41,636 nt of DNA from Verrucomicrobiota bacterium. Its GTDB lineage: Bacteria > Verrucomicrobiota > Verrucomicrobiia > Chthoniobacterales > UBA10450. Below, piece after piece: positions 1 to 41,636 of the stretch (positions are counted from its first letter, which is position 1; each line of letters opens with the position of its first letter). A program made the translations under genes and the position numbers. Location of the stretch: assembly GCA_003220155.1 (NCBI GenBank), contig QHRO01000246.1:1-41636 (forward strand), given 5' to 3'. The notes below the pieces were generated by a model that did no database searches, was not told the origin of the DNA, and was given only the letters and a program-made list of their open reading frames with translations.

Positions 1-1162
1 CTCGCGCCGCCAGACCGAGCTCGACCGCCGCGCGACAAAGCGCTTTCAAACTCGTGCCATCGGTGGCGGTGTGACAAAGCTGTCGGATGCGCGCGAGACT
101 GACCTTGCGCCCGAAGTGGCGGCAAATCATGCCCAGACTGGCCGCGCCGCAGTCCATTTCATCGATCTGCGTGATGTGCTCGAATTTGCGGATGCGGCGC
201 TTCTTTTTTCGGAAATGTCCCTCGTCGTCGGCAAACGGCGCCTCCGCGCCCTCCTTTTCTTTGACCGCGAATTTCCCATCGAGCGCGACTTTGTTGTGCG
301 CCAGCGTTTCGGCCGGAACCAATTCCTCGGTGAAATCGAGGGGAATGCGCGCTTCGGTTTTAGCTTTGTATTGCGCCAGCCGTTCCTCCAGCAACTTGCC
401 GAATTCGGGATAGCTCTGCCTCAAACTGCGGACGGCATCCGGATCGAGCGCGAGAAGGTCACAATCCGAATATGCTTCGACCGAGGCCGCTCGGGGCGAG
501 CCGTTCAAAATCGAGAGCTCGCCAAAAAAGTCGCCATCCCGATAAAATGCGAGATTCACCTGCGCGCCATTGTTCTGCGTAAAAGCGCGGGCCCGTCCTT
601 TCTCCAGGATGTACATCGGTCCAGCGGAGTCGCCCTCCTTAATAATAAGGTTGCCTTTTCGAAATTGAACTCGCTCGAGTTTCTCGATTACTTCTCGAAG
701 CGCGAGCGTCGGCAGTCGCCCGAAATTACTGAATTCGTAGAGGAAACTCTGCAGTGTCCGCGCGCGTCGCGTCACCTGCATGTACTCTTTAAATTCTGGA
801 GCCGTTTCGGTGAGCGCGAGAAATTCGGCCCGATCCAGTCGCAACACTTCCACCGAGGTGCTGCACCGAACTGTCGCTGTCCGCGTCCCGCCTTCCGTGA
901 GCGCTGCCTCGCCGAAGCTGTCTCCGGGCCGAAGCGTAGCCAGAACAATCTCCTCGCCGTCGTTAGCTCCCGACTTTACAACCCGGGCGCGTCCCGAAAT
1001 TAAAATATAAAAGGCGCTGGCGGGATCGCCTTGCTTGACGATCAAATCGCCAAAGTCATGCCGTTCCTCTTGAAGCAGCGGCCGGATTTTCTCGAAATGC
1101 TCGTCGGGTAAAAACCGAAAGAGGTCGGAACGCCGCAGCAAATCGACATCTTTGGTATTCAT
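1..1162 (-). CDS. Peptide-exporting ABC transporter, N-terminal part (two cyclic-nucleotide-binding domains followed by a C39 peptidase domain); truncated by the left window edge
   Basis: Manual reverse-strand translation is open from ATG at 1162 to base 1 (387 codons, no stop), so the ORF track missed it. cNMP domain 1: GDPASAFYILISGRARV...LRPGDSFGEAALTEGGTRTATVR. cNMP domain 2: KEGDSAGPMYILEKGRARAF...DGDFFGELSILNGSPRAASVEA. C39 motif: HITQIDEMDCGAASLGMICRHFG with the catalytic-type Cys. Start overlaps the upstream stop (ATGA). Confidence 0.85.
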   Translation of the reverse strand, partial: MNTKDVDLLRRSDLFRFLPDEHFEKIRPLLQEERHDFGDLIVKQGDPASAFYILISGRARVVKSGANDGEEIVLATLRPGDSFGEAALTEGGTRTATVRCSTSVEVLRLDRAEFLALTETAPEFKEYMQVTRRARTLQSFLYEFSNFGRLPTLALREVIEKLERVQFRKGNLIIKEGDSAGPMYILEKGRARAFTQNNGAQVNLAFYRDGDFFGELSILNGSPRAASVEAYSDCDLLALDPDAVRSLRQSYPEFGKLLEERLAQYKAKTEARIPLDFTEELVPAETLAHNKVALDGKFAVKEKEGAEAPFADDEGHFRKKKRRIRKFEHITQIDEMDCGAASLGMICRHFGRKVSLARIRQLCHTATDGTSLKALCRAAVELGLAAR

Positions 1163-2244
1163 TCGTTCGGAGGCAGAAAGAGTTTCCAATCAACGTATTT
1201 ACTTAGCAATTCACTGAAACAGCGGTCGACAATTCGGCTCTCAAGGCGCGCACGAATAACCGGGTCCTGCAAAGACGGTTCCGTTCGCGTTTTCACCCGC
1301 CAAACTTCGAAAGCGTCGCCTCGCGGAATGGGATCCAACAGTGTTCCGGCCTTTACACTCAAGAATCGTTGCTGCTGTTCCGAGGGAGTGTCCTCCAGCA
1401 AAACTTCGCTGCGGTGAAACGGATAACGGCTTTCTTCGGCCACTTCGCTCATTTCCATGCCGTCGTTCCGCACACAGGCGACTACTTCCGCCGCGGCATC
1501 GCGTGAATCGACTTCGACCGTTTCGAGCTGAAAGCGCGTGAGATTCAGTTGCATCGGCCCCAGCTCCTTCTGCAACGCCTGTTCAGTAAGAATTTGCGAA
1601 ACACGCCGCTGATAGACCGCCTCGGCCGCGAGTATTTCCTCGAGCCATTCCTCGTCCCGGCCAAGGTGCGCCAGCCAATCGGCCAGATCAGCCGAATCAA
1701 TTTTTGCCGCCGACAAGAATCGGGCGCGCTCTTCATCCACGCTCGCCTTGTTATCGCTGGGATCAGCTGCTCGCGCGGCAACTCGATAACTTAGTCGCTC
1801 CGCCATTCGATCCAGTGAGCCTGAGAGAATCAAATCAACTAGAAAAAGATCTTTCTCTTCCGGCGACGCCGTTTGATACCTGGATTTGGGTGGATCGACT
1901 GTGCCGCTGTAAGAGCGGCCCCAATATTGGCGAGCAAAATATTCACTGAATTCGGCCAGGGAAACTCCCCGATCCTCGAGCCATCGCTCGGTTTCCTCCG
2001 CCGTGATCAGGTCATGTTTGTAACGAAACGCAATCGCCGCAGAATCGAGCGCGGAATCATCCAGTTCCAATTCCCGTTCGTTCGCCAGACGATCGCACTC
2101 AGCCACACGCAAGAAATCTTTCCACAGCGGATCGATTTCGCCACGCACGAGCGCGCAATCGACTACTTCTTTGGCGGTGAATCCGCGCTCGTCGCTCGAA
2201 AAAATCACTCGATTCTCTCGCGTGATTGGCTGGCTGACTGGCAT
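1159..2244 (-). CDS. PpiC/SurA-like (parvulin-related) putative peptide maturation/export accessory protein
   Basis: 361-aa ORF. C-terminal half resembles a parvulin foldase domain (FLSVKAGTLLDPIPRGDAFEVWRVKTRTEPSLQDPVIRARLESRIVDRCFSELLSKYVDWKL). ATGA overlap with the C39 ABC transporter. Confidence 0.6.
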   Translation of the reverse strand: MPVSQPITRENRVIFSSDERGFTAKEVVDCALVRGEIDPLWKDFLRVAECDRLANERELELDDSALDSAAIAFRYKHDLITAEETERWLEDRGVSLAEFSEYFARQYWGRSYSGTVDPPKSRYQTASPEEKDLFLVDLILSGSLDRMAERLSYRVAARAADPSDNKASVDEERARFLSAAKIDSADLADWLAHLGRDEEWLEEILAAEAVYQRRVSQILTEQALQKELGPMQLNLTRFQLETVEVDSRDAAAEVVACVRNDGMEMSEVAEESRYPFHRSEVLLEDTPSEQQQRFLSVKAGTLLDPIPRGDAFEVWRVKTRTEPSLQDPVIRARLESRIVDRCFSELLSKYVDWKLFLPPNE

Positions 2245-2389
2245 CGTTCTGAACGTAGCAGATCAAAAAACTGGGCCGCTTCCGTCCTCAATCCCACGGT
2301 GAGTTGTCGGTTTTTCAACCATTATTTCCCAGATGGTTGTCTCAGATTCACGCGTGACGGTCTCAAATTTAGGCCAGTGAAGTCAATAA

Positions 2390-4186
2390 TTAACTGCCGC
2401 CGTCTTTCTTCCAAAGTCGGTCCCGCAATCCCGAACTCCGCTCTATTTTTCGTTCGATGGTTTGCCTCAATATATGCTCCGTGGCCCACACTTCCACTGT
2501 CTCACGCACCCTGGTTACTCCTGTATAAAGCAGCTCGCGCGTCAACACCGGCGCGTCTCTTTCCGGTAAAATGACTAGCGCATCACGAAACTCTGATCCC
2601 TGGCTTTTGTGCACCGTCAAAGCAAAAGCCGGTTGATGTGCCGGTAGACGCCCTGGCGCAAAATTGAGCACATCGCTGCCTTCGCCGCGAAAGAAAACCC
2701 GCAGCTCGCCACTGGTGGGGTCTGGCAGTACGATCCCGAGATCGCCGTTAAAAAGGCCGACATTGTAATCGTTTCGCACAATGATCACCGGCTCTCCCCC
2801 ATGATAACGCCCATCACCTTCGACTCTTCCGATGTCCCACAACATCCGCTCCAGCAACCCATTTACTGTTTCCGCGCCGAACGGTCCCCGACGCAACGCG
2901 CACAAGACTGCGAATTCCGCCAGTTGATTCAAGGCGTCCGCCGGATCGGTCAGCGTTAAGAACTTTTCGAATCGCGGCAAGACGCGCTCGCGCAGTTCTC
3001 GCTCAAATTTTTTTACCAACGGCGTTGGCCGCCAGCGAATTCGGCCACCGTTTTTCAAAACCGCGATTGCGCCTTCGGCATCGCCCTGATTGACAGCGCT
3101 GCTTAGTTCGGCAATTCCCCTTTCGGACGTAAAACGATAGTTGCGCCGTAATTCAACTACGACGGGATGAATCGGCGCTTCGCTCGCACTCGTGCCCTCC
3201 AATTCCTCGCCCGTGCATTTCGCGAAGGCCTCTGCCAACGAGGCAGAGATTCCGGGCTCTAGACCGGACGTGCAAATGTCGCGAAAGGCGCTTCCCGCTT
3301 CTACCGACGCGAGCTGGTCCTTGTCGCCAACCAGAATAACGCGCGCATCCGGCCGGACCGCATCGAACAGCTTCGCCAATAGCGCCAGGTCGATCATCGA
3401 TGCCTCGTCTACAATCACGACATCCGCCAGCAGCGGATTCTTGGCGTCGTGCCGAAAATGCGGCGAATCGCCTTTGGCGCCGAGTAACCGCTGGATGGTT
3501 GATGCATCCGCCGGAAGTTTTACCTCATCGGGCAGCCGCAGCGAGAACCGCGTTTGCGCGATTGTTTCCTTAAGTCGCGCCGCCGCTTTGCCGGTTGGAG
3601 CGGCGAGCGCGAAATTGAGCTCCCGTTTTCCGGCAAGCGCGATCAGGAGCGCGCAAATCAAGACAATAGTGCGCGTTTTTCCCGTGCCGGGCGCGCCCGA
3701 AATGACGCAGAGGTGCGAGGTTGCCGCGACGAATGCTGCGACTTTTTGCAAATCAGACTGCGCGGGAAACAGTTTCTCAAGATTTTTGGCCAGCTCTGTT
3801 CGGTTGAAGTCGCGCATCGGATTATCCCTCAGGCGCGCCTGAAGATTGCGTCCCAGGTCGTCCTCATATTTCCAGTAACGCTGAAGGTAAAGCCGGTCCG
3901 CCTTATCTAATATGAGCGGTGTGAATTCTCCCGGCCCGCCCACTACTCCTGAGGCGCGCAATTTTCTTACCCAATTTTTCAGCGGCGGAACATCCGGACC
4001 TCCGATTTTTGACGCATCGGTGGAAGTAATCGCTGGCAGCGCTACGCAAACATCTCCGCGCTCGCGAAAATTGCTGACCAGTTTGGCGGCCAACTCCAGT
4101 TCCGGCGATGAAACCTTTGCCAACCGGTTCATCAACGCGGCAAAATGCTGATCGATGAAGTGAACTTCGAGCTCAGGAGTTGCCAT
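2390..4186 (-). CDS. recD: Exodeoxyribonuclease V alpha subunit RecD
   Basis: Walker A ISGAPGTGKTRTIV, DEAS motif VVIVDEASMIDLALL, C-terminal ALTVHKSQGSEF and LLYTGVTRVRETVEVW. Start assigned to MATPELEVHF at 4186, 14-bp overlap with recB. Confidence 0.9.
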   Translation of the reverse strand: MATPELEVHFIDQHFAALMNRLAKVSSPELELAAKLVSNFRERGDVCVALPAITSTDASKIGGPDVPPLKNWVRKLRASGVVGGPGEFTPLILDKADRLYLQRYWKYEDDLGRNLQARLRDNPMRDFNRTELAKNLEKLFPAQSDLQKVAAFVAATSHLCVISGAPGTGKTRTIVLICALLIALAGKRELNFALAAPTGKAAARLKETIAQTRFSLRLPDEVKLPADASTIQRLLGAKGDSPHFRHDAKNPLLADVVIVDEASMIDLALLAKLFDAVRPDARVILVGDKDQLASVEAGSAFRDICTSGLEPGISASLAEAFAKCTGEELEGTSASEAPIHPVVVELRRNYRFTSERGIAELSSAVNQGDAEGAIAVLKNGGRIRWRPTPLVKKFERELRERVLPRFEKFLTLTDPADALNQLAEFAVLCALRRGPFGAETVNGLLERMLWDIGRVEGDGRYHGGEPVIIVRNDYNVGLFNGDLGIVLPDPTSGELRVFFRGEGSDVLNFAPGRLPAHQPAFALTVHKSQGSEFRDALVILPERDAPVLTRELLYTGVTRVRETVEVWATEHILRQTIERKIERSSGLRDRLWKKDGGS

Positions 4187-7100
4187 CAAAAACGTCATCC
4201 AGTTGTTCCACAAACTTGCGTGGCGGGCGCGTGAAAAATATCCCGTTGTCCAGTTTCCCAGGATCGATTCCGCGCAGAAAAATATAGAACGCTCCCCCGA
4301 AATTCCTCTCGTATTCGTAACTGGGGAGGCGCCGTTGTAAATAACGATGCAGCGCCACCGCATAAATGCTCAGCTGCAAATTGTAAAAATTCCGCGCCAT
4401 TTCCGTAGCAATATTCTCAGGCGCGTAACTGCCAGAGTCGGTCCCCAGCCAATTCGATTTCCAATCGACAAAATAGAAACGTCCCGCGTGCTCAAAAACC
4501 AAATCGATGAATCCTTTCATGAATCCGTTGGCTGGCGCGAACTGCAGGCGATCGATCGCGAGCGGCAACTCCTCCACCTGAAACGCCTTGCGCAGACGCG
4601 CGGTGGTCAATGCTGTAATCGGAAAAGTGAACTCCAGTTCCGACAAACGTGACGCGCGCGAGATTTGCGAAAGCATAAAGCCATCCTCGCCCAGCGGAAC
4701 CCGCAACGTCCTCGCCAAAATATCGCACACCACTTCAACAAAGGTGTCGAAATGAAAATCGCCCAGCTTTCTTGCCACCAGCGGCCGCAGTTGCGAAAGA
4801 TCGGCGAAATCGAGTTCCTCCAGAATTAAATGCAGGCAGGTCCCGGCTCGCATCCCGCCGGGAAAAGCGTGAATTCCCTGTGTCGGCAGGACGGGCTCTT
4901 CTACACTCTCGACCCCGGGTTCCATTCTATCGTAATCCGGTGTCTCCGGATCTTCCATTCGCCCGCTGATCAACGAACTGAAACTCGAGATTCGCCAGCT
5001 CCGATCGATCTCCTCATTGAAAACTCGCGGCGCCAGTGGTGTTGGTAACGCCGGTGTCGGTGCAAAAACATTTTCTCTGCCTTCGGGCAAATCTTCAACC
5101 GCGATTACGTCGCTTTCCCCAAATGCAGCCCGCACGCGTCCGCTCGTGTTCGACTCGCCTTTTTCCTCGAGAAATGCGTCGGCTGATTCTTCCTCCGAAA
5201 ACAGCCAGGCCAGCGCCGATTTGGATTTTCTACTACTTTCCTGCCAAATCAGATAGCTGCGATGTTTTGCCCGCGTAAGCCCGACATAGAGTTGCCGAAC
5301 AGACTCTGCCAGCTCTTCGCGATTCCGGATTCTTTTGTGCTCCGCCGATTCTTCCAGGTCGAGCACAATTTTGTCGTCTTCATGAAACTTCAAGAATTCC
5401 TTTGCCCCGCTCCATGGTTCCTTGCGCACAAACGGCGAAAACGTGACGCCGTACTCGAGCCCTTTGCTCTTGTGAATCGTGACAATCCGGACTGCGTCTT
5501 CGTCACTTTCCAAACGCAATTCATGTTCGTCTTTCAGTTCGCCGCCGAGCGAAATTTGCCGCGCCAGCCACTTGATCAGCCCATCAATGCCGAAGCGATT
5601 TTCCACACAAGCGGCATGCAACAGTTCGATCAAATGCAAAATGTTCGTCAGTCGACGTTCGCCGTCCCGCCAGTGGAGCAAACGCGATCGCACCTTCTCG
5701 CGAACGAGCAGCTCTCGCATCATTTGCACGAAACCCTGGTCCCGCCACCACATGTGGTAATCGGCAAAGCGATTAAGCGTCGCTTCCCACGCGGATTCGT
5801 CGTCCAATAAACTTTCCAGCGCGCTCGCATTTAAGCCGAACGTCTCTGTCGCCAGCGCGGCCCGAACAATTTTCTCGTGCGTCGGCTGCGCCACTGCCAG
5901 CAACACACGCAACAACTCCAAGGCCTCGCCGGATTTGAGAACGCTGGCCGCACTGTAAACGACCGATGGAATTCGATAATCCGCCAGCGCTCGCTGAACC
6001 CCGACTGGCTGTGTGTTATTATTCACCAGAACCGCGATGTCGCGCGGCTCAATTTTCCTTGTCCCGATCTTCGTTTCACTGGTCAGCAATGATGCAATTT
6101 CCGCGGCCACCACTTTTCCCATTCGCGCCCTGTCGCCAGAGGCCGCGATCCAGAAATGCAGCGGTTGAGCCCGCTGATCACCAATCGTAAGGGCCTCGGC
6201 ATCGGCTTTTCCCGATGCTGTCACTGGCGAAAGCTCGATGCTTTCAATGACAAAAGAATCGGTGCGCCGACTGAAAATCGCGCTCACTCCATTGACCAAC
6301 TTCGCCTCCGATCGCCAATTCTGCCCAAGGGTATGACGGCGGTTCGCAACTTTTGCCGCTTTTAAATAAGTGAAAACGTCGGCGCCGCGAAATCCATAAA
6401 TCGCCTGTTTGGGATCGCCGATAAAAAATACGGAGGCGTCGCTTCCCCGGTAAATTTGCGAGAAGATCGAATACTGCACCGGGTCGGTGTCTTGGAACTC
6501 GTCCACCAGCGCGACGGGGAAACGCTCGCGCAAACTCTTCCGCAGCTCGCTCCCTCGCTCGCCCCGCAGTGCTTCGTCCAGGCGGGTGAGCATGTCGTCA
6601 AACGACTGCACTTGGCGATCCGTCTTTCGCCGGCGCAATTCCGCGCGCGCCCATTCACAAAAGTTCGACTCGAGCGAAATAACGAAACGTTCTGCCAATG
6701 CTGTCAGTTCCTCGCCATCGCCTCCCGCCTGGCACAGTTCGGTAATTCTCCTTTCCAGAGCCACGCGATCTTCCGCGGGCGGCCAAACGCGCAGCGTTGG
6801 ATTGTTTGTCAGCTGCGTGAGTAACTCAACCAGATGCGCCGGCGTCAACCGCGCGCGCAACACCCCGGCCACAATGGTGTCGTCGTTGTAGAAATTTGCG
6901 CGCCAAAAATCGTCCACAACTTCATGCAAAAAGCGAGATTGATCCGCCACCAACTCGGTCTCGAAAGGCATACCGCTTTCAAACGCGCGATCGGCCAGAA
7001 CTCGCGCGCAAAAACTGTGGATGGTAAAAATTGAAGCTTCATCAAAACTCTGCAGCGCGAGTTTCAGTCTGAGCTCGAATTGCTTTCGGTCCGTGACTCT

Positions 7101-7361
7101 TTTGACGATCTCCGCAACGAAGGGCAGACGCGTCTGCGCCAGCGCGTCCGTGATTGTTTCCCGAATCCGACCACGCAGTTCCGCCGTCGCCAGCTCGGTG
7201 TAGGTAGTTACCAGAATTTGCTCGATCGGGATCCCCTGCTCTGCCAGCAAGCGCAAAACAATGGCGGAGATCGTCGTCGTCTTTCCCGTGCCCGCGCTCG
7301 CTTCGATAACGGTGAACCCTTTTTCCAGGGGACTTTGGGCGGCATTGAATTCGGGTTTCAT
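4173..7361 (-). CDS. recB: Exodeoxyribonuclease V beta subunit RecB (UvrD/REP helicase plus nuclease)
   Basis: EASAGTGKTTTISAIVLRLL, LVDEFQDTDPVQYSIF, GDPKQAIYGFRGADVFTY, VRIVTIHKSKGLEYGV, nuclease GFIDLVFEHAGRFYFVDWKSNWLG. Confidence 0.93.
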   Translation of the reverse strand: MKPEFNAAQSPLEKGFTVIEASAGTGKTTTISAIVLRLLAEQGIPIEQILVTTYTELATAELRGRIRETITDALAQTRLPFVAEIVKRVTDRKQFELRLKLALQSFDEASIFTIHSFCARVLADRAFESGMPFETELVADQSRFLHEVVDDFWRANFYNDDTIVAGVLRARLTPAHLVELLTQLTNNPTLRVWPPAEDRVALERRITELCQAGGDGEELTALAERFVISLESNFCEWARAELRRRKTDRQVQSFDDMLTRLDEALRGERGSELRKSLRERFPVALVDEFQDTDPVQYSIFSQIYRGSDASVFFIGDPKQAIYGFRGADVFTYLKAAKVANRRHTLGQNWRSEAKLVNGVSAIFSRRTDSFVIESIELSPVTASGKADAEALTIGDQRAQPLHFWIAASGDRARMGKVVAAEIASLLTSETKIGTRKIEPRDIAVLVNNNTQPVGVQRALADYRIPSVVYSAASVLKSGEALELLRVLLAVAQPTHEKIVRAALATETFGLNASALESLLDDESAWEATLNRFADYHMWWRDQGFVQMMRELLVREKVRSRLLHWRDGERRLTNILHLIELLHAACVENRFGIDGLIKWLARQISLGGELKDEHELRLESDEDAVRIVTIHKSKGLEYGVTFSPFVRKEPWSGAKEFLKFHEDDKIVLDLEESAEHKRIRNREELAESVRQLYVGLTRAKHRSYLIWQESSRKSKSALAWLFSEEESADAFLEEKGESNTSGRVRAAFGESDVIAVEDLPEGRENVFAPTPALPTPLAPRVFNEEIDRSWRISSFSSLISGRMEDPETPDYDRMEPGVESVEEPVLPTQGIHAFPGGMRAGTCLHLILEELDFADLSQLRPLVARKLGDFHFDTFVEVVCDILARTLRVPLGEDGFMLSQISRASRLSELEFTFPITALTTARLRKAFQVEELPLAIDRLQFAPANGFMKGFIDLVFEHAGRFYFVDWKSNWLGTDSGSYAPENIATEMARNFYNLQLSIYAVALHRYLQRRLPSYEYERNFGGAFYIFLRGIDPGKLDNGIFFTRPPRKFVEQLDDVFDGNS

Positions 7362-10300
7362 TGCCGTTTGCGCCTAGAGAAAATTGGCCCAAGAACACAA
7401 AGACTGATCCTTTCCCACTCTTCATCGAGCGCGTCGTCTCGATTGCGGAACGCCAACTTGATGTAGGCATCATCACGCTCGCCCCTGCTCTTTTCGTCGT
7501 TCTCGTTGCTCTTCCAATCGTTTCCCGCCAGGTAACGTGCGCGCTCCCGATCTTTCCCGGCAAAAATTTTTTCCACAAAAGTCCAAGAACTTCGTGGGAA
7601 TAATTGCAGCGGCTCGCACAGACCGCCCCAGTAGATTGTAAGCAAATCAGTCAGAACTTCGCGCGCGTTTTCCATCGGCGGAAATTCGTAGCCGGCGATC
7701 TCATCTCCTTCTTTTCCGAAAAGCAACGCCGGTTTCTGCTCGGTCAGGTTCCGCGCCAAGTGCTCGATCCAGATGCGCACGAAATCCTTCGTTTTTAATC
7801 TCGTTAGCCGGTAATGCAGCAGAGTGTCGCCACGGACACGATCGATTCGACCGCTCAAAGTAAAATCGCCAATGTCCGCACGAATAATCGTTGCCGGTTG
7901 CTGCACTGCCACCTGCTGACGAATGGTGTCGGCGAACGTCGTCACGTTCGTGCACAACTCATCAAAAATCACGTCGCCTGTTCCGCCCGGCGGTAAAACG
8001 CCCGAGGCCCGCACCGACGCAAGTGCGCTTTCCGGAACAACTCCGTTAAGCGCATCGTCCAGCAATTGCTGTTCAATGCCGTAGCGATCGAGCGAATCCA
8101 GCGCGAACGGTTCGCGATCGTCTGCTTCTTCGCGGTCGCGCGGCAGTTCGATTCCCAGTCGGTGCCGCACAAAAAATTTCGCGGGATGGGAAAAAAATTC
8201 CACCAGCCGCGCAATTTCCACCTCGTACCATTTCTCATCCGGCTCGCTCAGGGGTTGATCGAAAAACGGCAGTGGCTCGCGACGATCCTTTTCCAAGACA
8301 ATTCCCGCCGCGCAGTTGTCCGCCGAGTAACTGAACAAGCGGCCGTTATTTTGAAAATTGCGTGGGCTGAAGGCTTGCAGCGGATGTTTGATTACGAACT
8401 GGTCGATCGCTACGTGAAAATTTTCCGCAATGTAATCGAGCAGTTCGCTCGCCAATACGCTCGGCGGAAGGGGCTGGTTGTCGCGCAGTGATTGTCCGAT
8501 GTAACTGAGATAAAAAACTTCGCGCGCCGAAAGAAGCGCTTCCAAAAAAAGCGCGCGATCGCCGTCGCGAATGTTTCGGTCTCCGCGTTTAGGGTATTGC
8601 GCCAGCAGATCAAAACCCGGGGCGCGATCGTGCCGCGGAAATGCGGTATCGTTTAGCCCGAGTAGACATACGACTTTGGACGGAACGCTGCGCATCGGCT
8701 TGAGCGCGCAAAAGGTCAGGTTCCCAGAAAGAAAACCAGCGCCGCTGCTCGATTCTTCGAGAGAATATTCCAGTTGCGCCACCACGACATCGAGCGGCAC
8801 CGCGCATTCATTTTGCGCGGCAGCGCCGATTTCACCGAGGGCGGCGATGGCAGCGCGGAGTCGATTTAATTCGCGTTGCGCCGCCTCGTCCGCGGCGAAA
8901 AACGCATCGAGTGTTTCGCGCAAATCGCGTTGCCACTCCGAGAGCGGGCGCGGTTTGCTAAATTCATTCGCACGCGAAAAAAGCCGCTCCACAAATTCGA
9001 GGAAGTTTCCGAGGAGTTCCGTATTCGAACCTTCGATTTCATCGAAGGGCAAAATTTCCTTGAACAATTGGCGGTTCTTCGGCCGCAGCGCCGACCCCAG
9101 CAGCATTCGGTCAAGACCGTGCCGCCAACTGTTTTCTGCAAAGGCGGGCAAGCCTAGCCGCCCCCGATGTTGCGCGTCGATTCCCCAACGGATCGCACAC
9201 TCGTCCACCCAGCGCTGAATTATTTCGATCTCTGCTGGCGCAATTCCAAAACAGCGCTGCACTGCCGGTGCTTCCAGAATCGCAAAAACTTCGCTTGCCG
9301 TGAAGCGTCCCGGCAAAATTTCCAAGATGCGAAAAAATGTGTCGATGACTCCGCTGCCGGCGCGTGCTTCCCGGTCAGCAGTCGAGTACGGAATTTTCTG
9401 CTTCGGGTTCTCCGGCACGCCAAACACTGCATCGATGAAGGGCGCATAAACAGACACGTCCGGCATCATCACGATGATGTCTTTCGGCTTCAGCGCAGAA
9501 TCCTCCTGAAAGAGATCGAGCAGGTGATCGTGCAAAACCTCGAGCTCGCGCACGATGCTGTGGCAGGAATGAATTTGCAGGGAGCGATCGCTGGGCGCGA
9601 CGGATCGCTTTACTTTGGCCGGGCCAGATTTCAGTTCGAAGATGTCGCTTTGAATTTCCAGCAACACCGGCACCGCTCCGGATTCCGTCTTCGCCGGCGA
9701 AATGAAATCTTCATGCTCCGCCACCGGCGTGAGCTCAGCGATGAGATTCAAGAAGTCGCGACCGACTTTTCCGTTCGCGCCTAACAACTCGTTATCGCCT
9801 GCTTCGTCCTCGTCAAATCCGAACAACTCTGGTTGTTTCGCTCGTGCTTTTTCCCGTTTCGAACGAATATCGCCCCACCAAAGCGGCGTCGGTTCCATCA
9901 CAAAATGATGGACCGGACAGCGCGCGGAAATCTCGCTGATGAGCGAGATGTAAAACGGCGGCAGGGTCGAGACCCCGAAGATCGAGACGCGCTCCGGGAC
10001 CGGCGCGCGGTTACGCTTGAGTGCATCGATCAATTGCGATCCGAGCGCGGCCTGGTGCCGGCTGGGAGCGGCTCGCTGCAATTCGCGCCAGAGCATCGGC
10101 TGCCAATCCTTCCCCTCGCCCGTGTCCCAATCCAAAATCATTTTCGGGCGAAAGACGACGTATTGGTCGAAAACGTGAGCGATTCTTCGGGCTAGCTCAT
10201 AGGCGCGCAATTCAGTGCGTTCGCCGCGGAGGTAATTGGCGACCGCAGCGAACTCCGGATGAGTAACAAGGCGCGGCAGATCTTTCATGATCCGCCACGT

Positions 10301-10594
10301 CATCACCTCCTGATCGAAAAGATTCGTCGCTTCGGATTGAGGGAAAGCGCTCTGCAAAAGATCGTGAAAGAATTTTTGTGGAAACGGAAACTGCACGTTC
10401 GAGCAAATGCCGTGGCGGTCTGCGATCTGTTGTTCGAGCCAGCGGCGCATGCCGTTGCTTTGCACGACGATAATTTCCGGCAGGAGAGGCGAGCGAAGTG
10501 GATCGGCGATGAGCTTGGACAGCTGGTCGGCCAGCCGCTCGAAACGGTTGCTGGTATGCAGAGTAAGTCCGGAACGGGACGTTGAGGACATCAT
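7358..10594 (-). CDS. recC: Exodeoxyribonuclease V gamma subunit RecC
   Basis: 1078 aa. N-terminus LTLHTSNRFERLADQLSKLI...EIIVVQSNGMRRWLEQQIA is typical of RecC. Order recC-recB-recD with ATGA overlap to recB. Confidence 0.92.
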   Translation of the reverse strand: MMSSTSRSGLTLHTSNRFERLADQLSKLIADPLRSPLLPEIIVVQSNGMRRWLEQQIADRHGICSNVQFPFPQKFFHDLLQSAFPQSEATNLFDQEVMTWRIMKDLPRLVTHPEFAAVANYLRGERTELRAYELARRIAHVFDQYVVFRPKMILDWDTGEGKDWQPMLWRELQRAAPSRHQAALGSQLIDALKRNRAPVPERVSIFGVSTLPPFYISLISEISARCPVHHFVMEPTPLWWGDIRSKREKARAKQPELFGFDEDEAGDNELLGANGKVGRDFLNLIAELTPVAEHEDFISPAKTESGAVPVLLEIQSDIFELKSGPAKVKRSVAPSDRSLQIHSCHSIVRELEVLHDHLLDLFQEDSALKPKDIIVMMPDVSVYAPFIDAVFGVPENPKQKIPYSTADREARAGSGVIDTFFRILEILPGRFTASEVFAILEAPAVQRCFGIAPAEIEIIQRWVDECAIRWGIDAQHRGRLGLPAFAENSWRHGLDRMLLGSALRPKNRQLFKEILPFDEIEGSNTELLGNFLEFVERLFSRANEFSKPRPLSEWQRDLRETLDAFFAADEAAQRELNRLRAAIAALGEIGAAAQNECAVPLDVVVAQLEYSLEESSSGAGFLSGNLTFCALKPMRSVPSKVVCLLGLNDTAFPRHDRAPGFDLLAQYPKRGDRNIRDGDRALFLEALLSAREVFYLSYIGQSLRDNQPLPPSVLASELLDYIAENFHVAIDQFVIKHPLQAFSPRNFQNNGRLFSYSADNCAAGIVLEKDRREPLPFFDQPLSEPDEKWYEVEIARLVEFFSHPAKFFVRHRLGIELPRDREEADDREPFALDSLDRYGIEQQLLDDALNGVVPESALASVRASGVLPPGGTGDVIFDELCTNVTTFADTIRQQVAVQQPATIIRADIGDFTLSGRIDRVRGDTLLHYRLTRLKTKDFVRIWIEHLARNLTEQKPALLFGKEGDEIAGYEFPPMENAREVLTDLLTIYWGGLCEPLQLFPRSSWTFVEKIFAGKDRERARYLAGNDWKSNENDEKSRGERDDAYIKLAFRNRDDALDEEWERISLCVLGPIFSRRKRQ

Positions 10595-10705
10595 CCTATA
10601 TTAGATAGGGCGACGAAAATTTCGCGCGCGAAAACACCGCCAGGAAATGGCCGCCTCGCTTCGAAGCCGCGGCTCTTTCTTCCGACTCTGACCGCCGCGG
10701 TGAAG

Positions 10706-10810
10706 TTATTTCGCTTGCTTCTGTTTTTTCTTTGCAAGCGCGAGGCGCTCGGTTTTTCTCCGACGTGCCGCGCGTTTCCTAACGTTGTCTCTGCCTTGAC
10801 TGTGTCCCAT
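10706..10810 (-). CDS. Small, very basic 34-aa ORF (MGHSQGRDNVRKRAARRRKTERLALAKKKQKQAK)
   Basis: Read manually; below the length cutoff of the ORF track. ATG start, TAA stop, purine-rich GGAGG/AGGA upstream, intergenic between recC and rpoZ. Confidence 0.5.
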   Translation of the reverse strand: MGHSQGRDNVRKRAARRRKTERLALAKKKQKQAK

Positions 10811-10900
10811 GGGTCCTAACTCTCAGCCTCCCACACGCAGTTCCAAGCTTTTTCGCTTCACCCCGGGGTACTGATAACCCACCGGCAGGCTCGCGATGTT

Positions 10901-11176
10901 CTACGCGGCCTTTTTCGTTTTCTTTCCTGTCGTGATTCCCGGAAATGGAACAACTTGCGGAGGCGTATCGCCGTTCTGGCCAAACGTGGACTCGAAGATC
11001 AGCTTGCCGTTCGCGATTTCAGTCAAAGCTATGTCGGCATGACCCATTCCGGGAGCGAACTCGACGAGTGGACGATGCCCGAGGGTGAGTTGACGGACAC
11101 GACGTGAAACGATGTTCACAAGAATTTGCTGATTGTGGACTACTTCAGTGGCGGCTTTGACGAGTTCGGCGTTCAT
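10901..11176 (-). CDS. rpoZ: DNA-directed RNA polymerase subunit omega-like protein
   Basis: MNAELVKAATEVVHNQQILVNIVSRRVRQLTLGHRPLVEFAPGMGHADIALTEIANGKL resembles omega N-terminal helices. Start placed at MNAEL; the ORF extends to 11221. Confidence 0.65.
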   Translation of the reverse strand: MNAELVKAATEVVHNQQILVNIVSRRVRQLTLGHRPLVEFAPGMGHADIALTEIANGKLIFESTFGQNGDTPPQVVPFPGITTGKKTKKAA

Positions 11177-11345
11177 AATCGATTCAGGTAAGTCAAACGG
11201 CTGACGAGGATTAATTTCCAAGGCGAGATATGGCCAGGTCGCGCTTCGGAAAATCGCAGCAGAAAAACTTCAGCCAGTATCGCCCGAAAAGGAGAAAACG
11301 CCACTTCTCATTTTCGGGAATGCTCTCGCCTCGATCTACGTTCTG

Positions 11346-11978
11346 TTAGCCGCTTCCGGGCGCGAGCGGACGAAACCGGGGCCGGCGTCTCTGCTGCAGT
11401 TGCGCACGCGGCCGCGACGCAGAATCCTGGACGTTGATCTCGAAGGTTCGAAGCAAGGGCGCCAGGTCAATCACGTCGTTCGCGGCCGATCGCAATGTGT
11501 TCCCAAGATTTGCCGCGACCGAAGCCACTTCCACCCGGATCCCGTGTCGCCGCAATTTGATGGCGAGATATGCGAAATCGGCGTCACCGGTCACGAGGAT
11601 AACAAGATCGGGTCGCATCTCGACGGAAAGCTCGATTGCGTCTATCGCCATCATCACATCTACGTTCGCCTTGTAATGCCCTTCTTCGGCGGGCGACCCA
11701 TCTTTGGTCACGACCATGAATCCATTGGAGCGGAGCCAGTGCACGAACTTGTTTTTCTTATCGCGTTCCTCCTGCCATGCTGGAGTCGCCGGCGGCAAAC
11801 CGGCATAAACCACCATCTCGATTAAGTCGCGGTCAGTGGCCGGCCCGGCCAGGAAATCGCGCAACTTGATCCAATCAAGGCCGCGGCCCGCTGTTCTTAC
11901 CGAACTGCCGACGTTCGATTCATCCACCAAAATCAGCACTCTGGAGCGGTGCGAACCATCTGAATTTTTCTTTGGCAC
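11346..11978 (-). CDS. NYN (LabA/DUF88-type, PIN-like) domain protein
   Basis: Acidic active-site pattern ILVDESNVGSS, KANVDVMMAIDAI, LVTGDADFAYLAIKLRRHGIRVEV. Confidence 0.85.
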   Translation of the reverse strand: MPKKNSDGSHRSRVLILVDESNVGSSVRTAGRGLDWIKLRDFLAGPATDRDLIEMVVYAGLPPATPAWQEERDKKNKFVHWLRSNGFMVVTKDGSPAEEGHYKANVDVMMAIDAIELSVEMRPDLVILVTGDADFAYLAIKLRRHGIRVEVASVAANLGNTLRSAANDVIDLAPLLRTFEINVQDSASRPRAQLQQRRRPRFRPLAPGSG

Positions 11979-12064
11979 GACTGGAATGAACTATGTCCGT
12001 GCAATAGTAGCGAGAACTACTTTTGAAGGAGTGTCGGTCCCCCGAACCGCCGACGCTGTTAGGT

Positions 12065-12219
12065 GGCTGTTCTGTTTTGCCCTCTCCGCCAACCGAGCTT
12101 GGGTCATGCGTTCGCGCAGGCGCCCTCTTCGACAACAGATTTCTCCAGTTTGCGGATAAGATGATCGAGCAGGTAGTTAGTTTGGTAACGAGGCAAATCA
12201 GGATATTTGCGGCCACCAT
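12065..12219 (-). pseudogene. Frameshifted remnant of a four-helix-bundle (suffix-domain type) protein
   Basis: Three consecutive reverse-strand frames give VAANILICLV, then YQTNYLLDHLIRKLEKSVVEEG, then MTQARLAERAKQ, together resembling the ANxxICLIxQxxYLLDxxLxxLExxFxxEGGxxERxxRxR tail of such proteins. No single frame is open. Confidence 0.5.
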
Positions 12220-12302
12220 AGGACATATTCCTCGTTGAGTTGCCCACTTTGCGAAATCAAAGCAACCTTTTTATTAACGCCATTCGCATTTTACATTCGG
12301 CG

Positions 12303-14399
12303 ATGATTCCGCTCCGAATTGTCTTTGCCATGCTGGTTGCCACCACAATTTCCGCCCAGGCTGATGAAGGGATGTGGCTGTTCAACAATCCGCCGCTTAG
12401 GCAACTCAAGGAAAATTATCAATTCGAACCCACTCCGCAGTGGCTTGAGCATCTGCAAAAAGCGAGCGTGCGTTTCAATTCTGGCGGCAGCGGTTCGTTT
12501 GTTTCCGCTGACGGACTCTGCATTACCAATCATCACGTCGGCGCGGATGCGCTGCAAAAAGCGTCGAGCGAGCAGCACAATTATTTGAAGGAAGGTTTCT
12601 ATGCGAAGGCGAACGCGGAAGAAATCAAATGCGCCGATCTCGAACTTAACGTGCTGATCTCAATCGAAGACGTAACCGCGCGGGTAAACGCTCCGGTAAA
12701 AATCGACATGTCTCCCGACGCCGCCGGCAAGGCGCGCGAGAACGCGATTGCGCAGATCGAAAAAGAAAGCAAAGACAAAACCAGTCTGCGCTCTGACGTC
12801 GTCACGCTTTATCAAGGCGGCGCGTATCATCTTTATCGTTACAAACGTTACGACGACGTCCGGATTGTTTTCGCGCCCGAGCAGCAGATGGCTTTTTACG
12901 GCGGCGATCCGGACAATTTCGAATATCCCCGCTTCGATCTCGATATCTGCATTTTCCGGGCTTATGAAAACGGGCAGCCCGCCAAGATCGAGCACTACTT
13001 AAAATGGAATTCGGGTGGACCGAGCGATGGCGAACTAACTTTCGTTAGCGGAAGTCCCGGGCGAACCGACCGTCAACTTACTGTCGATGAGCTGGCCGAT
13101 CGCCGCGATCGCGAAGTGCCGACCTGGCTCCAGATGTTTAACCGGCGCGAAGTATTGCTGAATGCCTGGGGACAACGCTCGTTTGAAAATGCGAGACGAG
13201 CGCGAGACGATTTCTATGGCGATCAAAATAATCGCAAACGCTACGATGGTTATGTTGCGGCTCTGTTTGATCCGGAGATCTGGAGCGCAATTGAAGCGCG
13301 CGAAAAGAAATTGCGCGACGCGATTTCGCGCGACCAGAAGTTGAAATCGACAACCGGGGCATACAATCGCATCAAGAAGGCGCAGGCGGAATTAGTCAAG
13401 ATTGCGCTCCGTTATGATTATCTGGAACAGGAGCGCCCCGGCACCGTTGGTTATCGCGGCCCGCGCGCGTTCTACGGCACGCTGTTCAAATACGCACGCT
13501 TACTGACCCGTGCGATCGACGAGCGCGCCAAATCAAACGGCGAACGGATCGCGGCATTTCGCGATAGCGCGAAAGAGTCGCTCGAGTTGGAGCTTTTCTC
13601 CAGCGAACCGGTCTACGATGATTACGAGATTCTTCGACTCACAGATTCGCTCATCGATTTTGCCGAGAGATTTGGTGGTAACGATCCGTTGGTGAAGCAC
13701 GTCCTCGCCGGCAAATCGCCGCAGGCACGCGCGATAGAATTGATCAGCGGAACAAAATTGAAAGGTGTCGACTTTCGAAAAAATCTTTACGCGAAAAACC
13801 CGGCGGCGTTAGAGGCGGCCCACGACCCAATGCTTGATCTTGCGCGAACGATCGATGCACCGGCTCGGGAAGCACGCAGAGCCCACGACGCGCAGGAGGA
13901 AATCAAGCGGCAAGCCTACGCCGAAATCGCGAAGGCGCGTTTCGCGGTGGAAGGGATGAGCAATTATCCGGATGCAACGTTCACGTTGCGCTTATCCTAT
14001 GGAAAAGTCATCGGCTATGAAGAAGATGACAAACAAATTCCGCCTTTTACGGACTTCGCCGGACTCTATCAGCGCTCCGCCGAGCATGATAATCGGCCGC
14101 CCTTCGACCTCCCCCAGCGCTGGATCGAGCGCAAAGCGCAATTGAATCTGACAACCAGGTTTAATTTCGTTTCCGACGCGGATATCATCGGCGGCAACAG
14201 CGGCAGTCCGGTCGTCAACAAAATGAACGAATTCGTCGGCATCATTTTCGACGGCAACATTCAATCACTCGTGCTTGATTGCATTTTCTCCGACAAACAA
14301 GCGCGCGCCGTCAGCGTTGATTCCGCCGCCATCAGCGAAGCGTTGCGAAAGGTTTACGACGCAGGTGCGTTGGTGGACCAATTGGAAGGCAAAAAATAA
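12303..14399 (+). CDS. S46 family serine peptidase (dipeptidyl-peptidase 7/11-like)
   Basis: Signal peptide MIPLRIVFAMLVATTISAQADEGMW; GSGSFVSADGLCITNHHVG; catalytic Ser region IIGGNSGSPVVNKMNEFVGIIFDGN. Confidence 0.9.
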   Translation: MIPLRIVFAMLVATTISAQADEGMWLFNNPPLRQLKENYQFEPTPQWLEHLQKASVRFNSGGSGSFVSADGLCITNHHVGADALQKASSEQHNYLKEGFYAKANAEEIKCADLELNVLISIEDVTARVNAPVKIDMSPDAAGKARENAIAQIEKESKDKTSLRSDVVTLYQGGAYHLYRYKRYDDVRIVFAPEQQMAFYGGDPDNFEYPRFDLDICIFRAYENGQPAKIEHYLKWNSGGPSDGELTFVSGSPGRTDRQLTVDELADRRDREVPTWLQMFNRREVLLNAWGQRSFENARRARDDFYGDQNNRKRYDGYVAALFDPEIWSAIEAREKKLRDAISRDQKLKSTTGAYNRIKKAQAELVKIALRYDYLEQERPGTVGYRGPRAFYGTLFKYARLLTRAIDERAKSNGERIAAFRDSAKESLELELFSSEPVYDDYEILRLTDSLIDFAERFGGNDPLVKHVLAGKSPQARAIELISGTKLKGVDFRKNLYAKNPAALEAAHDPMLDLARTIDAPAREARRAHDAQEEIKRQAYAEIAKARFAVEGMSNYPDATFTLRLSYGKVIGYEEDDKQIPPFTDFAGLYQRSAEHDNRPPFDLPQRWIERKAQLNLTTRFNFVSDADIIGGNSGSPVVNKMNEFVGIIFDGNIQSLVLDCIFSDKQARAVSVDSAAISEALRKVYDAGALVDQLEGKK

Positions 14400-14426
14400 C
14401 CTAAGACCTGCGCAATGAGAATCTGT

Positions 14427-16889
14427 TTAGTGAGGCAGATAATTGAGCAATTTAAGGATGTCGGAAAATACACCCATTGCGGTAACATCGGCCCCTGCTC
14501 CAGGCCCCTGAACCACAAGCGGCGTGCGCGCATAACGCTTCGTCGTGAAAGCGATGATGTTGTCGCTCGCCTTGGTCGCGGCGATTGGATGATCGCGAGG
14601 AAATTCCTTGATCCCAGCGCGAGCGAAAGAGCCTTCAAGCGTGCCTACGTATCGCAGTACGGCGTTGTGCGATTGCGCACGCTTCAATCGTTCCGCCATT
14701 TTCGAATCGTGCTTAGCCAATAAGGTGAAAGATCGCTGTGAAAATGATCCGTTCGTCAAATTCTGCGGAACCAGACTTTGGACGCGAACGTCCGCTATTT
14801 CCATTTTCGATCCGGTCTGGCGCGCGAGAATGAGTAGTTTTCGAGCGACGTCCTGACCGGACAGATCCTCGCGCGGATCCGGTTCGGTCAGACCATCCTG
14901 GTAGGCCGCTCGCACAAGTGAACTAAAGGGAATGGTTCCATCAAAACTATTGAAGAGAAAGCTGAGCGTCCCGGAAAAGACACCCTCGACCTTCCTGATT
15001 ACATCCCCGCTAGCGATCAGGTCGCGAATGGTGGACATGATTGGTAGCCCGGCGCCAACGTTCGCTTCATCGAAGAAGTAGACTTGCTGCTTTTGTAGAA
15101 GATTCATGAGAGATAGGTACTGGCCCCACGGCAGGACGTTGGCCCGTTTATTTGGTGTGATTATGTGCAGATTCGCTCGGACAAAGTCCGGATACGCCTG
15201 CACGATCGCGTCGGCGGCCGTGCAATCGACAACCGCAGCATCGGTCAACTGCAGCTTTGCAATCTCGCGCGCGAGAACACGTGGATCTATTCGTCGTCGC
15301 GACGTGGCCAGCTTCTCGCGCCAGCGCCCAAGATTGATTCCACCGGCATCGAGCACAAATCGTTTACTATTTGCCAAGCCAATCACCGAGACATCGAATC
15401 CGCGTGAAACCAAATATGGCCGTTGCTCATGCAGTTGACGGAGAAGCGTTCCACCAATGTTCCCGGTGCCGATGACGAAAAGACTCAGCCGTTTACGCCT
15501 TTCGAAGAAAGCCCCGTGAATAATGTTCAGAGCGCGCGTCTGCTGCGCGGTATCGATAACGCAAGAGATGTTGCGCTCGGACGCGCCCTGCGCGATCGCA
15601 CTAATATTTATGTTGTGCCGGCCAAGCGCCCCGAACATTTTGCCCGAAACACCGGGGTGTCCTCTCATCCCGTCACCGACAACCGCGATAATGGTCTGAT
15701 TGGGTTTTTCGTCTAGCGCGGTCAACTTGTGATGGAGCTCCAATCGAAATTCCTCTCGCACCGCCGCAGTCGCCGCAGTTGCGTCCGTTTCACGCACGGC
15801 AAAACAGATTGTGTGCTCGGAGGAGGCTTGGGAGATCAGGATAACGTTGACGCCGCGAGATGCCAGAGCGCGAAATAGTCGCGCGGCATTTCCGGGGACA
15901 CCAACCATGCTCAGACCGCGAAGGGTCAAAAGAGTCAGCCCCGAAATGGAGCTAATTCCCTTCGCCAGTCGATCGCCGTTTCCGCCATTGCGAGAAATAA
16001 GGGTGCCCGGTGCCTCCGGCCGGAAAGTATTCTTGACCAGCAGCGGGATCCCGCTCGCGACAGCGGGAGCAATTGCGGCAGGGTGAAGCACTTTGGCGCC
16101 GAAATACGACAACTCCATCGCTTCTTCGTAGGTGATATCGGGCAATACGAACGCTGCCGAAACTTCATTCGGATCAGCGCTCAACACACCATCAACGTCG
16201 GTCCAGATCTCGATTGCGGAGGCGCCAAGCGCCGCGCCCAGAATGGCCGCGGTGTAATCAGAGCCATTCCGACCAATCGTCGTCGTTTGACCGTCGCTGG
16301 TCGCTCCGATAAACCCAGTCACAACCGGAATTGGCCGACGTCCACTAGATCTTAACGATTCGGCAAAATATTGTCGAGCTATGCGATTGGTCTTTCCGAA
16401 AATCACGTTCGCGTTCGTAAATTGGTCGTCCGTAACTACGAATTGCCGGGCATCAACAAACCGGGCGAGCTGAAACCGGTTAAGATGTGCCGCCACGATC
16501 AGCGCGCACAGTCGTTCTCCGAAACTTGCCACAAGATCGAGAGCTCGTGGTGGACCATGACCCAGAAGCTGAATGCCATGAAGAATCTCATGTAACTCAC
16601 CGACCAATGTGTCGACTTGCGATCGGAGACGAACACCACCTCGTTGGCCAAGCAGATCATCGATGGCGGAACGGTGACGATGAACAATTTTCTTCCACGC
16701 TGCCTCGGAACGCCGATTAGCCTTTGCTGCAAAACGCGCACACTCAAGAAGCTGATTAGTCACGCCTTGAAAGGCAGAAACCACTACAATGACTGGTCCC
16801 CGCCGTGCTTCGTCCAAGACAATTTTGGCAACGCCTCGGATGCAATCTGTTGTGGCAAGCGAAGAGCCACCAAATTTCAGGATTTTCAT
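14427..16889 (-). CDS. thrA: Bifunctional aspartate kinase / homoserine dehydrogenase
   Basis: MKILKFGGSSLATTD, GRNGSDYTAAILGAAL, EIWTDVDGVLSADPNEV, ACT region, C-terminal HSD domain LFVIGTGNIGGTLLRQL, GVFSGTLSFLFNS. Confidence 0.93.
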   Translation of the reverse strand: MKILKFGGSSLATTDCIRGVAKIVLDEARRGPVIVVVSAFQGVTNQLLECARFAAKANRRSEAAWKKIVHRHRSAIDDLLGQRGGVRLRSQVDTLVGELHEILHGIQLLGHGPPRALDLVASFGERLCALIVAAHLNRFQLARFVDARQFVVTDDQFTNANVIFGKTNRIARQYFAESLRSSGRRPIPVVTGFIGATSDGQTTTIGRNGSDYTAAILGAALGASAIEIWTDVDGVLSADPNEVSAAFVLPDITYEEAMELSYFGAKVLHPAAIAPAVASGIPLLVKNTFRPEAPGTLISRNGGNGDRLAKGISSISGLTLLTLRGLSMVGVPGNAARLFRALASRGVNVILISQASSEHTICFAVRETDATAATAAVREEFRLELHHKLTALDEKPNQTIIAVVGDGMRGHPGVSGKMFGALGRHNINISAIAQGASERNISCVIDTAQQTRALNIIHGAFFERRKRLSLFVIGTGNIGGTLLRQLHEQRPYLVSRGFDVSVIGLANSKRFVLDAGGINLGRWREKLATSRRRIDPRVLAREIAKLQLTDAAVVDCTAADAIVQAYPDFVRANLHIITPNKRANVLPWGQYLSLMNLLQKQQVYFFDEANVGAGLPIMSTIRDLIASGDVIRKVEGVFSGTLSFLFNSFDGTIPFSSLVRAAYQDGLTEPDPREDLSGQDVARKLLILARQTGSKMEIADVRVQSLVPQNLTNGSFSQRSFTLLAKHDSKMAERLKRAQSHNAVLRYVGTLEGSFARAGIKEFPRDHPIAATKASDNIIAFTTKRYARTPLVVQGPGAGADVTAMGVFSDILKLLNYLPH

Positions 16890-16980
16890 TGGTTGTGACG
16901 TGGCGCCTGCAATCCGTTCATAAACATCAAACTTCAACCGCCTGGCGCTCAACTCCCAGCATTAAACGGGCGAGACTTGT

Positions 16981-17072
16981 CGAAGTGGCATATTTGCGCC
17001 TGGCTGGGTAGTGGCATCGGCTTCCAGCCGATGTCCTGAAGAATTCGTGGGCAAGATGCCGATGCCACTTCG
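16981..17072. repeat. Nested inverted-repeat element
   Basis: Outer arms CGAAGTGGCA (16981-16990) / TGCCACTTCG (17063-17072). AGTGGCATCGGC (17010-17021) pairs with GCCGATGCCACT (17058-17069). Inner hairpin CATCGGCT-tcc-AGCCGATG (17015-17033). Confidence 0.75.
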
Positions 17073-17083
17073 CCCTTGCGAAA

Positions 17084-17749
17084 CTACTTGCCCAGCGGTG
17101 TGGAAATCTCGGTGCCAGGTGGAGGCGTGAACTCAAACTGGCTGGCCGGGATTGCAGCATGGTTCGGGTTCTGGTAGGTCGTCACAATCTGGTCGCCGTT
17201 TGGCTGGAGCATGTCCGTGCGCTCGGCAAAGAGATCGTCGCTCAAGTGCAACAACAACTTTTGGAAAATACGTTTCATCGATGGATTGCGCGGCGTCAGC
17301 TCGAGGTCGTAACCCTTTTCCCCTTTGGCGGCGATAATGTGAAAGGTGTGTTCGACATTCTCCAAGTTAAGCGCGGTCGTGATTGCGGAAATCGCGGCAT
17401 CAAGCGGCGAGCGTTTGGCCAATGAATAATGCTCGGCTGATTTGAAGTTTGGGTAATAAATCCAAAGCTGTTGCCCGTCACTCACGGTAATGCTTGGGGC
17501 GTTGCCCTTGCGTTCGACGCGGAATTTGTTTGGGGCTTGAAACCAAATTTTTCCGCTGCTGTTAATCGGCTCGTCCAACAAGTGAACCTTTCGTTGTTCC
17601 TGGAAATCGGCCTGCATACTTGGAGCTGCGGCGCGCTTCTCGCGAATACGTTCGAGCAAGCTCTTGATGTCAGCAGGCGATAGCGGCTCGGCTTTCACGC
17701 CAATGACGAACGACGCCACCAGAAAAATGACGGTAATTATTTTACGCAT
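17084..17749 (-). CDS. Outer-membrane lipoprotein carrier LolA-like protein
   Basis: Signal peptide MRKIITVIFLVASFVIGVKA; APSMQADFQEQRKVHLLDEPINSSGKIWFQAPNKFRVE, a LolA-type core. Confidence 0.8.
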   Translation of the reverse strand: MRKIITVIFLVASFVIGVKAEPLSPADIKSLLERIREKRAAAPSMQADFQEQRKVHLLDEPINSSGKIWFQAPNKFRVERKGNAPSITVSDGQQLWIYYPNFKSAEHYSLAKRSPLDAAISAITTALNLENVEHTFHIIAAKGEKGYDLELTPRNPSMKRIFQKLLLHLSDDLFAERTDMLQPNGDQIVTTYQNPNHAAIPASQFEFTPPPGTEISTPLGK

Positions 17750-20267
17750 GTTCCAGTTCCGCTTCAGTGAAATGTTCCCGCGGCAGCTTCGGTTTAACTG
17801 CAACTGCCGCCGGCAAAGTGAAGAAGATGGTCGCGGCCAGGCTCCAGAACAAGCCGATGGCGCAGGCAATCCCCAGCCCGCTCAAGGTCGGATTATGCGC
17901 CCAGCCGAGCGAACCGAATCCGGCGATGGCGGTCAATCCCGCGAGCACGACTGGTTTAACTACACCGGTAAGATCGCGCGCGACATCGTGGCTTCGCTGC
18001 CAAACTAACAAGACGTAGATTCCATAATCAACCCCGATAGCAAGAACGAGGCGGAAGGCGAGCACATTTAATAAATTCAGCGGCACGCTGAGCAGTTTCA
18101 TCGAAGCGATCATGGCCGCGACCGCAAGCGCAAGCGTTATCACTTGCACGAGCCAGAGACGCAAGTCACGATAAAGAATCGCCAGAAGCGAGGCATCGAA
18201 TATCGCCATCAACGCACTGATCAGGAGCAACTGCCGATGCGACCACGGCACCAGATCGGTCAAGGTATAACTCCAGCCCGAGAGAGTGATTGGGATTCCT
18301 GTAACTGGCAGTTCGCGCGCGAGTACGTTCTTTTGTTCCTGCGTCGCCACCGGGGCGTTGGTGGTGACGAAGCCGGTTGTGGTCAGTGAATCCTGCGCGA
18401 AATAGCGTTCGACCAAAAACCACCAGGCTGAGCCCGGCGGCAATTGCGTGCGCCAGGACGGGATTTTGTAATCAGGGGCAGCCGCCGCTTGGAGCTGGTT
18501 GAGTAACTCGAAGGCGGAAGCGAAGGCGTCGGGGTTAAATCGATTTTGAGTAAGCGCGTTCTGCAAGGCGGTTCGGGCCGCGTCAAAGTTAATCGAAGCC
18601 AGCTTTCGCCGATTGTGTTGCATTTCGCGCGGTGAAAGGGCGAGCGCGTTGGGAATGGAGAAGCTCTTAATTTTGCCGGCGCGTTGCAGCTCGGCCCAGT
18701 GCTGCGCAATCGCATTCCAGAAATCGTGCAACTGTTGTTCGGTTGAGGCACGGACGATTCCAAGGACTGGTTCCCAGCGCACCGGCATTTTCTGCATGAT
18801 CAAACTGAGCGCGGTGCCGGCGCGACTGTTCTTCGGCTCCAGCGATCGCGCGTTTGCCTCAAAGGTGAGCGGAATTTGCGGAGCGATCGCAATAATCAGC
18901 AGCGCGATCAGAATGGGAGCGCTAATTGCGAGAATGGACCGCGGGCGGCTCTGCATGCGACGCACATAATTTCTCACTGCCCCTAAAATCCAATCGCTGC
19001 GCAACGGAACATTTCCTCGCGGCACGAACAGAAAAAAAACCGTCGTCATTAATAGGCCGGCAGCGGAAATTCCGATGGCGATAAGGACGCCGAGCTGAAT
19101 AAATCCCGAAGAGTTGCTTAGGACGAGGGCTAGGAAACCGATTGCGGTGGTTAAGGCGCCGAAGAAAACGGCGCGGCCAAGACTGTGAATGGCGTCGGCA
19201 ACGGCGACGCGATGTCCGTCGCCTTCGTTTCGCGCTTGCTGATAGCGGCCGTAAATCAGAATGGCGAAATCAACGCCGAGCCCAACCAGAATCGCGCAAA
19301 AGCCGACCGTCACCATGTTGAGGCGGTGAAAAATCAAGAGGCCAGCGGCGAGTCCAATCAGACAACAAAGCAGAAGGGCGAAGCCCATTCCAAGCAACGG
19401 GAGCCACCGCCGAAATCCGATAAAAAAAACGGCACCGACCAGCGCGATTGAACTCAACACCGTGGCAACGATGTCATGGCGCATGCTCAGCGAAATTTCC
19501 GCCACATAAGCGGAACGCCCAGTGATGAATACTTCAAGTTTGCCGCCATCCCAGCCTTCCAGCGCGGGTGTGCGAAATGCATTCACCTGCTTCATTAGTT
19601 TCTGGCAATCAAACGCGCTGATACTTGGCTGATTCGTGACCATCGGAAAAACGCGCATGGTGGAATCGGGCGAAGTCAGGGGCTGATCTGTTTCCATCGC
19701 GGCGTTGCCGGCAAACGGCTTGAGCGACGGCGTGATTAGGCCGAGTGGATCGAGCGTCAGCTCTATTTCCGGCCGCGGCGAACCGCTTTCGATTTCCCGA
19801 CGCAATTGCGCGAGGCGTTCCTGAATTTTCTGGGGTTGAAGCAAAGAAATCGCGCGATCAAAATCCTCCGGCTCGAGATTGAGCAGAAGCGGGAGGGCGA
19901 TTCGTTGCAGATCGCGCACTCCATCCGGCGTTTCCATGGGCGAACCCGCCAGCACGCGAACGCACCATGGTTGCGCGCGCAGTCTCTCGACGAATTTCGG
20001 CGCGAATTCTTCCAGCTTATCCACGTCCTCGGGCTGACAAAGAAGGGCGAAGGTCAGTTCGCGCGTCTGCGCAAACTCACTGTTGTAGGTCTTCAGGCCT
20101 TCGACCGAATCAAATCCCTGCGGTAACAAATTGAGGACTTCGGTATCGAGCCGTAAAAACGCCATCAGAATGCCGACACTGATGAGCGCGATCAGTAAGA
20201 CCACGCTCCACATCAGGCCACGGCGTTCCGTAACAAGAAAGGCAACCTTTTCGCTGAATCGCATCAC
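17742..20267 (-). CDS. MMPL/RND-superfamily exporter
   Basis: 841 aa, two repeated TM blocks: VGLGVDFAILIYGRYQQARNEG and LAIGVDYGIYVLLVWQRSHD (GVDY/F motifs). Overlaps the lolA-like start. Confidence 0.88.
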   Translation of the reverse strand: MMRFSEKVAFLVTERRGLMWSVVLLIALISVGILMAFLRLDTEVLNLLPQGFDSVEGLKTYNSEFAQTRELTFALLCQPEDVDKLEEFAPKFVERLRAQPWCVRVLAGSPMETPDGVRDLQRIALPLLLNLEPEDFDRAISLLQPQKIQERLAQLRREIESGSPRPEIELTLDPLGLITPSLKPFAGNAAMETDQPLTSPDSTMRVFPMVTNQPSISAFDCQKLMKQVNAFRTPALEGWDGGKLEVFITGRSAYVAEISLSMRHDIVATVLSSIALVGAVFFIGFRRWLPLLGMGFALLLCCLIGLAAGLLIFHRLNMVTVGFCAILVGLGVDFAILIYGRYQQARNEGDGHRVAVADAIHSLGRAVFFGALTTAIGFLALVLSNSSGFIQLGVLIAIGISAAGLLMTTVFFLFVPRGNVPLRSDWILGAVRNYVRRMQSRPRSILAISAPILIALLIIAIAPQIPLTFEANARSLEPKNSRAGTALSLIMQKMPVRWEPVLGIVRASTEQQLHDFWNAIAQHWAELQRAGKIKSFSIPNALALSPREMQHNRRKLASINFDAARTALQNALTQNRFNPDAFASAFELLNQLQAAAAPDYKIPSWRTQLPPGSAWWFLVERYFAQDSLTTTGFVTTNAPVATQEQKNVLARELPVTGIPITLSGWSYTLTDLVPWSHRQLLLISALMAIFDASLLAILYRDLRLWLVQVITLALAVAAMIASMKLLSVPLNLLNVLAFRLVLAIGVDYGIYVLLVWQRSHDVARDLTGVVKPVVLAGLTAIAGFGSLGWAHNPTLSGLGIACAIGLFWSLAATIFFTLPAAVAVKPKLPREHFTEAELEHA

Positions 20268-20279
20268 AGAAAAGCCGGC

Positions 20280-20687
20280 CTAGAAGCGGAGCACGAAAGT
20301 CTCCGATCCTTCACTCACCTGCACAATTCGCTTTTGCGGATTGCGCAGAATTTCCTGGCGCAAGGCGAGCCAACCGCTGGCCCGCGCCGGCGGCTGCTGA
20401 AGCGGCCCTGACCAGGGAATGCGTGCGAGCGGGCCTTGCACGCGAGCGAAAGCGGGATCTGTACGCATTACTAACAAAGTGACGCCCGGGCCCTTGCTGA
20501 AAGTCAATTCGAAATCGCCGCGATTGGAGTAGCGCACGAATACCTCGCCAATGAGCGATGTTTTTTTGCCGTGATAAGAAAGCTGGCCGTTGCGAGCAGT
20601 CCATGTCCGGCTCGGCGGCGCGAATTGATGGATGGCGCAGCTGCTCAGAATTAGGGCGACAGCCAGGGTCGACGCAATTCGCCCCAT
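20280..20687 (-). CDS. Small outer-membrane-type lipoprotein (possible DUF3261-like), function unknown
   Basis: Signal peptide with lipobox MGRIASTLAVALILSSC; start overlaps the upstream flavoprotein stop; genetic linkage to MMPL/LolA. Confidence 0.6.
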   Translation of the reverse strand: MGRIASTLAVALILSSCAIHQFAPPSRTWTARNGQLSYHGKKTSLIGEVFVRYSNRGDFELTFSKGPGVTLLVMRTDPAFARVQGPLARIPWSGPLQQPPARASGWLALRQEILRNPQKRIVQVSEGSETFVLRF

Positions 20688-20688
20688 A

Positions 20689-22014
20689 CTATATAGAGGC
20701 GGGCTTGAGTGGCTCTGTTTGGCCGTTCGTTTTGGGCACAAGCGAAAGTCGCGGGCAAAGGGTCCAACGTTTTTGCAAACGCACGATCAGATAAAAAAGT
20801 TCCATTCGCCAGCGGATGGCAAAGCGGTTGCCAACGTTACCGCCGAGCACGGCATTCACCGCCGGTGGAATCTGCAGAAGCTCGGTCGGCGTTAAAAAAA
20901 CTTCGATGAATTCCTTGCCGGCATACCACGATTCAACGAAGCGCAGATAAACGTCCATGGCGCGATTGATCAGCCGTTCGTAATGCCGGAACAGACGCCG
21001 GGCGCGTTTTGGGTGATCGAGCACCTCGTGCAAAACATCGGCCGCCTGTTCACCAGCGAGGACAGCGAGAAAAACGCCGCTGCTGAAAACGGGATCGATG
21101 AAACCGGCGGCATCACCGGCAAGCAACCAGCGATCTCCAGTGAGTCTCTCACTCCGATAGGAAAAATCCGCTGCGGTATAGACCTGTGAAACGCGTCGGC
21201 CCGCGCCGATGCGATTGCGCACGAGCGGCTGCTCCGCAATAGCGCGCTCGAAAAATTCTTCGGCGGAAAGTCCAGAGCTTTTGAAGTCCGCCGCCTCCAA
21301 TACAACGCCGATACTGGTGCGGTCATTCTCCAGCGGGATAATCCAGAACCAGCTTTGCAAGGTACGAACCATGCGGGTGAGCGTGCCATCGATTCCCTCC
21401 TCGCGCTCCAACCCTTCGTAGTGCGCAAAGAGCGAAAGTTTCTGCAAATGCTGATAACTCTTCTTCAGCTTGAATTTATTTCCGATCACGGAATTCCGCC
21501 CGCTCGCGTCGATAACATAGAGCGCACGAATATTTTCGGAGGGACGTGCTTCTGCACGTCCGAGGACGCGCAGAACCGCGTCCCTCCGCAGGAAAAGCGT
21601 CGCGCCATCTTGATCAAAATCGACGTTCTCGACCATGGTCTCCTCGCGAACTTCCGCACCCAATTCCGCCGCGTGATCTAACAGCATCTTGTCGAATTTC
21701 GACCGTGTCACCTGATACGAACGATCGGTGCGGGAGCCAAATCCATCCTTGAAGTAAAACTTCGCTGCTTTTTCGCCACCGGCTTCCGCAATCTCGCCTC
21801 CAAATTTTTCGACAAAACCGGCACGCAATTTTTCCTGAATCCCCAGCCGGGTGAATGTTTCCATGCTAAAAGGCAGAAGCGACTCGCCGATGTGGAAACG
21901 CGGAAACTTGTCTCGTTCGAGCACGATCACGCGTCGCCCTGCTTTGCTGAGCAAGGTCGCCGCGGTGCTGCCGGCGGGGCCGCCGCCGATGATCGCAACA
22001 TCATAATTTTCCAC
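20689..22014 (-). CDS. FAD-dependent oxidoreductase of the flavin-halogenase / geranylgeranyl-reductase-like superfamily
   Basis: VENYDVAIIGGGPAGSTAATLLSKAGRRVIVLERDKFPRFHIGESLLP; WFWIIP (WxWxIP signature); DRWLLAGDAAGFIDPVFSSGVFLA. Probable GTG start at 22014; residues further upstream fall in a repeat. Confidence 0.82.
   Translation of the reverse strand: MENYDVAIIGGGPAGSTAATLLSKAGRRVIVLERDKFPRFHIGESLLPFSMETFTRLGIQEKLRAGFVEKFGGEIAEAGGEKAAKFYFKDGFGSRTDRSYQVTRSKFDKMLLDHAAELGAEVREETMVENVDFDQDGATLFLRRDAVLRVLGRAEARPSENIRALYVIDASGRNSVIGNKFKLKKSYQHLQKLSLFAHYEGLEREEGIDGTLTRMVRTLQSWFWIIPLENDRTSIGVVLEAADFKSSGLSAEEFFERAIAEQPLVRNRIGAGRRVSQVYTAADFSYRSERLTGDRWLLAGDAAGFIDPVFSSGVFLAVLAGEQAADVLHEVLDHPKRARRLFRHYERLINRAMDVYLRFVESWYAGKEFIEVFLTPTELLQIPPAVNAVLGGNVGNRFAIRWRMELFYLIVRLQKRWTLCPRLSLVPKTNGQTEPLKPASI
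21538..21587. repeat. Palindromic repeat element inside the flavoprotein CDS
   Basis: GGAGGGACG...CGTCCCTCC outer arms enclosing two hairpins: GGACGTGC-ttct-GCACGTCC and GGACGCG-cagaac-CGCGTCC. Confidence 0.75.
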
Positions 22015-22048
22015 CGCGAGAAAGTAGCCGACTTCGGGGGGAAGCAAA

Positions 22049-22198
22049 GGGTAGCGCACGCAACCCCAGTCCGACTCGGACCTCGCGTATTGGCGGAGGC
22101 GTCTCGCCTTCGCGGACATTTCTGCAAAGATTGTTTGGGCGAGACGCCGAAAGTCCAGGCCGGACTGGCGTTAGCACGCCGGAGGGCGCGCGCTACCC
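22049..22198. repeat. About 150-bp nested inverted-repeat element
   Basis: GGGTAGCGCACGC (22049-22061) / GCGCGCTACCC (22188-22198); CCAGTCCG (22066-22073) / CGGACTGG (22161-22168); GGCGTCTCGCC (22098-22108) / GGCGAGACGCC (22138-22148). Confidence 0.75.
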
Positions 22199-22285
22199 GG
22201 AACACTGCGGCGACGCGGCGGTTCACGCAGTTCGAGACACGCCGCACCTTGTAAGGAGCATGCTTTCGTATTAACGAATCAACAG

Positions 22286-23392
22286 ATGAAGTTGATCGAC
22301 CGTTTCGTCAGCCGTGAGCTGATCGTGAATCTTCTGTTCGCGATCTTTGTCCTCAGTCTTGTGCTCGTCGTCGGGAATATTTTTCGCAAGCTTCTGCCAT
22401 TGCTGGTGAATCACGACGTGCCCGTCGAGTATCTCGTTAGCTTTATTGCTTATGTGCTGCCGTTCTCGCTTATTTTCACTATCCCGTGGGGTTTGTTGAC
22501 CGCGATTCTGCTGGTTTTCGGACGATTGTCGGCAGATAACGAGCTAGTCGCGCTCCGTTCCAACGGCGTAAGTGTGCCGCGCGTTTGCGTTTCGCTGGCC
22601 CTTGTCGCCCTCGCTTGCACCGCCATTAGCTTGTGGCTCAATGTGCAGGTGGCCCCAGCAGCGCAGGAAAAACTGCGCTCCAGTCTCTACGATCTCGCAA
22701 CCAGAAATCCAATGGCGCTTTTCGGCAGCGATCAGGTAATCGACGAATTTCCGGGCCGCAAAATTTATGTCGGAAAGAAAGATGGTAATAAACTCGAGAA
22801 CATTACCGTCTTTGAAATGAATGAGCAGTCCTTACCAGTGCGCGTCACTCTTGCCCGCACTGGAATGCTGGAAGCGGATCTACCGAACAAGCGAATTCTG
22901 ATGCGTCTTTACGACGCGCGTTATCAGCAGCGCGATGAGAAAAACCCGCTCGATCTTCGTAAAATTCGCGACGGCATCAGCATGGCTGAGGGCACTCTTC
23001 CGATCAGTCTCGACGAACTTTACGAGAAAGAGAAAAAGCGCCCGAGTCGCTCGGCTTTGTCAATTACCCAACTGGTCGATCAATTAAAGAGCGCAAACAA
23101 ACGGGAGCGCAGCGCCAGCAGGACGGAGTTGAACAAACGATTTTCCTTTCCCTTTTCCTGCGTGGCTTTTGCCCTCGTTGGCGTGCCGCTCGGCGTTACT
23201 GCGCATCGGCGGGAAACCACCATTGGTTTTCTTCTCAGCCTGGTCATCGCCATTTCTTATTTCCTTTTTGTCATCATCGCCGACACCCTTCGGAACAATC
23301 CGAAGGTACATCCGGAGCTGTTGGTCTGGTTTCCGAACGTCCTTTTCATTGTGCTGGGTGCGGTTCTTTTCGTCCGTTTGAGTAAGCGCTAG
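22286..23392 (+). CDS. LptF/LptG-family LPS export permease
   Basis: MKLIDRFVSRELIVNLLFAIFVLSLVLVVGNIFRKLLPLL and C-terminal TM block FSFPFSCVAFALVGVPLGVTAHRRETTIGFLLS. Confidence 0.88.
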   Translation: MKLIDRFVSRELIVNLLFAIFVLSLVLVVGNIFRKLLPLLVNHDVPVEYLVSFIAYVLPFSLIFTIPWGLLTAILLVFGRLSADNELVALRSNGVSVPRVCVSLALVALACTAISLWLNVQVAPAAQEKLRSSLYDLATRNPMALFGSDQVIDEFPGRKIYVGKKDGNKLENITVFEMNEQSLPVRVTLARTGMLEADLPNKRILMRLYDARYQQRDEKNPLDLRKIRDGISMAEGTLPISLDELYEKEKKRPSRSALSITQLVDQLKSANKRERSASRTELNKRFSFPFSCVAFALVGVPLGVTAHRRETTIGFLLSLVIAISYFLFVIIADTLRNNPKVHPELLVWFPNVLFIVLGAVLFVRLSKR

Positions 23393-23423
23393 AAGTTTTC
23401 TCGCCCAGCCCAACCTAGGCTTT

Positions 23424-23449
23424 CGTTCCCAAAATCCAGTTTGGGAACG
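23424..23449. repeat. Perfect 10-bp-stem hairpin, possible terminator of the LptF/G gene
   Basis: CGTTCCCAAA-atccag-TTTGGGAACG, T-run about 12 nt downstream. Confidence 0.6.
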
Positions 23450-23553
23450 CCTCGAAGATTTTTTCTCTGCTTGAAACAACCAAATGGCGTGGCCATTTCG
23501 ATTGTGGTAACTAGGCGAGGCCGCTCGTGGCCACGGCTAGTTTTCCCGGAGTT

Positions 23554-23931
23554 ATGACCTTGCAGATACTGGTGGTCGAGGATCACGGCGATACTCGCCG
23601 CGTCTTGACCGGCTTGCTCGGGCATTTCGGTCATTCCATTTCCGCAGCGGACAATGTGGAAAGCGCGCTTGCATTTCTGAGAGCGAAACACTTCGACGCG
23701 ATTGTGAGTGACCTGGCTTTGCCGGATGGCAGCGGATGCGAGGTGATTCGTGAAGCAAAACGCCGGCAGAATCTCACCGGCGTGGCACTGACCGCGGATG
23801 GCGAACAAGACGATATCAGGCGCGGACGCGACGCCGGCTTCGATTATCATCTGACCAAGCCGATAGATTTCGCGCAGTTACGCAACGTGCTTGAGCAGAT
23901 CGCGCCGGCTCATAATGACGGGCTCGTCTGA
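23554..23931 (+). CDS. Stand-alone response-regulator receiver (REC) protein
   Basis: LQILVVEDHGDTRRVL, DAIVSDLALPDGSG, YHLTKPIDFAQL. ORF extends to 23527 with a GTG start. Confidence 0.88.
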   Translation: MTLQILVVEDHGDTRRVLTGLLGHFGHSISAADNVESALAFLRAKHFDAIVSDLALPDGSGCEVIREAKRRQNLTGVALTADGEQDDIRRGRDAGFDYHLTKPIDFAQLRNVLEQIAPAHNDGLV

Positions 23932-23942
23932 GCGTCACACAG

Positions 23943-24749
23943 CTATTTCACTTCTTCGGTGATGACGTGAAATTTTAGCAGCCTGGCGCTGCCAAAGTTT
24001 GTCGTCAGTGCAACGTCAGCGGCGTCCCGACCCACGGCCATGAGAATACGGCCGATGCGTCGTTGGTTATGGCGCGCATCAAAAGTGTGCCATTTCCCGC
24101 CGAGGAAAACTTCGAACCATGCGCTAAAATCCATCGGGTAAGGCGCAGGTGGAACCCCAATGTCGCCCAGGTAACCGGTGACATAACGCGCCGGGATATT
24201 GAGGCATCGACAAAAGGTAATGCCGAGATGCATGAAATCGCGGCAAACACCCTTGCCGTCGCGATAAACTTCCAGCGCGCTTTTTTGTGGATCGGCGAAG
24301 TGATAGCCAAAGGTGATGTGATTATGCACCCAATCACAGATCGTTTGCACGCGCGACCAGCCTGGCCGCGTCGGGCCAAAAAGTCTCCACGCTTCATTGT
24401 TTAGTTTGTCCACTTCGCAGTAACGACTCGGAAGCAAAAAACAGAGTGCTTCGTCCGGTAGATCCTCGACGTTGTGCTGCACTGCCTCGGGTGCTTCCTC
24501 ATCGGGCTGGCCACTATCATGAATGGTGGTGTCGAGAGTGAATCGCACCATGCCCGCTGGCGCGAGCAGCCGGCCGCAAATATTTTCAAAACTATCCAGG
24601 TAGGTGTGGACCGGCACAGCTGGCTCGACCGCGACTTCCTCCGCCGACTGCAAGTCGTGGCGGCGCGAAGGATGGACGTAAAGCATCGTGATCAACGGCG
24701 TCGGATTCGCGAGCTCGAAGGAGATATCGTAGCCGATTCGAATCAACAT
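23943..24749 (-). CDS. Transglutaminase-like (cysteine peptidase fold) family protein
   Basis: GKGVCRDFMHLGITFCRCLNIPARYVTGYLGD, SAWFEVFLGGKWHTFDARHN (Cys/His/Asp triad region). Confidence 0.88.
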   Translation of the reverse strand: MLIRIGYDISFELANPTPLITMLYVHPSRRHDLQSAEEVAVEPAVPVHTYLDSFENICGRLLAPAGMVRFTLDTTIHDSGQPDEEAPEAVQHNVEDLPDEALCFLLPSRYCEVDKLNNEAWRLFGPTRPGWSRVQTICDWVHNHITFGYHFADPQKSALEVYRDGKGVCRDFMHLGITFCRCLNIPARYVTGYLGDIGVPPAPYPMDFSAWFEVFLGGKWHTFDARHNQRRIGRILMAVGRDAADVALTTNFGSARLLKFHVITEEVK

Positions 24750-24756
24750 GGTTCCC

Positions 24757-25560
24757 TTACAGCGAACCAAATCGCGCCCGGACGACGATTTTTTCGTTGG
24801 CGGCATCGATTGTGAGATCGCGCAACTGTATTTCGCCGAGCGGCAGGGCGGATAGTGGAAAGGCACGTCGTTCAATTTTTGAAAGAGAAGGTGTGATCGC
24901 AGCGCAGGCGAGCGCGGCAATTGGTCCCTTCCCGTGGCATTTCAGATTGGAGACGGTGGCGACGAGATCGTCACTGACGGCAAAGGTGCCAGCCAGGCTG
25001 AGCGCAGGATGAAAAATGAACTTGTGCGCGGAGACGGTGAGCTTTCCATCGAGAGCGCGCGGACCACGCGGTGTCAACTCGAGTTGGGCATTATCGACAA
25101 CGACGCCTTCCTTTTCCGCAAGCTTGCTCGCGCCTTTCATGATCATGCTTTCAGCTGCCGAGCGAGAGATTTCGAACCGAATATTCCCGTCCTGGGCTCG
25201 ATACATGATGAGCAACAGTTTCCCTTCAGGCTGAACCTTCTGATACAATTCGACATTAGAAGCTTCGAACTGAAAACCGAAGTCACCGCCGAGAATACTA
25301 ATCGGCTCGCCCGAGACATAAATATGGCGCACCACCATTGCTGGAATCGCTTCCGAGGGGTCGAGCGGCGGGGGACGATGATGATGATCGATCGTGGCCC
25401 CGGATAGATCGACCGCGATTGAGTCCAGCGCCGACGCGTCACCGCCACCCACGGCGACCATTTTCTCTGGCCGCGAGATAAAGCTGCGCAGTCCTTCTTC
25501 AATCGCCCGAGCCAAGGCATCCGGCGCTTCCGGGATTTCATTTCGAGGCAAAATGAACAT
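24757..25560 (-). CDS. Conserved-looking hypothetical protein
   Basis: 267-aa ORF with coding-like composition, ends 8 bp upstream of the transglutaminase-like gene; no family recognised. Confidence 0.6.
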   Translation of the reverse strand: MFILPRNEIPEAPDALARAIEEGLRSFISRPEKMVAVGGGDASALDSIAVDLSGATIDHHHRPPPLDPSEAIPAMVVRHIYVSGEPISILGGDFGFQFEASNVELYQKVQPEGKLLLIMYRAQDGNIRFEISRSAAESMIMKGASKLAEKEGVVVDNAQLELTPRGPRALDGKLTVSAHKFIFHPALSLAGTFAVSDDLVATVSNLKCHGKGPIAALACAAITPSLSKIERRAFPLSALPLGEIQLRDLTIDAANEKIVVRARFGSL

Positions 25561-25644
25561 CTTTTGAATTGGGCCGGCAACGCTAGAACGCCCATGGAAA
25601 CGATTTGCTTCCGGAGGTTTTTCCGCTACCTTCCGCGTTCCTTT

Positions 25645-25914
25645 ATGGCGAAAACCTCCTGGGTCAACCGCAACGAACGCAAGCGCGCGACGGTCAAGAA
25701 ATATGCCGCGCTACGGGCGGAGCTGAAAGCAAAGAAGGACTATGCCGGTCTCGCGCAACTGCCCCGCGATGCCAGTCCGACGCGTGTGGTTAATCGTTGC
25801 CAGGTTTCCGGCCGGCGACGCGCATTTATCCGGCGGTTCAAGATTTCACGGCTGACTTTTCGTGAGCTGGCGTCGAGTGGATTGATTCCCGGCGTCACCA
25901 AGTCTAGCTGGTAG
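25645..25914 (+). CDS. rpsN: 30S ribosomal protein S14, zinc-independent (C-minus) type
   Basis: [89 protein letters not shown]; no CxxC pairs. Confidence 0.92.
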
Positions 25915-25916
25915 GG

Positions 25917-27356
25917 TTGGATTGGTGGGTCTGGATGCCCGGCTGCATCCGCGTGATGAGTATTTCATTTTCATCTTTTGGTCTGTGGCTGGCACTAAGC
26001 ACAGCCGTGAACGATCATTGGGATTCGGCGGTTTCAGTGTTGTTGAAACTGCTGGTCATTGCCGTCCTCGTTGCGCTGAACGGATTCTTCGTCGCCTGCG
26101 AGTTTGCCATCGTTAAAGTCCGCAGCAGCCAGCTCGACACGTTGGTGGAAGAAGGAAATCTGCGCGCCAGTTTCGCTAAATACATTCGTGCGCATCTGGA
26201 CGCCTATCTATCCGCGACCCAACTAGGCGTTACTCTGGCCAGCCTCGCGCTCGGATATCTGGGCGAACAATATCTCGCTGAAATGTTGCAACCGTTTTTT
26301 GCGCTCGCCGGCATTAACTCTCACGCCGTGGTAACGTCCATTTCGATCGCTCTAGCCTTCGTCGGAATCACTTTTTTACACATCGTTTTTGGCGAGCTCG
26401 CACCGAAGTACATTGCCATTGGAAATCCTCTCCCCGTCGCCCTGGCACTGGCGCGACCGCTCGGCGGATTTTATTTCCTTTTCCGGCCTGCCATCTGGTT
26501 GCTGCACAAGTCAGCGAATCTCCTGCTTGTCCGTCTGCTCCGAATTAAACGAGTGGCGGCGACGGAGCTAGCCCACAGCGAGGAAGAGCTGCGTTTGATT
26601 TTGGATCAAAGCGAAGAATCCGAAGAGGTATCACCACTCGGCCGCGATTTGCTGGTGAACGCGCTCGATCTGCGTCGACGTGTCGTCCGGGATATCATGA
26701 CGCCGCGCGGCCAGGTTGTATTCCTCAACATCGAAGAGAGCTTTGAGGACAATGTAAAAAAAGCGCTGGCCTCGCGTCACACGCGCTTTCCTCTTTGTCG
26801 CGGCCATCTCGACAACACCATTGGCTTGATTCACATCAAGGAATTGGTGCCACTAATGCGCGATCCGAATCCCGATCTTTTGCGCATCAGGCGGGAGTTG
26901 ACGCCGGTGCCGGAAATGATGTCGCTGGAGAAATTGCTTTCGCTCTTTCTCAACAAACACGCGCACCTCGCCATCGTCGTCGATGAATTTGGCGGTACCG
27001 TTGGAATGGTGACCTTGGAGAATGTTTTGGAAGAACTAGTCGGCGACATCCAGGACGAATTCGATACCGAGAAAGAAGAATTTCGCGAGATTAACGAGAA
27101 TGAGTTTAGCGTGGATGGCGCGCTTGCCCTTTACGAACTACGCGATCTGGCTGGGATTCAATTGGAAAGCGCGGACGTGAGTACGATCGGCGGTTATGTG
27201 ACCCATCTTCTCGGCCATTTGCCCAAACAAGGTGAACAAGTCCAGATTGAAAATTATCTCGTTACCATCTCGCACAGCGACGGACGTCGTGTTCAACAGC
27301 TGCATTTTAGGAAGCTCGACGAAGCCGCCACGAAAAAATCAAACGCGCTAGGATGA
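25917..27356 (+). CDS. CNNM/CorC (DUF21 plus CBS pair plus CorC_HlyC) membrane protein
   Basis: [75 protein letters not shown]. True start may be the ATG at 25956. Confidence 0.9.
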
Positions 27357-27371
27357 CAATCGAGGAATATG

Positions 27372-27415
27372 CGCCGTCGTGTCCCAAATACTTGGGCGCC
27401 GACGGCGTGGCGCCC
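27372..27415. repeat. Overlapping inverted repeats (possible hairpin)
   Basis: CGCCGTCG (27372-27379) / CGACGGCG (27400-27407), and GGGCGCC (27394-27400) / GGCGCCC (27409-27415). Confidence 0.5.
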
Positions 27416-27489
27416 TTCAATGATCTCGGCGGCGTGGTCTCTGGCTTCGTAGAACCTACGGGCTGGGAGAGAGCAGCCACTCTTGGAAT

Positions 27490-27672
27490 ATGCAGTTAGT
27501 AGTGCCAGCTGATATTGCCTGTCCCCATTGCGGGGAAACTTTCGCATTGGAGGTGGATACTTCGCAGAACGAACAAGACTCGATCGAAGACTGCAGCATT
27601 TGCTGCCGCCCCATCGCTTTGACCATCCGGTGCCGACCAGGCGAAATCGTCGAAATCAGCGTCGCAAATTAG
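27490..27672 (+). CDS. CPXCG-motif cysteine-rich small protein
   Basis: MQLVVPADIACPHCGETFALEVDTSQNEQDSIEDCSICCRPIALTIRC. Confidence 0.85.
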   Translation: MQLVVPADIACPHCGETFALEVDTSQNEQDSIEDCSICCRPIALTIRCRPGEIVEISVAN

Positions 27673-29654
27673 GTAGTCGTTGCGCGGCGCCGCGCGATCT
27701 CGCGCAACGTCGCCTGCAATCGATCGACGTTAACCGGCTTGATCAAGTGATCGGTGAATCCGACCGCGCGACTTTTCTCCATGTCGTCTTCCATTCCAAA
27801 TCCACTGAGGGCAATGCCAGCAATTGATTGTCGCGCACGAATCTGGCGCATCAAATCGTGGCCACTGCCGTCGGGTAAACCGATGTCGCTCACGAGCAAA
27901 TCAAATCTCGATTCTTTCGAGAGTTGTAGCGCTTGTTTGACCGTTTCGGCGCAGGCCACGTCGTAGCCGAGGTTCCGTAAAAGTGCTCCCAGGATGATAA
28001 CCGTGTCGGTATGATCATCGACCAGAAGAATGCGCAGCGGCCGCGGTTTTTGCGCTTCACTAGTTGAGCTCGCAGCGGTGGAGTCGCGCTTGGCTTTCGG
28101 CTCGTCCGTGCTACTCCGCACCGCGATGGTGGCAAGCGAAATCGTTACCACCGTTCCGCGATTCCGGCCTGGACTGCTCGCCTCCATCTGTCCGTGATGG
28201 GCTTCGACAATGGCATGGGAAATAGCGAGCCCGAGCCCGAGCCCACCATGACCGGCTTGGACGCGACGCACTCCTTGCTCGAAGGAATCGAAAATTCGTG
28301 GCAACACTTTCGGTTCAATCCCGATTCCGTTGTCGCTCACGCGCACCAGGACTTTTCCGGCATCGTTGGTCGACTCGATGTGAATCACGCCGCCGTCCGG
28401 CGTAAATTTGATTGCATTCTTAATCACGTTCCAAAAGACCTGCATCAGCCGCGAATCATCGGCCTGGGCAAAATGTTGTGGCGCGGCTAAATTTGTGTGG
28501 ACGCGCAGTTTCTTGTGCGCGATCTCCGTTTTAAAAATCTCCAGCGCGCCCCGCACCGTGGCGTGAATATCGACGGTGCCGACATCGAGGTTGATTTTTC
28601 CTTTGGCGATGGCGGTAAGGTCAAGAATGTCATCGATTAAACGCGCCTCGAGCTCGATGTTACGGCGAATAATTTCGATTGTGCCTTTGAATTCCCCATT
28701 AACGTTGATCTTCTGTTCGAGCAATTCCACACCGGCAAGGACGGGTGTAAGCGGAGTCCGCAACTCATGGCCGAGCACGGCAAGAAATCTGTCCTTCGCG
28801 CGGTTCGCGGCCTCGGCTTCTGCTCGGGCTTCCCGTTCCCGCAGCAGATTTCGCTGCTGTTCTTCGGCCGGTCTATGCGCGGTGACATCATGAAAGACGG
28901 CCACCGCGCCATGAATGGTGCCGTGCTCATCGCGCAACGCCCGCGCTGTTACATCCGCCCACGAGCCATCAACATTACCGCCGTGCTGGATAAAAATTTC
29001 CTTGTCATCAACATGTCCCCCTGCGACGGCGCGCGAAGTTGGCGATTCCGCTGGCGCAATCCGCGTCACTTTATCGGTGCGAAAGAATCCGCAATCCTGC
29101 GAACAGTTTTTGGGAACGTCTTCGTCCTCTTTTAATCCAAGCATCCGGCGCAAGGCCGGGTTAGAAAGCAACGCGGCGCCGTCCCGATCAACCACCAGCA
29201 GTCCGTCACCCATACTGGTGACGATCAGACTTAAAAGCTTGGTCTGCTCGATCAGCGCTTCGTTGGCTGCGCGCAGGACCGCAGGCCCCGGAATATTTAC
29301 CACCTGTGGGATAAGGCGGATAAGAAGAATCGCGGTTGGAACAGAGGCAAGCGCGGTGATTGCTTTCACGATTCCGGAAACCCAATAATAAGGTTTCCAA
29401 AGTGTGATGATCTCCATCACGTGCGTCATACCGCAGGCGATAATAAAAATGCCGAAGCAGACGAACATCCAGTTGAAGGGCAGGTCGCGACGCTTACGAA
29501 CAGAATTAACAAGCGTAAACGGGATGATGAAGTAAGCGGCCGCGATCAGAAAATCCGAGATCAGATGCAGCCGCATCAGGCCAGGATCCCACAAGTAGCA
29601 GTGGCCATGCGGCATGAAACCGTTCTGGCCAAGGAGAACCCTGAAAAAGTCCAT
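27669..29654 (-). CDS. Hybrid sensor histidine kinase: ethylene-receptor-like 3-TM domain, PAS, HisKA, HATPase, REC
   Basis: N-terminal ISDFLIAAAYFIIP...FIIACGMTH; GHELRTPLTPVLAGVELL (H box); DNGIGIEPKVLPRIFDSFEQG, GGLGLGLAISHAIVEAHHG; C-terminal REC LLVSDIGLPDGSG...LIKPV. Confidence 0.92.
   Translation of the reverse strand: MDFFRVLLGQNGFMPHGHCYLWDPGLMRLHLISDFLIAAAYFIIPFTLVNSVRKRRDLPFNWMFVCFGIFIIACGMTHVMEIITLWKPYYWVSGIVKAITALASVPTAILLIRLIPQVVNIPGPAVLRAANEALIEQTKLLSLIVTSMGDGLLVVDRDGAALLSNPALRRMLGLKEDEDVPKNCSQDCGFFRTDKVTRIAPAESPTSRAVAGGHVDDKEIFIQHGGNVDGSWADVTARALRDEHGTIHGAVAVFHDVTAHRPAEEQQRNLLREREARAEAEAANRAKDRFLAVLGHELRTPLTPVLAGVELLEQKINVNGEFKGTIEIIRRNIELEARLIDDILDLTAIAKGKINLDVGTVDIHATVRGALEIFKTEIAHKKLRVHTNLAAPQHFAQADDSRLMQVFWNVIKNAIKFTPDGGVIHIESTNDAGKVLVRVSDNGIGIEPKVLPRIFDSFEQGVRRVQAGHGGLGLGLAISHAIVEAHHGQMEASSPGRNRGTVVTISLATIAVRSSTDEPKAKRDSTAASSTSEAQKPRPLRILLVDDHTDTVIILGALLRNLGYDVACAETVKQALQLSKESRFDLLVSDIGLPDGSGHDLMRQIRARQSIAGIALSGFGMEDDMEKSRAVGFTDHLIKPVNVDRLQATLREIARRRATTT
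29310..29582 (-). other. Putative copper/ethylene-binding-like transmembrane domain of the hybrid kinase
   Basis: Residues D34, Y41, P45, C74, H78 match the order and exact spacing of D25, Y32, P36, C65, H69 in Arabidopsis ETR1 (from recalled ETR1 sequence). Confidence 0.75.
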
Positions 29655-29825
29655 ACTAGTCAGACCAACTTCGCTGGCAGCGCGGCAATTCCTTCATCGA
29701 CCCGACCGTTTCCCCCGGCAGAGCCTAATCCATGGCACCGCCTCTGCCATGCTGCAAACTGTTTTATCGCAACGACTCAGGCTTAAGTTGAAAAAGCGAG
29801 CGGCCCTGATTAGTTACGGGGAATT

Positions 29826-30488
29826 ATGCGAATGTTGAAACGCGTTGTTTTTCTCCTCATCCTTTGCGGTCCATTTATCTTTACCAGTTGCGAAACATCG
29901 CGGGTAGCGAGCGGCGGTCCTTATCATGTGACGGCTTACAAACCAAATGATCCATCGAAGGTAGTAGTGAAAGTGTCGCTTTCGAAACAGAACGTTTACG
30001 TCATGGAAGGTGATCGTTGCCTGATGGCAGTGGCATGCAGTGTTGGCATTCCCTCCAAACCGACCCCGCGAGGAAATTTTACCATTTACCGGAAAGAAGA
30101 AGATAAGCGCTCCGGCTCCTATGGTTTTCGCGTTCAGGGCAATCAAGTAGTACCTGCTGAAGCCGGTTCCAATATTCCCGGACGCTATGTTGGTTATCCG
30201 ATGGGATTCTGGTGCGAGTTTTCACCGGCCTACGGATTTCATCAGGGTTTCGTGCATCCGGTGCCCCGGACGCACGGTTGCATTCGTCTGAAGGGTGAAG
30301 CGGCCCCGAAATTTTACGCGCTCGTTCATAACGGCACACCGGTCCGTATCGCAACTACCCAACCGGAAGACGAGTCAATTGGCCCGAAGGTGAAGCGGGT
30401 CGATGATTCTCGGACCCCCGATCCGGACCCGCACATCACGATTACTTCGGCGGCATTTGAGAAACCCAGTGGCCCCCTTCTGGAATAG
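29826..30488 (+). CDS. L,D-transpeptidase (YkuD/ErfK family) lipoprotein
   Basis: Signal/lipobox LLILCGPFIFTSC; GIPSKPTPRGNFTIYRKEE; FVHPVPRTHGCIRLKGEAAPKFYALVHNGTPVRI (HGCIRL catalytic motif). Confidence 0.88.
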   Translation: MRMLKRVVFLLILCGPFIFTSCETSRVASGGPYHVTAYKPNDPSKVVVKVSLSKQNVYVMEGDRCLMAVACSVGIPSKPTPRGNFTIYRKEEDKRSGSYGFRVQGNQVVPAEAGSNIPGRYVGYPMGFWCEFSPAYGFHQGFVHPVPRTHGCIRLKGEAAPKFYALVHNGTPVRIATTQPEDESIGPKVKRVDDSRTPDPDPHITITSAAFEKPSGPLLE

Positions 30489-30518
30489 CATCACCCGCGA
30501 ATAGCCACGCAAAAATTT

Positions 30519-31757
30519 GTGAGCACAAACCTGATCTCGAGCGGCACTAGTGCCCGCGAAAAAGTAAACCTGCGCACGCCTGATGTGATGGCGGCGGTGC
30601 AGGAACAAGTAGAATCACATTACCGTAGCGATGTGGTCGAGGGGGTTCGCCGCAACGGCGGCATCATTTCTGTCGGTGATGTGACCGTGCGGCTAGCCAA
30701 GCAATTTGGATTCTGCTACGGCGTCGAGCGCGCCATCGATCTCGCCTATGCCGCCCGCAAAGTTTTTCAGGACCGCCGCCTCTTCATTGTCGGCGAAATC
30801 ATTCACAACCCGGAAGTGAACGAACAAATATCCTCGCTCGGCATCAAGAACCTGACCGGACGAAACAAACAGGCCGACATTTCCGAATTGCAGCCCGACG
30901 ACGTTGTAATCCTGCCCGCCTTCGGAACGGAGCTATCCATTTTGCAACAAATAAAGGATCACGGCTGCCAGATTGTCGATACCACTTGCGGCGACGTCAT
31001 GAGCGTGTGGAAACGGGTCCGCAAATATGCCAGCGAAAGCGTGACTTCGATTATTCACGGCAAGGCGGAACACGAAGAAACCAAGGCGACCAGCTCCCGC
31101 GCATTGGGCGACGGCAAAGGCCATTATGTTGTCGTGCTAACCCTGGCCGATACCGATTATGTTTGCGATTACATTCGGCACGGCGGCGATAAACAGGCGT
31201 TTTTGGACAAATTCCACGGCGCGCACTCCGCTGGGTTTGATCCCGATGTGCATTTGAAAACGGTCGGCGTGGCCAATCAAACGACGATGTTGCGTGGCGA
31301 GACCGAGGAAGTGCAGCGACGGGTGCGTCAGGCGATTGTCGATCGCGATGGTCCTGAAGAAGCGGCGAAGAATTTTCGGTTCTTCGATACCATCTGCGGC
31401 GCGACCCAGGAACGGCAGGATGCGTTGCGCGAATTGCTAAATGTTCCGATGGATTTGCTGTTGGTGGTGGGCGGTTACAACAGCTCCAATACCTCTCACC
31501 TCGCCGAAATGGGCGAAGAAAAATTGCCCACTTATTTTGTTTTGAATGCTTCGCGTCTGGTCTCGGCGACCGAGATCAAGCATTACGATCTGCACGAGAA
31601 GCGTGAAGTCGTTTCTCACTTCTGGTTGCCGCCCGGTCCGGTCGTAGTCGGCATCACCGCTGGCGCCTCGTGTCCCAATAACTTGATCGAGGAAACATTG
31701 ATCAGGTTGTTTGAGCTGCGCGGCATCTCGAGAGCGCGGTTGGAAACCGCCGCGTAA
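30519..31757 (+). CDS. ispH: 4-hydroxy-3-methylbut-2-enyl diphosphate reductase, long form
   Basis: VTVRLAKQFGFCYGVERAIDLAYAARK, IVGEIIHNPEVNEQI, QIVDTTCGDV, TAGASCPNNLIEETL (conserved Cys). Confidence 0.92.
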   Translation: MSTNLISSGTSAREKVNLRTPDVMAAVQEQVESHYRSDVVEGVRRNGGIISVGDVTVRLAKQFGFCYGVERAIDLAYAARKVFQDRRLFIVGEIIHNPEVNEQISSLGIKNLTGRNKQADISELQPDDVVILPAFGTELSILQQIKDHGCQIVDTTCGDVMSVWKRVRKYASESVTSIIHGKAEHEETKATSSRALGDGKGHYVVVLTLADTDYVCDYIRHGGDKQAFLDKFHGAHSAGFDPDVHLKTVGVANQTTMLRGETEEVQRRVRQAIVDRDGPEEAAKNFRFFDTICGATQERQDALRELLNVPMDLLLVVGGYNSSNTSHLAEMGEEKLPTYFVLNASRLVSATEIKHYDLHEKREVVSHFWLPPGPVVVGITAGASCPNNLIEETLIRLFELRGISRARLETAA

Positions 31758-31849
31758 AAGGGGCAAGCGATCACATGGATTTGGGGGATTCCTATGCCGA
31801 TGGTCGTAGAAAAGATTGTTAAGTATCTTCGCCGCTAGTACGATGGTTC

Positions 31850-32225
31850 ATGGTCCGGGTCGTGCGCAAAGACAATAAGAGCTTGGTCACGACCAGGACC
31901 GACGCTCGCGGTCATTATTCCCACACTCGATTGTCATCGGGGGGGTGTATACAGTCAGTGTCATCCTCGACGGCGCAGTAAATCGAGCGTCAACGTGAAG
32001 ACAACAACGAACAATTCGCGAATTGATTTTGATCTGAAGCCAGCAGCCAAAAAGATCAAACACTATGTCTGGGTCGACGCGAAGACCGGCAGTCACGGGA
32101 AGCGGTTGGGCCGAAGTGGATGACGCGGGAAATGGCCCAGTGGGAGCATCCAATATTCAGACCGCCAGCGGGGAGTTAGCGCGTGAGATGTCCCGCAGAG
32201 TCCCCAATGCGCGCGATCGGCCGTA
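31850..32225 (+). pseudogene. Multiply frameshifted CarboxypepD_reg-like (Ig-fold) protein remnant
   Basis: Successive frames give MVRVVRKDNKSLVTTRTDARGHYSHTRLSSGG / GVYTVSVILDGAVNRAS / VNVKTTTNNSRIDFDLKPAAKKIKHYVWVDAKTGSH / SGWAEVDDAGNGPVGASNIQTASGELAREMSRRVPNARDRP*. First shift coincides with a G7 run (31939-31945). Confidence 0.65.
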
Positions 32226-32541
32226 ATCGGCGCTGCAATCTGAGTCCGAAGTAGACACTGATCGCACGTAATTGGCCCGGATCATTGGTTTTCGTCCGCG
32301 GCATTTTTGCCAGCAATCTATCTACTTATGGAAGCGTAGACCTCGCAATGCGAGTCGCGCAAACTTTCTTCCGGGAGCGCGGGCCCCGTGTGCTGGCGGT
32401 TGCGCCCTCGCAATCGGACTCTCCATCAGTAACGAAGATTCCTACGATACTGCGGCAATCGGTCGTCGAGCGCAACAATATCCGCGTCTGCATCTGCGCT
32501 GATCCACGCATTCACGCTTTCAGCTTCGAAATAAATTGCGT

Positions 32542-33372
32542 ATGCGAGCAATCTGGAAAGGCAGCATCAGCTTCGGATTAGTCAACATTCCCATCGCCCT
32601 CTATCCCGCGACCCGCAGAGAAGAACTAAAGTTTCGGCTCTTGCGCGCGAAGGATTTGAGCCCGGTCAATTATAAGCGCGTAGCAGAGAAGGACGGCAAG
32701 GAAGTACCGTGGGATGAGATCGTCAAAGGCTACGAATATGAAAAAGGTAAATACATTGTCCTGAAGGATGAAGATTTTCAGCGCGTCGATCTCGAAGCAA
32801 CTCAGACCGTGGACATCCAGGACTTTGTCGATCAGGAAGAAATCGACCCGATGTTCTTCTACAAACCTTATTATTTAGAGCCACAAAAAGGCGGCGACAA
32901 AGCCTATGTCTTGTTGCGCGACACTCTCGCGAAGACCGGCAAGGTCGGGATCGCGAAGGTGGTGATTAAGACCCGGCAATATTTGGCTGGGGTGAAAGCG
33001 GAAGACAGTGTGCTCGTTCTGGAACTGATGCATTTCGCCGAGGAACTGGCGGATGCAGACAAGCTCCATGTTCCGAAAAAGATCGAGCCGGGAAAACGCG
33101 AGCTCAATATGGCAAAAGCCCTTGTTGACAGCATGTCGTCGAAATGGGACCCGAAAAAATATCGCGATGATTACCGCGAGGCCTTGATGGAGGTAATCGA
33201 GGAAAAAGTTGAAGCGGACGGGAAAGAAATCGAAGAAAAACCGAAACCGAAACCGCGACCATCTACCAAAGTGATCGAGCTCGTCTCGGTCTTGCAGGAA
33301 AGCGTGAACAAGACGCGAAAAGCTCATCACACACGCAAGAATTCAGCCGCACGTCACAGGAAGGCGGCGTAA
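32542..33372 (+). CDS. ku: Non-homologous end-joining protein Ku
   Basis: MRAIWKGSISFGLVNIPIALYPATR, PVNYKRVAEKDGKEVPWDEIVKGYEYEKGKYIVLKDEDF, EKPLI-equivalent region and lysine-rich tail. Confidence 0.93.
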   Translation: MRAIWKGSISFGLVNIPIALYPATRREELKFRLLRAKDLSPVNYKRVAEKDGKEVPWDEIVKGYEYEKGKYIVLKDEDFQRVDLEATQTVDIQDFVDQEEIDPMFFYKPYYLEPQKGGDKAYVLLRDTLAKTGKVGIAKVVIKTRQYLAGVKAEDSVLVLELMHFAEELADADKLHVPKKIEPGKRELNMAKALVDSMSSKWDPKKYRDDYREALMEVIEEKVEADGKEIEEKPKPKPRPSTKVIELVSVLQESVNKTRKAHHTRKNSAARHRKAA

Positions 33373-33433
33373 AATCGGAAGATGATCGTTTATCGCGCGC
33401 TGCTGCTATAGCGCGTCTAACAATTAATAATCG

Positions 33434-33739
33434 CTACCCTCTCTCTTGAGTTCGAAGCTTTACTAACTTGCGCACTAATGCCGACGGCAGCGGTTTGCTG
33501 GCTGGAAAGCGAATCGTGCCCTTGCTGGTATCGTAACCCTTCAGCTCTTTTTGAAAGGCTTTAACTGTAGAGCCAGGATAGAAGGCGCAGTGATTTGTCG
33601 CGGCACCGTAAGCGACGAGAAATCTCCTATTCAGACGAAAGGCTGGAAGTTGATAACTGATGCATTCTTCGGCTTTCGGCGCTGCCGTCTTAATTGCCTT
33701 GCGAAGCTTTTGCAACGCGGACCGCTTGTCTTCCGTCAA
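33434..33739 (-). CDS. DUF1801 (YdhG-like) protein, possibly frameshifted at its N-terminus
   Basis: KRSALQKLRKAIKTAAPKAEECISYQLPAFRLNRRFLVAYGAATNHCAFYPGS. Homology-like residues SHDDYLAALTED continue upstream of the TTG start. Confidence 0.75.
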   Translation of the reverse strand: MTEDKRSALQKLRKAIKTAAPKAEECISYQLPAFRLNRRFLVAYGAATNHCAFYPGSTVKAFQKELKGYDTSKGTIRFPASKPLPSALVRKLVKLRTQERG

Positions 33740-33842
33740 CGCAGCCAGATAATCATCGTGGCTAGGGCTTGTTTGTTTTTGCGTGTATCGCCGTCCGTTT
33801 CGTGTTGGTCATCTTTTGTTTCATGTAATTAGTTTAATTCGA

Positions 33843-34961
33843 TTACAGCGAGGACACAGGTCGCGCGCGTTGGATGACAGCGAGGACGCGCTGTGTCCTT
33901 AATCCGTCGGCAAAATCGGGCTGGACGCGTTTGCGAGCGACAACGGCTTTCACAAAGTCGGCAATTGTGTGCACGAAGGAATGTTCGTAGCCGATAATGT
34001 GGCCGGGCGGCCACCAATTGCCGACGTAGGGATGACTTGACTCCGTGACAATGATGTCGCGAAATCCACGCGTATGCTCGGAATCAGTCGCGTCGTAGAA
34101 ACGCAGCCGATTCATATCCTCGAGATCGAACACGAGCGAACCGCGGCTGCCGTTGATTTCAAATGTGAGCTGATTTTTGCGGCCGCGGGCAAAGCGCGTC
34201 GCTTCGAGATTTAGGATGGCGGCGTTGCGAAATTTGCCGATTACGCTTACCGCATCGTCGACGTCGACGCGGGCGGGCTGTCTATTTTTCGTTAACCGCC
34301 TTTTGACAAATGTTTCGCTTACCGCTGAAACGACTGCAATTTCGCCGACGAGAAATCGCGCCAGATCGATGATATGAGCGCCAATGTCGCCGAGAGCGCC
34401 GGAGCCGGCGACCTTGGATTGCAAGCGCCAGACCAGCGGGAAATTTTCATCGGCAATCCAATCCTGGGCGTAGCGAGCGCGAAAATGATAAATGCGATGG
34501 CCGATTTTACCGCTATCGATCATTTGCTTGGCCAGCGCGACTGCCGGCACGCGCCGGTAATTGTGACAAACCATGTTCGCGACCCGCGCGCGTTTTACCG
34601 CGTCAACCATCCGTCGCGCTTCGGCCACGTTTCGCGCCAGCGGTTTTTCGCAGAGTATCGCTTTGCCCGCCCGCGCGGCGGCAATCGCAATCTCTGCGTG
34701 TGAATCGTTAGGCGTGCAAATATCGACGATATCGATCAACGGGTCGGCGATGATCGCTTTCCAATCAATCACTGCCTTTTCCCAACCCAGGATTTTCGCC
34801 GCGCGACTGGTCCCGGCGCGATCGCGTCCACAAATTGCTGCCATCCGAATATCAGCGGGTAAGTCAAAGAAGCGCGGGGCCTGCCGCCAGGCACTGGAAT
34901 GGGCACGGCCCATGAATTTTGTCCCAATGAGTGCGACCGAAAGAGCGCGGCGTTTCGGCAT
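33843..34961 (-). CDS. Gfo/Idh/MocA-family oxidoreductase
   Basis: LSVALIGTKFMGRAHSSAW, VDICTPNDSHAEIAIAAARAGKAILCEKPLARNVAEA, GSGALGDIGAHIIDLARFLVGE. Confidence 0.9.
   Translation of the reverse strand: MPKRRALSVALIGTKFMGRAHSSAWRQAPRFFDLPADIRMAAICGRDRAGTSRAAKILGWEKAVIDWKAIIADPLIDIVDICTPNDSHAEIAIAAARAGKAILCEKPLARNVAEARRMVDAVKRARVANMVCHNYRRVPAVALAKQMIDSGKIGHRIYHFRARYAQDWIADENFPLVWRLQSKVAGSGALGDIGAHIIDLARFLVGEIAVVSAVSETFVKRRLTKNRQPARVDVDDAVSVIGKFRNAAILNLEATRFARGRKNQLTFEINGSRGSLVFDLEDMNRLRFYDATDSEHTRGFRDIIVTESSHPYVGNWWPPGHIIGYEHSFVHTIADFVKAVVARKRVQPDFADGLRTQRVLAVIQRARPVSSL
33844..33899. repeat. Inverted/direct repeat element overlapping the 3' end of the Gfo/Idh gene
   Basis: AGGACACAG (33851-33859) / CTGTGTCCT (33891-33899); ACAGCGAGGAC occurs twice. 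Confidence 0.6.
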
Positions 34962-34966
34962 GTCTG

Positions 34967-35935
34967 CTAACGAAAAATGTGGAGGCAACCGAGTTCGAGC
35001 ACGAGCGCTTCCTGCGCGGTCGTGTTCAATTGGTCGCGCATTTCTTCCAGACGCCGGATTCGTTTCAAGACTTCCGCCGTCTTCAATTGCGCTGCGACTT
35101 TCTCTGTCGCCTGTGTGCAACTTTTGAGCACGCGTTCCGCCGTCGTGACCCTCGCGCGCAGAACGTCCGCCCACCAGAGAAAGAGCGTCTCGATCAGACG
35201 ACTCCGCCGTTCGCGATACACACTCTCCGTTAGCGCCTTGTAATAATCTTCGCGCTCATTCAACCATCCCCCGTCCGTGGTATGACGGTAACGCGTTTCC
35301 TCGCGCTTCAACGCCATCGCATGTTCGTCCTTGATCTGCTCGCGAATGGAATTGAGCAGGCCTTGGATTCCTTGCGAAACTCGATAGGCCTTTTCGATAC
35401 TGCGCGATTTTTCTTCCGCTGTCGCACACAGAACCCGCAGCAACTCCATCTCCTGCGGCGAAGCCGCGACCTCGGACGAAGTTCGAAGAGGCAAGCTCAA
35501 GCAACGTGACACGATTGTCTCCGGCAGTGCTCCGGGAAGAGCGGTGAGCAAAAGCAGAAGTGAATTCTGCGGCGGTTCTTCCAGTGTTTTTAGAAATGCG
35601 TTCGCCGCCTGCGTTTGCATTCGATCGGCATCGTGAATGATCCCGATCTTTTTGCGATTGTCGACGGTGCGCAATTGGAGGGCGCGCTCGAGAATGCGAA
35701 TTTGATCGACCACAATTTTGCGCGAGCGCGAGGCGGGTTCGGTCACAAAAACGTCGGGCGCTTGCGCGCGCAGAACTTTCTCCGGCGTGGTCTTGTTCAA
35801 AGCCGCCGCCAGCCGGGCGGCAACGTCCGCTTTCCCGCTCCCAGCTGGACCTGAAATGAGATAGGCGTGAGCGAGCCGGTGTTTTTTGTGCGCGCGTTGC
35901 AAATATTCCAGCGCGCTGTCGGCGGAGAAAGACAT
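34967..35935 (-). CDS. holB: DNA polymerase III delta' subunit
   Basis: RLAHAYLISGPAGSGKADVAARLAAAL, KIGIIHDADRMQTQAANAFLKTLEEPPQNSLLLLLTALPGALPETIVSRC. Confidence 0.9.
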   Translation of the reverse strand: MSFSADSALEYLQRAHKKHRLAHAYLISGPAGSGKADVAARLAAALNKTTPEKVLRAQAPDVFVTEPASRSRKIVVDQIRILERALQLRTVDNRKKIGIIHDADRMQTQAANAFLKTLEEPPQNSLLLLLTALPGALPETIVSRCLSLPLRTSSEVAASPQEMELLRVLCATAEEKSRSIEKAYRVSQGIQGLLNSIREQIKDEHAMALKREETRYRHTTDGGWLNEREDYYKALTESVYRERRSRLIETLFLWWADVLRARVTTAERVLKSCTQATEKVAAQLKTAEVLKRIRRLEEMRDQLNTTAQEALVLELGCLHIFR

Positions 35936-36601
35936 TCAGGATGTTTGAAGTTTGATGTTTGGAGTTTGATGTTTTCCGAGGTCGGGAAAGCGTTGAGCAA
36001 GTGCATTCCAGATTTGTTGCTCGATTGCGTCGACCGAGCTTCGACCATCGATCAGGACTACGCGTTTCGGTTCATCTTTCGCCAGTTGTTGATAGGCGCG
36101 GATCACCCGCTGGTGAAATTCATCAGATTCGTCTTCCATGCGATCGCGAATTTTTTTTCGATTGCCGAGACGCGATTGGGCGATGGTTCGATCAATGTCG
36201 AGCACGAAAGTAAGATCGGGAATGCAATCGCCAATGGCAAAGGCGTTCAGCTTTTTCACGAGCCCGCAATCGAGATGTCGCGCCGCACCTTGGTAAACCG
36301 TGGTTGAATCAAAAAAACGATCGCAAATCACCCATTCACCGCGCTGCAACGCCGGCTGAATTTTTTCGCGCACGAGTTGGCTGCGGCTCGCTTCAAAAAG
36401 GAGCAATTCGGTCTCCGGAGTCATGGCGTGATTCTCTTCAGAATGCTGGAGCAAATGCCGAATAGCTTCGCCAATCGCGGTGCCGCCGGGCTCCCGAAAA
36501 GGCGCTGCTGCGATCCCGCACTTTTCCAGCCGACTGGCGAGCCGTTTCACCTGGGTCGATTTTCCGCAACCCTCGGAGCCTTCGAACGTGATCAGCGGCA
36601 T
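35936..36601 (-). CDS. tmk: Thymidylate kinase
   Basis: MPLITFEGSEGCGKSTQVKRLASRLE, REPGGTAIGEAIRHLL, LLFEASRSQLVREKIQPAL, VICDRFFDSTTVYQGAAR. Confidence 0.92.
   Translation of the reverse strand: MPLITFEGSEGCGKSTQVKRLASRLEKCGIAAAPFREPGGTAIGEAIRHLLQHSEENHAMTPETELLLFEASRSQLVREKIQPALQRGEWVICDRFFDSTTVYQGAARHLDCGLVKKLNAFAIGDCIPDLTFVLDIDRTIAQSRLGNRKKIRDRMEDESDEFHQRVIRAYQQLAKDEPKRVVLIDGRSSVDAIEQQIWNALAQRFPDLGKHQTPNIKLQTS
35941..35975. repeat. Short 14-bp tandem repeat, 2.5 units
   Basis: atgtttgaagtttg / atgtttggagtttg / atgtttt. Confidence 0.7.
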
Positions 36602-36689
36602 GGGCACGATTTTGCGACAAAGGAGAGCCATTGTCGAACGCCCCATTTTCGCCTTGTTCGGGTGGCCTCGGAGGGGGAAGTTTGAGACC

Positions 36690-37499
36690 ATGACGGAGGC
36701 GGTGGCCGCGGATTTCCTGCCAATGTTGGCGGCGGAAACCCCAAGGCGTTCATTTGTAGTTTCGTTGCACGATGTTGCGCCCTGCACACATAGGGCGTCG
36801 GCCAGAATTATCGAGGCGCTGAAACGCGCCGGCGTTCGTACTACTTCGCTTTTGGTTGTGCCGAATTATCATCGGCAAGGGAACGCGACCGAGGATAAGA
36901 ATTTTGTTTCATGGTTGCGCGATCTCGAGGCGCGTGGGCATGAGATTGTGATTCACGGTTATTTTCATGAACGCCCACGGCGTCCGGGTGAACGGATCAG
37001 AGAGAAATTCATGACCCGATTTTACACCAAGGACGAAGCGGAATTTTTCGATCTCGATTACGACGAAGCGTTTGCGCGGATTACCCAAGCGCGTGATGAA
37101 TTCAAAGCCGCGCGGCTATCCCCGATTGGATTTGTCGCCCCGGCCTGGCTGCTCAATGCAGCAGGGGAACGCGCGGCGCGTGATGCTGGAATGCAATACA
37201 CCACTCGGATCGACAGCGTGCTTGATCTTCTAACCGGCGAACGCGAGCCAACGCGCTCGTTGGTTTACAGCACGCATTCGGGATGGCGTCGCACCGTCAG
37301 CCTGGGTTGGAATGCCGCGCTCTCGCGCAGTCTCGAAATGCGCGAGCTGGCGCGGTTGAGTATCCATCCGCCGGATTTCGAGGCTCCGAAAATCTGGGAG
37401 CAAATCCTTCAGTTCATCCAGCGCTTCTCCCGCACCCGTAATGCGACCACCTATCGCGATTGGATTGGGAGGCAGCGAACAAATCGAAAAGCGGCATGA
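36690..37499 (+). CDS. Polysaccharide-deacetylase-like (DUF2334-type) protein
   Basis: SFVVSLHDVAPCTHRASARIIEALKRAGVRTTSLLVVPNYHRQG, RGHEIVIHGYFHERPRR, IGFVAPAWLLN, LSIHPPDFE. Confidence 0.82.
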   Translation: MTEAVAADFLPMLAAETPRRSFVVSLHDVAPCTHRASARIIEALKRAGVRTTSLLVVPNYHRQGNATEDKNFVSWLRDLEARGHEIVIHGYFHERPRRPGERIREKFMTRFYTKDEAEFFDLDYDEAFARITQARDEFKAARLSPIGFVAPAWLLNAAGERAARDAGMQYTTRIDSVLDLLTGEREPTRSLVYSTHSGWRRTVSLGWNAALSRSLEMRELARLSIHPPDFEAPKIWEQILQFIQRFSRTRNATTYRDWIGRQRTNRKAA

Positions 37500-39898
37500 G
37501 TCGGTGCGATCTTCACATTCACTCTAAGTTTAGTGCGCGTTCGGAAGACTGGCTTTTTCGGCGGTTCGATTTTCCTGATAGCTGCACCGAGCCGGTCGAT
37601 CTTTATGCGCAATTGCGCGAGCGCGGGATGGATTTTGTCACCATCACTGATCACGATTGCATTGACGGGTGTCTGGAGATTGCGGACAAACCGCACGCTT
37701 TTATTAGCGAACAGGTTACCGCTTATTTTCCGCAAGACCCGTGTAAGATTCATGTGCTCATTTGGGGGATTACGCCAGCGCAACACCAAGATATCTCGGT
37801 CTTCCGTAGCAACGTTTTTGAGCTGCAAAAATACCTGGCGGAAAATCGAATTGCGCATGCCATTGCCCACCCGCTCTACAGTGTCAACGGCAAGCTCACC
37901 GCCGCACATTTGGAACGGCTGATCCTTCTCTTCAAACATTTTGAAGGCATCAATGGCTTGCGCGATTCTCTCCTCAGCGATCTCGCGACCAAATTGCTGC
38001 GCGAACTGACGCCGGCAAAAATTGATGAGTTCGCCAATCGCCAGGATCTCGCTCCCACTCACCCCGAGCCGTGGAAAAAAATTCTCGTCGGCGGTTCCGA
38101 CGATCACGGTGGAAAATTCTTCGCTTCCGCTTTTACTGAAACGCCCAAGGCCAAAACGCCGGCCGAATTTCTCGCTCATATCACTGCTGGCCGCTGTCAG
38201 CCCAAGGGTCGCGCCGGAACTCCCCTCGCCCTTTCGCACGGATTCTACAACACGCTCTCCGGTTTCATTCAGGGACGTTTTCACGAAAAGCTGGGACCGA
38301 GCGCGGCGTTGCTCGAGCAAATGTTTTCGCGTTTCATGGAAGGACGAGATCCGACGAAATTCACTCTGCGTGAGAAAGCCACCTTCGTTGCTCAGGGTGT
38401 GCTTTCCGGAAAGATTTTCGAGCTGGCCAAGCCGGCCAATGTTTCGCTTTGGAACGACCTCTCGCGCTATTTCGCCCGGCCTGAAGTAAAGGAAAAGATT
38501 GCGCGCGAAGTCGAAGTGGTCGCAGAACCGGAACGTCGCGCTTTTCTCCTCGCCAACGTTGTATCGGAGCAACTAGCGTTTCGTTTTTTTCAAAGGTTCG
38601 TGCAGCAAGTGACGGGGGGAAACCTGGTCGAGGGCATGCAAGCGCTCACCGCCATCGCGCCGCTTCTCATTGTCCTGTCGCCCTACATCTACGGCTTTCA
38701 CAGTCAGGCGCCTTCACGTAAATGGTTGCGGGAAACTTTTCAGGAAATGACCGGCACCGTTCCGGAGAATCTGCGCAATACCAAACGCGCCTGGTTTACC
38801 GACACCCTCGAGGACGTGAATGGCGTCGCCACTACCATTCGCAAAATGACGGCAGCAGCGAAGAACGCGGGCGCCGATCTCACTGTCGTCACTTCGCGTA
38901 GCGAGATTCACGTCATCGACATTCCGATCAAAAATTTCAAACCGATCGGCGAATTCGAGCTGCCTGAGTATGAGCTGCAAAAGCTTAGCTTCCCGCCAAT
39001 CCTGCGCATGCTCGATTACATTCAACGCGAGGGATTCACTGAGATCATTATCAGCACGCCGGGACCAATCGGGTTAACCGCATTGGCAGCGGCGAAAATG
39101 TTGAATCTGCAAACGAGCGGCATTTATCACACGGACTTTCCGCAATACATCCGCATTCTCACCGACGACAGTTTTCTTGAAAGTGTGGCCTGGCATTACA
39201 TGCACTGGTTCTACGGCCAGCTCGATATCGTCTTCGTCAACTCGGAGGAATATCGACGAAGCTGGATCGCGCGCGGATTTGCGCCAGAAAAATTGAAAAT
39301 TCTACCGCGTGGTCTGGATACGACGTTGTTCAGTCCGGAGCATCGTGATCCGGCCTTTTGGCAAAAGTTCGGTGAACACAACGGTGCGGTTCATTTGCTT
39401 TACGTCGGCCGCATTTCGAAAGAGAAAGACCTCGATGTTCTGGCGCAAGCCTACCGGCAACTGCGCAACGAAGGACTTCCCATCCAGCTCTATCTCGTCG
39501 GGGACGGCCCCTATTTGCTGGCATTGAACAAGGCGTTGCCCGAGGCAATCTTCACCGGTTACTTGCGCGGCAAAGAACTCGCCGCCGCCTATGCTTCCGC
39601 TGATGTTTTTGTTTTCCCCAGCACGACTGACACTTTTGGAAACGTCGTCATTGAAGCGCAGGCTTCCGGCGTTCCAGTAATTGTCTCGGACACGGGCGGG
39701 CCGAAAGAACTGGTCGAAGCGAATGTCAACGGCGTGGTTACGAAATCGCACAACGTTGAAGATTTGGCCCGGGCCATCCGCGACTTAGTGAACGACAAAC
39801 GCAAGCGCGATCAAATGTCACAGCAGGCGCGCCGGGCCGTGGTCGATCGTAGTTGGCCGGGCGCGTTTCGAAAATTCTGGGCCGCGACCGAAATTTAA
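37496..39898 (+). CDS. PHP-domain / GT4-family glycosyltransferase fusion
   Basis: PHP motifs CDLHIHSKFSARS, FVTITDHDCIDG, IAHPLYS, GGSDDHGG; GT4 part SGIYHTDFPQYIRIL, LPRGLDTTLFSPEHR, LLYVGRISKEKDLDVLAQAY, VFVFPSTTDTFGNVVIEAQASGVPVIVSDTGG. ATGA overlap with the preceding gene. Confidence 0.88.
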   Translation: MSRCDLHIHSKFSARSEDWLFRRFDFPDSCTEPVDLYAQLRERGMDFVTITDHDCIDGCLEIADKPHAFISEQVTAYFPQDPCKIHVLIWGITPAQHQDISVFRSNVFELQKYLAENRIAHAIAHPLYSVNGKLTAAHLERLILLFKHFEGINGLRDSLLSDLATKLLRELTPAKIDEFANRQDLAPTHPEPWKKILVGGSDDHGGKFFASAFTETPKAKTPAEFLAHITAGRCQPKGRAGTPLALSHGFYNTLSGFIQGRFHEKLGPSAALLEQMFSRFMEGRDPTKFTLREKATFVAQGVLSGKIFELAKPANVSLWNDLSRYFARPEVKEKIAREVEVVAEPERRAFLLANVVSEQLAFRFFQRFVQQVTGGNLVEGMQALTAIAPLLIVLSPYIYGFHSQAPSRKWLRETFQEMTGTVPENLRNTKRAWFTDTLEDVNGVATTIRKMTAAAKNAGADLTVVTSRSEIHVIDIPIKNFKPIGEFELPEYELQKLSFPPILRMLDYIQREGFTEIIISTPGPIGLTALAAAKMLNLQTSGIYHTDFPQYIRILTDDSFLESVAWHYMHWFYGQLDIVFVNSEEYRRSWIARGFAPEKLKILPRGLDTTLFSPEHRDPAFWQKFGEHNGAVHLLYVGRISKEKDLDVLAQAYRQLRNEGLPIQLYLVGDGPYLLALNKALPEAIFTGYLRGKELAAAYASADVFVFPSTTDTFGNVVIEAQASGVPVIVSDTGGPKELVEANVNGVVTKSHNVEDLARAIRDLVNDKRKRDQMSQQARRAVVDRSWPGAFRKFWAATEI

Positions 39899-39904
39899 CG
39901 ATTC

Positions 39905-41233
39905 ATGGATAACTCGATCGTTCGCGCGACGCTGTTGCTGGCCGCGGGTATTTTTATTGGCTTGGTAATTGGCGTGACGATCTCGCCTACGCATCGCTCT
40001 AATTCAACTGGCGCACAACCTGGTGGTGGTAGTCCTGCCGGGACCACGGACCCGAGGGCGAAATTAGGTTCGCGTCTGGAATCGAAAATGGAACACCCCA
40101 ACATCTTGCTTGGGGATATCGTGACGGTTCCGTTTCAGGAATTGTACGGCGTGCTTTCTATGCTATCGCCGCAGCAGCTGGATGAGTTGGCCGCGCAGTT
40201 GAAAAACTTACCCGCTGGCAAAGAAACGAATGCAAAGGTTGCTGCATTTTTTAGAGCCTGGGCGCATTTTGATTCCGTCGCGGCGTTGCGAGCAGCAGCG
40301 GGATTCAAAATTTCCGAGGCAAAAACGATCGCTGTCCAATCGGTAATCACTAGCGCCGATGCAACTCAGGCAAAGGCTTTGGCCAAACAAATCCAGGAAT
40401 GGCCGGCAGATATCCTTACTCGTGAGCAACGGAATGGCTTTCTGAATTCTCTGCTCGTGAAATGGTCGGACCTTGATCCAGTCGGCGCCGCGAAATTCTT
40501 TGATGCCATGCAAATGGACGCGATGCGTTTCCATCCCGCTGCATCAGTTATTGCACAAAATTGGGCTGCGATTGATCCATCGGCTGCAATCGAATGGGCA
40601 CGCGCCCATGGCGATACTCAAGGATTCCAAGGGGCAATGAACGGCGCGATCAATGGCTGGTGGTCAAAGGATCATGCAGCCGCGGAGCAGTACGTAGCGA
40701 CGCGGGCGACTGATTCAACCGGGCGTCAAATGGCTGCCACCTTGACCAGTTATATTTTTTCCAAAGATCCGGAACATGCCAAAGAATGGGTTGGTAAACT
40801 GCCGGATTTGGACACGCGCCGACAGGCAGAACACGTCTTGGTTATTCAAATGGCGGTTAACGATCCACAGGACGCGAGCGAATACGCGGCTACCCTTCCG
40901 GCCGATGTCCGCGAGGCGACATTGGGCGGCGCCATCAACTACTGGGCCGCCAGCGATCTCGCGGCCGTGGGCGAATGGATCAAGGGACTGAGCGGCCCGG
41001 CACGGGATGAGGCGGTCGCCACTTATACTTATAATTTGCTGCGAAAAGATCCTAACGCCGCAGCGGCATGGGCTGTGACTATTTCCGATCCGAAAATTCG
41101 CGATAAATCCCTCAATGGGATTGCAACCTTTTGGCTAAACAAGGATCCGGCCGCAGCCAGCGTGTGGATTCAAAACAGCAACTTACCAGCCGCGGACAAG
41201 AAGCGTTTGTTGACGTTAGCCCCAGGCGGCTAA
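39905..41233 (+). CDS. Membrane-anchored/secreted helical-repeat protein (DPxAAxxW repeats), function unknown
   Basis: N-terminal TM segment ATLLLAAGIFIGLVIGVTI; about eight DP-x-A-A-x-x-W/F-like units. Confidence 0.8.
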   Translation: MDNSIVRATLLLAAGIFIGLVIGVTISPTHRSNSTGAQPGGGSPAGTTDPRAKLGSRLESKMEHPNILLGDIVTVPFQELYGVLSMLSPQQLDELAAQLKNLPAGKETNAKVAAFFRAWAHFDSVAALRAAAGFKISEAKTIAVQSVITSADATQAKALAKQIQEWPADILTREQRNGFLNSLLVKWSDLDPVGAAKFFDAMQMDAMRFHPAASVIAQNWAAIDPSAAIEWARAHGDTQGFQGAMNGAINGWWSKDHAAAEQYVATRATDSTGRQMAATLTSYIFSKDPEHAKEWVGKLPDLDTRRQAEHVLVIQMAVNDPQDASEYAATLPADVREATLGGAINYWAASDLAAVGEWIKGLSGPARDEAVATYTYNLLRKDPNAAAAWAVTISDPKIRDKSLNGIATFWLNKDPAAASVWIQNSNLPAADKKRLLTLAPGG

Positions 41234-41240
41234 AGGGGCC

Positions 41241-41268
41241 GGAACACAGGGCTAGAGCCCTGTGTTCC
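41241..41268. repeat. Perfect inverted repeat / hairpin, possible terminator
   Basis: GGAACACAGGGCT-ag-AGCCCTGTGTTCC. Confidence 0.75.
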
Positions 41269-41302
41269 AGCGGTCGAATCCGCGGGCGTCCATCAATTTC
41301 TT

Positions 41303-41329
41303 TGGTTCCCAAACTGAGTTTCGGAACCA
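41303..41329. repeat. Imperfect hairpin related to the one at 23424
   Basis: TGGTTCCcAAACTgAGTTTcGGAACCA (one C-C mismatch). Confidence 0.55.
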
Positions 41330-41389
41330 GAAAACAAGGAACCGCGTCTCCAGTCCGTCGAGGCGATTTGGAAATCGCGTTTCCTTGGA

Positions 41390-41636
41390 TCAGCGCATAG
41401 ACAGCGAGTAAAGTGGCCCCCGTGGATTAAGCAGTTCGTGCTTGTGGTGCGAGACCGCGAGGTAGGCTTGCGACGTCCAAAGTAAAAATAAACATAGTCC
41501 AATTACCGTTAGACGACCGAACGTCACCGGTAGGATCATGCTCAAGTTCACAATCACGCGTCGCTTTGTCACCTCGACGGCAAAGAGCGCAATGAGAAGA
41601 ACAGCCACGCCGAGAAATGGAAACGCGAGCCAATTG
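41390..41636 (-). CDS. C-terminal end of a membrane protein, truncated by the right window edge
   Basis: Frame stays open and hydrophobic to the edge: NWLAFPFLGVAVLLIALFAVEVTKRRVIVNLSMILPVTFGRLTVIGLCLFLLWTSQAYLAV...SMR*. Confidence 0.55.
   Translation of the reverse strand, partial: NWLAFPFLGVAVLLIALFAVEVTKRRVIVNLSMILPVTFGRLTVIGLCLFLLWTSQAYLAVSHHKHELLNPRGPLYSLSMR

Follow-up and report, generated by a model that had tools for sequence, protein, structure and literature searches.

An intact ETR1-type hybrid histidine kinase, probably an ethylene receptor, in a soil Verrucomicrobiota bacterium

The kinase gene and its surroundings

The stretch of Verrucomicrobiota DNA analysed here (the window, 41,636 nucleotides) carries on its minus strand, at 27669..29654, a complete open reading frame encoding a hybrid histidine kinase of 661 residues with an ethylene-receptor-type membrane domain at its N-terminus. 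Length and start of the protein are the same in relatives from the genus. An earlier, sequence-only reading had given these coordinates and had proposed that an ethylene-receptor-like domain is followed by PAS, HisKA, HATPase and receiver domains in that order. This order is borne out by comparison with Pfam, in which the sensor matches ETR1_N (PF25487; residues 26-120; 29295..29579, minus strand; E=2.5e-39) and all four signalling domains are found: PAS (PAS_4; residues 146-261; 28872..29219, minus strand; E=6.3e-9), the HisKA dimerisation and phospho-acceptor domain with His296 in the motif HELRTP (residues 286-349; 28608..28799, minus strand; E=2.4e-12), the HATPase_c catalytic domain (residues 399-507; 28134..28460, minus strand; E=1.5e-25) and a C-terminal receiver with the phospho-acceptor D590 in SDIGLPDG, which begins at residue 589 (residues 542-650; 27705..28031, minus strand; E=2.2e-21). 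With His296, the N and G boxes, the catalytic domain and D590 in place, the protein has the features of a hybrid histidine kinase.

The ETR1_N match scores 133.9 bits against a Pfam cut-off of 27 and covers positions 2-96 of the 97 in the profile. Scored with a profile of 61 relatives, from which the window protein and its four nearest rows had been left out, the sensor reaches 202 bits, whereas the best of 2000 shuffled versions of its first 139 residues reaches 10.5. Since the sensor exceeds the cut-off and the shuffled sequences by such distances, the match is not due to chance. On the window kinase, no match attains the cut-off of any of the 25 NCBIfam families listed.

Upstream of the kinase gene lie divergent genes for an L,D-transpeptidase and IspH, and downstream lies a convergent CNNM/CorC gene. 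No gene for a cognate regulator adjoins the kinase gene, which stands alone. The locus is syntenic in four relatives whose kinases are 69-96% identical to that of the window; the arrangement is kept in AV26, AV114 and AV12, and in CP_BM_ER_R8_19 on the upstream side. We considered reading the output of the kinase from conserved neighbours and dropped this approach, since synteny is confined to close relatives and was found in none of the distant Verrucomicrobiota loci tested. About 3.7 kb from the kinase gene, a single-domain response regulator of 134 residues is encoded on the plus strand (23527-23931; Response_reg, E=3.1e-21), and AV26 and AV114 show a receiver-like match at the equivalent location. 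Any link between the kinase and this receiver is speculation. Elsewhere in the genome there are two HPt matches, so phosphorelay partners do exist in this organism.

Other parts of the window hold genes of a different kind. Consecutive RecD-like, UvrD/RecB-like and RecC-like genes at 2390-10594 on the minus strand form a RecBCD-type set, and a gene for Ku is found at 32536-33372. A further row of genes on the minus strand, at 17084-22119, consists of LolA-like, MMPL exporter and FAD-dependent halogenase/monooxygenase-like genes and recalls a portion of an aryl polyene or flexirubin-type cluster.

Binding-site residues and predicted structure of the sensor

In 2006, Wang and colleagues reportedly singled out seven residues of ETR1, namely D25, Y32, I35, P36, I62, C65 and H69. 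The window protein has the identical residue at all seven equivalent positions (D34, Y41, I44, P45, I71, C74 and H78), and K97 aligns with ETR1 K91. The ETR1 sequence in this alignment is a presumed reference, in which D25, C65, H69 and K91 carry the numbers given in the literature. Measured against the same sequence, the spacing proposed earlier (40 residues from D to C and 4 from C to H) is that of D25, C65 and H69. The sequence-only reading had named D34, Y41, P45, C74 and H78, and had also pointed to T47; translation places all of these where it had put them, while I44 and I71 of the seven, and K97, had been overlooked. The codons from C74 to H78, the putative Cu(I) ligands, span 29421..29435 on the minus strand. 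Ethylene binding by ETR1 requires seven residues (PMC6682694; PMC11819568). Of the set given above, PMC6586836 names I35, P36, I62, C65 and H69, and PMC11819568 deals with D25, C65 and H69 as well as with K91.

Among 108 intact prokaryotic domains, the equivalent of D25 is kept in 107, Y32 in 108, I35 in 108, P36 in 104, I62 in 106, C65 in 108 and H69 in 107, a count that is partly circular since most of these domains were found with a pattern containing the C and the H. In the 27 verrucomicrobial relatives that were found by profile alone, the corresponding numbers are 26 (D), 27 (Y), 27 (I35), 23 (P), 25 (I62), 27 (C) and 26 (H). The position of ETR1 E38, which is T47 in the window, had been taken earlier as a sign that binding affinity may differ. 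We dropped T47 as a mark of altered binding: Thr is the prokaryotic norm at this position (70 of the 108 domains), Glu is found in none, and AzoEtr1 of Azospirillum brasilense binds ethylene with Ala there. Thus, T47 gives no reason to expect an altered affinity.

AlphaFold2, run on 150 residues as a monomer with a 66-row alignment, predicts three long helices ahead of the signalling domains, where they are expected for the ETR1 type (mean pLDDT 81.5, pTM 0.60). Predicted transmembrane helix 1 (residues 24-54; 29493..29585, minus strand) holds D34, Y41, I44 and P45, helix 2 (residues 61-86; 29397..29474, minus strand) holds I71 and the Cu(I) ligand positions C74 and H78, and helix 3 (residues 90-119; 29298..29387, minus strand) holds K97; a linker helix (residues 124-149) follows the three-helix domain. 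The earlier reading had expected D34, Y41, C74 and H78 on one face of the bundle. On a 100-degree helical wheel, D34, Y41 and P45 fall within 40 degrees and I71, C74 and H78 within 60 degrees of one another, so that, by helical periodicity, each set shares a face, in partial agreement with this expectation. No solved ETR1-type structure was found in the PDB by sequence, nor by fold at E<=0.001. Taken together, the Pfam match, the ETR1 alignment, the identity to AzoEtr1 and the predicted helices uphold the family assignment and the residue logic put forward earlier.

Ahead of the PF25487 profile, and outside its span, lies a conserved stretch, MPHGHCYLW, within the motif FMPHGHCYLW (residues 13-22; 29589..29618, minus strand). 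The motif lies near the position of the N-terminal disulfide cysteines of the plant receptors. Cys19 is kept in 25 and Trp22 in 24 of the 27 verrucomicrobial relatives found by profile, and both hardly vary even where the two His of the motif do, which suggests that Cys19 may have a dimer-linking or copper-handling role.

Comparison with known ethylene receptors

The sensor of AzoEtr1 is 41% identical to that of the window over 133 residues without a gap, and both proteins combine an N-terminal ETR1-type three-helix domain that has all seven residues with a PAS domain and a histidine kinase. However, AzoEtr1 lacks a fused receiver and has its response regulator encoded next door, whereas the window kinase has a receiver of its own and shares no operon with a regulator gene. 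We located the AzoEtr1 gene in A. brasilense Sp7 (L142:2968-4545); it encodes 525 residues, as published, and a response-regulator open reading frame overlaps it downstream. Residues 1-130 of AzoEtr1 bind 14C-ethylene with high affinity, and its D35A and C75A variants fail to restore biofilm formation (PMC11819568, PLoS Genet 2025). SynEtr1 (slr1212) of Synechocystis PCC 6803 binds ethylene and, by its published description, resembles the window kinase in having an ethylene-binding ETR1-type domain followed by a histidine kinase (PMC6682694), but it has a cyanobacteriochrome light-sensing domain where the window protein has PAS and receiver domains. Arabidopsis ETR1 has the same order as the window kinase, from sensor through linker domain, HisKA and HATPase to receiver. 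Where the window kinase has PAS, Thr and the one conserved Cys19, however, ETR1 has GAF, Glu38 and two N-terminal disulfide cysteines, and its loop between helices 2 and 3 is three residues longer.

The sequence-only reading had left it open whether such kinases are already catalogued. They are: Pfam holds them as PF25487, and papers describe cyanobacterial and proteobacterial members. Judged from its sequence, the window kinase is an ordinary, intact member of a known bacterial ethylene-receptor family. In the openly licensed literature we found neither verrucomicrobial or acidobacterial ethylene receptors, which is weak evidence of absence, nor binding data for any verrucomicrobial member.

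Distribution of the sensor domain

At least 581 relatives are present in a public genome set, and the 80 retained belong to Cyanobacteria, Proteobacteria, Acidobacteria, Myxococcota, Eremiobacterota, Bdellovibrionota and Verrucomicrobiota. Closest among named genomes are three metagenome bins of soil Verrucomicrobia, AV26, AV12 and AV114 (91-95% identity), and the cultured Chthoniobacter flavus Ellin428 has an intact homologue that is 55% identical in the sensor domain. The occurrence of ETR1_N is patchy: among 11 genomes of the genus it was found in 7 (in one of the seven as a fragment only), among 83 of the family in 13 and among 390 drawn from the phylum in 24. The building blocks of the window protein are common, since a scan of 33 ETR1_N proteins showed HATPase_c in 32, PAS in at least 23 and a receiver in 15.

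The sensor tree, which is built on few columns and leaves its deep forks without resolution, supports a group of the genus (99) and a cyanobacterial group (97) and offers little else of use. The window sensor branches with the intact group. A recent acquisition from cyanobacteria was considered and set aside, as the genus forms its own group outside the supported cyanobacterial one in this tree of weakly resolved deep forks.

A divergent paralogue that lacks the ATPase

The weaker profile matches in the family of the window organism belong to a distinct, divergent ETR1_N paralogue, encoded outside the window (loci L017, L018, L013, L016, L123, L014 and L012; also L126-L132), which is more unusual than the intact kinase. 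Its order is an extra N-terminal hydrophobic helix, ETR1_N, HisKA with its His and a receiver with its Asp, and HATPase_c is absent. The equivalents of D25, Y32, I35, I62 and H69 are changed in all seven copies, while that of C65 is kept in four; AlphaFold2 models the paralogue with modest confidence (pLDDT 69.5). The paralogue was found in one family (f1) only, in 7 of 214 genomes of the order (G007, G016, G020, G023, G033, G452 and G005), with one whole and one truncated copy in G016 and, in G005, an incomplete one where a contig ends. The copy in G020 (L014) is highly divergent, and its grouping with the other paralogues is uncertain. Neighbouring genes vary from genome to genome; in G016, at L137:752-5966, one copy lies near a gene with a start like that of a CusB-type heavy-metal efflux adaptor, which was not seen at the other loci. 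The intact receptor and the paralogue occur together in G007 and probably, as judged from a fragment, in G005. No copy was found in the window's own genome, which is 96.7% complete.

Discussion

The domain order, the conserved residues, the predicted three-helix domain and the family membership lead us to regard the window kinase of this soil Verrucomicrobiota bacterium as probably an ethylene receptor in the membrane, akin to ETR1, SynEtr1 and AzoEtr1. By analogy with the studied receptors, we infer that the sensor dimerises and binds Cu(I) and ethylene. Cu(I) would be held by C74 and H78 within the three transmembrane helices, at an interface of helices, likely a dimeric one, that D34, Y41, I44, P45 and I71 shape, and ethylene would bind to the Cu(I). 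The signal would then travel along the helix that follows residue 120 and by way of the PAS domain into the HisKA/HATPase core, where altered phosphorylation of H296 would change transfer to D590 of the fused receiver, and the phosphate on D590 might pass on to a phosphotransfer protein or regulator encoded away from the kinase gene. The sense in which the kinase responds and the pathway of its output are conjectural parts of this scheme.

It is conceivable, though unlikely, that the domain binds Cu(I) and that the signal is not ethylene but copper availability, redox state, another olefin, CO or a similar molecule. Identical ligand residues would serve such a sensor equally, no ethylene data were found for the phylum, and the domain is present in many bacteria without a known tie to plants. 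However, the window protein retains all of the ethylene-binding residues, beyond the metal ligands alone, and both bacterial members examined in the cited papers, SynEtr1 and AzoEtr1, bind ethylene (PMC6682694; PMC11819568). Far less probable still is a degenerate member that has kept the fold and lost ligand binding, so that the domain would do no more than anchor a PAS-kinase in the membrane and help it to dimerise. While such forms do exist in the same taxonomic family, they have lost the equivalents of D25, Y32, I62 and H69, whereas the window protein and its closest full-length relatives keep them all, and the window protein groups with the intact branch of the tree.

A wider scenario, which we consider rather doubtful, is that uncultured soil Verrucomicrobiota related to the window organism use this kinase to sense soil or plant ethylene and that, in part of the family, the receptor is paired with the ligand-blind, ATPase-less paralogue, which might act through mixed dimers or as a phosphate drain. 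If this were true, receptor and paralogue would constitute an ethylene-receptor regulatory pair of which we have encountered no description.

For the window kinase itself, the preferred reading as an ethylene receptor carries an already described type of sensor into a soil lineage that is uncultured and does not add a new kind of system. It supports the view that histidine kinases perceive ethylene well outside the cyanobacteria and the proteobacteria associated with plants, in soil Verrucomicrobiota too. Since the cultured C. flavus Ellin428 carries an intact homologue, the idea is open to test in a laboratory isolate. If ethylene binding holds true, ethylene from plants and soil could be a cue for soil Verrucomicrobiota.
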